From Dongia rigui (GTDB lineage: Bacteria; Pseudomonadota; Alphaproteobacteria; Dongiales; Dongiaceae), in NCBI RefSeq assembly GCF_034044635.1, contig NZ_JAXCLX010000002.1, positions 806,001 to 870,000 of the forward strand: a DNA stretch of 64,000 nt, in the 5' to 3' direction. The translations under genes and the position numbers were made by a program. The notes beneath the pieces are model-generated. The model did no database searches and had not been told where the DNA came from. It saw only the letters and a program-made list of their open reading frames with translations. Of this stretch, positions 1 through 64,000 are shown in pieces. Each line of letters begins with the position of its first letter. Positions within the stretch are counted from its first letter, which is position 1.

Positions 1-395
1 GCGCAGATGCAACGGTCGAAGCTGCCCCAGCCGGCCTGCATTTCCGGCACCTCCAGGTTCATGGCGGCCTGGAAGAATGCCGGCTCCATGTTGCCGGTGG
101 CGAAGTACATCCACTGCTGATAGGGGCCGCGCAAAGGGTCGTCGAGGCGGGGCGCCAGGCCCGCGCCGATGAACTTGTCGGCAAGGTAGGCGCAGATGGC
201 GCCGGATTCCGCCACGTGAACACCGTCGTCTTCCAGTGCCGGCACCTTTCTGAGGGGGCTGATCGCGTCGAAGCCCGGGCGCTTCTGCTCGCCCTGTCGA
301 ATATCGACCAGCACACGGTCGTAGGGGCAGCCGATCTCCTCCAGCAGCCAGAGCACGCGGATCGAACGGGTATGTGGCGACCAATAGAGCTTCAT
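1..395 (-). CDS. Glutathione S-transferase family protein (3' end outside window)
   Basis: The reverse frame opens with ATG at 395 and reads MKLYWSPHTRSIRVLWLLEE, the thioredoxin-fold start of soluble GSTs. The Ser/His-Thr-Arg segment near residue 6 is where the glutathione-activating residue sits. Further on are the cis-Pro segment (KVPALEDDG) and the E-S-G-A-I motif that contacts the gamma-glutamyl group. Only about 131 codons are in the window, so the all-alpha C-terminal domain is largely missing. It is the third gene of a same-strand run after the choline-binding protein and the hydrolase, with a 72-nt gap. The substrate cannot be predicted. The GST family call is firm; the subfamily is open. 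Confidence 0.85.
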   Translation of the reverse strand, partial: MKLYWSPHTRSIRVLWLLEEIGCPYDRVLVDIRQGEQKRPGFDAISPLRKVPALEDDGVHVAESGAICAYLADKFIGAGLAPRLDDPLRGPYQQWMYFATGNMEPAFFQAAMNLEVPEMQAGWGSFDRCIC

Positions 396-467
396 GCGCT
401 TGTTCCCCCAGAACGCTGCCAATACCAGATCATCCGGGAGCCACTCTTGCAAGATGCCGGCGATGAT

Positions 468-1364
468 TCACGGCTGCGCCAAGGAATCCCAGAAGGCGGA
501 GATTATCCCAGCAACGCACCCGCCATTGTCCTCGGTAAGGACATGACCGGTCTGCGACAATTCGATGAAGCATGCGTCCTGCCGCAACTCGGTGATGGCT
601 GCTGCCTGCGTGAAGGCGATAACGGGATCTTCGCGGCCATGCACCATCAGCAGCGGGACCGTGGTGCCGCCAAGGAGATGTCGGCGATCGCCTGTCGCGC
701 GCATGGCGAGCGCTTGCCGCCAGATCCCGGCGGTATGGTGCCCGCGCGACAGTGCGGCGAGGGTCGCCTGATATCGGGTCGATCGATCGCCTATGAGGCT
801 CGGACCGGCAAAGACTTCCTCAGCCGCGAGGAAGAAGTCGACAAGGCTTTCTTGATCGGCAACCTGGACGATCGAACGTCGCATCATGCGATCGGCCTCT
901 GCTGTGCTGTTCAGCCAGTCTTGGCCCGCGCTGGTCATCAGGCCGGAGACGCTCGATACGCGGTCTGGATGCTGGGCGCCGAGGATCTGGGCGATCATGC
1001 CGCCCATTGAGAACCCTGCCAGATGGGCTGTGGGAATCTCCAGCGCGTCAAGCAATCGAATGGTGTCTGCCGCCATATCGAAAAGCGTGTAAGGGGGGTG
1101 GCCGGACGGCTGGTTCCAGCCGGGGAACGCCTCCTCCCGCAATTCTGGATCGTGTTGCGGGCCAAACAGTTGCGATAGCCCGGCATCGCGGTTGTCGAAG
1201 AGGATCAACGGTCTCGTGCTGGCAAGTGATGACAGCAGGGACGCCGGCCAATCCGTCGCCTGCATGCCGAGACCCTGGATGAGCAGGGCAGGCGGCGCGT
1301 CGGAGTTGGGCGAGGGGACGGTGTCGTACCACAGGGTGACACCGTCCAAATCGAGATGAGGCAA
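468..1364 (-). CDS. Alpha/beta-fold hydrolase
   Basis: This is a predicted cytoplasmic alpha/beta hydrolase of about 298 residues. The nucleophile elbow G-F-S-M-G-G, an acid in the GREDPVI segment and a late His in TGHVL make a complete catalytic triad, and an oxyanion-type LIQGLGM segment is near the N-terminus. The open frame extends upstream to an ATG at 1451, but that would overlap the binding-protein gene by 73 nt. I prefer TTG at 1364 because it gives the typical N-terminus MPHLDLDGVTLWYD just after the upstream stop, although no good ribosome site precedes it. It is probably cotranscribed with the upstream choline-type binding protein. The substrate is unknown; ester or lactone hydrolysis is only a family-level guess. 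Confidence 0.8.
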   Translation of the reverse strand: MPHLDLDGVTLWYDTVPSPNSDAPPALLIQGLGMQATDWPASLLSSLASTRPLILFDNRDAGLSQLFGPQHDPELREEAFPGWNQPSGHPPYTLFDMAADTIRLLDALEIPTAHLAGFSMGGMIAQILGAQHPDRVSSVSGLMTSAGQDWLNSTAEADRMMRRSIVQVADQESLVDFFLAAEEVFAGPSLIGDRSTRYQATLAALSRGHHTAGIWRQALAMRATGDRRHLLGGTTVPLLMVHGREDPVIAFTQAAAITELRQDACFIELSQTGHVLTEDNGGCVAGIISAFWDSLAQP

Positions 1365-1378
1365 ATGAGGTATGCGTC

Positions 1379-2311
1379 TTAGAGGCCGAGTGATTTCTTG
1401 ACGGCAACCGCTCCATCGCTCCCGTCCTGAGCGGCCACGCCTGCCAGCCATTTGTCGAGATATTCGGGATGCGCCTTCAAGGCTTTGGCGGCCGCCTCGG
1501 TGGCGCTCATGCCGTCATGAATGAGGTAGCCCATGCCCTCGTTTTCCAGCGGAACATCGAAGGTGATGTTCTTGAGCAACGCCGCCACATTGGGGCATTC
1601 ATCGAGATAGCCCTTGCGCACCTGGGTGTGGACGGTGGCGGCGCCAAGGTCAGGCCCGTAATAGGCGTCGCCACCGGTCAGGTAGGCGATCGGAAAATCA
1701 TTGTTCATCGGGTGTGGCGCCCAACCTTGGAAGACAATCCAATCCTTGTGGCGCACGGCCTTGTCGACCTGGGTGAGCATGCCCTGTTCACTTGACTCAA
1801 CGACTTCCCAGTCTTCGAGTTTGAACTTGGCATCCTTGGTGATGTCGAACATCAACTGATTGGAGCCTGGTTCGATGCCGTACATCTTCTTGTCGAATTT
1901 GTCGGCATGGGCTGCGAGATCGGCGATGTCGTGAACGCCGGCATCATAGACATATTGCGGGACAGCGAAGGTGTATTTGGCGCCTTCCAAATTCTGATGC
2001 ACTGTTTCAACCGAACCGTCGGCTTTGTAGGGCTGGTAGTAGCTGACCATGGCCGGATCCCAGTAGCCCATGAAGACGTCGAGGTCCTTGTTCTTGAGGC
2101 TTTGATAGATGATGTCGAGGCCGAGCAGGTTGCTTTCTGCCTTGTAGCCGAGGCCGTTCAAAATGACGGTCGCGACCCCGGTGGTGAATGTCAGGTCATT
2201 CCAGCCCGGTTCGGCGAGGCGCACCTTCGCGCAACTTGCTGGTTCGGCGGCGGTGGCCAGGGCGGGAGCCAGCGACAAGGTGGCGGCTATCAGCAAACAG
2301 GTGCGACGCAT
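1379..2311 (-). CDS. choX: Choline/glycine betaine ABC transporter substrate-binding protein (ChoX/OpuAC-like)
   Basis: A 310-residue periplasmic protein with a clear Sec signal (MRR followed by a hydrophobic stretch ending ATAAEP). The mature part matches the OpuAC/ChoX family. It has VRLAEPGWNDL at the start, FMGYWDPAM and VFQGWAPHPMN with the Trp/Tyr residues that box quaternary amines, and an N-terminal Cys (SCAK) that in ChoX pairs with a late Cys (DECPNV). The length is normal. It is divergent from betI with a perfect palindrome between them, so choline-responsive control by BetI is likely. No permease or ATPase gene (choW, choV) and no betA or betB lie nearby, so it is an orphan binding protein in this window. 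Glycine betaine instead of choline as the ligand cannot be excluded. Confidence 0.9.
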   Translation of the reverse strand: MRRTCLLIAATLSLAPALATAAEPASCAKVRLAEPGWNDLTFTTGVATVILNGLGYKAESNLLGLDIIYQSLKNKDLDVFMGYWDPAMVSYYQPYKADGSVETVHQNLEGAKYTFAVPQYVYDAGVHDIADLAAHADKFDKKMYGIEPGSNQLMFDITKDAKFKLEDWEVVESSEQGMLTQVDKAVRHKDWIVFQGWAPHPMNNDFPIAYLTGGDAYYGPDLGAATVHTQVRKGYLDECPNVAALLKNITFDVPLENEGMGYLIHDGMSATEAAAKALKAHPEYLDKWLAGVAAQDGSDGAVAVKKSLGL

Positions 2312-2362
2312 TGAAATCTCCCCGAAAAGAAGGATCCAGATTGTTGACCATTTGGCTTGTTT

Positions 2363-2380
2363 ATTGACCCATGGGTCAAT
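2363..2380. promoter_or_regulatory. Perfect 18-bp palindrome, probable BetI operator
   Basis: ATTGACCCATGGGTCAAT is a perfect inverted repeat in the 136-bp choX–betI divergent gap. A second, imperfect inverted repeat (GTCC-N4-GGAC, 2386–2397) follows six bases later. TetR-type regulators such as BetI bind palindromes of this size in their own divergent promoter. The sequence shows the symmetry; the BetI assignment is inference from position. Confidence 0.7.
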
Positions 2381-2447
2381 TTATAGTCCGAATGGACAAT
2401 GACCGCAAGGCCGAGGACAATGAAATCGATCGATTGGGAGAATCAAC

Positions 2448-3059
2448 GTGCCGCGCTTGAGCATTGAACAGTTGCGCCGACAGGAACTGGCCGCTGCGGC
2501 ATATGAAATCCTGCAGGAGGAAGGGATCGCCGGCACGACCTTGGCCAAGGTTGCGGAACGGGCCGGCATGTCGAAAGGCATCGTTCTCCATTATTTCAAG
2601 GGCAAAGATGCGCTGCTGGAGACTGTGATGCGCCATGCCAATGCTCTTTTGCGGGACGAGGTGATCGCCCGGATGGCGGCGGCAAAGACGCCGCGCGAGC
2701 GGGTCGAAGCCATCGTTGCCGGAAACTTCTCACCGAAGTTTTTCAAGCCGGAAATCTGCAATGCCTGGCTCTCGCTCTGTGCCGAAGTGCCTCGCAACCC
2801 GACCTTTGCCCGCATCCAGCGCGTCATTCATGCGCGCATGCGCAGCAATTTGCTCTCAGCGTTGAAGGAATTGCTGCCGCCTGAAAAATGTCAGGCTGCG
2901 GTGATTGGCATAACCGCCATGATCGATGGTCTGTGGCTGCGCTTCGGGCTGAATCAGGACGGGCTCAGCCTGGAAGAGGCCAAGGCGCAGATGGAATCCG
3001 TCATGGTCCTCCATCTGGGCGCTCGCGGCAGCAACCGCGTCAGGCGTCGGTCGGCGTGA
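2448..3059 (+). CDS. betI: HTH-type transcriptional repressor BetI (TetR family)
   Basis: A 203-residue TetR regulator. The N-terminal helix-turn-helix (residues about 25–50, TTLAKVAERAGMSKGIVLHYF) and the following FKGKDALLETVMR segment are typical of BetI, as is the C-terminal ligand domain with NAWLSLCAEVPRNP and IDGLWLR. BetI senses choline and derepresses osmoprotectant genes. The ATG at 2448 follows a gap holding an 18-bp palindrome shared with choX on the other strand. Its 3' end overlaps the convergent phosphopantetheinyl transferase gene by 20 nt. No betaine-synthesis genes follow, so its regulon here is probably choX and itself. Confidence 0.9.
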   Translation: MPRLSIEQLRRQELAAAAYEILQEEGIAGTTLAKVAERAGMSKGIVLHYFKGKDALLETVMRHANALLRDEVIARMAAAKTPRERVEAIVAGNFSPKFFKPEICNAWLSLCAEVPRNPTFARIQRVIHARMRSNLLSALKELLPPEKCQAAVIGITAMIDGLWLRFGLNQDGLSLEEAKAQMESVMVLHLGARGSNRVRRRSA

Positions 3060-3663
3060 AGTAACGCCACGCCATGGCGTCCGCCCGCGCCGCCTGCACG
3101 GCGAGGGCCAGATGTCTGCCGGGCGCCACAACATGGCGGGCAAGGTGCCAATCGCGCCAGCGCCATTCGCCGGAATCGGGACCGGTATCCACGCGATCCT
3201 GGCGATCCGCTACCTGGACCAGGCCAATGCCTTCTGCCTTTGCGATCGCTTCGCGCAGAGTCCAGATGCGGTAAAAGCCGTCCGTTCCATCGCGTGCTAC
3301 ACGCTTCTGCTCGGCAGGCCCGAAGGCAAAGGCTGCGATATCGGCCACGTTCCGACCTGACCGCTCGATCTCAAGATCGATCCCAAGCGGGCCGGCAAGC
3401 GTTCCCGCACAAGCCAGACTCGTAGCGCTGTGACTAAGTGAGATGAATATCTCAGGGTGTCCGGACACGACCGGCCTGCCAGCCGGCTCGTGCGTCATCT
3501 CAAACAGGCCATTTGGTTGCTGGGTTGCCAATCTAATACACTGTAAAAGAATGATTTTCCCAAGCGCGCTCCGATTCTGCCGAGCGACATCGTCGATCAC
3601 GGTGAAATAAACCGTTGGGCTCAAGATATCGCTCTTGTCTGGTGCCGGACGGCCATATAACAA
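3040..3663 (-). CDS. 4'-phosphopantetheinyl transferase (Sfp type)
   Basis: This enzyme is predicted to load phosphopantetheine onto acyl carrier proteins. The 207-residue frame has the Sfp-family hallmarks ISLSHS, G-I-D-L-E-I (Mg ligands D96 and E98) and W-T-L-R-E-A-I-A-K-A (E138, with the catalytic Lys a few residues on), and ends with a weak AVQAAR-type strand. It faces the APE operon across a 61-bp divergent gap, so the two APE carrier proteins encoded there are the natural substrates. The frame starts with TTG at 3663; GTG at 3600 is an alternative that still keeps the whole domain. Neither start has a clear ribosome site. The 3' end overlaps betI by 20 nt on the opposite strand. Confidence 0.85.
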   Translation of the reverse strand: MLYGRPAPDKSDILSPTVYFTVIDDVARQNRSALGKIILLQCIRLATQQPNGLFEMTHEPAGRPVVSGHPEIFISLSHSATSLACAGTLAGPLGIDLEIERSGRNVADIAAFAFGPAEQKRVARDGTDGFYRIWTLREAIAKAEGIGLVQVADRQDRVDTGPDSGEWRWRDWHLARHVVAPGRHLALAVQAARADAMAWRYFTPTDA

Positions 3664-3724
3664 CCATTGGATGGCCCAGCACTGTTAACCAATTTGCCCG
3701 CCGTGGCGGGATCCTGCACAAGTC

Positions 3725-4483
3725 ATGATCGACCAGGAACAGCCTCGTCAACTGCCACGCCGCGACCTGTTGTTCCAGGTCAGCGATTGGTTTGCCTGGG
3801 CGCCTGAGCGCGAGACCCGCAATGCTTGGCGCGCCTGGGCCGGGCAGGCCGATGCTGCGGCCGACGATGCATCCATGCCGGCATTGCCGATGATGCTGCG
3901 CCGGCGTGTCACCCCCATCGGGCAGAAGGCCCTTGGGGCGGCGATGGCCTGCAGCAGCGTGACGGAAGCGCGCTATGTCTTGGCATCGCGCCATGGCGAG
4001 TTCGATCGGACGGTCACGGTGCTCAACTCACTTGCCCAAGGCGAACAGCCCTCGCCGGCCGAATTCAGCATGTCAGTGCATCACGGACTGGCCGGGCTGC
4101 TCTCGATTCATACCGGCAATCGCGCTGGGCACACGGCCGTGGCTGGTTCGCTGGACAGTTTTGGGTACGGACTTGTCGAGGCCGTCTCCTGCCTCGTTGA
4201 GGCGCCGATGCGTCCGGTGATGCTGATCTATTTCGACGCGCCTCTTCCCTCGGCATACGCGCCGTTTCGGGCTGGTGCCGAGGTGGACCTGCCCTTGGTC
4301 CTGGCGATGACGTTGTCGGCCCCAGCGGGCGATGCGTTGAGCGTTTCGGCGAATGCCGGGGCCGATGAGGACGAAAGCCAAGAAAATCTGCCGCTGTCCT
4401 TTCTGCGCTTCCTTTTGGGTGCGCGCCCAACCGCGACCGCCCGGGGCGGCCGCATGACCTGGCGGTGGGATCGTGTTCAATAG
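3725..4483 (+). CDS. apeC: APE ketosynthase-like chain length factor
   Basis: A 252-residue protein of the beta-ketoacyl synthase-like N-terminal family (Ketoacyl-synt_2), the ApeC type. In APE systems it pairs with the ketosynthase ApeO and limits polyene length. At the nucleophile position, FSMSVHHGLAGLLSI has no Cys, which fits a catalytically silent chain length factor. The second half carries PVMLIYFDAPLP and a variable region before the stop. It is the first gene of the APE operon and overlaps the next gene by 11 nt. It is about 250 residues rather than the 400 of a full ketosynthase, which is normal for this family. Confidence 0.85.
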   Translation: MIDQEQPRQLPRRDLLFQVSDWFAWAPERETRNAWRAWAGQADAAADDASMPALPMMLRRRVTPIGQKALGAAMACSSVTEARYVLASRHGEFDRTVTVLNSLAQGEQPSPAEFSMSVHHGLAGLLSIHTGNRAGHTAVAGSLDSFGYGLVEAVSCLVEAPMRPVMLIYFDAPLPSAYAPFRAGAEVDLPLVLAMTLSAPAGDALSVSANAGADEDESQENLPLSFLRFLLGARPTATARGGRMTWRWDRVQ

Positions 4484-5246
4484 CATCAACTATCTTTGGC
4501 GGTTGCTGGGGACGGGCTTTTCGTTTGCGATGTTCTTCGGCGGCGGCCTGGTGCTGGCTATCACCGTGTTTCCGGCGATTGCATTGGTCGAGCGCGATGC
4601 CGATCGAAGGGGCCGGGCGACGCATGCCGTCATTCATCACGCCTTTAGACTCTTTGTCGCCATGCTCGAGGCGCTGGGTATCATTCGGGTGGAAGTCCGC
4701 GGCCGGCAGACGTTGCAATCGGGTGGCGGGCGATTGATCATTGCCAATCACCCGACGCTGCTCGATGTCGTCATTCTGATGTCCTTGGTGCCGCACGCAC
4801 AATGCATCGTGAAAGCCGATCTGTGGCGCAACCGATACCTCGGTGGCGTCGTCCGCTGGGCTGGTTACATTCGCAATGACCTCGAACCGGAAGCATTGCT
4901 TGAAGCGTGCCGCGTGGCAATGGCGGCCGGCAAGGACCTCATCATCTTTCCAGAGGGTACCCGGTCGCGCCCAGGCGAACGGCTTCAGTTTCGACGGGGC
5001 TTTGCCAATATTGCGCTGCTGGCAGATGCTCAAATCCAACTGGTCGCGATCGACTGCCGGCCGATCATGTTGAGCAAGGGCGATCCCTGGTGGAAAATCC
5101 CGGCCAAGCGCTCGCATTTTCGCATATTGGTTGGGGATCGTCTGGACGCGGCTGATAGCCTTGGCTATCAATACCGCTCGCTGGCGGCGCGACACTTGGT
5201 GAAGCGGCTTCAGGCCTATTTCACGGAACAGTTGGAACTTGGATAA
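4473..5246 (+). CDS. apeD: APE-cluster lysophospholipid acyltransferase (PlsC-like)
   Basis: A 257-residue membrane-associated acyltransferase. After a hydrophobic N-terminal segment (about residues 14–35), the acyltransferase motifs appear in order: N-H-P-T-L-L-D (the HX4D catalytic pair), then F-P-E-G-T-R-S for glycerol-phosphate binding. In APE clusters ApeD is thought to help join the polyene to its lipid anchor. The GTG start at 4473 overlaps the apeC stop by 11 nt and is preceded by GGTGGGA. The acceptor lipid is not known. Confidence 0.85.
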   Translation: MFNSINYLWRLLGTGFSFAMFFGGGLVLAITVFPAIALVERDADRRGRATHAVIHHAFRLFVAMLEALGIIRVEVRGRQTLQSGGGRLIIANHPTLLDVVILMSLVPHAQCIVKADLWRNRYLGGVVRWAGYIRNDLEPEALLEACRVAMAAGKDLIIFPEGTRSRPGERLQFRRGFANIALLADAQIQLVAIDCRPIMLSKGDPWWKIPAKRSHFRILVGDRLDAADSLGYQYRSLAARHLVKRLQAYFTEQLELG

Positions 5247-5252
5247 CGGCGT

Positions 5253-5537
5253 ATGGACGACCTCGAACGCGACATCAAGGCTCTTATCATCGACGCACTG
5301 AAACTCGAAGATGTGCAGCCGGAAGATATCGACAGCGAAGAGATGCTCTTCGGGAGCGGCTTGGGGCTCGATTCCATCGACGCGCTCGAACTGGGCATCG
5401 CATTGCGCCGTCGCTATGGCCTCAAGATCGAGACCATTACCGACGAAATAAAGAAGCACTTTGCCAATGTGCGCAGCCTGGCGGCCTTCGTCCAATCCGA
5501 GGGGCAGGGCGGGAGCGAAGCCAATGCTGTCGCGTGA
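5253..5537 (+). CDS. apeE: APE acyl carrier protein 1
   Basis: A 94-residue acyl carrier protein. The phosphopantetheine site is S41 in G-L-D-S-I-D-A-L-E, within an acidic four-helix ACP fold. It would carry the growing aryl polyene chain between ApeO/ApeC, ApeQ and the dehydratases. It starts six nt after apeD and overlaps the second ACP by 14 nt, so translation is coupled. The tail after about residue 82 is Gly/Glu-rich and probably disordered. Confidence 0.92.
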   Translation: MDDLERDIKALIIDALKLEDVQPEDIDSEEMLFGSGLGLDSIDALELGIALRRRYGLKIETITDEIKKHFANVRSLAAFVQSEGQGGSEANAVA

Positions 5538-5772
5538 GCAAATCGAAGGAAAGTTGCGCGGCTATCTCGAAGATATGTTCGAGATTCCCACAGAGAAAAT
5601 CTCCCTTCAGGCACGCTTGTACGAAGATTTGGATCTGGATTCTATCGACGCAGTTGACCTGGTCGTGAAGCTGCAGGAACTGACGGGCCGCAAGCTCAAG
5701 GTCGAGGAATTCAAGTCGGTGCGGTCTGTAGGCGACGTGATTGATCGCGTCCATGCGGTTCTTGCAGAATAA
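5524..5772 (+). CDS. apeF: APE acyl carrier protein 2
   Basis: An 82-residue acyl carrier protein with the attachment Ser at residue 40 (D-L-D-L-D-S-I-D-A-V). The open frame runs further upstream, but ATG at 5524 gives the standard ACP N-terminus and is preceded by a GGGAG ribosome site inside apeE. Two tandem ACPs are the normal APE arrangement, with ApeE and ApeF thought to serve different steps or starter loading. Confidence 0.92.
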   Translation: MLSREQIEGKLRGYLEDMFEIPTEKISLQARLYEDLDLDSIDAVDLVVKLQELTGRKLKVEEFKSVRSVGDVIDRVHAVLAE

Positions 5773-6355
5773 CGCCGGGCAGCAAAGCACGGGTCGAGGC
5801 GCCACCGCTATCTTCGCCGTGACCGCCTTCGTCTATCCCTTTCTGGTCTACCTGCTGCATGAGCGCGTTTCTTTCTTTGTCTTTGCGCTTGGCGCAAGCC
5901 TCCTGCTGTTGCTGCGGGCCTGCTTTGCCTCGACCGGAATCTTGGCATTGCTGCGCCTGCCCTTGGTAATCGCCGCCGGTGCCTTGGCGGCGCTATCTAT
6001 GGTTGACGCCGCCTTGGCCGCCAAGGCGTATCCCGCCTTGATAAGCCTCATGATCGCGGCATTGTTCGCCAATTCGCTGCGGCGACCACCCAGCCTGATC
6101 GAGCGCATGGCGCGGATGCGAGAGCCGGATCTGTCGCCGTCCGGTCAAAGCTATTGTCGTCGACTGACCTGGGTGTGGACCGCTTGGCTGGTGGCCAATG
6201 CCGCCATCGCGGCAGGGCTTGCTGCCACACATAGCCTCTCGCTTTGGGCGCTGTGGACGGGGCTGGTCTCCTATCTGTGCACCGGGATGCTGTTCTTCGG
6301 CGAAATGTTGGTGCGGTCTTGGCTCTTGCGAACCTACTGGGGCCAGGATGCGTGA
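5753..6355 (+). CDS. apeG: APE-cluster integral membrane protein
   Basis: About 200 residues, with roughly six hydrophobic segments separated by short loops (for example ATAIFAVTAFVYPFLVYLL and FFVFALGASLLLLL). It matches the position and character of the ApeG/COG4648 membrane protein found between the ACPs and the ligase in APE clusters. Its role is not established; a membrane scaffold or transport role is possible. ATG at 5753 overlaps the apeF stop by 20 nt; a TTG at 5741 is an alternative. Confidence 0.8.
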   Translation: MRFLQNNAGQQSTGRGATAIFAVTAFVYPFLVYLLHERVSFFVFALGASLLLLLRACFASTGILALLRLPLVIAAGALAALSMVDAALAAKAYPALISLMIAALFANSLRRPPSLIERMARMREPDLSPSGQSYCRRLTWVWTAWLVANAAIAAGLAATHSLSLWALWTGLVSYLCTGMLFFGEMLVRSWLLRTYWGQDA

Positions 6356-8039
6356 TCTTGCAACTTTGCTGGTTGGCGACGAACCTGACGATGGCGTGAT
6401 CGCCTTGCGTGGTGCGGAGCGTATCGATCTCAGGCGGTTTCGCGATGATATCGCCAGCAATGCGGCCCGACTGGCCGCCGCGAACTGCCGCCACGGTCTG
6501 TTGGCAACTGCTGATACCTATTGGTGCGCCGTTGGCATGATGGCCTTGTTTCGGATCGGTGCGACAGTCGTGATGCCGCAAAACGCGACGCCGGGCGCGG
6601 CTCTGGCAATTGGCGGCGCATGGGATCTGATCATCACTGATCGGCTGGATGGCGACGCCGATGGTCAATTTTTGCTCGGCCGGGGTGATGGCGCCGGCGC
6701 CGATCTGCGAGCCATTGACCCGGCTCTCTGCCGTCTTTCGCTCTACACATCGGGTTCCACAGGGCGGCCAAAACGCGTCGACAAGACGCTGGCGGCGATG
6801 CAGCGGGAAGCGCTGGCGATCGAGGCGATGCTTGGCAGTTGCGTCGCGCCTGACAGCCACGTCGTTGGCATGGTGACGCACCAGCATCTTTTCGGCCTCA
6901 GCTTCAAACTGTTCTGGCCGTTGTTGAGCGGTCGGCCATTCGAAGCGCGGGTATATCAATACTGGGAAGAGGTGCTTGCCGAGAATATCGGCCAGGCGGC
7001 CATTGTCGCCAGCCCAGCGCATCTCAAGCGCCTTGGTGATTTGTTGCCGGACGGGAAGCACCTGCCGCCGGCTTGTCTGATCTCCGCCGGTGCCGAACTA
7101 TCCGACGCCGTCGCCGCAACGGTGCAGGAAGCATTCAACGCACCTCTATTGGAGATCTATGGCAGCACGGAGACCGGGATTGTCGGCCAGCGTTGGCGGA
7201 AGACGCGAGATCAGCCTTGGTTGCCGGCGCCGGGTGTCGCCATCGATATCGGTCCGAATGGCGCGCTGCGGATCCAGTCGCCATTCCTGGATGATCCGGA
7301 TTGGTTCGACGTCGATGATCGTGTCGAGCCCGCCGACGCCGGGTTCCGGCTGAAGGGGCGTGCCGATCGCGTCGTGAAAATAGAGGGCAAGCGTGTCAGT
7401 CTCCCGGAAGTCGAAGCGACGCTGGCGGCATCGCCGTTTGTGGCCCAGGTAGCCGTTCTGGCCGTGGGTGCCGAAGGTCCAACGCTGGCAGCGGTCGTCG
7501 TTACGAGCGCAGAGGGTGCTAGGGAACTGACTCGTCTTGGCGCCTTCCGCTTGGGTCGAGAGCTGCGCCGATCCTTGGCGGCGCGCCATGAAGCGGCGGC
7601 GATTCCGCGGCGCTGGCGCTTCGTGCAGGAACTGCCGACAGGCCCGCTGGGCAAGGTCAGGCAGGAAGATCTGCTGGCACTGTTCGCGGATGAACAGCGT
7701 GAACCGGAACTGCTGGCGATGCGGCGAAACGGTCAGGAATTGGAGCTGGACCTCTTCAACGGAGCCGATCTCGCGCAGCTGGATGGGCATTTTCCGGGCA
7801 TGCCGATCGTTCCGGGCGTGGCACAGATCGATTGGGCGGTGAAACTGGCAGCGAGGTACATGGGAATCCCGCTCGCCAGCGCCCAGACCTATCAGGTCAA
7901 GTTCCACCGACTGACTTTGCCCGGCATGGCGGTGAAGCTGTGCCTGGCCCATGACGAGGCGCGCCAGCGCCTCCGATTCTCATATCGGCGGGGTGACGAT
8001 GTGCTCACCTCGGGCGTCATTCGCTTGGCCGCGACGTGA
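6348..8039 (+). CDS. apeH-apeI: Fused APE acyl-ACP ligase and ApeI-type dehydratase
   Basis: A 563-residue two-domain protein. Residues 1–450 form an adenylating ligase: P-loop Y-T-S-G-S-T-G-R-P-K (133–142), Y-G-S-T-E (271–275), G-R-A-D and K-I-E-G-K-R (337–349), and the C-terminal catalytic Lys region G-P-L-G-K-V-R (432–438). It should activate the aryl starter acid and load it onto an APE carrier protein. Residues about 460–563 form a hotdog domain with GHFPGMPIVPGVAQIDW, the signature of ApeI dehydratases. In the Escherichia and Xenorhabdus systems apeH and apeI are described as separate genes. ATG at 6348 overlaps the apeG stop; upstream residues in this frame are shadow coding. Confidence 0.88.
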   Translation: MRDLATLLVGDEPDDGVIALRGAERIDLRRFRDDIASNAARLAAANCRHGLLATADTYWCAVGMMALFRIGATVVMPQNATPGAALAIGGAWDLIITDRLDGDADGQFLLGRGDGAGADLRAIDPALCRLSLYTSGSTGRPKRVDKTLAAMQREALAIEAMLGSCVAPDSHVVGMVTHQHLFGLSFKLFWPLLSGRPFEARVYQYWEEVLAENIGQAAIVASPAHLKRLGDLLPDGKHLPPACLISAGAELSDAVAATVQEAFNAPLLEIYGSTETGIVGQRWRKTRDQPWLPAPGVAIDIGPNGALRIQSPFLDDPDWFDVDDRVEPADAGFRLKGRADRVVKIEGKRVSLPEVEATLAASPFVAQVAVLAVGAEGPTLAAVVVTSAEGARELTRLGAFRLGRELRRSLAARHEAAAIPRRWRFVQELPTGPLGKVRQEDLLALFADEQREPELLAMRRNGQELELDLFNGADLAQLDGHFPGMPIVPGVAQIDWAVKLAARYMGIPLASAQTYQVKFHRLTLPGMAVKLCLAHDEARQRLRFSYRRGDDVLTSGVIRLAAT

Positions 8040-9715
8040 GCAACACCATGCGCATCTGCGCGGTCATTCCCAGCCACAATCATAGCCTGGCGGTGCCGCG
8101 GATTGTCGCTGGCCTGAGGGAGCATGGTCTGCCGGTCTTCATCATCGACGATGGCAGTGATCCCCAACACGCGGCGGCCCTGGCAGGCCTCGCTTCTCAG
8201 CGTGACGACGTCAGCGTCGCGCGATTGGAACCGAACCAGGGCAAGGGCGGGGCGGTCCTGCACGGGTTTCAACTGGCGATCGCCGCCGGTTTCACCCATG
8301 CCTTGCAAATCGACGCCGATGGACAGCACGACCTCGGCGCGGTGGCCCAGCTTCTGACCCAGTCGCGGGCACGCACCGATGCGTTGGTGGCGGGCGTGCC
8401 GATCTATGACAGCTCCGTTCCGCTCGGCCGTGCGATTGGACGATATGCGACCCATATCTGGGTCTGGATCGAGACGCTGTCCCTGGCCATCAGCGACAGC
8501 ATGTGTGGATTGCGCGTCTATCCACTGTCTGCGGTGGCATCGCTGCTGCGAGACGGCGAGCCGATTGGCCGGCGCATGGATTTCGATACCGAGATCATGG
8601 TGCGGCTGTTCTGGCGCGGCGTGCCGATCGTCGAACACCCTGTCGCGGTCACTTACCCGGTCGATAACACATCCAATTTCGATCTTTGGCGCGACAACCT
8701 GCGCATTACCCGCATGCATACGCGGCTCTTTTTCGGCATGTTGCGGCGCTTTCCCCGCTTGCTGCGCCATCGGCAAACCTCGTCGCGGCATTGGGCCTCG
8801 ATCACCGAGCGAGGCGCCTACGCCGGGCTGCAAGTCGCTGCCGGTATGACCCGCTTGCTGGGCCGGCAGGGCTGTTTGTGCCTGTTGGCGCCGGTCGTTC
8901 TCTATTTCTACCTGACCGGCCAGGAACAGCGTCGCGCGTCGGCCGATTTTCTGCGCACGGTCCGGCATCAGGGCGCGCATCTTCCGGCATCGCCACCCTG
9001 GACACTGGGCCTCCGCCATTTCATGTCTTTCGCTGGTCGTGCGGTCGATACGTTCATCGGTTGGACCGGGCGTATGTCCCCCGATGCAATACGGCCTGGC
9101 CGGGTCAGTGATCTTTCGGAGGCTGAACGATCGCCAGCTGGTGCTGTCATCATCGTCGGCCATCTCGGCAATGTCGATCTGGCGCGGGCATTGTTGGACG
9201 ATGCCACGCGGCAGCGGCTCCTGGTGTTGGTCCATACCCGCCATGCAGAGAACTACAATCGCTTGCTGCGGGAGTTCCGGCCGGAAGCCGCCATCAATAC
9301 CTGGCAGGTGACTGATCTGGGGCCGGCAGCGGCGATGGAGCTTAAGGCGCGGGTGGAGCAGGGCGCGTGGGTGGTGATTGCTGGGGACCGCATTCCAGTG
9401 AACAGCGACCGGGTCAGTGACGTGTTGTTCCTCGGCCGCCGGGCACCGTTCTCGCAGGGGCCCTACATCCTCGCTTCCTTGTTGGAATGCCCGGTTTACA
9501 CGCTGTTCTGTGTGCGCCGGGGTGAACACTATCAACTTGATGTCGAGAAGCTTGCCGACAAGGTCTTGCTGCCGCGGCAAGGGCGGGAAGAAGCGCTTGA
9601 AACCTACGCAGCGGCCTTTGCGGCGCGGCTGGAACGCTATGCGATCAACAATCCGCTGCAATGGTACAATTTCTTCAATTTCTGGAATCCGGCCCGCAGG
9701 GGAGCCAGTTCATGA
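8036..9715 (+). CDS. apeJ: Glycosyltransferase family 2 / lysophospholipid acyltransferase fusion
   Basis: A 559-residue bifunctional protein. The N-terminal GT2 domain (about 1–240) has VIPSHNHS, the DDGSD nucleotide-sugar motif and DADGQHD with the metal-binding DXD-like element. The C-terminal domain (about 300–550) is a LpxL/HtrB-like acyltransferase with the HX4D motif in G-H-L-G-N-V-D near residue 375 and a GDRIPVNSDR segment. The GT2–acyltransferase fusion is the known ApeJ architecture and probably builds the lipid-sugar anchor of the pigment. The GTG start at 8036 overlaps the previous stop by 4 nt; ATG at 8048 is an alternative. Confidence 0.88.
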   Translation: MSNTMRICAVIPSHNHSLAVPRIVAGLREHGLPVFIIDDGSDPQHAAALAGLASQRDDVSVARLEPNQGKGGAVLHGFQLAIAAGFTHALQIDADGQHDLGAVAQLLTQSRARTDALVAGVPIYDSSVPLGRAIGRYATHIWVWIETLSLAISDSMCGLRVYPLSAVASLLRDGEPIGRRMDFDTEIMVRLFWRGVPIVEHPVAVTYPVDNTSNFDLWRDNLRITRMHTRLFFGMLRRFPRLLRHRQTSSRHWASITERGAYAGLQVAAGMTRLLGRQGCLCLLAPVVLYFYLTGQEQRRASADFLRTVRHQGAHLPASPPWTLGLRHFMSFAGRAVDTFIGWTGRMSPDAIRPGRVSDLSEAERSPAGAVIIVGHLGNVDLARALLDDATRQRLLVLVHTRHAENYNRLLREFRPEAAINTWQVTDLGPAAAMELKARVEQGAWVVIAGDRIPVNSDRVSDVLFLGRRAPFSQGPYILASLLECPVYTLFCVRRGEHYQLDVEKLADKVLLPRQGREEALETYAAAFAARLERYAINNPLQWYNFFNFWNPARRGASS

Positions 9716-10128
9716 TCAGCGCCAGTTGCGAGATCGTCGCGCAGTTTTACGACATCGACCCGATGGAGGTCGTCTGGCACGGCAATTACGTACGCTATTT
9801 CGAGCAGGCGCGCGGCCTTCTTCTCGACCGGATCGACTACAACTATGCGCAGATGGCGGAATCGGGCTTCCTGTGGCCGATTGTCGACATGCGGGTCAAA
9901 TATGTGCGCCCGGTCCGGTATCGACAGCTGATCGTTGTTGAGGCGACCTTGGTCGAATACGAAAATCGGCTGAAGATCGATTATCGCTGCAAGGATGCGG
10001 CCAGTGGCGAGATTCTCACGAAGGCCCACACGGTCCAGCTGGCGGTGAATGCGGTTACCCATGAGCTGAGCCTGGAATCGCCCGAGATCCTGCTCAACAA
10101 GGTGAGGCGAGTGCTGTGCGCGGTCTGA
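9712..10128 (+). CDS. apeK: APE thioesterase (4-hydroxybenzoyl-CoA thioesterase fold)
   Basis: A 138-residue hotdog thioesterase. The active-site segment D-I-D-P-M-E-V-V-W-H-G-N-Y (D16, H23) is that of the 4HBT family, and VDMRVKYVRPVRY follows. In APE biosynthesis ApeK is an acyl-thioesterase that may release or edit chains on the carrier protein. ATG at 9712 overlaps the apeJ stop (ATGA) and has AGGGGAGC just upstream; the frame upstream of it is shadow. Confidence 0.9.
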   Translation: MISASCEIVAQFYDIDPMEVVWHGNYVRYFEQARGLLLDRIDYNYAQMAESGFLWPIVDMRVKYVRPVRYRQLIVVEATLVEYENRLKIDYRCKDAASGEILTKAHTVQLAVNAVTHELSLESPEILLNKVRRVLCAV

Positions 10129-10733
10129 TGAAGGTATTGAGCATACTGGTATCATGCTGGACAGCGGCGGCTTTCGCTGAGGAACCGCAGGTGCTCGGCG
10201 CAGGAGAAATGCTGCGCGGCAGTTTCGTCCAGGAGCGCGTACTGCAAGGCTTCGATGGGCCGTTGCGCAGTGAGGGCACGTTCGTTCTGGCGCCTGGCAG
10301 TGGCCTCATCTGGCGGACCGAGAGGCCGTTTGCGGTCGTGACCTTGATGACACCAAATGGTTTGGCACAACAGAGCAATGGCGCAACGACCCTCAATGTG
10401 CCGGCCAGCCGCGCCCCCATCATGGCGGGGTTGTACGGCATGCTGACCGGGGCTCTCGCTGGCGATTGGACAGAATTGCAAAAGGATTTTGTCGTCGAGA
10501 AGACCGAAGCTGACGGCCAATGGCGCCTGCGGCTGAAATCGCGCGAGGGCATGCCGACCGGGGCGATGCCGATTACCGAGATCCGCATCTCCGGCGCTGC
10601 CTTTGTCGACACTGTGGAGATTGAGAAACAGGGCGGTGATGTCGACCGCTTGAGCTTCAGCCAACAGCAACGTGGAACGACGGCCTTGACCAGCCAAGAG
10701 AAGGCGCTCCTCGACGCCGTCGGCCGGCCATGA
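10128..10733 (+). CDS. apeL: LolA-like periplasmic carrier of the APE cluster
   Basis: A 201-residue exported protein with a short Sec signal (MKVLSILVSCWTAAAFAEEP). The mature region GEMLRGSFVQERVLQGF, SEGTFVLAPGSGLIWRTERPF is the LolA/LolA-like half-barrel signature. By analogy with LolA it should carry a hydrophobic product across the periplasm, here the APE lipid together with the next gene's MMPL exporter. ATG at 10128 overlaps the apeK stop (TGATG); GTG at 10116 is an alternative. Confidence 0.87.
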   Translation: MKVLSILVSCWTAAAFAEEPQVLGAGEMLRGSFVQERVLQGFDGPLRSEGTFVLAPGSGLIWRTERPFAVVTLMTPNGLAQQSNGATTLNVPASRAPIMAGLYGMLTGALAGDWTELQKDFVVEKTEADGQWRLRLKSREGMPTGAMPITEIRISGAAFVDTVEIEKQGGDVDRLSFSQQQRGTTALTSQEKALLDAVGRP

Positions 10734-13036
10734 CTCGACCGCGTCCCGCCGCCGCATTTGCTCTCACCTGGCTGTTGATCACACTTCTGACCGGCGGTTA
10801 TCTCAGTGTAAATACCTGGCGCGGTATCCCTTTGCGCACCGACCTCCTGTCCCTGCTGCCGGCAGACGCGGCGACGCAGAACTCCCATGCGTTGGCGGGC
10901 CGCCTTATGGAGAAGGCTGCCAAGCGCTTCGTCTTGGTCGTCGGCCACAAGGACCGCGGCATGGCGCGCAAGGCAACCGCCGCCATCGAAGCAGAATTGT
11001 TGGCGGCCAATCTCGTGAACCTGCAAAGGGCGGGCCCCGACCAATTGAAGACAATGGGCGCACTTTATTTGCCCCATCTTCGCGGATTGCTGGCTCCGAC
11101 CGACCGCGATGCGTTGCTTGCCGGGAGATCGCAAACGGTCATCGATCGTGCCTTGGCGCAGATTTACGGCGTGGGCGGCTTTGCCGATGCGCACCTGTTG
11201 AGGCAGGATCCGTTCCTGTTGTTTCCGGCGTTTCTCTCAAGCTTGCCGGCCCCGCTGTCACGCGTGGCCCCGGACAATGGCTATCTCTCCGTCACGGATG
11301 GGGATGTGACATGGGTTGTGCTCACGGGCGATATCGTCGGCGATCCCTACGCGCTTGATGTTCAGGAAAGGGTTACCGCGATACTCGATCAGGCGGTCGG
11401 TGACGCGGCGATGCTGGCACCTGGATTGGCTGTGAAGCGCAGCGGCGCCATTTTCTTCGCCGCGCGCGGGTCGCAGGCGGGCTTGCGTGAGACGTCGACC
11501 CTCGGCACCATCGCCACGCTCGGCACGATTGTCTTGCTGATCGGTGCCTTTCGCCGTGCCGGGCCCCTGATCATGAACCTGATGGCGGTCGCCATCGGCA
11601 TCGGTGCCGGACTGTCGGCCAACCTCTGGTTCTTCGGCGAGATTCACATTGCCACTCTGCTGTTCGGCGTCGGACTGACCGGCGTTGCGGTTGATTACGG
11701 CATTCACTATTCGGCAACCGTGTTCGATCCTTTGCGACCAACGCCTTGGCAACGACTGCACGAGGTCCTGCCAGGGATCAGCCTTGGCCTGCTGACCACA
11801 TTGATTGGCTATGCCATTCTGTTGGCGGCGCCGTTTCCTGCCTTGCGCCAGGTTGCGGTGTTTTCGATTGTTGGCCTCAGTGCGTCATTCCTCACGGTGG
11901 TTTTCTGGTTCCCGTTCCTCGATCGCGGCCAGGCACCCGGATATGGCCGTCATCTGCTGCGTTTTGCCGACCTCTTCTGGCAGATATGGGAAGATCGGCG
12001 CTTGCGGCGCATCTGTCTGTTGTCGTTGGTTGTCCTGGTCGGATTGGCTGCACTTGGGCTGCTGCGCCTCACCGTGAGCGACGATGTGCGACGGATGCAA
12101 TCGCTCGACCCAGCTCTTTTGACCGAGCAGGCGGATATTCAAAGGCTTACCGGGACCAGTGGCACCCTGCAGTTTGTCGCCATTGAGGCGGTCGATGACG
12201 AGACAGCATTGCAGCTGGGGGAGAGGGTCGCGGAGATCCTCGATCGATTGCCATCCGATCATGCGCTGGCGGCGCATCGTGGCCCGGCCGACTTCGTTCC
12301 CTCGCTCAAACGCCAGGCCGAGAATGCTGCCTTGGTCGATCGCCTTGACTGGGCCGGACAAGCGCAGCAATTGGGGTTGCGTGCACTGTCGAAACCGGAT
12401 GTCTCGCCGATCGATCTGCGCCGGGCGCTTGAAAGCGGATCGCTGCCGTTTCTGAAGGAATGGGTGCTGGGCGTGGGCCAGCAGGTCGTTGCCTTGGACG
12501 GCGTCAAGGATCCTGCGGCTATTCGGGCCGCATTAACCGGGTTGGCGGGCGTACGCTTCCTGGATCCTGCCGGTGATTTCAGCGAACGGCTTGGGACCTA
12601 TCGCCACCGCGCCATGTGGTTGATCGGGCTTTCGGCCTTGCTCATGATCCTGCCGCTGGCCTGGCGCTACGGCTTCACAGGCGGGTTGCTCGTGCTTCTG
12701 CCGCCGGTGGCGGCCCTACTTCTCACCCCAGCCCTCATTGCATTGTGCGGCGAGCCGATCAGTTTTTTCCACGTCATGGGTTTGATTCTTGTTCTTGCCA
12801 TCGGCGTTGATTATGCAACTTTTTGTGCGGAAACGGATCAGGCGCACAGACCCGTCACGATGCTCGCAGTGCTCCTCGACATGATAACTACGTTGCTTTC
12901 ATTCGGCGTTCTGGCGTTCAGCAGTGTGTTTGCCGTCCATGCGTTCGGGCTTTCGATGCTGCTCGGGATCTTCATCGCCTTTCTGCTGGCCCCGCTGGCC
13001 GGCTCAGTGAATCCACGTCGCAGGAGGGCGGCATGA
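10730..13036 (+). CDS. apeM: MMPL/RND-family exporter of the APE cluster
   Basis: A 768-residue inner-membrane transporter of the MMPL (RND superfamily) type. There is one N-terminal membrane helix, a large periplasmic loop, a cluster of about five helices (residues 255–400, with GVGLTGVAVDYGIHYSATVFDP), a second loop, and a second helix cluster near the C-terminus (VLAIGVDYATFCAE). The two GVDY-type segments are the proton-relay helices of this family. It is positioned to move the APE lipid out of the inner membrane to ApeL/ApeN. ATG overlaps the apeL stop by 4 nt. Confidence 0.9.
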   Translation: MTRPRPAAAFALTWLLITLLTGGYLSVNTWRGIPLRTDLLSLLPADAATQNSHALAGRLMEKAAKRFVLVVGHKDRGMARKATAAIEAELLAANLVNLQRAGPDQLKTMGALYLPHLRGLLAPTDRDALLAGRSQTVIDRALAQIYGVGGFADAHLLRQDPFLLFPAFLSSLPAPLSRVAPDNGYLSVTDGDVTWVVLTGDIVGDPYALDVQERVTAILDQAVGDAAMLAPGLAVKRSGAIFFAARGSQAGLRETSTLGTIATLGTIVLLIGAFRRAGPLIMNLMAVAIGIGAGLSANLWFFGEIHIATLLFGVGLTGVAVDYGIHYSATVFDPLRPTPWQRLHEVLPGISLGLLTTLIGYAILLAAPFPALRQVAVFSIVGLSASFLTVVFWFPFLDRGQAPGYGRHLLRFADLFWQIWEDRRLRRICLLSLVVLVGLAALGLLRLTVSDDVRRMQSLDPALLTEQADIQRLTGTSGTLQFVAIEAVDDETALQLGERVAEILDRLPSDHALAAHRGPADFVPSLKRQAENAALVDRLDWAGQAQQLGLRALSKPDVSPIDLRRALESGSLPFLKEWVLGVGQQVVALDGVKDPAAIRAALTGLAGVRFLDPAGDFSERLGTYRHRAMWLIGLSALLMILPLAWRYGFTGGLLVLLPPVAALLLTPALIALCGEPISFFHVMGLILVLAIGVDYATFCAETDQAHRPVTMLAVLLDMITTLLSFGVLAFSSVFAVHAFGLSMLLGIFIAFLLAPLAGSVNPRRRRAA

Positions 13037-13596
13037 GACGGTGGGGGTTTGTCCTGCTCCTGCTGCTGACGGCCTGTTCCGGCGTCGCCACAGGGCAATC
13101 CGATAACCAGCCGCTCTTTGCGCCGGGCCGGGTCTTGAACCTGCCGGCGCCGGGTGACCTTGGGCACAGGGCGGAATGGCTGCAACAGATAACCGTGCAT
13201 CATGGCGCAGATGTCTTTGCTTTCGAGGGCCGCATCAGCGTAACCCCGGAACGGTTCCAGCTGGTTGGACTTGATGGGCTTGGTCGCCGCGCGATGACGG
13301 TTGTGTGGGAGAAATCCGGATTGGTCACGGCGACCCGGGCAGACTGGCTACCACCACAGGTGAAGCCCGGCGCCATGCTGGCCGATATCGTCCTGCTCTA
13401 CTGGCCGCGCGATGTCCTGCGCCAGGCATTGAAATCGTCGGGCGCCACGCTGCAGGAGATCGGCCGCACGCGGATCGTGAGCATTGGGACCGAGGAGGTT
13501 CTTCATATCGACGATCTTGGCAATGGTCGCGTGACGTATCGGAACAATGCCTGGGGCTATCTGATCGACGTGCAGACGGTGGAGGTGACACCGTGA
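13033..13596 (+). CDS. apeN: APE-cluster outer-membrane lipoprotein (DUF3261-like)
   Basis: A 187-residue lipoprotein with signal MRRWGFVLLLLLTACS and lipobox L-T-A-C; the next residues SG lack the Asp that retains lipoproteins in the inner membrane. The rest matches the DUF3261/ApeN type, with a LolB-like beta-rich pattern (EWLQQITVHHGADVFAFEGRI). With ApeL (LolA-like) it makes a carrier/acceptor pair resembling LolA–LolB. ATG at 13033 follows GGAGG and overlaps the apeM stop. Confidence 0.85.
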   Translation: MRRWGFVLLLLLTACSGVATGQSDNQPLFAPGRVLNLPAPGDLGHRAEWLQQITVHHGADVFAFEGRISVTPERFQLVGLDGLGRRAMTVVWEKSGLVTATRADWLPPQVKPGAMLADIVLLYWPRDVLRQALKSSGATLQEIGRTRIVSIGTEEVLHIDDLGNGRVTYRNNAWGYLIDVQTVEVTP

Positions 13597-14762
13597 GACT
13601 GGGTATTGCGGGTATGGGGATCGCAACGCCGCTTGGCACCGGCAAAGCTGATGTGGCGGAAGCACTCTTCGCCGGCACCCGTACCGGTTTGGCCCATGAG
13701 ATGGTGGTGTTCCCAGATCGCCGGGTGCGGGTGGGGCGTGTCAGTGCCGCACTGCCTCAGGCGCCGACGCGAAATGACGGCCTCATGCGGCTCGTCCTCG
13801 ACCAGATCGCGCAAGAAGTATCGCTTGCCAAGGCGCGTTTCGGCGCGCACCGCATTGCCGTCATTCTGGGTACGAGCACATCTGGCATCGCCGAGGGAGA
13901 AGCCGCCTACCTCGCCCAAAAAGCCGGCGGAGCCTGGCCAGCCGGCTTTCATTATCAGCACCAGGAACTGGGACGCCTGGCAGAGGGTGCCGCCAGCTAT
14001 CTCGGATTGAGCGGCCCGAGTTACACCGTCGCCACCGCGTGCTCATCGAGCGCCAAGGTTTTTGCCAGCGCGCGGCGGTTGATCGCGGCCGGCCTCTGCG
14101 ATGCCGCTGTCGTTGGCGGCGCCGATACATTGTGTGCCACGACCGTCAACGGCTTTGCGTCGCTCGATGCCATGGCGCGCGGCCTGTGCCAACCATTCAG
14201 CTGCAACCGGGACGGCATCAATATCGGGGAAGGCGCGGCCGCATTTCTTTTGACGCCTGAGGCCGCTGACATTGCCTTGCTGGGGCTGGGCGAGGGCTCG
14301 GATGCGTATCATTTGAGTGCGCCCGATCCCAGCGGTGCCGGTGCCGCGGCGGCGATGACGGCGGCGTTGGCGGACGCCGCCGTCTCGGCAGGTGATATCG
14401 CCTATGTGAATCTTCATGGCACGGGCACGGCCCTCAATGACGCCATGGAAGGCTTGGCGGTGGCGCAGGTGTTTGGACCCGACACGCCCTGCAGTTCGAC
14501 CAAGGGCATGACCGGGCATATGCTCGGCGCGGCCGGAGCGTGCGAGGCCGCATTCCTTTATCTGGCTTTGCACCCCGGCTACGGTGCCGGTCGATTGCCG
14601 CCGCATCTCTGGGATGGTGAGGCCGATCCGGCCATTCCGCCCCTTCGCCTGGTTGCACAAGATGCACGCGTGGACCTTATGGTACGCTGCGCCATGCTTA
14701 GCAATTCCTTCGCCTTCGGCGGCAGCAATATGGCACTGATCCTGGGGCGGGGGGCATGGTGA
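13593..14762 (+). CDS. apeO: APE 3-oxoacyl-ACP synthase (ketosynthase)
   Basis: A 389-residue ketosynthase with a full Cys-His-His triad: C150 (T-A-C-S-S-S), H275 (H-G-T-G-T) and H309 (K-G-M-T-G-H-M). With ApeC it forms the heterodimer that extends the aryl starter with malonyl units. The GTG at 13593 overlaps the apeN stop; the frame extends upstream without coding potential. It overlaps apeP by 7 nt. Confidence 0.92.
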   Translation: MRLGIAGMGIATPLGTGKADVAEALFAGTRTGLAHEMVVFPDRRVRVGRVSAALPQAPTRNDGLMRLVLDQIAQEVSLAKARFGAHRIAVILGTSTSGIAEGEAAYLAQKAGGAWPAGFHYQHQELGRLAEGAASYLGLSGPSYTVATACSSSAKVFASARRLIAAGLCDAAVVGGADTLCATTVNGFASLDAMARGLCQPFSCNRDGINIGEGAAAFLLTPEAADIALLGLGEGSDAYHLSAPDPSGAGAAAAMTAALADAAVSAGDIAYVNLHGTGTALNDAMEGLAVAQVFGPDTPCSSTKGMTGHMLGAAGACEAAFLYLALHPGYGAGRLPPHLWDGEADPAIPPLRLVAQDARVDLMVRCAMLSNSFAFGGSNMALILGRGAW

Positions 14763-15241
14763 TGCAGGCATGCCCCTATCCGGTCACGGATCTGCTGCCC
14801 CATTCGGGGCGCATGGTGTTGCTGGACCGCGTCAGTGGCTTCACGGATGCCGCCATCGAAGCCGACCTCCGCGTTCGGAGCGACAACATTTTTTTCGAGC
14901 GTGGCCAAGGGGTCGCGGCGCATATCGCCATCGAGTGGATGGCGCAAGCCTGTGGCGCCTTTGTCGGTCTGGAGGCGCGACGGCAGAACCTACCGGTTCG
15001 CATCGGGTTTCTGCTTGGAACGCGCAATTTCTCGGCAACTCGGGCGTGGTTCCGCGAAGGCGAGCAGCTGGTCGTCCGAGCCGAGCTCGTTTTCCGGGAT
15101 GGCGAAACCGGTGTATTCGATTGTACCTTGCGAGGTGCCGACGTGCTGGCGCGAGCTCAGCTGACTCTGCATCAGCCGGTGGATCTCGCCGCGGTGCTGA
15201 TCAGCCAGGGGATAGATCTGACAAAGCTGGATAGGCAATGA
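14756..15241 (+). CDS. apeP: APE 3-hydroxyacyl-ACP dehydratase
   Basis: A 161-residue hotdog dehydratase. H16 in L-L-P-H-S-G-R-M and E60 in A-I-E-W-M-A-Q-A-C form the FabA/FabZ-like catalytic pair. In APE systems ApeP works with ApeI to remove water and set the conjugated double bonds. A second in-frame ATG at 14762 sits on the apeO stop and may be the coupled start. Confidence 0.9.
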   Translation: MVMQACPYPVTDLLPHSGRMVLLDRVSGFTDAAIEADLRVRSDNIFFERGQGVAAHIAIEWMAQACGAFVGLEARRQNLPVRIGFLLGTRNFSATRAWFREGEQLVVRAELVFRDGETGVFDCTLRGADVLARAQLTLHQPVDLAAVLISQGIDLTKLDRQ

Positions 15242-15954
15242 CGAAATCGATTTTGGTAACAGGTGCCAGCAAGGGGATTGGCCGCGCGATCGCTGAAAAG
15301 CTGAGCGCCGACGGGTTTGCCATGGTCCTCCATTACGGCCGCGACCGTGCAGGCGCGGAGGAGACGTTGAACCGGATTGGTGGGCGGGGGCGCGTACTGA
15401 CTTTCGACCTCAAGGACCGCGCGCAGGCACGCCACGTTCTGGAAGCGGACATTGCGGCACATGGGGCGTATTGGGGCCTCGTTCTCAATGCCGGCATTGC
15501 CCGCGATGCGGCTTTTCCGGCCATGACCGATGACGAGTGGGATGACGTTCTCGAAACAGACCTCGGTGGTTTCTATAATGTGGTGCGGCCTGCCGTGATG
15601 CCGATGGTGAGTGCGCGACAGGGTGGCCGGATCGTCACCATCGCCTCGGTTTCCGGCATAACCGGCAATCGTGGACAGGTGAATTACAGTGCTGCCAAGG
15701 CCGGCATCATCGGTGCGACGAAAGCGTTGGCGATCGAACTGGCCAAGCGGAACATCACGGTCAATTGTGTAGCGCCGGGGATCATCGAGACGCAGATGGT
15801 CGAGAATCTGCCGATGGAGGAGATCCTGAAGATGGTGCCGATGCGCCGTGCGGGTCGACCGGCGGAAGTGGCCGCCGCAGTTTCCTATCTCTGTTCAGAC
15901 GGTGCCGCTTATGTGACGCGCCAGGTCCTGTCGGTCAACGGGGGCATGGTCTGA
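15238..15954 (+). CDS. apeQ: APE 3-oxoacyl-ACP reductase (SDR, FabG-like)
   Basis: A 238-residue short-chain reductase. T-G-A-S-K-G-I-G (8–15) binds NADP(H), N-A-G (84–86) is present, and the catalytic S137, Y150 and K154 are in canonical FabG spacing. It reduces each beta-keto intermediate during polyene extension. ATG overlaps the apeP stop by 4 nt. Confidence 0.93.
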   Translation: MTKSILVTGASKGIGRAIAEKLSADGFAMVLHYGRDRAGAEETLNRIGGRGRVLTFDLKDRAQARHVLEADIAAHGAYWGLVLNAGIARDAAFPAMTDDEWDDVLETDLGGFYNVVRPAVMPMVSARQGGRIVTIASVSGITGNRGQVNYSAAKAGIIGATKALAIELAKRNITVNCVAPGIIETQMVENLPMEEILKMVPMRRAGRPAEVAAAVSYLCSDGAAYVTRQVLSVNGGMV

Positions 15955-17177
15955 TGCGTCGCGTCGTCGTTACGGGCATGGGGGGCATTACAGCACTTGG
16001 CAGCAATTGGCCGGAAATTCGCGGTCATTTGGAACGGGCAGAGACGGCCATCCGGCATCTGCCGGAATGGGAACGGTTTTCCGGTATCAACACCCGCCTC
16101 GCTGCGCCGGTGCGGGGATTTTCGGTGGATGATCGCTATCCGCGCAAGAAGACCCGCACCATGGGACCAGTCGCCAAAATGGCGGTGCGCGCGACCGAAA
16201 TGGCACTGGAGGACGCTAGCTTGCTCGATGATGCCGTCATCACATCCGGTCGGACCGGCATCGCCTATGGCTCGTCTTTCGGCAGCCCGGCGCCGGTCAT
16301 GGCCTTTGCCGAACTGATGAAGGACGGTCAGTCGAAGACGCTGAACGCCACCAGCTACATCCAGATGATGAGCCACACGGCGGCGGTCAATATCGGCCTC
16401 TTTTTCGGCATCACCGGCCGTATCATTCCGACGTCCAGTGCCTGCACGTCCGGCAGCCAGGGTATCGGCTACGCCTATGAAGCCATCCGCTGGGGCAAGG
16501 CGGAGGTGATGGTGGCGGGCGGCGCCGATGAACTGGACGTCACCGAATCGGCTGTGTTCGATACGTTGTATGCGACCAGCACGCGTAACGATCGTCCGGA
16601 AGCCACGCCGCGTCCCTATGATCGCGACCGAGATGGATTGGTGATCGGCGAGGGCGCGGTGACGCTCATTCTTGAAGAGCGCGATCGCGCCATGGCGCGG
16701 GGCGCTCCCATCCATGCCGAGATTGTCGGTTTCGCCTGCAACTCGGATGGCAATCACGTCACTCAGCCGCAAGCGGCGACCATGCAGATCGCCTTGCTGG
16801 AGGCGCTTGCCGATGCGGGCTTGCCAGCCAGTGAGATTGGGTTTGTGAGCGGCCACGGTACCGCCACCGAATGGGGTGATATTGCCGAAACTGAAGCCAC
16901 CCGTGCGGCTTTGGGTGGTGCCATACCCATTCATTCGCTCAAATCCTATTTCGGGCACAGCCTGGGTGCTTGCGGTGCCATGGAAGCCTGGCTCGGCATC
17001 GAGATGATGCGAGATCAGTGGTTTGCGCCGACGGCCAATCTCGACAATGTCGATCCGCGATGCGCCGAACTCGACTATGTCATGGCGGTACCACGCCGCT
17101 TGGATATCGCCCATCTGATGTCCAACAACTTCGCCTTCGGCGGCATCAACACGTCGCTCATCTTCAAGCGCGTTTAA
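15954..17177 (+). CDS. apeR: APE second ketosynthase (FabF/ApeR type)
   Basis: A 407-residue ketosynthase with C164 (S-S-A-C-T-S-G), H301 (G-H-G-T-A-T) and H335 (S-Y-F-G-H-S). It belongs to the FabF-like branch that closes APE clusters as ApeR; its exact step is less clear than ApeO's. ATG at 15954 overlaps the apeQ stop by one base (TGATG). It ends with TAA four nt before the next gene. Confidence 0.9.
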   Translation: MRRVVVTGMGGITALGSNWPEIRGHLERAETAIRHLPEWERFSGINTRLAAPVRGFSVDDRYPRKKTRTMGPVAKMAVRATEMALEDASLLDDAVITSGRTGIAYGSSFGSPAPVMAFAELMKDGQSKTLNATSYIQMMSHTAAVNIGLFFGITGRIIPTSSACTSGSQGIGYAYEAIRWGKAEVMVAGGADELDVTESAVFDTLYATSTRNDRPEATPRPYDRDRDGLVIGEGAVTLILEERDRAMARGAPIHAEIVGFACNSDGNHVTQPQAATMQIALLEALADAGLPASEIGFVSGHGTATEWGDIAETEATRAALGGAIPIHSLKSYFGHSLGACGAMEAWLGIEMMRDQWFAPTANLDNVDPRCAELDYVMAVPRRLDIAHLMSNNFAFGGINTSLIFKRV

Positions 17178-17181
17178 GACC

Positions 17182-17871
17182 ATGGCCTGGGATCTCATCG
17201 AGACGGCGCATGTTCCCGATGGCGAATTGACGCTCTATCGGCAGGGCGACGTATTCATGATCCGGGCCAACGGGTACGAACTGATGAATGGCCTGGGTCA
17301 TCAATCGGAACTGGCGCTGGGACGAATGGCGGTTGAGGTGGCGCAAAAGGCCGATCCGCATATCCTGATTGGTGGCCTGGGGCTGGGCTACACCTTGGCT
17401 GCAACGGCAGCGGCGCTTGACGACAGAGGGCGCATAACGGTGGCCGAATTGTCGCCGCAAGTCATCGCATGGTTTTACCGCTTCGTGGCGGCGAGCGTCC
17501 TGCCAGCGCGTCCGGACAACCTTGCGATCGTCCCAGGTGATATCGGCGCCTTTGTTCGTCGCGGCGATGTCGGCCCCTTTGACGTTATCGTGCTCGATGT
17601 AGATAACGGCCCGGAAGCCCTGGTGGCGCCCGCGAATGCACGCCTCTACTCTGCGGAGGGTCTTCAGTCCTTCGCGGCAAGGCTTCGAGCGGGGGGCGTG
17701 ATCCTGCTGTGGTCAGCCTTTGAAGCGCCGGACTTTGTCATATTAGCCGAGGCCGCGGGCTTCACCGTCACCTGCGAAACGCTGGCTGCCGTACGTCGCC
17801 AGGACCTGCTACACTATGCCTATGTCCTGGCGCCGCGCGAAGCACGTTTTAGCGAGCAAGCCAAGCGTTGA
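17182..17871 (+). CDS. Spermidine-synthase-like SAM-fold protein
   Basis: A 229-residue Rossmann protein resembling the SpeE superfamily. I-L-I-G-G-L-G-L-G-Y-T-L (about 61–72) is the SAM-type nucleotide motif, E90 (VAELSPQVI) is the acidic ribose contact, and V-L-D-V-D-N-G-P-E follows. It lacks the spermidine synthase N-terminal beta barrel, so polyamine synthesis is uncertain; methyl transfer is as plausible. It is four nt after apeR and most likely shares the APE transcript. Its last 23 nt overlap a convergent polyamine-type binding protein gene. Possible roles are APE head-group methylation or polyamine metabolism; neither is shown. Confidence 0.7.
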   Translation: MAWDLIETAHVPDGELTLYRQGDVFMIRANGYELMNGLGHQSELALGRMAVEVAQKADPHILIGGLGLGYTLAATAAALDDRGRITVAELSPQVIAWFYRFVAASVLPARPDNLAIVPGDIGAFVRRGDVGPFDVIVLDVDNGPEALVAPANARLYSAEGLQSFAARLRAGGVILLWSAFEAPDFVILAEAAGFTVTCETLAAVRRQDLLHYAYVLAPREARFSEQAKR

Positions 17872-18901
17872 AGCGGCTGTTCAGGCTGCCGCCATGCTCC
17901 GACCAGAACCTTGGATCGATCGAAAATGCGGTTGCCACATTAGTCGCTTGTGTAGGCAGGTGTGCCGCGATCGCCGGATCGATCAAAGCTGCGGCATCCG
18001 TTCTGGTTGGCCCATAGTCGATATATTTTGAGTGCTGCGCCATGATCTTTGGATCGCTGGCGAATTTCACGAAGTCATAAGCGCGATTGATATTGGGCGT
18101 GTCTTTAACGATCGCCCAGAAATCCCAGTCGAGCGCCTGGAAATCCCAAACGATCTTGTAGTTCTTGCCCGACTTTATCGCGTCGTTGACGCGGGCGTGC
18201 CAGGCACTGCTCATGACGACTTTGTCTTCGTCGAGAAGGGCTAGCGGTTGTGCGCCGGACTCCCACCAGACGATTTCCGATTTTATGGTGTCGAGCTTCG
18301 CGAAGGCACGGTCCACGCCGGCTGGCGTCGCAAGCGCCTTATAGACATCAGTAATCGGGACGCCGTCGGCGAGGAGAGCCCATTCCAAGTTTCCGGCCGC
18401 ATTCTTCAGCAAGCCGCGTTTGCCTGGGTGCTGTTGAAGATCGAAGAAATCAGCGAGCGATGTCGGCGGGTCTTGCGTGAGCTTGTCGGCATCAAAGGCG
18501 AGGATCGTTGAGTACGCGACCGTGCCGACGGCACAGTCCAGAACACTTCCGGGCAGAAAAGCTGCAGTGTCGCCGATCTTCGACATGTCGAGCTTCTCGA
18601 AAAGCCCCTGATCACAGCCATCGACAGCATGCGCTGCGTCGACATCAATCACGTCCCAGGTGACGTTCTTGGCCTGGACCATGGCCCTAACTTTATCCAG
18701 CCCGCCATCGTACTGGCGTTCGAGGATCTCGGTGCCAGTGGACGATGTGTAAGGCTTGAAGAAGGCCTTCCGCTGCGTATCCGTATAAGCGCCCCCCCAC
18801 GAGACCACTGTCAGGCTCGTCCCATTCGATGGCTGCTTGGTCGCACATGACGAGACAATCATGGCGGCGAGAAGGAATGCGGCGATGGCTGGCTTGTTCA
18901 C
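17849..18901 (-). CDS. Polyamine-type ABC substrate-binding lipoprotein (PotD/PotF-like)
   Basis: A 350-residue secreted binding protein with lipoprotein signal ending V-S-S-C. The mature part begins with a PotD-like core (LTVVSWGGAYTDTQRKAFFKPYTSSTG) and has WDVIDVDAAHAVDGCDQG, SAWHARVN and YGPTRTDAA. It fits the spermidine/putrescine-binding family. I prefer GTG at 18901 because GAGG lies at the right distance; the frame also allows TTG at 18916 with no ribosome site. No transporter partner is adjacent, so it is an orphan. Its 3' end overlaps the spermidine-synthase-like gene, which makes the polyamine pairing suggestive only. Confidence 0.82.
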   Translation of the reverse strand: MNKPAIAAFLLAAMIVSSCATKQPSNGTSLTVVSWGGAYTDTQRKAFFKPYTSSTGTEILERQYDGGLDKVRAMVQAKNVTWDVIDVDAAHAVDGCDQGLFEKLDMSKIGDTAAFLPGSVLDCAVGTVAYSTILAFDADKLTQDPPTSLADFFDLQQHPGKRGLLKNAAGNLEWALLADGVPITDVYKALATPAGVDRAFAKLDTIKSEIVWWESGAQPLALLDEDKVVMSSAWHARVNDAIKSGKNYKIVWDFQALDWDFWAIVKDTPNINRAYDFVKFASDPKIMAQHSKYIDYGPTRTDAAALIDPAIAAHLPTQATNVATAFSIDPRFWSEHGGSLNSRFNAWLAR

Positions 18902-19137
18902 GCGAACCTCATGCAAGGGGGTTTGATCTTTGACGAATCGTACGATAGTTGAATATTCCTACAACTCAAAACGCATCGATTGAATCTCAAGGGATCTCGC
19001 TGCTGAGGCTGCCTATCTATATGGGAAAAAAGCACAATATGGTCGAGCCCATCGCCATCTGGTGGCGCGCTCATTTGAGCCCAGCTGACCCATTGGGATC
19101 GCCTTGGCTAGGGAGCGTCTGGCATTGAAGGAAAAAA

Positions 19138-19212
19138 TGGTGCCGTCGAGAGGAATCGAACCTCCGACCCCGTCCTTACCAAGGACGTGCTCTACCCCTG
19201 AGCTACGACGGC
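19138..19212 (-). tRNA. tRNA-Thr (anticodon GGT)
   Basis: On the minus strand a full cloverleaf can be read: acceptor GCCGTCG pairs with CGACGGC, D arm AGCTC–GGGTAGAGC, anticodon stem CGTCC/GGACG around TTGGTAA (anticodon GGT), T arm with GGTTCGATTCC, discriminator A and an encoded CCA. A run of six T follows 3' of CCA on that strand. Confidence 0.95.
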
Positions 19213-19420
19213 GCCATGGAAGCTTCGAAAAGGAGGGGCTTGGGTGCGGCCCCGATGAAGCGGCGCGGAAGATGCCAGAAGGCGTTTGCGATAGCAAGCG
19301 CTGTGACGCCCGTGGATAAATGGGTGAATGCGGCCCGTGAAGCACCTTGGCGAAACCGCAATTTCGCCCTAATTAAATACTATGAATTCAGTTAGTTGAA
19401 TGAATTGTGGGAGCATCTGG
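19213..19420. other. Intergenic stretch upstream of the small basic-protein gene
   Basis: About 200 bases with no convincing gene. The part just before 19421 is AT-rich (around 19370–19400) and is the likely promoter region for the small gene, dcd and murA. I could not settle on a specific -35/-10 pair. Confidence 0.4.
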
Positions 19421-19597
19421 ATGGCGTCACAAAATGACAAGCTGCCGGGCGCTGCGCGGGGCAATCCAGCGGCGGTGGCGAAAGCCGAGCGGCTGGCGGC
19501 GGCTTTGCGGGCGAATCTGAAGCGCCGCAAAAGTCAGGCACGCGACCGGGCTGAACTTGAGCAGGACATGGCCGACGAGGCGCCCAAAACACGCTAA
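19421..19597 (+). CDS. Small basic conserved protein upstream of dcd–murA
   Basis: A 58-residue Arg/Lys/Ala-rich protein (VAKAERLAAALRANLKRRKSQARDR) that is predicted helical with an acidic tail. Similar short proteins containing a LRANLKRRKAQ-like core occur next to murA in alphaproteobacteria, but I know of no assigned function. ATG at 19421 has GGGAG upstream; an in-frame ATG at 19400 lacks one. Binding to nucleic acid would fit the composition but is untested. Confidence 0.65.
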   Translation: MASQNDKLPGAARGNPAAVAKAERLAAALRANLKRRKSQARDRAELEQDMADEAPKTR

Positions 19598-19715
19598 TCC
19601 TTGAGGCTTTCCGGGCCTTCCGATACAAACGGCGCGATTGGGGGGCTGACGAATCCGTGCCGTGCGAAACCTCCGTCACTCCCGCCTTTGACGCTTGAAA
19701 GGGACCTATCCGCCA

Positions 19716-20270
19716 ATGTCGATCATGCCCGATACCTGGATCCGCGAGATGTCGCAAAAGCACGGCATGATCGAGCCATTTGTCGAAAGCCAGAAACGTG
19801 ATGGCGTCATCTCCTATGGCGTCTCGTCCTATGGCTATGACGCCCGCGTGTCGCCGGAATTCAAGATCTTCACCAATGTCGATTCCGCGGTCGTCGATCC
19901 CAAGGAGTTCAACCCCAAGAGCTTCGTCGACCGCGAGGCCGATGTCTGCATCATCCCGCCCAATTCGTTTGCGCTGGCGCGCACGGTCGAATATTTCCGC
20001 GTGCCGCGCGACGTGCTGGTCATCTGTCTTGGCAAATCGACCTATGCCCGCTGTGGCATCATCGTGAATGTGACGCCGCTCGAGCCCGAATGGGAAGGGC
20101 ATGTCACGCTCGAATTCTCAAACACAACGCCTCTTCCGGCGAAGATCTATGCCAATGAGGGCGCCTGCCAGTTCCTGTTCCTCAAGGGCGCTACCCCTTG
20201 CGAGACGTCCTATAAGGACCGTGCTGGAAAATACATGGGCCAGCGCGGCGTAACGCTGCCGCGCCTTTAA
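19716..20270 (+). CDS. dcd: dCTP deaminase
   Basis: A 184-residue enzyme converting dCTP to dUTP for thymidylate synthesis. Family segments are in order: [48 protein letters not shown], then [15 protein letters not shown] with the catalytic Glu, and a C-terminal [11 protein letters not shown] lid. ATG at 19716 follows GAAAGGGA; the frame upstream to a TTG is not needed. It precedes murA by 21 nt. Confidence 0.95.
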
Positions 20271-20291
20271 CGAGATCGGACAAGAAGACCT

Positions 20292-21575
20292 ATGGACCGT
20301 ATTCGCATTCGCGGCGGCAACCCACTTAAGGGTGAGATCAGGATCAGCGGCGCCAAGAACGCCGCATTGCCGTTGATGTGCACTTGCCTGTTGACCGATG
20401 ACGAGGTGCGCCTCGACAACGTCCCGGACCTTGCCGACATTACGACATTGACCAATCTGTTGGCGCATCTAGGTGTCGAGGTGACGACACGCCAGTCACT
20501 CAAAGGGCGATCGATCAGCTTCTCCGCCAAAGGTCTTGCCGTGACCACGGCACCCTATGACCTCGTCCGCAAGATGCGCGCCAGCGTTCTGGTACTGGGT
20601 CCGCTGGTGGCCCGCCATGGCCAGGCGAAAGTCTCGTTGCCGGGCGGATGCGCCATCGGCACGCGCCCGGTCGATCTCCACATCAAGGGCCTGCAGCAGA
20701 TGGGGGCCGAGATCGAGCTCGACTCTGGCTACATCCTCGCGAAGGCACCCAACGGACTGAAGGGCTGCGAAATCACGTTCCCGAAGGTCTCGGTGGGGGC
20801 CACGGAGAACCTGCTGATGGCAGCGACGTTGGCCAAGGGCGAGACGCATCTGATCAATGCCGCACGTGAGCCGGAGATTTCCGATCTCGCCGCCTGCCTC
20901 AATGCGATGGGCGCCAAGATCGACGGCATCGGGACCGACCATCTGAAGATCCAGGGCGTCGAGCGCCTGCATGGATGCACCCACAGCGTCGTCGCCGATC
21001 GTATCGAGGCCGGCACTTATGCGATGGCGGCGGCCATCACGGGGGGCGAGGTCGAACTGGTCGGATTGCATCATGAATTGATCGGCGCGGCGGCCTCGAC
21101 CTTGTCGCAGGCCGGTGTCTCGCTCACCGAGACGCCGCGGGGCTTGCTGGTGAAGCGCAAGAACGGTGCCCTCAACGGTGTCGACGTGATGACGGAGCCG
21201 TTCCCGGGGTTCCCGACCGATCTGCAGGCGCAGATGATGGCGCTGATGACGACAGCCGAGGGCGCCTCGATGATCACCGAGACGATCTTCGAGAACCGCT
21301 TCATGCATGTGCCGGAACTCACGCGCATGGGGGCCAGCATCAATGTTCACGGATCCTCTGCCATGGTGCGGGGCGTGAAGAAGCTGACAGGTGCGCCGGT
21401 CATGGCGACCGATCTGCGCGCCAGCGTGTCGCTGGTCTTGGCGGGTCTGACAGCCGAGGGCGACACTTACCTCAACCGCGTCTATCATCTCGATCGGGGC
21501 TACGAAAAGCTGACGGACAAGCTGTCGGCCTGTGGTGCCGAGATCGAGCGCTTGAGTGACGCAGCGGCGGAGTAG
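20292..21575 (+). CDS. murA: UDP-N-acetylglucosamine 1-carboxyvinyltransferase
   Basis: A 427-residue enzyme for the first committed step of peptidoglycan synthesis, adding enolpyruvate to UDP-GlcNAc. K22-N23 in S-G-A-K-N-A-A-L and the flexible-loop Cys at residue 120 ([11 protein letters not shown]) are present; this Cys is the target of fosfomycin. The length is normal. It lies in the alphaproteobacterial murA–DUF2948–hisG neighbourhood. Confidence 0.97.
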
Positions 21576-21578
21576 GGG

Positions 21579-22100
21579 ATGGCAAGGCCGGCGAATGCCA
21601 AAGACATGCGGGTGATGGCAAAGGACGCGGACGATCTCGCGATCGTGGCCGCAGCCCTGCAGGACGCCTTGGTGCCTATTTCCGAGGTGCAGTATCTCAG
21701 CAATGAACAGCGCTTCATCATGCTGATGAACCGCTTCCAATGGGAGCGCGAGCCAGCAGGACGCCATGCGGGCATTGCGTCAAAGGACGATGCCAGCTTC
21801 CACGACGCCGATGATTATCACGACACCGAACAGCGTATTCATGCCGGCCTCTGTATCGACAAGGTGCTGTCGGTGCGCAGTCGCGACATCGACCTCAAGC
21901 AAAGAGGCAAGTTCCTGTCGCTGCTGACGCTGCAGGTGGATGGCGACAAGCTCAACCTGATGTTTTCGGGCGGCGGGGTCATTCAGTTGGTGGTGTCTGA
22001 GCTCAGCGTGTTCCTCAAAGACATGGGGGAAGGTTGGCCGACGCAATGGCGGCCCGACCACGACCGGGAAAGTGTCGGCACAGGCAAGGGGCGGGAATGA
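21579..22100 (+). CDS. DUF2948 family protein
   Basis: A 173-residue protein of unknown function. It has the DUF2948 pattern: [55 protein letters not shown] and [20 protein letters not shown]. The family almost always lies between murA and his genes in alphaproteobacteria, as here. It starts 3 nt after murA and overlaps hisG by 4 nt. Confidence 0.88.
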
Positions 22101-22747
22101 GCGACGTCTTCGTTCTGGCGCTCCCTAAGGGTCGAATTCTGAAAGAGGTCCTGCCGGTTCTCCAAAGAGCGGGAATCGAGCCGGAGGCAGAATTTGCCGA
22201 TGAAAATTCGCGCGCCTTGCGCTTTCGGACCAATGATCCGCGCCTCGAGATCATTCGCGTTCGCAGCTTCGACGTCGCGACCTTTGTCGCCTTCGGCGCC
22301 GCGCAGCTCGGTGTCGCAGGCAACGACGTGCTGCTCGAATTCGACTATCCGGAAATCTATGCCCCGGTCGATCTCAAGATCGGTCATTGCAGGCTGTCGG
22401 TGGCGGAGCCGAGGGATTTGTCGGAGACCGACGATCCCAGTCGCTGGTCCCATATTCGTGTCGCGACCAAATATCCCAATGTCACGCAGAATCATTTCGC
22501 CGCACGTGGCGTTCAGGCCGAGTGCATCAAGCTGTCCGGTGCGATGGAACTGGCGCCGACCTTGGGCCTTTGCCGTCGCATCGTCGATCTCGTCTCGAGC
22601 GGTGCCACACTGAAGGCGAACAACCTGGTCGAGATCGAGAAGATTGCCGAAGTCACGTCGCGCCTCATCGTCAATCGGACCGCCATGAAGACGTTCCCAC
22701 GCGAGATCGGCGATTATGTCGAACGCTTGCGGCGCGCCGTTTCCTGA
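22097..22747 (+). CDS. hisG: ATP phosphoribosyltransferase, short form
   Basis: A 216-residue HisG catalysing the first step of histidine synthesis. [10 protein letters not shown] at the start, [11 protein letters not shown] in the middle and the phosphoribosyl-binding [14 protein letters not shown] are diagnostic. It lacks the C-terminal regulatory domain, so it is the short form that needs a HisZ partner; hisZ is not in the window. ATG at 22097 overlaps the DUF2948 stop. Confidence 0.96.
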
Positions 22748-22759
22748 TTGCCGCCAGCC

Positions 22760-23230
22760 ATGACGACAGGCCGGCTGATCCGCATCGACCTGGACGAGGA
22801 AACAACCGCGCGCCGCACGCCGGAAGTGGAGCGTGAGAGGGCTGTCGCGATATTCGACCTGCTCGAGGAGAATCTGTTTCAGCCGGCGATCGAGCATACC
22901 GGTCCTTATCACCTGGCGCTGTCGATCGAGGAAAACCGCCTCGTCTTCGATATCAAGGATCAACAGGGCGACCCGATATACAAGTTCATCCTGTCCCTCT
23001 CTCCGTTTCGCCGCATCGTCAAAGAGTACTTCGACATTTGCGAGAGCTACTATCAGGCCATCAAATCTGCCTCCCCGTCGCAGATCGAGGCGATCGATAT
23101 GGGACGTCGCGGCTTGCATAACGAAGGTTCCGAGATTCTGCGCGAAAGACTTGCCGGCAAGGTAGAGGTCGATTTCAACACCGCACGTCGGCTCTTCACG
23201 CTGATCTGCGCCTTGCATGTAAAGATGTGA
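22760..23230 (+). CDS. UPF0262 family protein
   Basis: A 156-residue protein of the UPF0262 family, with [11 protein letters not shown] near the start, [58 protein letters not shown] and a helical C-terminus. No function is assigned. It follows hisG in its usual alphaproteobacterial position. ATG at 22760 gives the family N-terminus; a TTG at 22748 is possible. Confidence 0.88.
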
Positions 23231-23236
23231 GGTCGC

Positions 23237-23683
23237 ATGCCGCAGGGTTTGCCCGGCAGCGTCCTGTTCTGTTGCACATTCAACTCTGTGCGTTCACCGA
23301 TGGCCGAAGCGATCATGAAATACCTGCATGGCAAGCAGGTCTATGTCGATTCAGTGGGCGTACGGGCCCAGGAGGTGGACGGTTTCGTGGTGGCCGTGAT
23401 GGATGAGATCGGCATCGACGTCACCAAGCACAGGCCCAAAACCTTCGACGACCTCGAGGACGATTCCTTCGACCTCATCATCTCGCTGTCGCCGGAGGCG
23501 CAGCACAAGGCCGTCGATATGACCCGGACCATGGCCTGCGATGTGGAATTCTGGAATACGCTGGATCCGACCATCGTCGAAGGCAGCCGGGAAGATCGGC
23601 TGGAAGCCTACCGGACCGTGCGTGACGGCCTCATGAAGCGCATTCGCGAGCGTTTCCCGCTCACCGGTGCCCCGCAGATCTGA
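23237..23683 (+). CDS. Low-molecular-weight protein-tyrosine phosphatase / arsenate-reductase-like protein
   Basis: A 148-residue protein of the LMW-PTP fold. The P-loop CX5R is C13-TFNSV-R19 followed by S20, and the general-acid Asp lies in the late DPTI segment. In alphaproteobacteria a protein like this usually lies between UPF0262 and infA. Without the arsenate reductase thiol-relay Cys pattern I favour a phosphatase over an arsenate reductase. It is 6 nt after the UPF0262 gene. Confidence 0.85.
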   Translation: MPQGLPGSVLFCCTFNSVRSPMAEAIMKYLHGKQVYVDSVGVRAQEVDGFVVAVMDEIGIDVTKHRPKTFDDLEDDSFDLIISLSPEAQHKAVDMTRTMACDVEFWNTLDPTIVEGSREDRLEAYRTVRDGLMKRIRERFPLTGAPQI

Positions 23684-23716
23684 GTTTGCTGAGGCCGTGT
23701 TTGCGGTCATCCGGGC

Positions 23717-25009
23717 CTAAGGCATTTGCCGGGGTGCGACCGGTCCAAGAGAAGTCGTTCCCGGGGCGATTCCAAGATCGCGCATGGCGTCATCGATATT
23801 CCCGTCTCTGTTTCGAGCATCTGCATAGTCCTGTTGGGCGGCCAACGTGTCGCCAAGCCTTTCTTTGACGTAAGCATGCATGTAGAGGGTATTTGCATTG
23901 TGGGGGGCTGCCCCGAGTGATCCCTCTAAATCAATCGCGGCTTGTGCCCACTGACCTAATCGCATCTTAAGATAACCACGCGCGCCCAGCGCATTTCCCT
24001 TGTCATCTGGGTGCTTTGCCGCGCGGTCACATGGTGAAGTCGCTAGGTCAAGAAAGCCAAGCAGTGTGGTATCGACGCATAGCATCACGAGCAGTGGGGC
24101 GTCGTCGTCGCTGCTCTCGTTTGCGGTTGCTAGATCTGCCCGCACGGCGGATGTTGCTGCAGCTGACGCCGGCGATAGTTTGGCAGTGACAAGTGCCCGG
24201 TAGTACCACAATTCAGGCGCCTCACGCGGGTCCTGAACGAGTGCGATCCCGCGTCCGACGCTGCGTCCGGCTTCGGCGTATTGCCGCAGGCGATACAGTG
24301 CACCGGCACGATAGCGCCAGACGTCTACATTGTGATCGTCGAGTGCGCCGGCCTTGTCTAGATCGACGAGCGCAGCTTGATCATCGCCGATTCTGACGTA
24401 ATTGTAGCCGCGCCAGATATATGCCTCGGAATTTCTCGGCGCCAGATCTACCGCATGGGTGAAATCTACGATGGCTCTGATGTAATCGCCCTGACGCGTG
24501 AATAGTTTGCCACGACCAAGATATGTGTCGTGATTTCGGTCGCCACGCCGAAAAGATGCTGCGTAATCGGCGAGTGCTCGGTCATCGTCGCCGACCTGCT
24601 GCAATGCAGAGGCACGATTTAGGAGGCTTTCAGTATCCGCAGGATCGCGTCGGAGCGCTTCATTGAGATCGTCAATCGCTCGCGCGTACTCCCCCATCCT
24701 TAGATAAGCCCGACCGCGGTCGCGATAGGAAATCTCGGACGGAGACATAGCTGCCAACTGTTGTACGGTTGGCGGATCACAGTTCAGATATGCCGCACCT
24801 CTGACGCAATAGTCATGAGGGCTTGGTTTCAGGAAGAGCATGCAAATGAGCGAAGCGCCAACAAGGCCGCCCAGGATGGCAAGCGGCATATAGCCAGACG
24901 CCGCCGTTGCAATAAAATCTGGTATTCGATTTTCCACGCGGGGGACCACTGATTTCGCAGAATCATCGTCTGACATGTTTGGCCAATTATCGTTGCCCAT
25001 ATGTTCCAT
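23717..25009 (-). CDS. Membrane-anchored TPR-repeat protein
   Basis: About 430 residues with one transmembrane helix (YMPLAILGGLVGASLICMLFL) after a cytoplasmic N-terminus. At least six TPR-like repeats follow (for example YRDRGRAYLRMGEYARAIDDLNEALRRDP and AYIWRGYNYVRIGDDQAALVDLDKA). TPRs are protein-interaction scaffolds; no specific partner is suggested. It runs against the housekeeping genes and occupies the slot where infA is normally found. By eye its base composition is less GC-rich than its neighbours. The start is uncertain: ATG at 25009 or 25000, with the frame open to 25099. Confidence 0.75.
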   Translation of the reverse strand: MEHMGNDNWPNMSDDDSAKSVVPRVENRIPDFIATAASGYMPLAILGGLVGASLICMLFLKPSPHDYCVRGAAYLNCDPPTVQQLAAMSPSEISYRDRGRAYLRMGEYARAIDDLNEALRRDPADTESLLNRASALQQVGDDDRALADYAASFRRGDRNHDTYLGRGKLFTRQGDYIRAIVDFTHAVDLAPRNSEAYIWRGYNYVRIGDDQAALVDLDKAGALDDHNVDVWRYRAGALYRLRQYAEAGRSVGRGIALVQDPREAPELWYYRALVTAKLSPASAAATSAVRADLATANESSDDDAPLLVMLCVDTTLLGFLDLATSPCDRAAKHPDDKGNALGARGYLKMRLGQWAQAAIDLEGSLGAAPHNANTLYMHAYVKERLGDTLAAQQDYADARNRDGNIDDAMRDLGIAPGTTSLGPVAPRQMP

Positions 25010-25117
25010 TAGTGGCTCGTGCCATTGGAAAAGCAAGCAAAAAGAGTACGGGCCGGTAGAGATTGAGGTTTTAGAGGCGATCGATATGATCCGCGCCATT
25101 CTTGGAAGGATTATACG

Positions 25118-25708
25118 TTGACCCGACCCGCTCTCTCTAGCGCCTTCATTCTCGCCTCAGCCTCACCCCGTCGTCTGGATTTGCTTAAGCAGATCGGCGT
25201 CATCCCCTCAGCGGTGGATGCGCCGCATATTGACGAGGCCGCATTGCCGCGCGAATTGCCGGCCGCCTATGCGCGGAGGATTGCGAGCGAAAAACTCGCC
25301 GCGGTTCATCCGCGTCATGCCGGCGCATTCGTGCTCGCGGCCGATACGGTGGTCGCCTTGGGGCGGCGGATTCTCCCTAAGGCGGAGGATGCCGTGACGG
25401 CGCGCCGGTGCCTTGAGTTGCTGAGTGGTCGCCGGCACAAGGTGATCGGTGGGATCGCGATCGCCGCGCCATCGGGGCAGTCGATACTGCGCGTGGTCAG
25501 GACTGACGTTGTGTTCAAGCGCTTGAGCACTGCCGAAATTGAGCGTTATATCGCCAGCGAGGAATGGCATGGCAAGGCCGGGGGCTATGCGGTCCAGGGG
25601 CTGGCGGCGGCGTTCATTCCCAGCATTGCCGGCTCGTACAGCAATATTGTCGGCCTCAGCCTCAGCGATGTCTATGCGATGTTGACCGGCCTAGGTTTTG
25701 GGGAATGA
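25118..25708 (+). CDS. maf: Maf family nucleotide pyrophosphatase
   Basis: A 196-residue Maf/HAM1-fold protein: I-L-A-S-A-S-P-R-R at the N-terminus, then S-E-K-L-A, V-L-A-A-D-T-V-V (catalytic Asp), the GRRHKVIGG segment and G-K-A-G-G-Y-A-V-Q-G. Maf proteins hydrolyse non-canonical nucleoside triphosphates such as dTTP or m7GTP. The start is TTG at 25118 with AAGGA at good distance and no ATG nearby. It overlaps the next gene by 4 nt. Confidence 0.94.
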   Translation: MTRPALSSAFILASASPRRLDLLKQIGVIPSAVDAPHIDEAALPRELPAAYARRIASEKLAAVHPRHAGAFVLAADTVVALGRRILPKAEDAVTARRCLELLSGRRHKVIGGIAIAAPSGQSILRVVRTDVVFKRLSTAEIERYIASEEWHGKAGGYAVQGLAAAFIPSIAGSYSNIVGLSLSDVYAMLTGLGFGE

Positions 25709-26649
25709 CCATGTCGGATCAGGTATTCATCAGCATTTCCGCAGACCGCACCGAGTTCTTCCGCTGGTCCAATGATCGCCTGGCGCAGGCACTGACCGAG
25801 AAGCCGGGCGAGGGCAGCAAGGTTGGCGGCGTCTATCTCGGCCGGGTGACCGGGATCGATGCCAGCCTCAACGCGGCCTTCGTCGAGATCGGCCTGGCGC
25901 GGCCCGGCTTGTTGCCGTTGAAGAAGCAGGGCAACCAGCCGACGGAAGGCGACGCGGTGATTGTTCAGATCCGTCGTGACGGCCGCGAGGAGAAGGGCGT
26001 GCGCCTCACCACCAGCATCAAGACGATGGTGGACGTCAGCGCCAAGGGCAAGCAGGCCCCGGCACTCCTGCTGTCGCCGCCCAATCTGTGGCAGCGCGCG
26101 CTTGAGGCATTGGAGGCGGTGGAGAGCATCACCTGCGACCGGCGTGTCGACGTGCCGATCATCGAAGCCTGGTGCGCGAAGTACCGGCCATCTTTGGCCG
26201 ACAAGGTGATCTTCCAGGCGGAACGCGATTGGATACCGTCGCGCGCGGACATCAAGGACGCAATTGCCGAATGCCTGGAGGAAGAGGTCCTGCTGCCAGG
26301 CGGCGGCAAGCTGTTGGTCGAACCAGTGCGTACATTGACGGCCATCGACGTCAATTCCGCCGGCGCCAATGCGGAGAAGGGGATGGAGCGCACCGCGCTG
26401 TCGGTCAATATCGAGGCGGCGCGCGAGATTCCCCGCCAGCTGGCGCTGCGCAATATCGGCGGCACCATCGTGATCGACTTCATCGATCTTGAAAACCGCA
26501 ACAAGCGCGAGCAGGTATTGAACGCGCTGCGCGAAGCGGCCGGGATCGATCCGGCCATCGAATGGGTTGGCAACATGTCCCGCCTGGGGCTGGTCGAACT
26601 GTCGCGCCGCCGTAGCGGGCCGACATTGGCGGAGATGTGGCATGGCTAA
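25705..26649 (+). CDS. rng: Ribonuclease E/G family protein (short form)
   Basis: A 314-residue protein with the RNase E/G core reduced. S1-like Y-L-G-R-V-T-G-I-D-A-S-L-N-A-A-F-V-E-I-G is followed by the catalytic D-V-N-S-A-G-A-N-A-E-K region and V-I-D-F-I-D-L-E-N-R-N-K-R with the second metal Asp. E. coli RNase G is 489 residues, so this is short; the C-terminal small domain with the Zn-link cysteines appears absent. Short forms like this between maf and yacG are common in alphaproteobacteria. Confidence 0.88.
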   Translation: MTMSDQVFISISADRTEFFRWSNDRLAQALTEKPGEGSKVGGVYLGRVTGIDASLNAAFVEIGLARPGLLPLKKQGNQPTEGDAVIVQIRRDGREEKGVRLTTSIKTMVDVSAKGKQAPALLLSPPNLWQRALEALEAVESITCDRRVDVPIIEAWCAKYRPSLADKVIFQAERDWIPSRADIKDAIAECLEEEVLLPGGGKLLVEPVRTLTAIDVNSAGANAEKGMERTALSVNIEAAREIPRQLALRNIGGTIVIDFIDLENRNKREQVLNALREAAGIDPAIEWVGNMSRLGLVELSRRRSGPTLAEMWHG

Positions 26650-26803
26650 ATGCCCGATCTGCGGTAAGCCCGCCGAACAGGCCTACCGGCCGTTCTGCTC
26701 CGACCGCTGCAAGAAGGTCGATCTCAATCGCTGGCTGAGCGGGGTCTACAAGATTCCCGCATCAGCCACGCCGCCGGATGAAGATGAGAAGTCAAGCGAT
26801 TGA
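26642..26803 (+). CDS. yacG: DNA gyrase inhibitor YacG (zinc-binding)
   Basis: A 53-residue zinc-ribbon protein: C-P-I-C-G-K-P and F-C-S-D-R-C-K-K supply the four Cys ligands, followed by VDLNRWLSGVYKIP and an acidic tail. YacG binds GyrB and inhibits gyrase in E. coli. ATG at 26642 overlaps the rng stop by 8 nt; upstream residues in the frame belong to the rng shadow. Confidence 0.93.
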   Translation: MAKCPICGKPAEQAYRPFCSDRCKKVDLNRWLSGVYKIPASATPPDEDEKSSD

Positions 26804-26882
26804 TCTGATGCGGCTTTTTTCGTCAATTTGCGGCTGGACAAGCGTCTGCAAAGCCATTAAATATCCGCCCGTTCCGCGAGGG

Positions 26883-26958
26883 GCCCAGATAGCTCAGTTG
26901 GTAGAGCATGTGACTGAAAATCACAGTGTCGCTGGTTCGATTCCGGCTCTGGGCACCA
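26883..26958 (+). tRNA. tRNA-Phe (anticodon GAA)
   Basis: A full cloverleaf can be read: acceptor GCCCAGA/TCTGGGC, D arm AGCTCAGTTGGTAGAGC, anticodon stem GTGAC with loop TGAAAAT (anticodon GAA), T arm GGTTCGATTCC, discriminator A and encoded CCA. Its 3' part is repeated in degenerate form at 29260–29309. Confidence 0.96.
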
Positions 26959-27052
26959 CTCTCTTTCTCCTTGAAAAACATCGACAAATAGAGTCGTGGC
27001 GCGTCTCGGGCCACGGCGCCTAAACACACGGCTGCCTTCGCTTAAAAAGTCA

Positions 27053-27074
27053 CGGCGCCGTTTTGGCGGCGCCG
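27053..27074. terminator. GC-rich hairpin between tRNA-Phe and the chemoreceptor gene
   Basis: CGGCGCC and GGCGCCG form a 7-bp stem around an 8-nt loop. On the minus strand it is followed by TGACTTTTTAAG, so it could act as a second terminator for the chemoreceptor gene. This is weaker evidence than for 27143–27168. Confidence 0.45.
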
Positions 27075-27142
27075 CTTGATGCGATTTCAACCCGTATCTG
27101 TGTCGACGACGTTGCGATGTCGCTAAGGCAGTCGATCTTAAA

Positions 27143-27168
27143 GGGCCGGCATCACCTGATACCGGCCC
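27143..27168 (-). terminator. Probable terminator of the chemoreceptor gene
   Basis: GGGCCGG and CCGGCCC enclose an inner ATCA/TGAT stem, giving a long hairpin 17 nt beyond the chemoreceptor stop. On the minus strand the stem is followed by TTTAAG, only a short T run, so termination may be partial. Confidence 0.6.
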
Positions 27169-27184
27169 CAGAGCGATATGCTGA

Positions 27185-28873
27185 TCAACCGGCGCGAATC
27201 TGGCGCAGGAATTGGTCCACCTGGGTGCGCAATGTTTCGCCATTCCTCGCCAGTTCGGTTGCGGCAGTGAGCACCTGATTGGCACCCATGCTGGTCTGCT
27301 GCGAGGCTTGCGTTACGCCGGCGACGTTGGACGACACTTCGTTGGTGCCGGTTGCCGCCTGCTGAACGTTTCGCGAGATCTCCTGGGTGGCCGCACCCTG
27401 CTCCTCGACCGCCGAGGCGATCGTGGTGGAGATCTCATTCACCCGGGCGATGGTCGACGTAATGCCCTGGATTGCCTCTGCCGACGAGTCGGTGGCATCC
27501 TGGATGGAGCGGATCTGTCCACCAATTTCGTCTGTGGCCTTGGCCGTCTGTGTCGCCAGATTCTTGACCTCCGATGCGACCACGGCAAATCCTTTGCCAG
27601 CTTCGCCGGCGCGGGCCGCCTCGATCGTCGCATTAAGGGCGAGCAGGTTGGTCTGGCTGGCGATCTCATTGATGAGCGTCACCACTTCGCCGATCTTCTG
27701 CGCCGCTACGGCCAGTCCCTTCACCTTGTCGTTGGTGTCGTTTGCCTGGGTCACAGCACCGCTGACGATGCGCGTCGATTCCGAAACCTGATTGCTGATT
27801 TCCTGAATAGAAGAGGTGAGTTCCTCGGTCGCGGAGGCAACGGTCTGCACGTTCTGCGTCAGCTGCTGGGAAGCGGCGGCCACGGCATTGGATTGGTGCG
27901 CGGTCGCTTCAGCAGCGGTCGACATGGACTGCGCCGTCCTCTGCAGTTCCTGTGCTGCGGTCGTCACGGCAGTGACGACACCGCCCACGCTGGATTCGAA
28001 CTGGTCGGCCATCGCCAGCATCCCCTTGCGGCGGTCTTCCTCGGCACGTTTCTTGGTCGCTTCCTGCTCGGCGCGCAGACGCTCGGTTTCGATCATGTTG
28101 TCCTTGAAGACCTGGACAGCCTCTGCCATCTGACCGACTTCATCCTTGCGACCACGCGCCGGAATTTCGGTCGACACATTGCCTTGCGCCAGGACCGTCA
28201 TGGCGTTGGTCATCCGCACGATCGGCGCACCGATTGTGCGCGACAGGAAGAACCCGAGCATGACCGAAATGGCAATCGCACCGGCCGCGCCCGCGATCGT
28301 CACGGTATAGGTGGTGGCGACCGCTTCGTCCTGGTCGGCGCTGCGCGTTACCAGCAGGCCGCGTTCCGCATCGGCGATTTCCGCAAGCTTGGCACGGAAG
28401 CCGTCCATCGATTTCTTGCCCGCGCCGCCGGATTCCATGGCGCGCGCCTGTTCGCTGGTCGCGGGATCCGCCATCAAGGCCACCTCTTTCGCCGCGACAT
28501 CATTTTGCCAAGTTCTCGCAAGGACATCCAGTTCCTGGAGTCGACCCTGCTGCGTCGCATTGTCGGATGTTAGCTTCTTCACCTTCTCGAAAGCCGCATC
28601 GTACTGCTTCAGTCCATTGTGGTACGGGTCGAGGAAACCCTGATCACCTGACACAAGATAACCACGCACGCCTGTTTCCTGATTGACCATGCCAAGCAGC
28701 GCGGCATCGAGTGTCTCAAGGACTTCATAGGTGTGAGTTGTCCAGCCCGAGCTTTTGTCAAGGAAGCCTACGCGATTGTAAATAAAGGCGCAGACAGAAC
28801 TGACCAGAAGGATGAGGATCGCAAATCCAAGGATAAGCTTGTGTGCGATCTTGAGATTCAATAAGGCGGACAT
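27185..28873 (-). CDS. Methyl-accepting chemotaxis protein with CHASE3 sensor
   Basis: A 562-residue chemoreceptor. TM1 is about residues 10–30. A CHASE3-type periplasmic domain follows ([35 protein letters not shown]), then TM2 (about 185–210), HAMP ([24 protein letters not shown]) and the signalling domain. The hairpin tip [24 protein letters not shown] is canonical. CHASE3 sensors detect unknown extracellular signals. ATG at 28873 has GGAG upstream; longer starts are unsupported. It is the only gene between tRNA-Phe and the tRNA-like repeat at 29260, so it may be leftover cargo of an integrated element. Confidence 0.93.
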
Positions 28874-29337
28874 CTTTGACTCCACAGATATGAGTAAGCT
28901 AGCAACGCCCGCCCGACGTCGATCTGCGGTGGGTGATGGCGCTGTTGCTGTGTGCCCGGAGAAACTGTCCACCTTTTTTGACGGTAAGACGTCCGCTCAA
29001 GCGCTTGCGCATCGGCACGCTATCTCGGACACCCTTCAAAAGAATTAACGTCCATGGTTGGTACAACTGGATTTCATTTTTGACATCCGAAATAAGAATG
29101 ATGTCCAATACTTTAGTTAGGAATGGCAGTGACGTTCCTATACTTTAGGATTGTTGGCCAGCCTCGAGTATTCCGCCGTCTCGCGGTATCGGGAACGAGG
29201 GCAGACGAGGGGCGCTGCGCGTTTAAGGCGAATTAATCGCAATAATGCCGCGATATCGAGACTTAGACTCACCTTGTCGCTGGCTCGATGCCGGCGCTGG
29301 GCGCTACTCCGCCTTCAAAGAGACCCTCATTTGGCGT
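28874..29337. other. Intergenic region with repeats and a tRNA-like remnant
   Basis: No gene is supported here. The interval holds a 6-bp inverted repeat (GACATC/GATGTC at 29082–29087 and 29100–29105), two copies of ATACTTTAG 32 bp apart (29108–29116, 29140–29148), and the tRNA-Phe-like segment. The stretch around 29040–29150 is clearly AT-richer than the rest and is the likely regulatory zone of the chemoreceptor gene. Confidence 0.5.
29260..29309 (+). repeat. Degenerate copy of the tRNA-Phe 3' part (att-like)
   Basis: An ungapped alignment by eye with 26912–26961 gives 40 identical bases of 50. The final 35 positions, covering the T arm, acceptor strand and bases just past CCA, give 30 of 35. 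The repeat is on the same strand as the tRNA, as expected for the distal attachment site of an element integrated into tRNA-Phe. It no longer encodes a tRNA. Confidence 0.65.
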
Positions 29338-30471
29338 TTAAACGTGGAAGAGTTCCGCGTCTTCCTGTGTGGGCAGTACACCGAGGCCCGAAGCAATTCT
29401 TTCGGCCAGGGCGAGGCTGGCGGTGAGGCCGGGCGATTCGATGCCGTAAAGGCACACCAAGCCTGGGGCGCCGTGATCTGCCTCCGTCTCGATCCGGAAA
29501 TCCGAGTCAACACGCGGATCGCGCGACAGCTTTGGCCTGATGCCGCTATAGGCGGGCACCAGGGTGGCGTCGGCCATTTCCGGATAGTACCGACGAATGG
29601 CGGGATAGAACCGCTCTGCGCGCCCGGCATCGACCGCATAGTCGATAGCCTCGACCCATTCCACATCAGGCCCAAACCGAACCCGTCCAGCGAGATCAAG
29701 GGTCACGTGAACGCCGAGGCCGCCCGGTTCCGGCAAGGGATAGATCAGGCGCGAGAACGGCGGCTTGCCGCCCTGCAATGTGAAGTAATTGCCCTTGGCA
29801 TAGTGAGTCGTCGGCACCCGGTCGGGGGCGAGGCCGAGGGAGCGCGCGACGCGGCTGGCTTCCAACCCGGCCGCATTGATAACGGTGCGTACCGGAATAT
29901 CGTCGGGTTGGCTGCCGCCCAGCCCAATCAGCCAGCGATTGCCTTTGTGCATGCCCCTCACGACGGGCGTGCGCAGCGACAGTACTGCGCCGGCATTTTC
30001 GGCTTCCCCGAGATAGCTCAACATCAATTGTTGGCTATCGACGATTCCCGTCGATGGCGAGAGGAGCGCCGCGACGCAGTTGAGGGCGGGCTCCAGTGAG
30101 CGTGCAGCGCCGACTGAGAGGACCTGCAGGTCCTCGACACCATTGGCGAGCGCCTTTTCAGCGAGTGCTTGCAAAGCCGCGCGCTGTCCGTCGTCGCTGG
30201 CGACGATCAGCTTACCGCATTGCCGGTGTGGGACGGCGCGCGCTGCGCAATAGCGATAAAGTGCCTTGCGACCGCTCACGCAAAGCTGCGCCTTCAAGCT
30301 TCCCGTTGGATAATAGATACCAGCGTGAATGACCTCGCTGTTGCGCGAACTGGTCTCGCTGCCGATGGCATCAGCGGTGTCTACAATCACGACTTCATGG
30401 CCCGCGCGCGCCAGGCGGCGGGCGATGGCCAAGCCGATGACGCCGGCACCTATCACCATAAAGTCGAGCAT
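29338..30471 (-). CDS. FAD-dependent oxidoreductase (L-2-hydroxyglutarate oxidase-like, DAO family)
   Basis: A 377-residue flavoprotein with the dinucleotide motif V-I-G-A-G-V-I-G-L-A-I-A, then SSRNSEVIHAGIYYPTGSLKA (the LhgO/GlpD-type substrate-side segment) and the C-terminal IRPKLSRD, YGIESPGLTASLALAERIA. It resembles L-2-hydroxyglutarate dehydrogenases. The substrate is inferred only. ATG at 30471 is chosen because the upstream part of the long frame (to 31293) is antisense-frame shadow of the channel gene. It follows the mechanosensitive channel gene by about 50 nt on the same strand. Confidence 0.87.
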   Translation of the reverse strand: MLDFMVIGAGVIGLAIARRLARAGHEVVIVDTADAIGSETSSRNSEVIHAGIYYPTGSLKAQLCVSGRKALYRYCAARAVPHRQCGKLIVASDDGQRAALQALAEKALANGVEDLQVLSVGAARSLEPALNCVAALLSPSTGIVDSQQLMLSYLGEAENAGAVLSLRTPVVRGMHKGNRWLIGLGGSQPDDIPVRTVINAAGLEASRVARSLGLAPDRVPTTHYAKGNYFTLQGGKPPFSRLIYPLPEPGGLGVHVTLDLAGRVRFGPDVEWVEAIDYAVDAGRAERFYPAIRRYYPEMADATLVPAYSGIRPKLSRDPRVDSDFRIETEADHGAPGLVCLYGIESPGLTASLALAERIASGLGVLPTQEDAELFHV

Positions 30472-30521
30472 GTCCACGACACTATCAGCGCGGCAGCCGA
30501 GCGTCACGCCATCTGTTGCGG

Positions 30522-32951
30522 CTATTCTTCCGCAGGGATCGGGCCGGCAGGCTTTGGCTGTTTCGTCGGTTCGGTGACGGGAAGCGGGGCCGTTTCCGGT
30601 TTTGGTCGTACGACGCTTGCCGTGTGCGCCATCTCGACACCATGAGCGCGGAAGGCGTTGTCGATCGCGAAATTTAGGTCCGATGTGACCTGGTTGACGT
30701 AAGCCGTGTCGATGACGAAGCAGCGAAGCTCGAATTCCAGGCCGATGTCGACAAAGCGTTTGAAGAGAACCGTGGGTGCGGGCTCGGCGCAGACCCGACG
30801 TTGCTGCCTGGCGCAGTCCAGCAGCAGATCGCGAACCAGTTTGGTATCGGTTCCTGGCACAACGCGCATCGGGATGACGATGCGGATGATGCGGTCGCGC
30901 AGGGTCCAGTTCACGACCGAATTTGCGATCAGTTCGGAATTGGGGAAGATGACGCTGGCATTGTCGAAGGTCTCGACCTCGGTCGAGCGGACGGAGATGC
31001 GCTTGACGGTGCCTTCGGTCCCGCCGACGACGATCCAATCGCCGACTTTGATCGGCCGTTCGATCAGGATGAGAATGCCAGCGACGAAGTTTTCGACGAT
31101 GGTCTTCAGCCCGAAACCGACACCGACGGACAAGGCACCGGCGATGATCGCAATGTTGGAGAGGTCGATCCCCAGCGTGACGACCGCCAGGGTGATGACG
31201 ATGATGCTGCCGACATAGCCGAAGCCGGCGGTCACGGAATTCTGCAATCCGACATCGAAGCGAGATCGCGGCAGGATCTGGTCTGACAACCACCGCTTGA
31301 CCCGGCCAACGATGAAAAGACCGGCAACTAGGACAAACAGAGCCAGAATGATCTCGGTCAGCGACAAGGTGACCTGGCCGACCTGAATCCCGCTGACGGC
31401 CCTGTTGATGATCAGGTTCAGCAGCGACGGTGACAGGCCGTAGATGACCAGAAGCGAATAGAAGGCCGGTAGCCAGAGCACCGTTTCAACCAGCAGCCTG
31501 GCCCAGAAACTGAGACGCAATGCCTGCGTCTGGCCTGGAACGGCGGCGGCGCCCTCGTCGGTGACCTCCGAGCCCAGCACGCGGGCAAGGCCCTCCAGCA
31601 AAGCCGAGCGGAGCAGCCAGGCAAGCCCTACGATGACCAGTGTCGCGGTGACAGCGATCAGGATTCGTTCTGAAAGGTCAGCATAGCCTGCTAGCGACAG
31701 GAGCGGCGAAACGCAGGCGACGACGATCAGCAGTCGTCGCACCAGGCCCAGGATGCCGGTCAATCTTGCATCCGGTGCCGCCCAATAGGCGCGGCGGAGC
31801 AGTGACAGGGCGATGGCACCGACGACGACATCGCGCAAGAACGTGTTGCATGCCCGGAAGGCAGCCGGCGCTTCGGGGCCATCCTTCGTCGCCATCAGAT
31901 AGATCATGTTGAAGACGGCGACCATGATAGCCAGCAGCGTCACCTTATGGGCGATCTGCAGGGCACCCTGCGGTGTGACGGGGATGACGCGCCAGGTCGG
32001 GGCGTGCGGCGACAGCATCGCGCGGGCAAGACCAGAGACCAGCAAGAAGCCAATCAGGTTGGCGGTTGTTCCGCCAACGAACATGGCAAAGAAATCGCTT
32101 TTGATCGGGATGATTTCCGTGACCAGCAGCCTCAATGCCGTCAGGAAGATGCACGGCAGCAGAATGTCCGCCACGGCCATGGAACCTGCCGCCAGAATGC
32201 GACGGGCATGGCTCGGTTCTTCGATGCTGGGGTTGGGACCCCACCGCCGGCGCAAGAAGATGTGCAACTGCCAGCCGATCAGCAGTGATGTGCTGATCAA
32301 CAGCAATCCGCCAATCAGAATGATGCTCTCCATCTTCTGGGCGGCAATGGCACGCCACCACTGCTGCGGGGCAGTGACGGTATCGTCGACGGCATTCAAC
32401 AGCTGCTGCCAGGCCTCTAGCCAGACCGACGGGCGCAACGGCGAGGGCAACCGTTTGAACAGCTGGGCCGTAAATTGCCCCTGCTCGTGCACGCCGAACG
32501 CCGCGACCAGGTTTTGGGCGCGCACCATGGTCAATTGGGCCTGGCTGACATAGCCGTCTAACTCGGCCTGCCGCTTGGCGAGCGCCGTCCGCGTCGCTGC
32601 GACCTTCTCATCCTCGGGGGGGGCACCTTCTGCGGGTGCCGGGCCAAGGCTTTGCAGCTCGGTGGCTACCGATTGCACAGCCTGCTGGCTGGCAGTTCGC
32701 AAAGCCTGGGCGCCGCCTATGACGTTGGTGAGTTCCTTGGTTGTCGCCTGGATCTCGGGCTGGGCGAGATCGTCCCGTTGCAGGATGTCTTCGGCGTCCT
32801 TGAGCGTGCGCTCCCAGCCGATGATGCGCTCTGGTACATCTGCCAGCGGATTGGCGGGTGGAGGTGTCTGTGCCACTGCCATGCCAAATGTGCCGAGCAG
32901 CAGATAGAAGATGGCAGCGAATAGGATGAAGAGAGAGCGGTTTGCCCGCAT
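30522..32951 (-). CDS. MscS-family mechanosensitive channel with N-terminal periplasmic domain (DUF3772-like)
   Basis: An 809-residue inner-membrane channel. A signal peptide (ending AVAQTPPP) is followed by a coiled periplasmic domain (about 30–190), a series of membrane helices (about 200–560) and the MscS core. The pore helix has AIIAGALSVGVGFGLKTIVENFVAG, followed by LIERPIKVGDWIVVGGTEGTVKRISVRSTEVETFDNASVIFPNSELI, the canonical beta domain. Such large MscS homologues release solutes on osmotic downshock. A proline-rich tail ends the protein. It is probably cotranscribed with the FAD oxidoreductase. Confidence 0.93.
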   Translation of the reverse strand: MRANRSLFILFAAIFYLLLGTFGMAVAQTPPPANPLADVPERIIGWERTLKDAEDILQRDDLAQPEIQATTKELTNVIGGAQALRTASQQAVQSVATELQSLGPAPAEGAPPEDEKVAATRTALAKRQAELDGYVSQAQLTMVRAQNLVAAFGVHEQGQFTAQLFKRLPSPLRPSVWLEAWQQLLNAVDDTVTAPQQWWRAIAAQKMESIILIGGLLLISTSLLIGWQLHIFLRRRWGPNPSIEEPSHARRILAAGSMAVADILLPCIFLTALRLLVTEIIPIKSDFFAMFVGGTTANLIGFLLVSGLARAMLSPHAPTWRVIPVTPQGALQIAHKVTLLAIMVAVFNMIYLMATKDGPEAPAAFRACNTFLRDVVVGAIALSLLRRAYWAAPDARLTGILGLVRRLLIVVACVSPLLSLAGYADLSERILIAVTATLVIVGLAWLLRSALLEGLARVLGSEVTDEGAAAVPGQTQALRLSFWARLLVETVLWLPAFYSLLVIYGLSPSLLNLIINRAVSGIQVGQVTLSLTEIILALFVLVAGLFIVGRVKRWLSDQILPRSRFDVGLQNSVTAGFGYVGSIIVITLAVVTLGIDLSNIAIIAGALSVGVGFGLKTIVENFVAGILILIERPIKVGDWIVVGGTEGTVKRISVRSTEVETFDNASVIFPNSELIANSVVNWTLRDRIIRIVIPMRVVPGTDTKLVRDLLLDCARQQRRVCAEPAPTVLFKRFVDIGLEFELRCFVIDTAYVNQVTSDLNFAIDNAFRAHGVEMAHTASVVRPKPETAPLPVTEPTKQPKPAGPIPAEE

Positions 32952-33088
32952 TCTGGCGGCCTGTAGTGTGAATTGGCGAAGTGAGACGCCAGACTAGCCC
33001 GCCGGACGTCGATGTCCAAGGGGTTAACCATGCGTCGCAGCCGCCTAACAGCCGCAAAATGGAATAGTTTCGCCGCCTTTAGCGCCGG

Positions 33089-33775
33089 TCAAATACCGAT
33101 AAAGGGCTGCATCAATCGGCCAATCCAGTTGCCAAAACGCAGTGGCGCATCGGTCACCGCAAGGCAAATGCAGATATCTTCCTTGCCCGCGATGGGACGG
33201 TGATTGACCGACTCATCTGCAACTTCGATATCGCCCCGAGCGTAATGCTGACCTTGCGAGGCATAGCTGCCCTTGAGCACGAGAGTCAATTCGGTCCCGC
33301 CATGGGTGTGACCGAAAACCGATCTGCCGGGCGCAATGCGCAGCAACCGCGCTGTGGTTGAACCGCTGCGCAGAAGCGGCATGTGGTCGATGCCTGGACC
33401 AATCGCTCGCCATTTGGCGCTATCGAGGTCGCCGCCGACATATTGCCGAACGGGCGCCGGAAGGATCGGCTGGGCGCCGGCCGCCAGCGGCGCTGCATCA
33501 TTTTTCACCGGACCCGACATTAGCTTGGCGCGCGCCAGGGTGGCGGCAAATGCACCTTGGCCCATGGACGCTTCCGGCAGTTCTTCGATCAGATCGCCGC
33601 CGACAGATTCAAACAGCGCCACGTGGCTCCGGCAGGCCGGGCAGAGGGTCAGGTGACTAGCGACTGCCAGCGCGCTTGCTTCGTCCAGCGCACCGCTCGC
33701 ATAGGCTGCGATCAATTCATCGCCCGGATGATAGTCCGGATATCGGTGCGATCGGCGACGTGCCAAGGTATTCAT
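33089..33775 (-). CDS. chrR: Anti-sigma factor ChrR (zinc-binding, cupin domain)
   Basis: A 228-residue anti-sigma factor of the ChrR family. The N-terminal zinc site H16, H41, C45, C48 has exactly the spacing of Rhodobacter ChrR (H6, H31, C35, C38). The C-terminal cupin has H156, H158, E162 and H192, again with the spacing of its second zinc site (H141, H143, E147, H177). ChrR holds RpoE inactive until singlet oxygen triggers its degradation. ATG overlaps the rpoE stop by 4 nt, so the two are translated together in a fixed ratio. Confidence 0.95.
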   Translation of the reverse strand: MNTLARRRSHRYPDYHPGDELIAAYASGALDEASALAVASHLTLCPACRSHVALFESVGGDLIEELPEASMGQGAFAATLARAKLMSGPVKNDAAPLAAGAQPILPAPVRQYVGGDLDSAKWRAIGPGIDHMPLLRSGSTTARLLRIAPGRSVFGHTHGGTELTLVLKGSYASQGQHYARGDIEVADESVNHRPIAGKEDICICLAVTDAPLRFGNWIGRLMQPFIGI

Positions 33776-34365
33776 GACGTAGGCTCTCCCAGCGCCTTGC
33801 GGAATCTCTGAAAGGCGAGGCGCATGCGCGACTTGACGGTACCGAGCGGAATGCCGAGTTCAGCGGCAATCTCGGCGTGAGGTTTATCCTCGTAGAAGGA
33901 AAGGCGGACGATCCGCGCCTGTTCCTGTGGTAGCGCGGCGAGCGCCGCCCTGACGGCAACGGCCTGTCTGCCTTGATCGATCAAGGCATCCGGTGCCTCA
34001 GGCTCGTCGGGCACAAGGGCAGGATCATCGAAATCCACTTCCGGGCGACGTTGGCGGCGAAAGGCGTCTATGCGGAGGTTCCGCGCGATCGAGAATATCC
34101 AGGTTCCAGCACCGGCTTTCTCGGCATCAAAGAGATGCGCCTTGCGCCAGACTGACGCCATCGCTTCCTGGGCAAGTTCCTCGGCCACGTCTTCCGGCGC
34201 GCCCAACTTACGCATATAGGACTTCAGTCGTGGCGCGTAATGGCGGAAGAGCTCCGCAAAAACAGCCTCGTCCCGGACGGCCTTGAGGGCGGATAGCAGC
34301 GCCGTCATGCGTGCAGATTCGGTGCCCACGCCGACAACTTCTGGACTGGCGTCGATGGCAGTCAT
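33772..34365 (-). CDS. rpoE: ECF sigma factor RpoE (ECF11 type)
   Basis: A 197-residue ECF sigma factor. Region 2 spans about 30–95 (FAELFRHYAPRLKSYMRKLG, DVAEELAQEAMASVWRKAHLFD, WIFSIARNLRIDAFRR). Region 4 has LPQEQARIVRLSFYEDKPHAEIAAELGIPLGTVKSRMRLA. With ChrR next to it this is the singlet-oxygen-responsive sigma. The frame is open to an ATG at 34524, but an RpoE-type promoter at 34529–34558 would start transcription at about 34522, so that ATG is not usable. ATG at 34365 has AGGG upstream and gives a length near that of known RpoE proteins. Confidence 0.93.
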   Translation of the reverse strand: MTAIDASPEVVGVGTESARMTALLSALKAVRDEAVFAELFRHYAPRLKSYMRKLGAPEDVAEELAQEAMASVWRKAHLFDAEKAGAGTWIFSIARNLRIDAFRRQRRPEVDFDDPALVPDEPEAPDALIDQGRQAVAVRAALAALPQEQARIVRLSFYEDKPHAEIAAELGIPLGTVKSRMRLAFQRFRKALGEPTS

Positions 34366-34528
34366 CCTCGCCCTAGATGCATCTGTTTTGATACCATTGG
34401 CCCTTTTAGCGGTATTCTCGACCAGCCGCACCCTTCCTGAAAGAGGGGCGTCGGCGAGGGAACCGTCTAGCCGAGGCAGATCCAGGCCGCCCCAGGAGGT
34501 TTGGAAGGCAAATGCGTTTTCCATGTGA

Positions 34529-34558
34529 TGCTTACGTCGCCCGTCGCCTTCTGGATCA
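34529..34558 (-). promoter_or_regulatory. Probable RpoE-dependent promoter of rpoE–chrR
   Basis: On the minus strand TGATCC (34558–34553), 18 bases, then TAAGCA (34534–34529). This matches the TGATCC/TAAGA-like pattern known for Rhodobacter RpoE and has the same spacing as the two other copies in the island. It predicts positive autoregulation. Confidence 0.75.
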
Positions 34559-34580
34559 GCCGATCCACGTTAACAACTGG

Positions 34581-34610
34581 TGATCCGGGCCGGCTCGGCA
34601 GCCGTAAAAG
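34581..34610 (+). promoter_or_regulatory. Probable RpoE-dependent promoter of the amine oxidase–cfa operon
   Basis: TGATCC (34581–34586), 18 bases, then TAAAAG (34605–34610), on the plus strand and back to back with the rpoE promoter. The 5' leader to the ATG at 34692 would be about 75 nt. Confidence 0.7.
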
Positions 34611-34691
34611 GCTCTGATACAGGGATTTTTTTGTTTTATCCAAGCGAAGGCTCGGCCGATTGGCTCGGCCGAGCGATCGCAAAGGCGCTTC

Positions 34692-36122
34692 ATGGCCCCC
34701 AACGACCAGCATTTTCAGTCTCCCGAAATCCGCCACCCACAATATTCGACAGGTCACCCGGACAGCGAGAACCGTAGGCGTATTGCCGTGATTGGCGCTG
34801 GCATTTCCGGTATGTCGGCTGCTTGGCTGCTGGCGCAGCGCCACGATGTCACGCTGTTTGAGAAGGGTGCCCTGCCTGGCGGCCACAGCAACACCGTCGA
34901 CCTCGATCTCACCGAAGGCCCGGTCGCTGTGGATACGGGCTTTATCGTCTTCAACGAACGCACCTATCCAAACCTCACGGCGCTTCTGGCCCATCTGGGC
35001 GTCGCCAGCCAGGCGACTCACATGTCGTTCGCGGCGTCATTGGATAACGGTAAGTTCGAATATTCGGGGTCCAGCCTGCGCGGCCTGTTCGCGCAGCGGC
35101 GCAATCTGCTGCGCCCGCGCATGTGGCGCATGATCGCCGATATTCTGCGTTTCTATCGCGAGGCGCGGGCAGGCGCATATCCTGCGGACGTGACGCTCGG
35201 GGACTATCTCAGCCAACGCGGCTATGGAAACAGTTTCATCAACGACCATTTGCTGCCGATGGGTGGGGCTATCTGGTCGACTTCGCCGCAACAGATGCTG
35301 GACCATCCCCTCAGCACGTTTGTCCGCTTCTGCGACAACCATGGCCTGCTGCAAGTGTCCGATCGTCCGGTGTGGCGCACGGTCTGCGGCGGAAGCCGGA
35401 ATTACGTTCAACGTCTGCTTCAGGATCACCCGATGCAGATCGTGCTCAATGCGTCAATCGCGCGCGTTGAGCGCGGTGCCGCGGGACCCAGCATCGTTTG
35501 CGATCGGGGCACAAGGCATAGCTTCGATGCCGTGGTGATCGCAGCACATGCGGATCAGGCGCTCGGTCTGCTGGCCCAACCGACGCCGCAGGAGACGTCC
35601 CTGCTGGGTGCCATGCGCTACATCGACAACGAAGCAGTGCTGCACAGCGACATCAGCATGATGCCGCGGCGCCGCGCGGCGTGGTCGAGCTGGAATGTCT
35701 TGGGTGCGGGTACGCCGGATGACCGTGGGCTCATTTGCGTCACCTATTGGATGAACCAGTTGCAGAACCTTGGCGTCCAACAGCCGGTTCTGGTGACGCT
35801 CAACCCGGACCGTACCATTCGCGAAGACCTTGTCTGGCGCCGCTTTTCCTATGCCCATCCACTGTTCGACGCCGCTGCCATTGCTGCGCAACGGCAATTG
35901 TGGTCGCTGCAAGGGCAGGGGGGAATCTGGTATTGCGGCGCCTATTTCGGCGCTGGCTTCCACGAGGACGGACTGCAGGCGGGATTGGCCGTGGCGGAAA
36001 GATTGGGAGAGGTAAGGCGGCCTTGGCAGGTTCGCGAGCCGACTGGGCGCATCCACGTCCAGGAGACACCAGAGATGGCGATGGGGCTGCCGGATCAGGC
36101 AGCGACAGGTGCCTGGGCATGA
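34692..36122 (+). CDS. FAD-dependent amine-oxidase-like protein (COG2907)
   Basis: A 476-residue NAD(P)/FAD-binding protein. The dinucleotide fold I-A-V-I-G-A-G-I-S-G-M-S-A-A (about 31–44) is preceded by a 30-residue polar extension. TVDLDLTEGPVAVDTGFIVFNERTYPN and the C-terminal YCGAYFGAGFHEDGLQAG are features of the COG2907 group. Proteins of this group lie beside DUF1365 and cfa genes in ECF11 regulons; a role in fatty-acid modification during photo-oxidative stress is suspected. It overlaps the DUF1365 gene by 4 nt. Substrate unknown. Confidence 0.87.
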   Translation: MAPNDQHFQSPEIRHPQYSTGHPDSENRRRIAVIGAGISGMSAAWLLAQRHDVTLFEKGALPGGHSNTVDLDLTEGPVAVDTGFIVFNERTYPNLTALLAHLGVASQATHMSFAASLDNGKFEYSGSSLRGLFAQRRNLLRPRMWRMIADILRFYREARAGAYPADVTLGDYLSQRGYGNSFINDHLLPMGGAIWSTSPQQMLDHPLSTFVRFCDNHGLLQVSDRPVWRTVCGGSRNYVQRLLQDHPMQIVLNASIARVERGAAGPSIVCDRGTRHSFDAVVIAAHADQALGLLAQPTPQETSLLGAMRYIDNEAVLHSDISMMPRRRAAWSSWNVLGAGTPDDRGLICVTYWMNQLQNLGVQQPVLVTLNPDRTIREDLVWRRFSYAHPLFDAAAIAAQRQLWSLQGQGGIWYCGAYFGAGFHEDGLQAGLAVAERLGEVRRPWQVREPTGRIHVQETPEMAMGLPDQAATGAWA

Positions 36123-36856
36123 TGCGATCGGCCATCTATTGCGGCAGCGTCATGCATCGACGGGTACGCCCAAAGAAGCATTACTTGCGCTATAGCGTGT
36201 TCTATCTTCTGCTTGATCTGGATGAGCTGCCTCAATTGAACATCCGTCTGCTGGGCGTGGAGCGGCGGTTCCTCTTTTCGTTCCACGCCGCTGACCATGG
36301 TGATGGCAGTGGTGATCTTAAGAGCTGGGTCCTGGGGCAACTCCGCGAAGGTGGCATACGCAACGAGGTGACGAACATTCGTCTTCTCTGTTTCCCGCGC
36401 GTGCTGGGCTTTGTTTTCAACCCGATCTCGGTCTACTTTTGCAGCGATGCGTCCGGCGAGATTGTCGCGATACTCTATGAAGTGAACAACACGTTCGGCG
36501 GCAGACACGCCTATGTGCTGCCGGCAGAGACCTGCAATGGGCGCGTCTTCCACAGCATTGACAAGCGGCTCTATGTATCGCCCTTCAACGATGTCTCCGG
36601 TGGCTATCATTTTGCTGTGCGGTTGCCAGCCGATAAAGTCGCACTTTCGATCGATCAGCATGATGGCGATGGGCCTATCCTGAAGGCCGCCTTTGCCGGT
36701 CGCCGGTACCCGCTCGACAACCTGAATTTGCTAAGGGTGGCCGTGCTTTATCCGCTTCTGACATTGAAGGTCGTGGCCGCCATCCATTGGGAGGCGTTGA
36801 AATTGTGGATGAAGGGCGTCCCGCTTCACAAACGGCCCCAGTTTCGACAATATTGA
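36119..36856 (+). CDS. DUF1365 family protein
   Basis: A 245-residue protein. Family segments are SAIYCGSVMHRRVRPKKHYLRYSVFYLLLDLDEL, NIRLLCFPRVLGFVFNPISVYFC, LYEVNNTFGGRHAYVLP and KRLYVSPFND. DUF1365 genes are typically linked to COG2907 oxidoreductases and cfa, as here, and are presumed to act in the same lipid-modification step. ATG at 36119 overlaps the previous stop; an ATG immediately follows it in frame. Confidence 0.92.
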   Translation: MMRSAIYCGSVMHRRVRPKKHYLRYSVFYLLLDLDELPQLNIRLLGVERRFLFSFHAADHGDGSGDLKSWVLGQLREGGIRNEVTNIRLLCFPRVLGFVFNPISVYFCSDASGEIVAILYEVNNTFGGRHAYVLPAETCNGRVFHSIDKRLYVSPFNDVSGGYHFAVRLPADKVALSIDQHDGDGPILKAAFAGRRYPLDNLNLLRVAVLYPLLTLKVVAAIHWEALKLWMKGVPLHKRPQFRQY

Positions 36857-36888
36857 TTTCAATACACCTGCCATGAAGGGGGACAAGC

Positions 36889-38112
36889 ATGACGGGGTCG
36901 TCGGTGCGGCCGGAGCTTAGGGCGGGCGGGCAAGGCATCATGTCTGGGCTATGGGAAAACGTGTTCAACCGGACGCTCAACCATTTGAAGGTTGGGCGGC
37001 TCGGGGTGCTGTTTCCGGATGGTCGCCGGCATGATGTCGAGGGTGCCGAACCCGGCCCAGCCGCGGAGTTGGAGATTCGTGACGTCAAAGGCATCCAGCG
37101 CCTGTTGCGGGGAGGCGATATCGGCTTTGCCGAAGCCTATATGGCGGGCGAGGTGGATAGCCCCGACCTCACGGAGCTGATCGAGCTTGCAGCCCGCAAC
37201 GAGCACGCCGTGGCAGCAGCGTTGTCGGGCAAGAAGCTGGTCCGCGCGTGGCATCGTCTCTTGCACTTGATGCGGCCGAATACGCGATCTGGAGCCAAGC
37301 GCAACATTGCCTACCACTATGACCTCGGCAATGCGTTCTACGGGCAATGGCTTGACCCGTCGATGACCTATTCCTCGGCCTATTTCGAGCGGGGTGCCAC
37401 CGAGCTGCAGGCGGCGCAGGTCGACAAGTATCGGCGCGTGGCCGAACTTGCGGAACTGGCGCCTGGGAAGCATGTGCTGGAGATCGGCTGCGGCTGGGGT
37501 GGCTTTGCCGAGGTGGCGGCCCGGGACTTTGGTTGCAACGTCACGGGACTGACCTTGTCCAAGGAGCAGCTTGCCTTTGCCGAGGCGCGGATGCGGCGCC
37601 AGGGACTGTCCGACCGCGTCGAATTGCGGCTGCAGGATTACCGCGATTGTCCGGGCCGGTTCGACAGCATTGTGTCGATCGAGATGTTCGAGGCCGTGGG
37701 AGAAGCGCATTGGCGGCGGTATTTCGATGTCCTGCGCGAGAGGCTCAATCAGGGTGGCACGGCGGTGCTGCAGATCATCACGATTGCCGAGGAAAGGTTC
37801 GACAGCTATCGGCGCAATGCGGATTTCATCCAGCGCTATATCTTTCCTGGCGGCATGCTGCCCACCAGTTCCGCCTTGCGCAATCTGGCGCGGGATAGCG
37901 GTCTGCAATTCCTGGGCGAGGACGGATTTGCCAATTCCTATGCGCGCACGTTGCGGGAATGGCGCGAGTCATTTCTTCAGGCATGGCCGAAAATTCAGCC
38001 GTTGGGATTCGATGAACGGTTCCGCCGCATGTGGACATATTACCTCGCCTATTGCGAAGCGGGCTTCAAGGCCGGCTCGATCGACGTCGTGCATCTCAAA
38101 CTGCAACGCTAG
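36889..38112 (+). CDS. cfa: Cyclopropane-fatty-acyl-phospholipid synthase
   Basis: A 407-residue SAM-dependent enzyme that adds a methylene bridge to unsaturated acyl chains in membrane lipids. NIAYHYDLGNAFYGQWLDPSMTYSSAYFERG precedes the SAM motif V-L-E-I-G-C-G-W-G-G-F, then LTLSKEQLAFA and S-I-E-M-F-E-A-V-G. The C-terminal RMWTYYLAYCEAGFKAGSIDVVHLKLQ closes the family fold. GAAGGGGG precedes the ATG at 36889. It is part of the RpoE-linked operon; in Rhodobacter cfaA belongs to this regulon. Confidence 0.95.
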   Translation: MTGSSVRPELRAGGQGIMSGLWENVFNRTLNHLKVGRLGVLFPDGRRHDVEGAEPGPAAELEIRDVKGIQRLLRGGDIGFAEAYMAGEVDSPDLTELIELAARNEHAVAAALSGKKLVRAWHRLLHLMRPNTRSGAKRNIAYHYDLGNAFYGQWLDPSMTYSSAYFERGATELQAAQVDKYRRVAELAELAPGKHVLEIGCGWGGFAEVAARDFGCNVTGLTLSKEQLAFAEARMRRQGLSDRVELRLQDYRDCPGRFDSIVSIEMFEAVGEAHWRRYFDVLRERLNQGGTAVLQIITIAEERFDSYRRNADFIQRYIFPGGMLPTSSALRNLARDSGLQFLGEDGFANSYARTLREWRESFLQAWPKIQPLGFDERFRRMWTYYLAYCEAGFKAGSIDVVHLKLQR

Positions 38113-38135
38113 CCGATGGTGATGTATTGGGCGGC

Positions 38136-39428
38136 ATGAAATGGCGCGGCGGTTACCTGGTTTATGGTCTGCCGGCCCTTGCCCTTGCCATTCCCACCGT
38201 TCCGGCCCAGGTGTTGCTGCCCAGCTATTACGCTGGACCGCTCGGCTTGGGGTTGACTGCCACCGGCATTGCCATCTTCGTTGCGCGCTTCGTTGACGTG
38301 CTCAGCGACCCCCTGATCGGGCATTTCAGCGACGAGAGCGGTCGCCGCAAGCCGTTCATTGCGGTTGGTGCCGTCTTTGCTGCTGTCGCACTCCTCGCCC
38401 TCTTCGCGCCGCCACAGGGCATCGGGCCATTCTATCTCGGATGCTGGTACGCCTTGCTCTATATCGGCTGGTCTACGGTGATGGTCCCTTATGCGGCATG
38501 GGGCGCCGAACTCAGCGCGGATTACCGCGAACGCTCGACGATTGCCTCCTGGCGTGAGGGATTGGGGCTGCTGGGTATCAGTTTGGCGACAACCCTGCCG
38601 GCGCTCCTGCAATGGCATGGCTACGGCCAGGACGCGGCCATGTTGGTGACGGCCATTGTGGCCATCGTTCTCGGTGCGCCGGCACTGGTCATGCTGCTGG
38701 CCTGGGTTCCCGAAATTCGGACAAGCGGTTTAGCACCAGCAGGCAATTTGTTGGCCGCCTTTCGGGCGGCGGCGGCCAATCCGCCCTTTCGCCGGCTGCT
38801 TGGCGCCTGGTTCATCAACGGTATTGCCAATGGTCTGCCGGCCGGCCTCTTTCCGCTCTTCATCACGTCGTCCTTGCGCGCAAGCGATGTCGAAATGGGA
38901 TCGGTGCTGTTGATCTATTTCGCTGCCGCGGTTCTGGGCCTGCCGCTCTGGCTGTGGCTGCTTTCGCGACTGGACAAGCACCGGCTGTGGTGCCTCGCCA
39001 TGCTGATGGCGATCATAGCCTTTGCCTTTGTGCCGTTCCTGCCGCCAGGATCTATCGCGGCCTTTGCCGGGATCTGCGTCGTCACCGGGCTGGCCCTGGG
39101 TGCCGATCTCTCGCTGCCGCCCGCCATTCAGGCGGATGTGGTGGATTGGGATCGCCTGCAGCATCGCACCGACCGGGCCGGATTGTTCTTTGCCCTTTCC
39201 ACCATGTCGGGAAAACTCTCGGGGGCACTGGCGGTCGGCATCGCCTTTCCGCTATTGGCCTATCTTGGCGTCGACCCCGCCAACCCAGCCCAAGGAAGCT
39301 TTGCCGTGGCGGTGATCTATGCCTGGGTACCCTGCGTATTCAAGGCTGTAGCGGTGGGAATGATGTGGCGCTTTCCGATAGACCGGGCACGCCAAGCCGA
39401 CATGGCAGCGAGACTCCACCCGGATTGA
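38136..39428 (+). CDS. MFS transporter, GPH (glycoside-pentoside-hexuronide) type
   Basis: About 430 residues and roughly twelve membrane helices. DVLSDPLIGHFSDESGRRKPFIAVGA is the GPH-family loop 2–3 motif, and YALLYIGWSTVMVPYAAWGAELSADYRERSTI is the MelB-like segment. Family members carry sugars or other solutes with cations, but ECF11-linked versions may handle lipid-derived compounds. ATG at 38136 follows cfa by 23 nt; there is no strong ribosome site. Confidence 0.87.
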   Translation: MKWRGGYLVYGLPALALAIPTVPAQVLLPSYYAGPLGLGLTATGIAIFVARFVDVLSDPLIGHFSDESGRRKPFIAVGAVFAAVALLALFAPPQGIGPFYLGCWYALLYIGWSTVMVPYAAWGAELSADYRERSTIASWREGLGLLGISLATTLPALLQWHGYGQDAAMLVTAIVAIVLGAPALVMLLAWVPEIRTSGLAPAGNLLAAFRAAAANPPFRRLLGAWFINGIANGLPAGLFPLFITSSLRASDVEMGSVLLIYFAAAVLGLPLWLWLLSRLDKHRLWCLAMLMAIIAFAFVPFLPPGSIAAFAGICVVTGLALGADLSLPPAIQADVVDWDRLQHRTDRAGLFFALSTMSGKLSGALAVGIAFPLLAYLGVDPANPAQGSFAVAVIYAWVPCVFKAVAVGMMWRFPIDRARQADMAARLHPD

Positions 39429-39450
39429 CAATTTCAGCGCAGGTACGGGC

Positions 39451-40050
39451 ATGGTCGGTTTCAAACGGATCTTAGGCGTGGGCCTCCTGCTCGCGGCCGG
39501 TATTGCGCTCAGTGGATGCAATACGATGAAGATTGAAGATTTTGCCGGCAAACAGCCGGTCCTTAAGCCAGAGACTTACTTCCTGGGCGAGACGCGTGGA
39601 TCGGGCATGTTCCACGACCGCTTCGGAAATCTCCGCCGCCAGTTCGTAGTTGACATGGTGGGCGAGATGGACGGCGACGTCCTGGTCCTCACTGAGGATT
39701 TCGTCTACGACGATGGCGAGAAGGAGCAACGCGTTTGGCATCTGAAGCCGATTGGTGGCGGGCGCTATGAAGGCGTCGCCGGCGACGTCATCGGCACGGC
39801 CAACGGTGAGGCTGCAGGCAATGCCTTCCAATGGTCCTACCAGATCGACCTAAAGGTCGGCGAAGGCCGTTGGCGCGTGTCATTTGACGATTGGATGTTC
39901 TTGCAGCCGGGCGGGGTCATTCTCAACCGGGCCACTGTGACCCGGTGGGGCATAGAGATCGGCACGCTCACCGTGTCGTTTCACAAGAAAGACGCCAAGT
40001 CAGCGTTTCTCGGGACGCAGCCGCAGACGGTGGCGCAGGCGGCGGAATAA
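39451..40050 (+). CDS. DUF3833 family lipoprotein
   Basis: A 199-residue lipoprotein (signal to LLLAAGIALSGC, lipobox L-S-G-C). The mature region has KIEDFAGKQPVLKPETYFLGETRGSGMFHDRFGNLRRQF and ends RATVTRWGIEIGTLTVSFHKK, as in DUF3833. It is a common member of ECF11/cfa operons. Function unknown; an envelope lipid-binding role is possible. It overlaps the convergent NTF2-like gene by 51 nt. Confidence 0.9.
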   Translation: MVGFKRILGVGLLLAAGIALSGCNTMKIEDFAGKQPVLKPETYFLGETRGSGMFHDRFGNLRRQFVVDMVGEMDGDVLVLTEDFVYDDGEKEQRVWHLKPIGGGRYEGVAGDVIGTANGEAAGNAFQWSYQIDLKVGEGRWRVSFDDWMFLQPGGVILNRATVTRWGIEIGTLTVSFHKKDAKSAFLGTQPQTVAQAAE

Positions 40051-40449
40051 GCCGCCGATGAGCGGGAAATACTCGAACAGCCCGCTTGCCAGATCCCAGT
40101 GGTCCTCATGGAAGCTGATGCGGCCATCTGCCGAAAAGCGGATGTCGCTCATACCAACGACGGACCAAGGTCTGTTGCCAAGTCGACGCAGCAACCCGCT
40201 ATAGCGCCATTTGACGAAGGCCTGATCGGGTGCAGCCCAGGCAATTGCGATAACCTCCACCTGTGGAGTCGCAACGGCATCGGCAGAATCGCGAAAGATG
40301 TGCTTGAGATCGTCGCGCCCTGTGAGGTCGTTGATCGGATCCTTGAAACGAACATCCAGGGTCGTCAATGCATCAAGGCGGTCGAGGTCACGTTCGGGTG
40401 AGGGATCGGCCCAAAGGGCGAGATATGCGTCGAGGATCGGTTCGTTCAT
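40000..40449 (-). CDS. NTF2-like (SnoaL-fold) protein
   Basis: A 149-residue nuclear-transport-factor-2-like protein. It contains LDAYLALWADPSPERDLDRLDALTTLDVRFKDPINDLTGRDDL and FVKWRYSGLL, and ends with an Arg-rich tail. NTF2-like proteins are regular partners of rpoE–chrR in ECF11 clusters; whether they act as enzymes or ligand binders is unknown. ATG at 40449 overlaps the SDR gene stop by 4 nt. Confidence 0.85.
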   Translation of the reverse strand: MNEPILDAYLALWADPSPERDLDRLDALTTLDVRFKDPINDLTGRDDLKHIFRDSADAVATPQVEVIAIAWAAPDQAFVKWRYSGLLRRLGNRPWSVVGMSDIRFSADGRISFHEDHWDLASGLFEYFPLIGGLFRRLRHRLRLRPEKR

Positions 40450-41189
40450 CGACCGATCATACGCCGGGTGAGGGCAAAATAAAGTCTGTATGGAAGCAGC
40501 CGGCCTAACTTCAGCAAAAGCGCGAAGCGCCACGGAAAGACGATCTCAAAGCCAGTACCTGCAAGGCCTCGGCGAATGCGGCGCGCGGCGTCCTCTGGGG
40601 TCAGCAGAAAGGGCATGGGGAAGTCATTGCGCTTGGTCATCGGCGTCAGAACGAAGCCAGGATTGACCAGCTGCAGCTTGATGCCAGCGGCATCGGCCTC
40701 TGGCTTCAAGGCCTCTGCCATGTTGATGAGTGCGGCCTTGCTGGCGCCATAGGCCGCGGCCTTTGGCAGGCCACGATAACCCGCCACTGAAGCGACGATC
40801 GCAATCTGGCCAGTACCACGGCGGCGCATTGATTTCAGCAAAGGATCCAGGCAGTTGGCGACGCCTTGGACATTGGTGGCAAATGTTTGCAAGACGCGAT
40901 CGGCAGTGAAATCAGCAATATCCATCGGATCATAATGACCGGCATTGAGGACGGCACAGTCAATGGGACCGTGGGTCGTTTCTATTTCGGCCACCGCCGC
41001 GCTGACCATCCTGGCATCGGTGACATCAAGGTCATGGGGCATGATGTTGGCGTTCGTCCCGGCAGCGTCTTGCAGGACGGACAGGCGTCGGCCGCTGATG
41101 ACGACCCTGTCGCCAGCTGCGGCAATCTGAAGGGCGAGTTCTCGGCCAATACCGCTACCGCCCCCGGTGATCCACCACAGCTTACCCAT
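40446..41189 (-). CDS. Short-chain dehydrogenase/reductase
   Basis: A 247-residue SDR. The cofactor motif T-G-G-G-S-G-I-G is near the start, N-A-G is in the middle, and the active site S–(13)–Y-G-A-S-K is complete. ATG at 41189 overlaps the upstream stop (ATGA); the frame further upstream is not used. It is cotranscribed with the NTF2-like and DUF6134-like genes. Substrate unknown, probably a hydrophobic alcohol or ketone given the regulon. Confidence 0.9.
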   Translation of the reverse strand: MGKLWWITGGGSGIGRELALQIAAAGDRVVISGRRLSVLQDAAGTNANIMPHDLDVTDARMVSAAVAEIETTHGPIDCAVLNAGHYDPMDIADFTADRVLQTFATNVQGVANCLDPLLKSMRRRGTGQIAIVASVAGYRGLPKAAAYGASKAALINMAEALKPEADAAGIKLQLVNPGFVLTPMTKRNDFPMPFLLTPEDAARRIRRGLAGTGFEIVFPWRFALLLKLGRLLPYRLYFALTRRMIGR

Positions 41190-41896
41190 CACTGCGCGGT
41201 TGCCAACTGGGCCGGACAGTCGCGACAACGATATTCTATCATCGAACCGTCCTTGCCCTGGAAGCGCATCCCAAGCCAGCGGCCTTCGGCGTCGTACCAG
41301 GTTTCGAGGTTGAGATCGCCGGCGAGCGTATAGCGATCTGCGCGGGCCATCCCCGTCGCTGTCGGCACGAAGGCGTCGCTAAGCTTGCTCAGGCGCACCT
41401 CGTTCACCCGACCCGTGATCGTATTGATGATCTCGCCTTGCGAAATAAAGCTTTTGGACCAATGTTCGGTAGGTGGCAACGCTGTCGACAGCATCGTACT
41501 GCCAGCCGATCCGGTTACACGCAATTTGCCGTTAAGCTGCTCGATCGATACTTGACTTGTGTCGCCGTCATCAGATGTCACGGCGTCAAGATCGACCATG
41601 GCACCAGCCCGCCAGACTGAGCGCGAATGATAGTCAAAGCGATATGCGGTCATGAACAGGAATGGTACGGCAATTTTAGACCGCGCTTCAGCAATGATCG
41701 TGTCGCCGTGGCGCTGAAACGAAATCAGATGTTCGCCAACCGCGTCGCCGTTGCGTAGGATCTCGTATCGCGCTTCTGGACCGTAAAGGGTGACCGGGTC
41801 GACAAAATGAACGGGCATGCCGTCGGCCATGGCCAGGGAAGGCATGCCTAGACCGACCAGGAACGTGATGGCTCTGCCGCAGCGTGATAGGTACAT
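41189..41896 (-). CDS. DUF6134/DUF3108-like periplasmic protein
   Basis: A 235-residue exported protein with signal MYLSRCGRAITFLVGLGMPSLAMADG. A beta-rich domain follows (ARYEILRNGDAVGEHLISFQRHGDTIIAEARSKI, YRFDYHSRSVWRAGAMVDLDAVTSDDG), with a C-terminal C-R-D-C motif. It resembles the DUF6134 group, which is often seen near SDR genes in ECF11 clusters. Function unknown. ATG at 41896 follows GGAGGA. Confidence 0.75.
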   Translation of the reverse strand: MYLSRCGRAITFLVGLGMPSLAMADGMPVHFVDPVTLYGPEARYEILRNGDAVGEHLISFQRHGDTIIAEARSKIAVPFLFMTAYRFDYHSRSVWRAGAMVDLDAVTSDDGDTSQVSIEQLNGKLRVTGSAGSTMLSTALPPTEHWSKSFISQGEIINTITGRVNEVRLSKLSDAFVPTATGMARADRYTLAGDLNLETWYDAEGRWLGMRFQGKDGSMIEYRCRDCPAQLATAQ

Positions 41897-41911
41897 CAAA
41901 GTCCTCCGGCA

Positions 41912-41941
41912 GTTCTACGCAGAAGCTGCCGGGTTGGATCA
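41912..41941 (-). promoter_or_regulatory. Probable RpoE-dependent promoter of the DUF6134–SDR–NTF2 operon
   Basis: On the minus strand TGATCC (41941–41936), 18 bases, then TAGAAC (41917–41912). It overlaps the end of the sensor kinase gene and lies just upstream of the ribosome site, giving a very short leader. The spacing is identical to the two copies near rpoE. Confidence 0.6.
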
Positions 41942-44050
41942 GTGGATGAGTGCATCTGCACCCAGGGGTGCCGGTTCGGGTTGCCTCACCCGCTGTGGCG
42001 GAAATATCAGCCGCATCCGCGTCCCCTTGCCGACTTTCGTTTCCACTGTCACATCGCCCTCATGCAGACGGATGAGGCCGCGGGTAATGGAGAGGCCAAG
42101 GCCAGTGCCGCCACGGCCTGCTGATGCATTCTGGGCGATGTGGGCGGAGCGGATTCCGAAGGGAGAGAAGAGCAGCGGCAACAAGCGGTCGGGAATGCCC
42201 GAGCCGGTGTCGCTGACGGTTAGTGCCAGGCCACCTTGGGGTGCCGGATCAATGCTGACCGACACCGTGCCGCCGGCTGGGGTGTGCCGGATGGCATTGC
42301 TCAAAAGGTTGAGCAGCATCTGGTTCACGGCACGGCGATCGCAATTCAGGACAGCGGTTTCGCCGTCGCGCGGCGCCAGCAAGGCCACGCCGCGGGTGTC
42401 GGCGGCCGGCTTGACCATGGCAAGGCAGCTCTCGATCAACGGCTGGAGTTCATGGTCGTCGCATTTGAGTGTCATCTTCTCGGCTTCGATCTTCGACAGA
42501 TCAAGGATGTCGTTGATCAATTCGAGGAGATGCTTGCCACTGTGATGAATGTGGCCGACATATTCCACGTAGCGCTTGTCCCCAAGCGCGCCGTAGAGCT
42601 GCATGTTGAGAATTTCCGAGAAACCGAGAATGGCATTGAGTGGCGTGCGGAACTCGTGACTCATGTTTGCAAGCGCATTCGTCTTGGCGCGGTTGGCCCG
42701 CTGCAGCTCGACGTTCCGGCTTTCCAACTCCTGGCGCGCCTTTTCCAGCTTGACGCGTGATTTGCCGATCCGCGTGGCCATGGTGTTGAAGGCGCCGGCC
42801 AGGCGGCCGATCTCGTCATTCCGGCAGATTGCGGCACGCGCGGCGTTTTCGCCATCCTCGAAACGCTGCACCGAATTCGCCAGCAACCGAAGCGGCTGAA
42901 TAACGCGCTGCTGCAGTAGCCAATGAATGGCGACGGCCACCATCAGAAAGGCAATCAAGGTGACGATAAGCGATCCGACAAAGGCGTCGGAAATGCGACC
43001 AGCGATGCTGTTCAACGGCACGATGTGGATCAGGGTCCAGTTGGGGCCAGCGATCCGGGTGGCGGTCGCCAAAACCGGCTCGCCCCGGAATTCGGTCAAG
43101 GCAATGTGCGGTGCGATCGTCTTGCGCAGGGAATCCTGCACGGGACGCAGGGCATCGTCGATCTCGGCCTTGTCCGATGCGACAAAGGCAGCGCTTTCGA
43201 TCGCATTCTGCCATTTCCCGGCCAGCATGTAATCGCCGCCGCCATCGATCAGGAAGTCTTCGCTGTCGGCGAAACTGGCGTTGGCAGATAGCCGATCGAA
43301 TAGCCCTGCCAGGAAGAAGTCGTGCCCGATTGTGCCGACCCAGTCGCCGCCCACGTCCAGCGGTTTAACCGCACTGACCATCCAGGAGCGCGAAATGGGA
43401 TCGTAGGCCGGCTTTGTCCAGTAGAGCTTGCGTTGCGGGTTGACCACAGGATCGGCACCGGTCATCCATTCGGTTGCGTTGTAATCGTCATCCGGTGTGG
43501 CATCCCAGACGTAAGTCGGTACGCGCGGCATCAGCACGATCATGGAATGCCAGCGGGTCAGCAGCCACAATGTATCAAAACGCGGGATGGTGCCGGCACC
43601 ATAGAGATCGATGATGGGCGCCAGCCGCGAATGGAAGGCCGCCACCGCATCCGTCCGCGGGGTGCGGGGGTCCAGATACATGCCGGCATGCTGGCGGCCG
43701 TCGAATGTCTTGGGGTCAGGGCGGAGCGATCCGTCGATGAAGGGTATGACCATCCGCTTCAGGGCGATCTGATCGGCATGGCTGGCAGGTGGCTGCAGCG
43801 CCGTGGCGATGTAGCCCTGCAGTTTGCTGAGGCTGGGATCCGCCATCGCCAGCGCCGCCTCGATTTCGTGCTGCTTGCTCTCCTGGATGCTGAGCACGAT
43901 GCGCTTGGCATCTTCGATCGCCGAACGATCACTGAAAGAATAGAGAAGCAGGCCGGCGGGCGCGCCGATAAGGAACACGCTGATCGCCAACGCAGCAATG
44001 AGCTGCCGCGACAGCCGTCCACCCAGCCACCAACGAATTCGTCCCAGCAT
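41939..44050 (-). CDS. Sensor histidine kinase with periplasmic Cache-type domain
   Basis: A 703-residue kinase. TM1 is about 16–36. A double-Cache-like sensor follows (about 40–350, with YDPISRSWMVSAVKPL and GTIGHDFFLAGLF), then TM2 (about 355–380), HAMP, a short coiled coil, and HisKA with the phosphoacceptor H465 (N-M-S-H-E-F-R-T-P-L-N). The ATPase domain has N-box NQMLLNLLSNAIRHTP, G1 VSDTGSGIP and G2 GRGGTGLGLS. No response regulator is adjacent. Cache domains often bind small organic molecules. Confidence 0.92.
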   Translation of the reverse strand: MLGRIRWWLGGRLSRQLIAALAISVFLIGAPAGLLLYSFSDRSAIEDAKRIVLSIQESKQHEIEAALAMADPSLSKLQGYIATALQPPASHADQIALKRMVIPFIDGSLRPDPKTFDGRQHAGMYLDPRTPRTDAVAAFHSRLAPIIDLYGAGTIPRFDTLWLLTRWHSMIVLMPRVPTYVWDATPDDDYNATEWMTGADPVVNPQRKLYWTKPAYDPISRSWMVSAVKPLDVGGDWVGTIGHDFFLAGLFDRLSANASFADSEDFLIDGGGDYMLAGKWQNAIESAAFVASDKAEIDDALRPVQDSLRKTIAPHIALTEFRGEPVLATATRIAGPNWTLIHIVPLNSIAGRISDAFVGSLIVTLIAFLMVAVAIHWLLQQRVIQPLRLLANSVQRFEDGENAARAAICRNDEIGRLAGAFNTMATRIGKSRVKLEKARQELESRNVELQRANRAKTNALANMSHEFRTPLNAILGFSEILNMQLYGALGDKRYVEYVGHIHHSGKHLLELINDILDLSKIEAEKMTLKCDDHELQPLIESCLAMVKPAADTRGVALLAPRDGETAVLNCDRRAVNQMLLNLLSNAIRHTPAGGTVSVSIDPAPQGGLALTVSDTGSGIPDRLLPLLFSPFGIRSAHIAQNASAGRGGTGLGLSITRGLIRLHEGDVTVETKVGKGTRMRLIFPPQRVRQPEPAPLGADALIH

Positions 44051-44228
44051 CGCCTACCTTTCTGACCGACGCTGAAAAATGACGGATGAGGCTTAATAAA
44101 GCATTGAAATATCAAGAATTGTTCATTTCCGTGAGAAGTGCCTTTTTCTGGGTTAAGGGGTTGAAAACAGGGGGAAAGTCGCGCATTCTCCGGCCAGATA
44201 CCGTGAAAAATTAGAGTGATTCAAAAGA
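44051..44228. other. Divergent intergenic region, kinase / shc
   Basis: 178 bases between the divergent sensor kinase and shc, AT-richer than the coding flanks. It must hold both promoters, but no convincing consensus was found. Confidence 0.4.
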
Positions 44229-46184
44229 ATGAGCAGTCGCAACCTCGCTGCCCAGGCGGAGATTGGCGTTGCCGCGATGGCGGGACGTTTGGAGTTGGGA
44301 ATCGACAAGGCCGCGGACGCGCTGCTGAAGCAGCAACGCGCGGACGGGCATTGGGCGTTCGAGCTCGAGGCTGATGCGACCATTCCGGCTGAATATGTCC
44401 TGTTGAAGCATTTCCTGGATGAGATCGATACCGCGACCGAGGCGAAGATTGTCCGCTACCTGAAGGATATCCAGGGCGCGCACGGTGGCTGGCCGCTCTA
44501 CCACGGCGGCGCCTTCAATATCTCGGCCTCGGTCAAAGCCTATTACGCGCTGAAATGCTGCGGCGAGGATGTCAACGCGCCGCACATGGCGCGTGCGCGC
44601 AAGGCCATCCTGGATTTCGGCGGGGCCGCGAAGAGCAATGTCTTTACGCTGATCCAACTGGCGTTGTTCGGGCAGATCCCGTGGCGCGGTGTGCCCAAGA
44701 TGCCGATCGAGATCATGCATCTGCCGCGATGGTTTCCGTTCCATTTGGACAAGGTGAGCTACTGGTCGCGCACCGTCATCGTGCCGCTGCTGGTGCTGAT
44801 GTCGCAGCAGCCCAAGGCGCGCAATCCGAAGCGCATCGATGTCCGCGAGCTTTTCGTGGTGGCGCCCGAACAGGTCTCCAACTGGTACAACATGGACCGG
44901 AAGGGCCCCTGGGCGGTCTTTTTCCGCGTTGTCGATCGGATTCTGCAGCGTGTCGATGGGTTGTTCCCAAAGGGTCTGCGCCAGCGGGCGATCGACAAGG
45001 CCGTCGCCTGGACCATTGAACGATTGAATGGCGAAGATGGGCTCGGCGCTATTTATCCCGCGATGGCCAATTCGGTGATGATGTTCGACGTCCTCGGCTT
45101 TCCCAAGGATGATCCCAACTTCGTCATTGCCAAGCAGTCGATCGAAAAGCTGATGGTGTTCAAGGACGACCAGGCTTACTGCCAACCCTGCCTGTCGCCG
45201 GTCTGGGATACCGGCCTTGCGGCGCACGCTCTGCTTGAGGTGGGTGGCGAGGCGGCGCAGCGGGTCACCGCAGCGACGGATTGGCTGAAGGATCGGCAGA
45301 TCCTGGATGTCGTCGGTGACTGGGCGGTTCGCGCTCCGGGCGTGCGGCCGGGTGGCTGGGCGTTTCAGTACAACAATCCCCATTACCCGGATGTCGATGA
45401 TACCGCCGTTGTCGTGATGGCCATGGATCGCCTGGATCACGACCGCTACAAGGAGGCGATCGATCGCGCTGTTGAATGGATCCTCGGCCTGCAGAGCAAG
45501 AACGGTGGCTGGGGCGCCTTTGATGCCGACAACGAATACTATTATCTCAATCACATTCCCTTCGCCGATCACGGCGCTTTGCTCGATCCGCCGACCGCTG
45601 ACGTCTCGGCCCGCTGTCTCTCCATGCTGGCGCAGCTCGGCTACAAGATCGACCACCCCAAGGTGAAGGCCGCCGTCGATTACCTGATGCGCGAGCAGGA
45701 GGCCGATGGCGCCTGGTTCGGTCGCTGGGGGACCAATTACATTTACGGAACGTGGTCGGTTCTGTGCGCCTTGAACGCGATCGGCATCCCCGCCGATCAT
45801 CCGGCGATGCGCAAGGCCGTGACGTTCTTGATCAGCAAGCAGCGCGCCGATGGTGGTTGGGGCGAAAGCGGTGACAGCTATTGGGCTGACAAGCCGCGCG
45901 GCGAGGGGCCGGAATCGACGCCCTCGCAGACAGCCTGGGCCGTCTTGGGCCTGATGGCGGCGGGCGAGGTCGATTGCCCGGCCGTCGCCCGCGGCATGGC
46001 CTATCTCTCGGACACCCAGAAGACTGATGGGACCTGGGACGAGCAGGAATACACGGCTGTCGGGTTCCCACGCGTCTTTTACCTGCGCTATCACGGCTAC
46101 AAATCGTTCTTTCCGATCTGGGCAATGGCGCGCTATCGCAATCTGAAGCAGGGCAATGCCCAGCACGTCATGTACGGCATGTGA
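44229..46184 (+). CDS. shc: Squalene-hopene cyclase
   Basis: A 651-residue enzyme that folds squalene into hopene/diplopterol. The acid motif D-V-D-D-T-A is at 388–393 and several QW repeats are visible (for example QSKNGGWGAFDADN and QRADGGWGESGDSYW). It acts at the inner membrane and supplies hopanoids that stiffen it. It overlaps hpnG by 3 nt. The genes for squalene synthesis (hpnCDE) are not in the window. Confidence 0.97.
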   Translation: MSSRNLAAQAEIGVAAMAGRLELGIDKAADALLKQQRADGHWAFELEADATIPAEYVLLKHFLDEIDTATEAKIVRYLKDIQGAHGGWPLYHGGAFNISASVKAYYALKCCGEDVNAPHMARARKAILDFGGAAKSNVFTLIQLALFGQIPWRGVPKMPIEIMHLPRWFPFHLDKVSYWSRTVIVPLLVLMSQQPKARNPKRIDVRELFVVAPEQVSNWYNMDRKGPWAVFFRVVDRILQRVDGLFPKGLRQRAIDKAVAWTIERLNGEDGLGAIYPAMANSVMMFDVLGFPKDDPNFVIAKQSIEKLMVFKDDQAYCQPCLSPVWDTGLAAHALLEVGGEAAQRVTAATDWLKDRQILDVVGDWAVRAPGVRPGGWAFQYNNPHYPDVDDTAVVVMAMDRLDHDRYKEAIDRAVEWILGLQSKNGGWGAFDADNEYYYLNHIPFADHGALLDPPTADVSARCLSMLAQLGYKIDHPKVKAAVDYLMREQEADGAWFGRWGTNYIYGTWSVLCALNAIGIPADHPAMRKAVTFLISKQRADGGWGESGDSYWADKPRGEGPESTPSQTAWAVLGLMAAGEVDCPAVARGMAYLSDTQKTDGTWDEQEYTAVGFPRVFYLRYHGYKSFFPIWAMARYRNLKQGNAQHVMYGM

Positions 46185-46825
46185 TGACGGTAGGTGCCGT
46201 CACCGGCATGTTGTCGGAAGCAAGGCTCCTCGATGGCCTCGGCTACATCATTGTTGCCGGGGGCGGCCATGCCGAGGCAACAAAGCGTAAGGTGGAAGCG
46301 CTGGTCGTCGGTGGTGCCGAGGCACTCGTCAGTTTCGGTATTGCTGGCGCACTAGACCCTGACTTGGAGCCGGGCGATCTCGTGATTGCTGATGACGTCG
46401 TCCTCGCCGACGGCCGGCGGCTGAGTTGCGATCCTGACTGGCGTCGCCGCATCCTGCAGAAGGTAGCGGCGCAAGGTGGCACGGTAGCGGGCAGATCTGT
46501 TGCCGCTGCAACGCGGGCGGAGAAGGGCGCTCTGTTTGGCGAGACCGGAGCTGTCGCCGTCGATATGGAAAGCCATCACGTGGCCGAAGCCGCGGAGCGG
46601 CATGGCCTGCCGTTCATCGTCATCCGCGCCATTGCCGATACGGCGAGCGATACCCTGCCCGAGGCAGCGCTCAAGGGCCTCAACGAAGAAGGACGGCCCG
46701 CGATCGGCGCCGTCCTTCTGTCACTTCTGCTGAAGCCCTGGCAGTTACCTGGGCTGATCCGCGTCGCCTTGCGCTCGCGGACCGCGATGAACGCGCTACT
46801 CCGCGGCCGCGCGGCCCTGCTTTAG
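46184..46825 (+). CDS. hpnG: Hopanoid-associated phosphorylase HpnG
   Basis: A 213-residue nucleoside-phosphorylase-fold protein: FGIAGALDPDLEPGDLVIADDVV and the substrate segment AVDMESHHVAEAAERHGLPFIVIRAIADTA. HpnG removes adenine from adenosylhopane to give a ribosylhopane. ATG at 46184 overlaps the shc stop; GTG at 46181 is also possible. Its last 30 nt overlap hpnH, which is on the other strand. Confidence 0.92.
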   Translation: MTVGAVTGMLSEARLLDGLGYIIVAGGGHAEATKRKVEALVVGGAEALVSFGIAGALDPDLEPGDLVIADDVVLADGRRLSCDPDWRRRILQKVAAQGGTVAGRSVAAATRAEKGALFGETGAVAVDMESHHVAEAAERHGLPFIVIRAIADTASDTLPEAALKGLNEEGRPAIGAVLLSLLLKPWQLPGLIRVALRSRTAMNALLRGRAALL

Positions 46826-47950
46826 GCGGTCCTTTTCCTCGTGGATCTCGTGCATCGCCTTCTCGACATGGCTCGAGAAGACGTACTCGGCCGGGCGCTG
46901 CTTATCCAGCGAGATGTCCGGGACCATCGGCTTCTCGGTTTCGATGCCCTTCATGACGACCTTCAGGGCCTTCAGCGGGTTGCGGATGGTGTCCTTCACC
47001 GCGCTGCCCTCGAAGCCTGAATGGACCATGCAATCGGCGCACTTCTCGTAATTGCCGACGCCGTACTTGTCCCAGTCGGTCGTCTCCATGAGTTCCGTGA
47101 AGGTCTTGGCATAGCCTTCGCCGAGCAGATAGCACGGGCGCTGCCAGCCGAACACGTTGCGCGTCGGGTTGGCCCAGGGCGTGCAGTGATAGGCCTGATT
47201 GCCGGCGAGAAAATCCAGGAACATGGTGGACTGGCTGAACTGCCAGCGACGGCCGCCATTGCCCTTGCGGAAGATGGCGCGGAACAGGTCCTTGGTCTTC
47301 TTGCGGTTGAGGAAATGCTGCTGGTCCGGCGCGCGCTCATAGGCATAGCCCGGCGAGACGGTGATGCCGTCAACACCCATGGCCATCACGTCGTCGAAGA
47401 AGCTCGCGGCGCGATCGGCGTCGGTGCCGTCAAAGAACGTGCAGTTGATGTTGACGTTGAAGCCGGCGGCCTTGGCTTTCTTGATCGCCTCGACGGCCTG
47501 CTCATACACGCCTTCCTGGCAGACCGACTTGTCATGCTCGGCCTTCGATCCATCGAGATGGACCGACCAGGTGAAGTAGGGTGACGGCTTATAGAGATCC
47601 ATCTTCTTTTCAAGAAGAAGGGCGTTGGTGCACAGATAGATCGACCGCTTCTGCTCGTTGATCAGCCGATCGACGATCTCCGGCAATTCCTTGTGCAGCA
47701 GCGGCTCGCCGCCAGCGATGGAGACAACGGGCGCGCCGCATTCGTTGGCGGCGTCGAGTGCTTCCTGGACCGAGATGCGCTTGTTGAGGATCTCGGCCGG
47801 ATAATCGATCTTGCCACAGCCGGCGCAGGCGAGGTTGCAGCGGAACAAGGGTTCCAGCATGAGCACGAGCGGATAGCGCTTACGGCCCAGGAGGTGCTGC
47901 TTGACCACATAGGAGCCGACGCGGATGGCTTGGCGCAATGGAACGGACAA
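46796..47950 (-). CDS. hpnH: Adenosylhopane-forming radical SAM enzyme HpnH
   Basis: A 384-residue radical SAM protein. The cluster Cys triad C38-x3-C42-x2-C45 (C-N-L-A-C-A-G-C) is followed by VVSIAGGEPLLHKE. HpnH joins the adenosyl radical to diploptene, giving adenosylhopane, the step before HpnG. The start is TTG at 47950 with AAGGAG eight nt upstream. It is 21 nt downstream of ispH on the same strand. Confidence 0.95.
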   Translation of the reverse strand: MSVPLRQAIRVGSYVVKQHLLGRKRYPLVLMLEPLFRCNLACAGCGKIDYPAEILNKRISVQEALDAANECGAPVVSIAGGEPLLHKELPEIVDRLINEQKRSIYLCTNALLLEKKMDLYKPSPYFTWSVHLDGSKAEHDKSVCQEGVYEQAVEAIKKAKAAGFNVNINCTFFDGTDADRAASFFDDVMAMGVDGITVSPGYAYERAPDQQHFLNRKKTKDLFRAIFRKGNGGRRWQFSQSTMFLDFLAGNQAYHCTPWANPTRNVFGWQRPCYLLGEGYAKTFTELMETTDWDKYGVGNYEKCADCMVHSGFEGSAVKDTIRNPLKALKVVMKGIETEKPMVPDISLDKQRPAEYVFSSHVEKAMHEIHEEKDRLKQGRAAAE

Positions 47951-47971
47951 GGGGTGATCTCCTTCTTATTC

Positions 47972-48913
47972 TTACTGTGCCGCAGCCGGTTGATCGGCGA
48001 GCTCGGGCGGCAGACGGAAGCGGACATTCTCTTCAACGCCCGCCATCAATTCGACCTGCACGTCCTTCAATTCCTGGAGGCGCGCGACAAGATCCTGGAC
48101 CAGGACATCCGGTGCCGAGGCGCCGGCGCTGACACCGACCGAATGCACGTCGGCGAGCCATTCCGGCTTCAGCTGCGAGGCGTCTTCGATCAAGTAGCTC
48201 TTAATGCCCAGTTCCTTGGCCAGTTCCTTCAGCCGGTTGGAATTCGACGAGTTGGGTGCGCCGATGACCAGTACCAGATCGACCTGCTCGGAAAGCTGAC
48301 GGACGGCCTGCTGACGGTTCTGCGTCGCATAGCAGATGTCCTTGGTGCTGGGCCCGACGATCTCCGGGAAGCGCTCTTTCAGCGCCTCGATCACGGCCTT
48401 CGTGTCATCAACCGACAGCGTCGTCTGCGTGATATAGGCGAGCTTGCTTGGATCCTTGACCTCGAGCTTGGCCACGTCATCGGTCGTGGAGATCAGCAGG
48501 ACACCGCCGGGAACCTGGCCCATCGTGCCTTCGACTTCCGGATGGCCGGCGTGGCCGATCAGAATGACCTGGCGGCCCTGGTCGGCATAGCGCGTGCCCT
48601 CGGTATGGACCTTGGAGACGAGCGGGCAGGTGGCGTCGATGACATTGAGGCCACGCTCGCGCGCCGCTTGGACGACTGTCTTCGAAACGCCGTGCGCACT
48701 GAAGATCGCATAGCGGCCCTCGGGAATCTCGTCGAGTTCCTCGACAAAGACGGCGCCCTTGGCGCGCAGGCCTTCAACGACATGACGATTGTGCACGATC
48801 TCGTGCCGGACATAGACCGGCGGTCCGAAACGCTCGATCGCACGCTCGACAATCTCGATCGCGCGTTCGACACCGGCGCAAAAACCGCGCGGCTGAGCCA
48901 AAACTACCCGCAT
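47972..48913 (-). CDS. ispH: 4-hydroxy-3-methylbut-2-enyl diphosphate reductase
   Basis: A 313-residue iron–sulfur enzyme, the last step of the MEP pathway giving IPP and DMAPP. The three cluster ligands C12, C96 and C194 match E. coli IspH (C12, C96, C197), and the signatures [16 protein letters not shown] and [11 protein letters not shown] are clear. ATG at 48913 is chosen; upstream residues in the frame are not typical. It is cotranscribed with hpnH, coupling precursor supply to hopanoids. Confidence 0.96.
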
Positions 48914-49316
48914 GCCAATCGATCCACTCTGTTCAACAGAAAAAAAGACAAATACCCTAGCTCGGCGCTCAGTCTTGGCGCCAGATCGCAACACAGTTGA
49001 AACGCTGTGGGCAGCCGGGACTGAAAGGACCGTTTACACAGAATTGCCTTCTGTTGCCACTGAAAATACCCCATAGCTGGGTTAGCAGTGGGTTCGGTAT
49101 GGTGCAATGCGCAATAATCTAACGATTTGGTCAACCATTTCGGGGGTTTTGCTGCCCGTCGACGGTATTATATCCGGGAAAGGGGTGGCACTTTGCCGGC
49201 GTTTTGCCTATAAGCAGCCGGATTCGGATAACGATGAACTGTCACATTCGCTGGCGTTAGGTTGATCACTGACCGCCAGGCTGTGCGCCATTATAATCGG
49301 TAAAAGGCTCGATCTC
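48914..49316. other. Divergent intergenic region, ispH / dxs
   Basis: About 400 bases without a supported gene, AT-richer than its flanks. It separates two MEP-pathway genes transcribed apart from each other. Apart from the dxs promoter candidate at 49269–49297 I see no clear regulatory motif. Confidence 0.5.
49269..49297 (+). promoter_or_regulatory. Probable sigma-70-type promoter of dxs
   Basis: CTGACC (49269–49274), 17 bases, then a perfect TATAAT (49292–49297). Transcription would start near 49304, with AAAAGG at 49302–49307 and the TTG start at 49317. Confidence 0.55.
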
Positions 49317-51230
49317 TTGACCAGCAAAACCCCCTTGCTCGACCGCGTCGTCACGCCGGCCCAACTGCGCCAGCTCGACCCCTCGGACCTGCGCCAGTTG
49401 GCGGACGAATTGCGCCAGGAGACCATTGATGCCGTTTCGGTGACGGGCGGGCATCTGGGCGCCGGACTCGGCGTTGTCGAGTTGACCACGGCGATCCACT
49501 ACGTATTCGATACGCCTTACGATCGCCTGATCTGGGATGTAGGACATCAGGCCTATCCGCATAAGATTTTGACCGGCCGGCGCGACCGGATTCGGACGCT
49601 GCGCCAAGGCGGCGGTTTGTCCGGCTTCGTGAAGCGTTCGGAATCGGAATACGACCCGTTCGGCACCGCCCATTCATCGACCTCCATCTCTGCCGCCCTC
49701 GGCATGGCGGTCGGCAGCGAGATGCAGGGCCGCAAGCGCGCCTGCATCGCCGTCATCGGCGACGGCTCGATGTCGGCCGGCATGGCTTACGAAGCCATGA
49801 ACAATGCCGGATCGCTCGACACAAAGTTGATCGTGATCCTCAACGACAACAACATGTCGATCGCGCCGCCGGTGGGCGCGCTGTCGGCCTATCTTTCGCG
49901 GTCGCTCTCATCGACATCGTTCCGCTCGCTGCGCCATTTCGCGAAAGACGTGTCGCGGATCCTGCCCAACCGCCTGCAGAAGATGGCGGCGCGGGCCGAG
50001 GAATATGCCCGCGGCATCATCTCGGGCGGCGGCACCTTGTTCGAGGAACTCGGCTTTTACTATGTCGGCCCGATCGATGGTCACAACATCGACCATCTGC
50101 TGCCGGTCCTGCAGAACTTGGCTAAATCCGATGAGCCCGGTCCGGTCCTGGTCCATGTCGTAACACAAAAGGGCAAGGGCTATGCCCCGGCCGAAAACTC
50201 TGCCGACCGCTACCATGGCGTCGTCAAATTCGACGTCGCCACCGGCGTTCAGCAGAAATCGGCACCCAAGGCGCCCAGCTATACCGGCGTCTATGCCAAG
50301 GCGCTGATTGCCGAGGCCAAGGCTGACGACAAGATCGTCGCCGTCACCGCGGCCATGCCGTCGGGCACCGGCCTTGACGCCTTCGGCAAGGAATTCCCGG
50401 ATCGCACCTTCGACGTTGCGATCGCCGAGCAGCACGCCGTGACGTTCTGCGCCGGCATGGCGACGGAAGGCATGAAGCCGTTCTGCACGATCTATTCGAC
50501 CTTCCTGCAGCGCGGCTACGATCAGGTCGTGCATGACGTCGCCATTCAGAGCCTGCCGGTGCGTTTTGCCATTGATCGCGCGGGTCTGGTGGGGGCTGAC
50601 GGTCAGACCCATGCCGGCAATTACGACATTGCCTATCTGGGGTGCCTTCCGAATTTCGTGCTGATGGCGCCATCCGATGAACTGGAGCTGATGCATATGG
50701 TGGCGACAGCCGCGGCGATCGACGATCGCCCGGTCGCGTTCCGCTATCCGCGTGGCGAGGGCATCGGCCTTGATCTGCCGACGCGCGGCGAAGTGCTGCC
50801 GATCGGCAAGGGCCGTATCGTGCGCGAGGGAACCAAGATCGCGATCCTGAATTACGGCACCAGGATGGTTGAAGTGCTGAAGGCCGCCGATGAACTCGGG
50901 GCCAAGGGATTGAGCTGCACGGTCGCCGACGCACGTTTCTGCAAGCCGCTCGATGAAGATCTGGTGAAGCGCCTGGCGCGTGAACACGAAGTGTTGATCA
51001 CGATCGAGGAAGGCGCCATTGGCGGCTTTGCCGCACATGTCCTACAGTTCCTGGCCAAGAGCGGTGCCCTGGACAAAGGCTTGAAGATCCGACCGATGAC
51101 GCTGCCCGATACCTGCATCGATCACGATGCCCCGCAAAAGCAATACGATGTGGCATGTCTCAATGCCCGCCATATCGTCAGCGAGGCTCTGACTGCCCTG
51201 GGCGTGGCCGAGGCGAGCGCACGGGCATGA
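49317..51230 (+). CDS. dxs: 1-deoxy-D-xylulose-5-phosphate synthase
   Basis: A 637-residue thiamine-diphosphate enzyme that condenses pyruvate and glyceraldehyde-3-phosphate, the first MEP step. [43 protein letters not shown], the ThDP motif [17 protein letters not shown] and [15 protein letters not shown] are canonical. The start is TTG. Its stop overlaps hpnM (ATGA), so hopanoid transport and precursor synthesis share a transcript. Confidence 0.97.
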
Positions 51231-51853
51231 GCATTTTGCGTGTGTCCCGCCGCCAGGCGCTGGTGATGATCGGCGCGGCTGCGGCTTTGCGACCGAGCCT
51301 TTCCCTCGCGCAAGGTGCTGAACCTGTCGATCTGGTTAAGGCGTTCTATGCGACGTTGCTCGATTGCATGCAGCACGGCGCGGAACTCGGCTTTGACGGC
51401 CGATATCAAAAGATCGAGCCGGTATTGAACAATACCTTCGATGTCGCGACGATGTGCAAGATTGCGGTCGGTCCGGAATGGACCAAGATGTCGGGCGAGA
51501 AGAAGGGTGCCGTGCTGGTGACCTTCAACAAGTACATGGTCACGACCTATGCCGCGCGCTTCAAGTCCTTCAAGAACCAGAAGTTCGAAGTCGGCGAAGC
51601 AACGCCTGCAGGCGATAGCCGCACGCTGGTCGAGAGCAAGCTCATTCGCTCGAACGGGGAGCCGGTCGCACTCAACTATCTGTTCCGCTTCAACCAGAAT
51701 GTCTGGCGCGTGATCGACATCTATCTCTCCGGCTCGATCTCGCAAATGGCGCAGATGCGCTCTGACTTTTCCAAAGTCGTTGTCGATGGCGGCCCGGATG
51801 CCCTCATTGCCTCGCTCGAACAGAAGATCGAAGATCTCAAGAAAGAAGCCTGA
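51227..51853 (+). CDS. hpnM: Hopanoid transport-associated protein HpnM (MlaC/Ttg2D-like)
   Basis: A 208-residue periplasmic protein with a twin-Arg-like signal ([16 protein letters not shown]). The mature domain is MlaC-like: [50 protein letters not shown]. MlaC proteins carry lipids through the periplasm; HpnM is the hopanoid-cluster member. A strong terminator follows. Confidence 0.92.
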
Positions 51854-51878
51854 CACGGGCTTCCCTGAGGGACCAAGA

Positions 51879-51914
51879 GGGGCGGGCGGCCACGAATCGC
51901 CCGCCCCTTTTTTT
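51879..51914 (+). terminator. Strong rho-independent terminator after dxs–hpnM
   Basis: GGGGCGGGCG (51879–51888) pairs perfectly with CGCCCGCCCC (51898–51907) around a 9-nt loop, followed by seven T. It ends the dxs–hpnM unit just before the convergent hpnN stop. Confidence 0.93.
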
Positions 51915-51922
51915 GCGGTTTT

Positions 51923-54502
51923 TTATGCCTGTCGGGCGTCGCTGGGCGGCTTACCCATCAGCACCGGCATGAACGCGAAGATCACGACGAGCAGCATGCC
52001 GAGAGCGATCAACAGCAACAAGCCCATGCGGGCCGTGCCGGGATGACTCGACATGGCAAGGCTGCCAAAAGATGAGCCGGTCGTCAGCGCACTGAACAAC
52101 ACGGCGCGCGCTGTGCTGGTCGACAATGGATTGGTGATACCACGCCGCCAGTTCACCACGAAATAGATGTCGAAGGCGACGCCGATGCCGAGCAGCAGCG
52201 GCAAGGCGATGATATTGGCGAAGTCCAGCTTCAGGCCGAAGCTGACGCAAACGACGATCGTGCCAAGCGCGGTCAGCAGCAGGGGTAGCATGACGTAGAT
52301 CACGTCGCGCGGACGACGGAGAATGACCACCAGGAGCACAGCGATCGCTATCACCGCCGTCAGGCTGGCGATCTGGAAGGCCTTCGTCACGGCACGACCG
52401 GATTCATAGATCTGCACGGCCGGTCCGGTGGCTTCGGGCGCGACGCTGCGGACGGCGTTTACGAAGTTCGCGAGCACCGCACTGTCGTTGCTGTCACCCT
52501 TTGGCATGACAGTCAGGCGCATCTCGCCATCAGCCGCGACCCATTGCGATTTGATCTCATCCGGCAGGGTGTCGAGGCTGACGCTCTCGGCCGTCAGGGC
52601 CGAGGCCAGCATCTTCATGCGCGGCATCAGGCCATCGACCAGCATGCGCTGCAGTTCCGGGTAGAGCGACGGGTCGGCGCCGGCGGCCTGGTCCAGCAGG
52701 CGCGCCAATTGCTGAGCCTTGTCGGAAGACGGCAGCGCCTCGCGTAGCTTGGCGGCGCATTGCTTCAGTGAGGCGCGGATCTCGTCGGTGGTCGGCGCCG
52801 GTTTTGTCGTCACCGGTTCCAGCGTGACGCCCATCAGCAATTGCAGGTCCTGGAGGATGGCAAGTTTCGCCTCCTGGTCTTTCGGCACGAAGCTGGATGC
52901 CGAGATAACGGCATAGACCTCACGCAGCTTGGAGAGCTTTTCCTTCAGCGCGTCCGCGGAAGCCGCATCCTTGGCGACGATCTCGATGGCATAAGGCGAG
53001 CGGATCGGATCCTTCATCAGGTCAAGGATCGCGGCCATGGACTCGACCTTGGGATCCTTGAGGTGAAGCGGATGAAAGTCGAATTCCAGGCGTGGCGACA
53101 GGCCGAGCCCGGCAAGCGCAAGGACGGCCCAGAAAACGAGAACGGAGCGACGGTGGCGCACAAGCCACGTGTCCGCCGCCCGACCCCACGCAAAGCCCAA
53201 CTCGCCGGCCAGAACCTTGGGTTTGAAGAGGGCAAGAAGTGCCGGCAGAAGCGTTAGGTTCAGCACCAGGGTAATGGCCATGCCGCCAGTTGCGATTTTG
53301 CCGAGTTCTGAAACGCCGCGGTAATCCGTCGGGATGAAGGCGGCAAAACCCACGGCAATCGCGATGGCTGCCAGCGTCAGTGGCCGGGCCATGGCCGTGC
53401 CAGTGCGCACCAATGCGCCAGCGAGGCCGCCCTCGAGCTTCTCCTGGCCGTAGCGAACGCCGAACTGGATGCCGAAATCGATCGAGAGGCCGATGAACAT
53501 CACCGCAAAGGCCACGGAGATGAGATTGAGTTTCCCGACCGCCAGTGTCGCAAAGGCAAAGGTCAGGATGAGGCCGACGATGAGAGTGACGAATGTTGCC
53601 AGGATGAGCTTGACCGATCGCAGGGCCATGAACAGCCACAACAGGACGAGGACCGTCGAGATGATGAGCGCCCAACCCATGCCCTCGGCGACAGTTGCAA
53701 ACTCGTCATCATTCAGTGCCACTGGCCCGGTCAGGCGCACGCTCACGCCGGTGTCTGGCGTCAGCCCCAGTTCCTTGATCGACTCCCGGATGAAGCCGGT
53801 CGCTGCGGCGCCGGGCTTCAGCGCGGCGAAGTCCCGGTTTGGCTGAGTCAGAATGAGACGCCGCAGGTCACGTGGCTCGGTCGGCCGGTCCAGCAGCAGA
53901 GTTTGCCATGACATGGCCTGGCGCCCGCCGGACAGCGCATCGCTGAGGGTGCCTGATATCGCCGATAGCGGCTTTTCCAGTCGATCGACGCTGGCGGCCT
54001 TCTGAATGATCCCATCCATGGCGAGCGAGAACACGTCGAACAGGCCCCGGAGGCTTGGATCCTGGGTCAGGGAGCCGATGAAGGGCTGCGCTTCGATGAC
54101 GGCATCTGCAATCTTCTGCACCTGATCGACGGGCAGGAAGAGCAGGCCATATTTCTCGAAATAGGGTCCGCCATCGGCGCGACGCGCGGTTGCAAACAGA
54201 TCCTTCCGGGTCTGGATCTTGGCGAACAGGGCCGCAGCGGCATCCTCGGCGGCGTCCGGCGTCTTGCCGTCGATCATCACCACCAGCAGGCCCGTGTTCT
54301 GTGGGAACAGCGTGTTGAAATGCGCCAGTTCCTTCCGCCACGGTAGATCCGGCGAGATCATGTTGGCCGTATCGGTATCCATCCCGAGATGTCGCGCCGT
54401 AAAGGCACCGGCCGTGACGGTCAACAGCAGCGACAGGATCACGAGCAGGACGGCGCGACGCTCACTCCAGGCCACCAGGCGGCTGACAAATGCTTCCAAC
54501 AT
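51923..54502 (-). CDS. hpnN: Hopanoid transporter HpnN (MMPL/RND family)
   Basis: An 859-residue RND-type transporter. TM1 (about 15–38) is followed by a periplasmic loop, a helix cluster with FAVMFIGLSIDFGIQFGVRYGQEKLEGG, a second loop, and a second cluster with LLLGIGVAFDIYFVVNWRRG. HpnN moves hopanoids from the inner to the outer membrane. ATG at 54502 gives the typical N-terminus; the 49 extra residues of the open frame overlap the CopD gene. It is last in an operon after MlaC-like, CopC and CopD genes. Confidence 0.94.
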   Translation of the reverse strand: MLEAFVSRLVAWSERRAVLLVILSLLLTVTAGAFTARHLGMDTDTANMISPDLPWRKELAHFNTLFPQNTGLLVVMIDGKTPDAAEDAAAALFAKIQTRKDLFATARRADGGPYFEKYGLLFLPVDQVQKIADAVIEAQPFIGSLTQDPSLRGLFDVFSLAMDGIIQKAASVDRLEKPLSAISGTLSDALSGGRQAMSWQTLLLDRPTEPRDLRRLILTQPNRDFAALKPGAAATGFIRESIKELGLTPDTGVSVRLTGPVALNDDEFATVAEGMGWALIISTVLVLLWLFMALRSVKLILATFVTLIVGLILTFAFATLAVGKLNLISVAFAVMFIGLSIDFGIQFGVRYGQEKLEGGLAGALVRTGTAMARPLTLAAIAIAVGFAAFIPTDYRGVSELGKIATGGMAITLVLNLTLLPALLALFKPKVLAGELGFAWGRAADTWLVRHRRSVLVFWAVLALAGLGLSPRLEFDFHPLHLKDPKVESMAAILDLMKDPIRSPYAIEIVAKDAASADALKEKLSKLREVYAVISASSFVPKDQEAKLAILQDLQLLMGVTLEPVTTKPAPTTDEIRASLKQCAAKLREALPSSDKAQQLARLLDQAAGADPSLYPELQRMLVDGLMPRMKMLASALTAESVSLDTLPDEIKSQWVAADGEMRLTVMPKGDSNDSAVLANFVNAVRSVAPEATGPAVQIYESGRAVTKAFQIASLTAVIAIAVLLVVILRRPRDVIYVMLPLLLTALGTIVVCVSFGLKLDFANIIALPLLLGIGVAFDIYFVVNWRRGITNPLSTSTARAVLFSALTTGSSFGSLAMSSHPGTARMGLLLLIALGMLLVVIFAFMPVLMGKPPSDARQA

Positions 54503-54506
54503 CAGA

Positions 54507-56159
54507 TCAAATCTCGCGATAAAGAATGAGGACGATACCCACCAGGCAGAAGAAGGTCGGCCACAACCAGCCGCAGATCGCTCGACCGCGTCCGTCCAGC
54601 CGCAATTCCAGCCAGCGCGCCCAGGCCGCCCATATCCCCAAGACGGCAATCGGCATATGGGTCATTTCGATCAGCAATAGTTCTTTCACATTGGCGATCG
54701 AATGGGAATGCGTCAGCAGCATCATGCCGCCAACCGCGCTCAGCAGTGGAAAGACATAGCGCGCCCAGTTGCGGGTCAGAACGCCGGTTCGAACACTCCA
54801 TTCGAATCCGGCGAATCCCGTAATCAGCACCATGAAGAGCTTGTGCTGCACGAATTCAGGATCGCGCATGCTCTCGATCAGGCCCAGTGAACCAAACGGC
54901 CAGCCCTCCGCTTCTGAACGCACGAACAGAAAGCCGGCAAGCCCGATGAAGAGCAGGGGCCAGTGCTTGGCCCAGGGCGCCCGCCCCCCGCGCTCCAGCA
55001 GGGCAAGGACACCGATCAGCAGGACGAAGATGCCGGCCCAGTGGTGGTTATACTCCGACCAGGCGATGTCTTCCGCATTGCGCGGCAGTGGCACGCCGGA
55101 ACCGGGCACGTAGACCTGCATATGGCTGAGCATGTCCTGGCCCATGCCGTCGCTCGCTTGGCGCTGCTCTTCATAATAGGCCAGCGTGCTTTTGTCGGGG
55201 CTGCTGAGCGAGGGCCATTTCGGCTCCAGGCGCCCGACAATATCGCTGAGGGTGGCGCGTCCTTCAGTGAGATCGATGGCCGGCGGCAATGAGGTAATCG
55301 ACGCGGCAACAAACAGGACTGTGAGGCCGATGCCGATTTCGACCTCGACAAAGCGCTTGAGGCGCAGGAGCGGCGCCGCCCTGCCGCTGGCCAATTGTCG
55401 TACCGCAAAGGCATTGAAAGCGCCGAGCCCGAGCAGGGTCAAAAACAGGATGCTCTTGGTACCCAGCATCATGCCATAAGCGGTGCCATACATCGCCTCG
55501 GGCGAGCCGACGTAATAGACCAGCATGACGATGCCGGAGGCAGCGATCGCGAGCACGGAGAGTGCCGACAAATGGGAAAAGCGCAGGCCGATGCGTTCGA
55601 GGACCGGCCCTGCCGGCAGCTTGCCGACGGCATAGAGAAAGGCCGGCAGCCCGCCGATCCAGATTGCGGCACCCAAATGGTGAAGAGCGGTCGCCACAAT
55701 GAGGATGTTCTGGTTATCCAGCCGTGCCGCGGCGTGGCTGGTGGCGATGCCGGCAAAGATGTCGGCGAGGGCAAGGAAGGGAAGGGGAAGATCGCTGGCG
55801 CCCCCGCGCCGCGCCAACAGAAGGACAGCGACCAGTGCCGCACCCAGGCGCAGTAATTGTGCCGTGGCGTAGGTTCCACCGAGGGCATTGAGGTAGCTGC
55901 CATCGGTCGTGCCGGCAAGAATGGCCGTATGCGCCCAAAGATTCGCAGCCAGCACGGCAAACATGAAGGCTGCGGCAAAGAAAGCGATGCGCCTCGTCAT
56001 GTCGATGACGGCGGCATCTGCGGCATTGGCGGAATTGCAAAGCGGCCGGGCCGCCAGAAACAGGAAGGCGAGGCTGCCAACATAGATGCATTGTGCAGAC
56101 CGGCCGAAACCCGACAGCAGGACACTGAGAAAACCGAAGATGTCGAGAAGAAGCGACAA
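54507..56159 (-). CDS. CopD-domain multi-pass membrane protein
   Basis: A 550-residue protein with about fourteen hydrophobic segments. The N-terminal half holds the CopD domain; ALHHLGAAIWIGGLPAFLY is its signature, with the His and Trp of the copper-resistance D family. A periplasmic loop follows (about 285–360), then a second helical bundle. CopD-type proteins are thought to bring copper through the inner membrane with CopC. The TTG start at 56159 follows the copC stop by about 36 nt. It ends four nt before hpnN starts. Confidence 0.85.
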   Translation of the reverse strand: MSLLLDIFGFLSVLLSGFGRSAQCIYVGSLAFLFLAARPLCNSANAADAAVIDMTRRIAFFAAAFMFAVLAANLWAHTAILAGTTDGSYLNALGGTYATAQLLRLGAALVAVLLLARRGGASDLPLPFLALADIFAGIATSHAAARLDNQNILIVATALHHLGAAIWIGGLPAFLYAVGKLPAGPVLERIGLRFSHLSALSVLAIAASGIVMLVYYVGSPEAMYGTAYGMMLGTKSILFLTLLGLGAFNAFAVRQLASGRAAPLLRLKRFVEVEIGIGLTVLFVAASITSLPPAIDLTEGRATLSDIVGRLEPKWPSLSSPDKSTLAYYEEQRQASDGMGQDMLSHMQVYVPGSGVPLPRNAEDIAWSEYNHHWAGIFVLLIGVLALLERGGRAPWAKHWPLLFIGLAGFLFVRSEAEGWPFGSLGLIESMRDPEFVQHKLFMVLITGFAGFEWSVRTGVLTRNWARYVFPLLSAVGGMMLLTHSHSIANVKELLLIEMTHMPIAVLGIWAAWARWLELRLDGRGRAICGWLWPTFFCLVGIVLILYREI

Positions 56160-56195
56160 GGCGGGTCCAGGCAGTTGGTTAGCGAATGTGGCGGG

Positions 56196-56648
56196 TCACG
56201 GGGTGACCGTGAAGTTGACGTCGCCACGGGTGATATGCCCATCCGTCGCCAGCACCTGCCACCTCACCGAATAGACCCCCGCTTTAAGCCCCGTGAGATG
56301 CCCTGAGAGAACGGCCGGGCTGTCATTGGGTAGGATGGCGATATCGGCGCTGCTGCCATCTGGGCCCGTCAGCGTCAGTTTCGAGCGGTCGGCATCGACC
56401 CGGACGTTGAACGTGATGGCGAGGTCGATGTCCGGCCCGGCAACGGTGGCGCCCGCTGCGGGTACGGACGAGACGATGATGGCATGGGCGAGGGCAGGCG
56501 TCGCCATGGGCGCGGCCATGACGACCAGCAACAGACCGGCGAGGGTCAGATTCCTGACAAGATTTCCAAGACTATTCAAGGTTTTATCCACCTGATCGAA
56601 GAGCCCAATGCAGGCTCGGTAAATAGCAGACCGAGGTTGGGAAGTCAT
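56196..56648 (-). CDS. CopC-domain periplasmic copper-binding protein
   Basis: A 150-residue protein. After an N-terminal extension of about 30 residues and a signal helix (LAGLLLVVMAAPMATPALA), the mature protein begins H-A-I-I-V-S-S, placing the N-terminal His of the CopC Cu(II) site. LATDGHITRGDVNFTV supplies the second His/Asp ligand region. It overlaps the MlaC-like gene upstream (ATG/TGA overlap) and precedes the CopD gene. Confidence 0.88.
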   Translation of the reverse strand: MTSQPRSAIYRACIGLFDQVDKTLNSLGNLVRNLTLAGLLLVVMAAPMATPALAHAIIVSSVPAAGATVAGPDIDLAITFNVRVDADRSKLTLTGPDGSSADIAILPNDSPAVLSGHLTGLKAGVYSVRWQVLATDGHITRGDVNFTVTP

Positions 56649-57235
56649 CATTTGGGCGGCAGGGCGCGATCGAGGGCTTGCCGCCAACGGGCCAGGATAA
56701 CGTCTGCGCTGGCGGAATCGGCCGTGGTTCCCGCATTGGCGAGGCTGCGCAGAAAAATGCCCAGGGACAGGCCAAGTATGCGCAGGTCCGCGAGACGCAG
56801 ATCAGCGCCTGTCGTGGCAAGCTGCCACTCCACCGGCCAGGTCGCCAGGTCCGTCGGCCGCGTCACCGAACTTGAAACGAGTACCATGCCCTGGGCCGCT
56901 GGCAGGGTCCGGTCCAGCTTCAGACGGAGCCCCGGATAGGTCAGGTGCAGTCGCGTGACGGCGTCGACGGCAAGGTTGCAAAAGCCATCCGCCAAGCGGG
57001 GCCGCTCGCTGGGCGGCAGCAACCGCCAGGCATGGCCGGCGGCAAAGCGGCCAAACTGGGCGATCGATGGACAGAGGGCGGCCGCGTTGGCGTTCTCGCG
57101 CATACTTGTGTCGAACAGATGTCGAATATAGTTTGCCGCCAATTCAGCCTTGATCTCAGCGCGCGCAGAACCGGGCAGCACGACAAGGGCGGCGAACCCG
57201 GCAGCGACCGCAAGCAGGCGAAAAGGGATCATCAT
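56648..57235 (-). CDS. MlaC/HpnM-like periplasmic protein (second paralogue)
   Basis: A 195-residue secreted protein with signal to GSARAEI. It resembles MlaC/HpnM in layout (ELAANYIRHLFDTSMRENANAAAL, WRLLPPSERPRLADGFCNLAVDAVTRL), but the core is diverged. It is first in the CopC–CopD–HpnN unit, so it may be the carrier used by HpnN in this operon. It is divergent from hpnA with only 15 bp between the starts. Confidence 0.7.
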   Translation of the reverse strand: MMIPFRLLAVAAGFAALVVLPGSARAEIKAELAANYIRHLFDTSMRENANAAALCPSIAQFGRFAAGHAWRLLPPSERPRLADGFCNLAVDAVTRLHLTYPGLRLKLDRTLPAAQGMVLVSSSVTRPTDLATWPVEWQLATTGADLRLADLRILGLSLGIFLRSLANAGTTADSASADVILARWRQALDRALPPK

Positions 57236-57250
57236 GATGCGGAAATATAC

Positions 57251-58306
57251 ATGCTAGGGACGGAGTCGGGTGAGGCGCGCCTGTCATTGGTGACGGGTGG
57301 CTGCGGTTTCATGGGCCGGCATCTGGTGTCCCTTCTGAGTGCCCGCGGGGAGCGCGTCCGGGTCCTCGATCTGCGTGATTGGCCGCAACCGTCGGGCCTG
57401 CCATTGCCGGCGAATGTCGAACTGCGCCAGGGCTCGATCCGCGACCGGGCCGTGCTGTCCCGGGCGATGGCCGGGGTTGAGCGTGTCTATCACCTCGCCG
57501 CCAATCCCAATCTTTGGGCCGCCGACCCCGCGACCTTCCATGAGGTGAATTACGAGGGCACGTGCCGGGTGTTGGACGCGGCGGCAGAGGCCAAGATCGC
57601 CCGGTTCGTCTACACGTCAACGGAATCTATTCTCAAGAATATCAATGCCCCGCGCGGCTCGCAGAATGCCCTGATCGACGAGAATGTGCGCCACAGTGTT
57701 AACGATGTGCCGGGGCCTTACTGCCGGTCCAAGTTCCGTGCCGAAGAAGCCGCACAGGCCGCTGCCAATGCCGGCATGCCGCTGGTGATCGTCAATCCGA
57801 CCATGCCGATCGGCCCAGGCGATTTCCTGCTGACACCCCCTACCAAGATGATCCTGGGCTTCCTCAACGGGACAACCCCTGCCTATCTCGATTGCGACTT
57901 CAATCTGGTCGATGGCCGGGATGCAGCGCTTGGCCATCTGCTCGCCGCCGAGCATGGACGGATCGGCGAGCGATATATCCTCGGTCACGAAAATCTCAGC
58001 CTCGGCCGCTTGCTGGTCGAACTTCAGCAACTGACCGGCCTCGCCATGCCGACGCATAAGGTGCCTTATTGGCTGGCCTATGTTTCCGCTCTGGTCAGCG
58101 AGGGCGTGGCCAATGTCACCAAGAAGCCGCCGATGGCACCGTTGACGGGGGTGAGGCTGGCGCGTTCCTCGATGGCATTCGATTGCAGCAAGGCCCAGCG
58201 GGAGCTCCATTGGCAATGCCGGCCACTTGGTCAATCGCTGCGCGACACGGTACTCGACCTGCAGCAGCGCGGGCTATTGCGGCGGCAGCCCAATCTGGCC
58301 GCTTGA
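57251..58306 (+). CDS. hpnA: Hopanoid-associated sugar epimerase HpnA
   Basis: A 351-residue NAD-dependent epimerase/dehydratase. V-T-G-G-C-G-F-M-G-R-H-L is the Rossmann motif, VYHLAANPNLW and Y-C-R-S-K (catalytic Tyr and Lys) follow, and NPTMPIGPGDFLLTPPTKMI is typical of HpnA. It is thought to modify hopanoid side-chain sugars. ATG at 57251 is chosen though the frame is open upstream; the ribosome site is weak (GCGGAA). It overlaps the CHAP gene by 33 nt. Confidence 0.9.
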   Translation: MLGTESGEARLSLVTGGCGFMGRHLVSLLSARGERVRVLDLRDWPQPSGLPLPANVELRQGSIRDRAVLSRAMAGVERVYHLAANPNLWAADPATFHEVNYEGTCRVLDAAAEAKIARFVYTSTESILKNINAPRGSQNALIDENVRHSVNDVPGPYCRSKFRAEEAAQAAANAGMPLVIVNPTMPIGPGDFLLTPPTKMILGFLNGTTPAYLDCDFNLVDGRDAALGHLLAAEHGRIGERYILGHENLSLGRLLVELQQLTGLAMPTHKVPYWLAYVSALVSEGVANVTKKPPMAPLTGVRLARSSMAFDCSKAQRELHWQCRPLGQSLRDTVLDLQQRGLLRRQPNLAA

Positions 58307-58870
58307 AGCAACCGGTGCCGGCGCGGCATTGGCAGCGACGTTGTAGATGAAGCCATAAGCCGGATAGACGCTGCCATAAACCCCAGCTTCCAAATTGTAG
58401 AAGCGTGGCATGGTCCAGTCATTCTGCGGTGAAACGTCGTAGACGTGCTGGCCGTTGATCACCTGGCCAGGTACCCAATTGGCGTGACTAACCACAATCT
58501 CGCGTGAGCTGATGACCTGTTGGACGACGGCGACATGGCCGCTGTGCAGCCGGCTGGTTTGCGCCAGTACCAAGACGGCCCCCGGTGCCGGCGCATTACC
58601 GCGTTGGTAGATGCCCGCCGCGTTGTCCCACCACGTGTAGGCGTCGCCGCGCAGGTTGATGCCGGAGGCAAGGCGCGCATAGGGCACGCAAGATATGTCT
58701 TCATAGCTGACGTAAGCTGGTGGCGGCACCACTGCCGGCGCGATGCTGGTGCTGGTCGGCGTTGAAATCGGCAATTGTCTTTCTGCACAAGCGCTCAACA
58801 GCAACAAAGTCATTGTTAGCGATGTCATTGCGGTGCGTTGATGAATTCGATTCAAGATCGCTTTAGCCAT
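58274..58870 (-). CDS. CHAP-domain lipoprotein (probable peptidoglycan amidase)
   Basis: A 198-residue lipoprotein; the signal ends L-L-S-A-C. The CHAP active site is visible as C in D-I-S-C-V-P-Y-A-R and H in L-H-S-G-H-V-A-V-V. CHAP domains cut peptidoglycan peptides or glutathionylspermidine. ATG at 58870 is preferred over a TTG-led longer frame. It is convergent with hpnA. Confidence 0.85.
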   Translation of the reverse strand: MAKAILNRIHQRTAMTSLTMTLLLLSACAERQLPISTPTSTSIAPAVVPPPAYVSYEDISCVPYARLASGINLRGDAYTWWDNAAGIYQRGNAPAPGAVLVLAQTSRLHSGHVAVVQQVISSREIVVSHANWVPGQVINGQHVYDVSPQNDWTMPRFYNLEAGVYGSVYPAYGFIYNVAANAAPAPVASSGQIGLPPQ

Positions 58871-58906
58871 GTTGCAGGGTGCCGACGACTCGTGACGCTT
58901 TCGCAA

Positions 58907-59222
58907 TCATGCTAGTCGAATCTGGGACAGTGAGAAAGCCACCCCCAGATAAGATGATCGCGGGTCGCCAATAGCGCCCGGACGAATGACCGGACATGTG
59001 CCACAGGTTGCTGAAACCGGGCACGTTCAAGAAGTCGTCATCCCCTCATGCGACCAGAGTGATCGCATGCCGGATGCGGGGGTCGGGGAAATATCCGATC
59101 GCTTGGTCAATCGGCCTGCTGAACGCAGCAAGACATCCAGATCCATCATCGCGCGGTAAAAAAAGGCGCCACGGTCGAACTCGGCCTGTCGTCAGCGCAA
59201 AGTCGATAGGGGAGAGTCGGCG
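58907..59222. other. Intergenic region upstream of mtkA
   Basis: About 315 bases with no supported gene. It must hold the promoter of the mtkA–mtkB unit, and GGGGAGAG at about 59212 is the ribosome site. In methylotrophs serine-cycle genes are controlled by LysR-type QscR, but I see no clear LysR palindrome here. Confidence 0.5.
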
Positions 59223-60410
59223 ATGAATATCCATGAATACCAGGCCAAGCAATTGCTGCGGCGTTTCGGCGTGCCTGTGCCACGCGGCGACGTCGCGCAC
59301 AATCTCATTGAAGCGGAATCGATCGCCGAAGAACTGGACGGCCCGACATGGGTCGTCAAGGCGCAGATCCATGCCGGTGGGCGTGGCAAGGCCGGCGGCG
59401 TCAAGGTCTGCCGCTCGATCAAGGAAGTGGTGGCGACCGCTGACCAGATGCTGGGCATGCAATTGGTGACGCATCAGACAGGTCCCGAAGGACGGCTGGT
59501 GCGAAAGGTCTATATCGAGCAGGCGAGCGATATCTCGCGCGAGCTTTATGTCGCCCAGTTGATCAATCGCAAGACCGGTGGCGTCAGCCTCATTGCCTCG
59601 ACCGAAGGCGGCATGGATATCGAGGAGGTTGCGGAGAAGCATCCGGAAAAGATCATTCGCCTCGACATGCAGCCGGCAACACCGATGCGTGCCTTCCAGG
59701 CGCGGCAGGTGGCGTTTGAACTCGGCCTGAAGGAGCGCGAAGTGCACAAGTTCGTGCGTCTCGTCATGGCTGTGAACAAGGCCTTCCGTAGCCTGGATGC
59801 GGTGATGATCGAGATCAACCCGCTGGTGGTGACGGGCGTCGGTCGATTGGTCGCCCTCGATTGCAAGATGATCTTCGACGACAACGCGCTGTTCCGGCGC
59901 AACGACATTCAGGATCTGCGCGACGACAACGAAGTCGATCCGCTGGAACTTGAAGCCGCGCGGCATGATCTCAACTATGTAAAGCTCGACGGTGATATCG
60001 GCTGCATGGTGAACGGCGCCGGCCTCGCGATGGCGACGATGGACATCATCCAGCATTTCGGTGGCCAGCCGGCGAACTTCATGGATATCGCCGGCGCCGC
60101 CACCAAAGACCGCGTGGCGCGCGCCTTCAAGCTGATCTTCAACGATCCCGGCGTGAAGGGCATTCTGGTCAATGTCTTTGGCGGCATGATGCGCTGCAAC
60201 TCCATCGCCGAAGGCATTGTCGGTGCGGCGCAGGAGGTTGGCCTTGACCGGCCGCTGGTCGTACGCCTCGAAGGCACCAATGTCGAATTGGGGCGCGAGA
60301 TCCTCGAGAAATCCGGCCTTCCCATCATCACGGCGACGACGCTCTCGGATGCGGCACAGAAAATCGTCGAGGCGACCCGCGGCAATGTTGCGCTTATGAA
60401 GAGGGCTTGA
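59223..60410 (+). CDS. mtkA: Malate–CoA ligase (malate thiokinase) beta subunit
   Basis: A 395-residue ATP-grasp subunit. MNIHEYQAKQLLRRFGVPVPRGDVA, VVKAQIHAGGRGKAGGVKVCRS, STEGGMDIEEVAEKHPE, INPLVV and DNALFRRNDIQDLRDDNEVDPLE are shared with succinyl-CoA synthetase. The wording TGPEG and AATKDRVARAFKLIF, with a ppc gene next door, points to the serine-cycle malate thiokinase rather than SucC. MtkAB makes malyl-CoA from malate and CoA. mtkB follows 3 nt later. Confidence 0.85.
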   Translation: MNIHEYQAKQLLRRFGVPVPRGDVAHNLIEAESIAEELDGPTWVVKAQIHAGGRGKAGGVKVCRSIKEVVATADQMLGMQLVTHQTGPEGRLVRKVYIEQASDISRELYVAQLINRKTGGVSLIASTEGGMDIEEVAEKHPEKIIRLDMQPATPMRAFQARQVAFELGLKEREVHKFVRLVMAVNKAFRSLDAVMIEINPLVVTGVGRLVALDCKMIFDDNALFRRNDIQDLRDDNEVDPLELEAARHDLNYVKLDGDIGCMVNGAGLAMATMDIIQHFGGQPANFMDIAGAATKDRVARAFKLIFNDPGVKGILVNVFGGMMRCNSIAEGIVGAAQEVGLDRPLVVRLEGTNVELGREILEKSGLPIITATTLSDAAQKIVEATRGNVALMKRA

Positions 60411-60413
60411 ACC

Positions 60414-61289
60414 ATGGCTATTCTCATCGACCGGAACACCAAGGTCATCTGCCAGGGCTTCACTGGCACGCAAGGCACCTTCCACTCGGAACAGGCCATT
60501 GCCTATGGCACGCAGATGGTGGGCGGTGTCACGCCGGGAAAAGGTGGCAGTCGGCATCTGGGCCTGCCCGTCTTCAACACCGTGCACGAGGCGCGTGCCA
60601 GGACCGGTGCCAATGCCAGCATCATCTATGTGCCGCCGATCTACGCCATGGATTCGATCATGGAGGCAATCGATGCCGGGATCGAAACCATCGTCGCCAT
60701 CACCGACGGGATCCCCGTTCATGACATGGCGCGCGTGCGCAAGGAACTGAAGGGGACGAATTCGCGTGTAATCGGCCCCAACTGCCCAGGCGTGATCACG
60801 CCGGATCAATGCAAGATGGGCATCATGCCGGGCTATGTTCACAAACCCGGGAAGGTTGGCATCGTCTCGCGCTCTGGCACCCTGTCTTACGAAGCGGCGA
60901 CCCAGACCACTTCCGTCGGCCTCGGCCAGACGACTGTCGTCGGCATCGGCGGCGATCCGGTCAATGGGTCGAGTTTCGTCGACATCCTGGAACTGTTTCT
61001 CGGCGACGACCAGACCGAGGCCATCATCATGATCGGCGAAATCGGTGGAACGCCGGAGATCGACGCGGCCGAGTTTCTGAAACAGGAAAAGCGCAAGAAG
61101 CCGGTCATCGGTTTCATTGCCGGGAAAGCCGCTCCTCCCGGGCGGCGGATGGGGCATGCCGGGGCAATTGTCTCAGGTGGTGGCGAAAGTGCCGCTGAGA
61201 AGATCGAAGCCCTGCGCGCGGCCGGTATCCATATGACGCCCAGCCCGGCGGAGCTGGGAGAGACGGCTTTGGCAGCCTTGCGCGGCTGA
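60414..61289 (+). CDS. mtkB: Malate–CoA ligase (malate thiokinase) alpha subunit
   Basis: A 291-residue subunit with the CoA-binding fold ([25 protein letters not shown]) and the phospho-His at H248 in [19 protein letters not shown] is the Gly-rich loop. It forms a heteromer with MtkA. The alternative is SucD of the TCA cycle; the adjacent PEP carboxylase favours MtkB. Confidence 0.87.
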
Positions 61290-61389
61290 CGCCTCGTTTT
61301 TTTGCGCTGCACAAAAGTTCTTTTGCAGTTGCGCCGAGCGCGGTACTGTTGCCCGTTCGGCGCAGCATTTTTATGACCTGGAGGGGTGG

Positions 61390-64000
61390 ATGAGCACGGC
61401 GAAGCGGGCAACGTCGCGGGGTGGTGATGTGGCGGCTTTGCGCGTCAAACCGGCGATCCACAAGCCGGCCAGGGGATCCGGGCTGGAGCCTGGCCTGAAA
61501 GCCCTGGAACGGATGTTTCCGGCCGAAAAGGGCTTCGATGCCGCCAAGGCCGAGCGTGACCTGCGGGCCGTGTTCGGGGACCTCGCCGGCCTGCGCGAAC
61601 GCAACCCGTTCGGCAATTCGGTCAAGCTCCTGGCGCTTGAAGTTGGCAAGCGGCTCGACCAGGGCAAGCTGTCGCTGGGTGGCATCGAGACATTGATCCA
61701 GGAACTGACAGCCGGCGCCTTCGAGCATCGCGCCGATCGCCTGCAGAGCTATCTCGGCGAAAGCGACCCCAAGCGCAACGAGCAGAAGTTGCGCGATGTC
61801 TTCCAGGCCCTAGCCGCTGGATCGCGGCGCCCGGCGGGTAAGGGGAAGGGGGCGCGCATTCCGTTCCAAGCCTTCAAGGCCGCCGTCGAACGCGAGCTGT
61901 TTGGCATCGTGATCACCGGCCATCCGACCTTCAGCCAATCCCACGAGATGGTCCGGCTCCTGGCGGAACTGGGCATCAATCGCGGCGCGGGTAGCCAAAA
62001 GCTGCCGGCCGTGCGTCGCCGGAAAATTCTGGCCGATGCCCGCGCCGTCGAGCACCGGCCGCCGGAAAAGCTCGATCTTGCTTACGAATACGAGATGTCG
62101 GTCGCGGCCATCGCCAACATCCACGTCGCCTTGCGCCGCGCCTATGAAATTGCCCTGGATGTGGCGGCCGAGCATTATCCGGCGGAATGGGAGCAACTGT
62201 CGCCGCGCCTGATGACGGTCGCAAGCTGGGTTGGCTATGACCTCGATGGGCGCTCTGACATCAAATGGAGCGACACGCTCTTCACCCGCCTCAAGATCCA
62301 GGTCCTCCAGCTTCAGCGCTATGTGAAGGTCGTCGAGGAATTGCGGGCGGGTGTCGATCAAAAGCGTGCGAATGTCGACCTTGTCCATCTGCTGGAGCTG
62401 TTGGAAAGCCGCCTGGCTTTGGCAATCAAGGAGGCGGAAGACGAAATCGCGGTCTTCCAGGGCGGCAAGAAGGAAGGCGAGGCGCCCCTGGCCTGGGCCG
62501 AGGAGGTGCGCCGCATTGCCAAGCGCATGCATGACGGGCGCGATCTGCGTTTGATCGATTCGGCGCAACTGCTCGAACTCATCAACCGCGCCATCGCGCT
62601 CTCCAAGACGCCTGACCAGCGCCGGAAGTTGATCGTCCTGCGGGCGGAACTTGCCAACCATGGGCTGGGGCTGGCGCACACGCATGTTCGACTGAACGCG
62701 GTGCAGATTCACAACGCCATCCGCAAGCTGATCGATATGGAAGCGGCACCGGATGATCCGGCGCACAAGCGTTCCTACATTGCGAAGATCACCAGGCTGC
62801 TGCAAACCGTTAAGCCGGTGCAGATCAATTTTGCGTCGATCCTGGCGGAACGAACCTCGGCCAAGCGGCTGTTCATGATCGTCGCCAAGATGCTGAAATA
62901 CATCGACGCGACCGTGCCGGTGCGCTTTCTGATCGCGGAAACGGAGACGCCGCTCACATTGCTGGCGGCCCTCTATTTCGCCAAGCTGTTCGGCGTCGAT
63001 GGCAAGGTCGATATCTCGCCTCTGTTCGAGACCACCAAGGCCTTCGAGCGCGGTATCCGCGTGATCGACGAATGCCTGCAGAACCCGGCCTTTGCAGCTT
63101 ACGTTCGCCAGCGCGGGCGGGTCTGCATCCAGACCGGATTCTCCGATGCCGGGCGACATCTGGGACAAACCGTGGCGGCCATCTCCGTCGAGTGGCTGCG
63201 CTTGAAGCTTGCCGAATTGCTGCGCCAGCGTGGCTTCGACGATGTCGAGGTCGTGATCTTCGATACCCATGGTGAATCGATCGGCCGTGGCGGGCATCCC
63301 GAAAATTTCCGGGCGCGTCTCGAATACATCGCCTCGCCGGTCAGTCGGCAGAATTTCGCGCAGGCCGGAATCCGGGTGAAGGAAGAGGCCAGTTTTCAGG
63401 GCGGTGATGGCTATCTCTACTTCATCTCGCCCGATGTCGCCCTGGCCTCAGTCACCCGCATTCTCGAATACATGCTTCCAATCCCGACCGACGACGTTGA
63501 ATCGGATCCCGCCTATCGGCACGACGAAGATTACGTGAAGGAATTCTTCATCACGATCCGGCGCTTCAACGAAGACGTGATGAATGATCCGGCCTACGCG
63601 GCGCTGCTCGATACGTTCGGCGGCAACCTGCTGTTTACCAGCGGGTCCCGGCCGGTGAAGCGCGAGCATGAGGGGTTGGCGCAGCGCGTCAACCTCATGC
63701 ACCCGAAGGAGATGCGCGCCATCCCGCATAACGGCATCCTGCAACAGCTTGGCATGCTGGCCAACACGGTTGGCGGCGTGGGGCAGGCGATCGCCCGCGA
63801 CCCCGAACGGTTCCAGCGTCTCTATCAAGCATCGCCACGCTGTCGGCGCCTTCTGGGCATGGTGGATTGGGCCCTGTCCTTCACCGATCTCGAAGCGCTG
63901 AAATGCTATGTCGATTTGTTCGATCCCGGCCAATGGCTTTCGCGCGCCTATCAGGCCAAGGATCCAGCCGCGGCGGCGGAACTGCGCCATGTCGCCGAGC
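61390..64000 (+). CDS. ppc: Phosphoenolpyruvate carboxylase, divergent serine-cycle type (3' end outside window)
   Basis: 870 codons are in the window and the stop is beyond it. The enzyme carboxylates PEP to oxaloacetate. The usual catalytic His motif TAHPTE appears as T-G-H-P-T-F (H178), and the second catalytic region as H-G-E-S-I-G-R-G-G-H-P-E-N (near residue 627) instead of HGRGGSIGRGG. The substitution around R396/R581-type positions suggests altered acetyl-CoA or aspartate control. The PEP carboxylase of Methylobacterium, also next to mtkAB, is known to be divergent. ATG at 61390 is preceded by GGAGGGG. Confidence 0.87.
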   Translation, partial: MSTAKRATSRGGDVAALRVKPAIHKPARGSGLEPGLKALERMFPAEKGFDAAKAERDLRAVFGDLAGLRERNPFGNSVKLLALEVGKRLDQGKLSLGGIETLIQELTAGAFEHRADRLQSYLGESDPKRNEQKLRDVFQALAAGSRRPAGKGKGARIPFQAFKAAVERELFGIVITGHPTFSQSHEMVRLLAELGINRGAGSQKLPAVRRRKILADARAVEHRPPEKLDLAYEYEMSVAAIANIHVALRRAYEIALDVAAEHYPAEWEQLSPRLMTVASWVGYDLDGRSDIKWSDTLFTRLKIQVLQLQRYVKVVEELRAGVDQKRANVDLVHLLELLESRLALAIKEAEDEIAVFQGGKKEGEAPLAWAEEVRRIAKRMHDGRDLRLIDSAQLLELINRAIALSKTPDQRRKLIVLRAELANHGLGLAHTHVRLNAVQIHNAIRKLIDMEAAPDDPAHKRSYIAKITRLLQTVKPVQINFASILAERTSAKRLFMIVAKMLKYIDATVPVRFLIAETETPLTLLAALYFAKLFGVDGKVDISPLFETTKAFERGIRVIDECLQNPAFAAYVRQRGRVCIQTGFSDAGRHLGQTVAAISVEWLRLKLAELLRQRGFDDVEVVIFDTHGESIGRGGHPENFRARLEYIASPVSRQNFAQAGIRVKEEASFQGGDGYLYFISPDVALASVTRILEYMLPIPTDDVESDPAYRHDEDYVKEFFITIRRFNEDVMNDPAYAALLDTFGGNLLFTSGSRPVKREHEGLAQRVNLMHPKEMRAIPHNGILQQLGMLANTVGGVGQAIARDPERFQRLYQASPRCRRLLGMVDWALSFTDLEALKCYVDLFDPGQWLSRAYQAKDPAAAAELRHVAE

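Follow-up and report, generated by a model that had tools for sequence, protein, structure and literature searches.

RpoE-type promoters face both rpoE-chrR and a predicted furan fatty acid operon in Dongia rigui, with the rpoE start codon at a predicted transcription start

The 167-bp gap between rpoE and ufaD (34525-34691) in Dongia rigui contains two back-to-back promoter elements of the RpoE (ECF11) type. Judged from sequence, it is very probable that these promoters serve rpoE-chrR on one side and a furan fatty acid (ufa) operon on the other, and that a third promoter of the same type serves a convergent DUF6134 operon; rpoE is probably leaderless. The window referred to throughout is the whole stretch of DNA analyzed, 64,000 nucleotides from contig NZ_JAXCLX010000002.1, and its relevant features are collected in Table 1. 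The window sequence bears out the gap and the two divergent elements reported in the initial annotation: the minus-strand element is TGATCCAGAAGGCGACGGGCGACGTAAGCA at 34558-34529 and the plus-strand element is TGATCCGGGCCGGCTCGGCAGCCGTAAAAG at 34581-34610, with the -35 ends of the two promoters 23 bp apart.

Table 1. Features of the rpoE/ufaD locus and the neighboring convergent operon, in window coordinates
Feature	Position	Strand	Basis or remark
chrR, zinc anti-sigma factor, 4-base overlap with rpoE stop	33089..33775	-	TIGR02451, 207.9 bits vs cut-off 124.5
rpoE, ECF sigma factor (250 aa; sigma region 2 preceded by 91 residues)	33772..34524	-	Pfam PF04542, PF08281
ATG of rpoE, 8 nt past CGTA, at predicted transcription start	34522..34524	-	sequence; leaderless mRNA predicted
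Predicted promoter of rpoE-chrR, RpoE (ECF11) type, TGATCC-N16-CGTA	34533..34558	-	exact motif; kept in relatives
Predicted promoter of furan fatty acid operon, RpoE type, TGATCC-N16-CGTA	34581..34606	+	exact motif; kept in relatives
ufaD-like FAD oxidoreductase (RSP1091 type), amine oxidase family	34692..36122	+	PF01593; context as in PMC7380195
Antisense TGATCC-N16-CGTA match inside ufaD, ~880 bp upstream of rpoE	35403..35428	-	exact motif
ufaO-like DUF1365 protein (RSP1090 type)	36119..36856	+	PF07103, E 2.1e-78
ufaM-like SAM-dependent fatty acyl methylase, CMAS family	36889..38112	+	PF02353
MFS transporter ORF, real start perhaps 3' of 38112	38031..39428	+	PF13347
DUF3833 gene	39451..40050	+	PF12915
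SnoaL-like protein	40000..40452	-	PF12680
Short-chain dehydrogenase (SDR)	40446..41228	-	PF00106
DUF6134 protein, ATG at 41896	41189..41896	-	PF19630
Third RpoE-type promoter (predicted), TGATCC-N16-CGTA, before DUF6134-SDR-SnoaL	41916..41941	-	exact motif

The genes and promoters of the locus have the makeup of an ECF11 system. The sigma factor is related to Rhodobacter sphaeroides RpoE, its top PDB match being 2q1z_A with an E value of 2.3e-45 (runner-up 2.2e-16). Alignment of ChrR with 2z2s_B shows that all eight zinc ligands given in PMC6852236 are retained, the H, H, C, C set of the anti-sigma domain (H16, H41, C45, C48) and the H, H, E, H set of the cupin domain (H156, H158, E162, H192). 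TGATCC-N16-CGTA sites are found at rpoE and at the core targets.

Each element of the pair had been described as TGATCC followed, after 18 bases, by TAA. The -35 part of that description stands, but the -10 element is CGTA(A) behind a 16-base spacer, and TAA is only its end. The pattern TGATCC-N17..19-TAA occurs three times in the window against 0.55 expected (three were attained in 1 of 100 shuffles), and it is a loose pattern, since the 4.66-Mb genome contains 28 matches. A more exact motif is available from other bacteria: in the consulted parts of the respective reports, ChIP-seq in Pseudomonas syringae gave the ECF11 consensus TGATCC-N16-CGTA (PMC5507510), the Pos19 promoter of R. sphaeroides reads TGATCC(N15)GCGTA (PMC5036791), and Shewanella oneidensis promoters combine TGATCC with CGTATT or CGTAAT (PMC4336711). 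Both window promoters match the published TGATCC-N16-CGTA exactly. When the D. rigui genome was scanned for TGATCC-N6..30-CGTA, 67 matches were obtained over all spacers, nine of them at spacer 16, compared with a mean of 2.4 and a maximum of 7 at the 24 other spacers. Four of the nine fall inside 7.4 kb at the rpoE/ufaD locus.

Conservation was assessed in 107 loci of UfaD relatives, comprising 27 relatives and the best 80 among the matches listed in titled genome records, with the window itself excluded; the scan for the pair was limited to the 66 loci in which rpoE adjoins ufaD and is divergent from it. Going by record titles, the loci include members of what we take to be Rhizobiales, Caulobacterales, Rhodospirillales and Sphingomonadales, along with marine Gammaproteobacteria and some Betaproteobacteria. 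Toward rpoE, an exact site is present in 53/66 and one with at most one mismatch in 63/66 (none at that threshold in 3), and the ufaD-facing site is exact in 39/66 and within one mismatch in 58/66 (none in 8). Both sites are exact in 33 of the divergent loci and within one mismatch in 55. With control spacers of 10-15 and 17-22, exact matches were found in at most 1/66 on either side, and matches within one mismatch in at most 6/66. These counts agree with the view of the initial annotation that RpoE-type promoters face rpoE-chrR, implying autoregulation, and a lipid operon. An origin of both sites as chance matches in a GC-rich gap, with other promoters running the genes, could appeal to the 28 genomic matches of the loose pattern, but it is extremely improbable in view of a conservation that is specific to one spacing across Alpha-, Beta- and Gammaproteobacteria and that nearly vanishes at the control spacers.

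Two members of the genus depart from this arrangement. G001 (locus L246) has kept rpoE-chrR, a ufaM-like gene and the rpoE promoter in a genome without a UfaD match, and toward the ufaM-like gene no site was found even at three mismatches. The genome of G005 has two sites, neither at a recognized target; ChrR has no match in it, and its UfaD matches are all weak (best E 1.5e-5).

The rightward genes had been called a cfa operon. A lipid operon they remain, but cfa is not the best name, because another CMAS (Cfa-type) gene, with 36% identity to the ufaM-like gene, sits elsewhere in the genome. According to the portion of PMC7380195 consulted, UfaD, UfaO (DUF1365) and UfaM make furan fatty acids in R. 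sphaeroides and Rhodopseudomonas palustris. At the family level, the window unites a ufaD flavoprotein, a ufaO DUF1365 protein and a ufaM methylase. A better reading of the operon is therefore ufaD-ufaO-ufaM, with a predicted function in furan fatty acid synthesis; the ufa names are assigned by family and gene order alone.

The predicted third promoter lies ahead of the DUF6134-SDR-SnoaL genes. Seventeen relatives have a minus-strand DUF6134 gene downstream of ufaD; 13 of them carry this promoter as an exact match and 15 within one mismatch, and with eight control spacers there were no exact matches in the 17 and at most 1/17 within one mismatch. Neither this conserved promoter nor the position of the rpoE start codon, at the +1 predicted for its promoter, had been picked up in the initial annotation. 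RpoE is predicted to drive both the DUF3833 (+) and the SnoaL (-) gene, whose 3' ends overlap convergently by 51 bases (40000-40050).

The antisense match inside ufaD, which is also the third window match of the loose pattern, was considered as a second rpoE promoter and rejected, having no exact counterpart at that place in the 107 relatives. One-mismatch matches were found nearby only in L099, a genus member, and L156, and four other spacers gave 0-1. It is probably a chance match.

A search of the whole genome had been proposed along with the initial reading of the pair and was run with the published motif. The nine sites precede or lie in rpoE, ufaD, ufaD in antisense, the DUF6134 operon, a photolyase gene, tspO, a DUF5939-nucleotidyl cyclase gene, a bcp-like gene for an AhpC/TSA-family peroxiredoxin, and a LON-domain gene. 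A sense gene starts within 250 bp downstream of 8/9 N16 sites versus 7/27 wrong-spacer sites, where the 27 are those of 58 wrong-spacer sites with loci at hand and gene starts in both counts come from a simple codon-usage caller. For all eight, the distance to the gene start is no more than 230 bp; two of them, the bcp and LON sites, are located within the preceding gene.

What is new here is the rpoE start codon at the predicted +1 of its own promoter. An ATG 8-9 nt past CGTA opens the rpoE frame in the window and in five other genus members with rpoE-chrR (in G006 the promoter has one mismatch). Among the divergent loci with the promoter, 52/63 have an in-frame start at 8-9 nt on the rpoE side (48 ATG, 4 GTG, 0 TTG), a count that excludes L160, where an ATG at that place meets a stop two codons later. 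The same counting on the ufaD side gives ATG in 2/58 and no GTG. Transcription starts as a rule have a pyrimidine at -1 and a purine at +1, and 51/53 loci (L160 included) have C or T immediately before the rpoE start codon. A ribosome-site-like GGAG, GAGG or AGGA is present in 6/53 of the spacers between CGTA and the start; AGGG, present in 15/53, might serve as a weak ribosome site in transcripts begun further upstream. Start position, AUG preference and the pyrimidine at -1, all of them sequence features, agree with the predicted +1, and we infer that the rpoE mRNA is leaderless and RpoE extended at its N terminus, a state that would be widespread but not universal. Leaderless mRNAs occur in Alphaproteobacteria, with 171 in Sinorhizobium meliloti, all starting with AUG, in the passages of PMC3616915 consulted. 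A leaderless rpoE-chrR start was not found in a literature search whose scope stopped short of supplements and most subscription journals.

Translation from the +1 ATG would give RpoE an N-terminal tail. The residues ahead of sigma region 2 would then number about 60 at the median (53 loci, ungapped estimate) versus about 31, by alignment, in the R. sphaeroides protein. In the 50 of 63 loci that have at least 20 codons between the +1 ATG and the equivalent of the R. sphaeroides RpoE start, the rpoE frame is open across the tail in 47, compared with only 12 and 25 loci in which the two remaining forward frames are open; the reverse frames are open in 27, 28 and 11 of the 50, a sign that open frames are nothing unusual in DNA this rich in GC. 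GC content by codon position is 0.63/0.58/0.62 in the tail versus 0.67/0.46/0.73 in the core (51 loci), a weak coding character, and codon-position GC was dropped as proof of coding. Close pairs differ in the tail at codon positions 1, 2 and 3 by 45, 52 and 84 changes (8 pairs, not all independent). The nearly flat GC and the codon-position differences therefore point to a tail that is translated with weak constraint, or translated only in part.

The promoters could also be real while rpoE is translated from an ordinary internal start, the +1 ATG being a by-product and the tail unmade or partly made. In-frame internal starts are present in the window at 34365 and 34308, the codon-position signal of the tail is weak, and in 13 annotated plasmid loci (from L307-L324) the database rpoE start lies downstream of the ATG at 8-10 nt in five, at it in six and upstream of it in two. 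We nevertheless regard such internal initiation as unlikely, since at 8-9 nt ATG is preferred over GTG and GTG over TTG across distant lineages, a pyrimidine almost always precedes the start codon, and the rpoE frame stays open far more often than the other forward frames. A leaderless start at the predicted +1 remains the preferred reading, and the start codon there is a simple, testable feature, widely conserved and often missed by database annotation.

Wider samples gave a mixed picture, which is why the +1 start is described as widespread rather than universal. A class-wide sample of 142 genomes had a ChrR match in 62, and 48 loci were examined, a set that omits the D. rigui genome, G001, four genomes of the first set and partial matches. 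There, rpoE lies beside chrR in 38/48, with a promoter within one mismatch in 29, four of which also belong to the 66 divergent loci; a start at 8-9 nt is present in 14/29 and at 10-11 nt in 3 more. In the first set, rpoE-chrR is located away from ufaD in 10 loci, nine with a site, and the start at 8-9 nt is present in 4/9 and absent in 5/9, the latter including a Rhodobacteraceae MAG (L200). A plasmid set of 20 rpoE-chrR loci, hand-picked from the matches listed, has a promoter within one mismatch in 17/20 (16 exact), with ATG at 8-9 nt in 14/17 and at 10 nt in one. The P. asturiensis locus and a Pseudoalteromonas plasmid locus have the promoter without an ATG at 8-10 nt. No promoter site was found at the rpoE-chrR plasmid loci of Sinorhizobium B11, R. 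johnstonii 3841 and A. brasilense Sp7. The plasmid of Qingshengfaniella (Rhodobacterales; L321) combines the divergent layout with a start at 8-9 nt.

As a mechanism, we propose that RNA polymerase carrying RpoE would transcribe rpoE-chrR leftward and ufaD-ufaO-ufaM-MFS-DUF3833 rightward from the shared gap, and the convergent DUF6134-SDR-SnoaL operon from the third promoter. ChrR would hold RpoE until a stress, singlet oxygen in Rhodobacter, triggers the loss of ChrR, and released RpoE would then bring about positive autoregulation and a change in lipids. By analogy with Rhodobacter, UfaD/UfaO activity might in turn promote ChrR turnover and close the loop. The predicted first base of the leftward transcript is the A of the rpoE start codon, which would entail leaderless translation of rpoE and hence the N-terminal tail. 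Singlet oxygen as the signal here is an analogy, and the locus may be called a singlet-oxygen switch only in that sense, because the genome shows no reaction-centre gene: a search for family PF00124 gave no matches in it and was positive in 1/14 control genomes, a cyanobacterium.

The closeness of the two promoters raises the possibility that RNA polymerase binding to them is mutually exclusive, in which case the pair would divide regulator from output instead of working as two independent promoters. Over the 55 loci with both sites, the distance between -35 elements has a median of 31 bp, is at most 41 bp in 39 and only 4-6 bp in 7, and such short distances, like that in the window, would favor exclusion. 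Even so, it is an improbable account, for the distance spans 4 to 265 bp. Helical phasing of the two -35 elements was rejected (Rayleigh p 0.54 to 0.91), and since the distance varies without helical phase, no fixed -35 geometry has been kept.

Promoters for RpoE on both operons are known from two other systems, so the pair adds to a known kind. In R. sphaeroides, as given in the consulted portion of PMC3818230, RSP1091-1087 lies upstream of rpoEchrR (RSP1092-1093) with an RpoE promoter ahead of each, and RSP1091/1090 are required for ChrR turnover under singlet oxygen. The window resembles this locus in having RpoE promoters on both rpoE-chrR and the ufaD-ufaO operon. It differs in that ufaM, located elsewhere in R. 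sphaeroides (RSP2144), is inside the operon here, and the SDR gene, in the same operon there (RSP1087), here belongs to the convergent operon, which has a predicted promoter of its own. Stenotrophomonas maltophilia has, according to the part of PMC11832516 consulted, smlt2375-2367 divergent from rpoEc-chrR-chrA; these genes, thought to modify membrane lipids, are up in a chrR deletion in an RpoEc-dependent manner, and each of the two transcripts has its own putative sigma box in the shared gap. This locus is like the window in its divergent layout with a box per side, and unlike it in belonging to a Gammaproteobacterium and in comprising a nine-gene cluster; singlet oxygen tolerance was barely changed there (PMC11832516). 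The divergent pair in D. rigui repeats the locus logic of Rhodobacter and Stenotrophomonas in a genome that shows no reaction-centre gene.

For the start codon, the closest likeness is sigma-R' of Streptomyces coelicolor, where, in the portion of PMC4921905 consulted, a sigma-dependent promoter yields an N-terminally longer (55 aa), unstable isoform. Sigma-R shares with the window a zinc anti-sigma partner and, as predicted for RpoE, a longer form made from the sigma factor's own promoter. It is found in another phylum, and a second, downstream promoter makes its short form (PMC4921905), whereas in the window and its relatives only the longer rpoE frame was seen from the sigma-dependent promoter. 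The parallel with sigma-R' is a proposal made here. More speculatively, and with the odds against it, many Proteobacteria may have kept the ECF11 sigma gene leaderless at its own promoter such that only the stress transcript makes extended RpoE, a counterpart of sigma-R' of separate origin; the extension or the leaderless route would alter the stability or translation of the induced form and so shape the feedback. If stress-made RpoE does differ at its N terminus or in being made by a leaderless route, studies of a protein annotated as shorter could have overlooked one level of regulation.

The same TGATCC-N16-CGTA motif is used by PSPTO_1043/1042 of P. syringae and RpoE2-ChrR of S. oneidensis, where photolyase and cfa loci are among the targets (PMC5507510, PMC4336711); the targets there are scattered, and a divergent rpoE/ufaD gap is not described in the consulted parts of these two papers. 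The photolyase site of the D. rigui genome matches this known target and is also present in genus members G002, G003, G004 and G006, while the DUF6134 site recurs in G002 and G006. In all, six other genus members have 40 exact sites, 19 at a recognized target (the rpoE and ufaD sites included) and 21 at none. Because the exact bcp and LON sites are absent from the other genus members and found only in D. rigui among the seven genus genomes, these two genes are weak candidates for regulon membership. The site at the DUF5939-nucleotidyl cyclase gene (G000:C1:1979311, L129), also present in G001-G004, may mark a second-messenger branch of the response. The tspO site (G000:C1:562247, L128) is 28 bp ahead of its gene and occurs also in G002, and in Rhizobium tropici (L322) the TspO gene is the divergent neighbor of rpoE.
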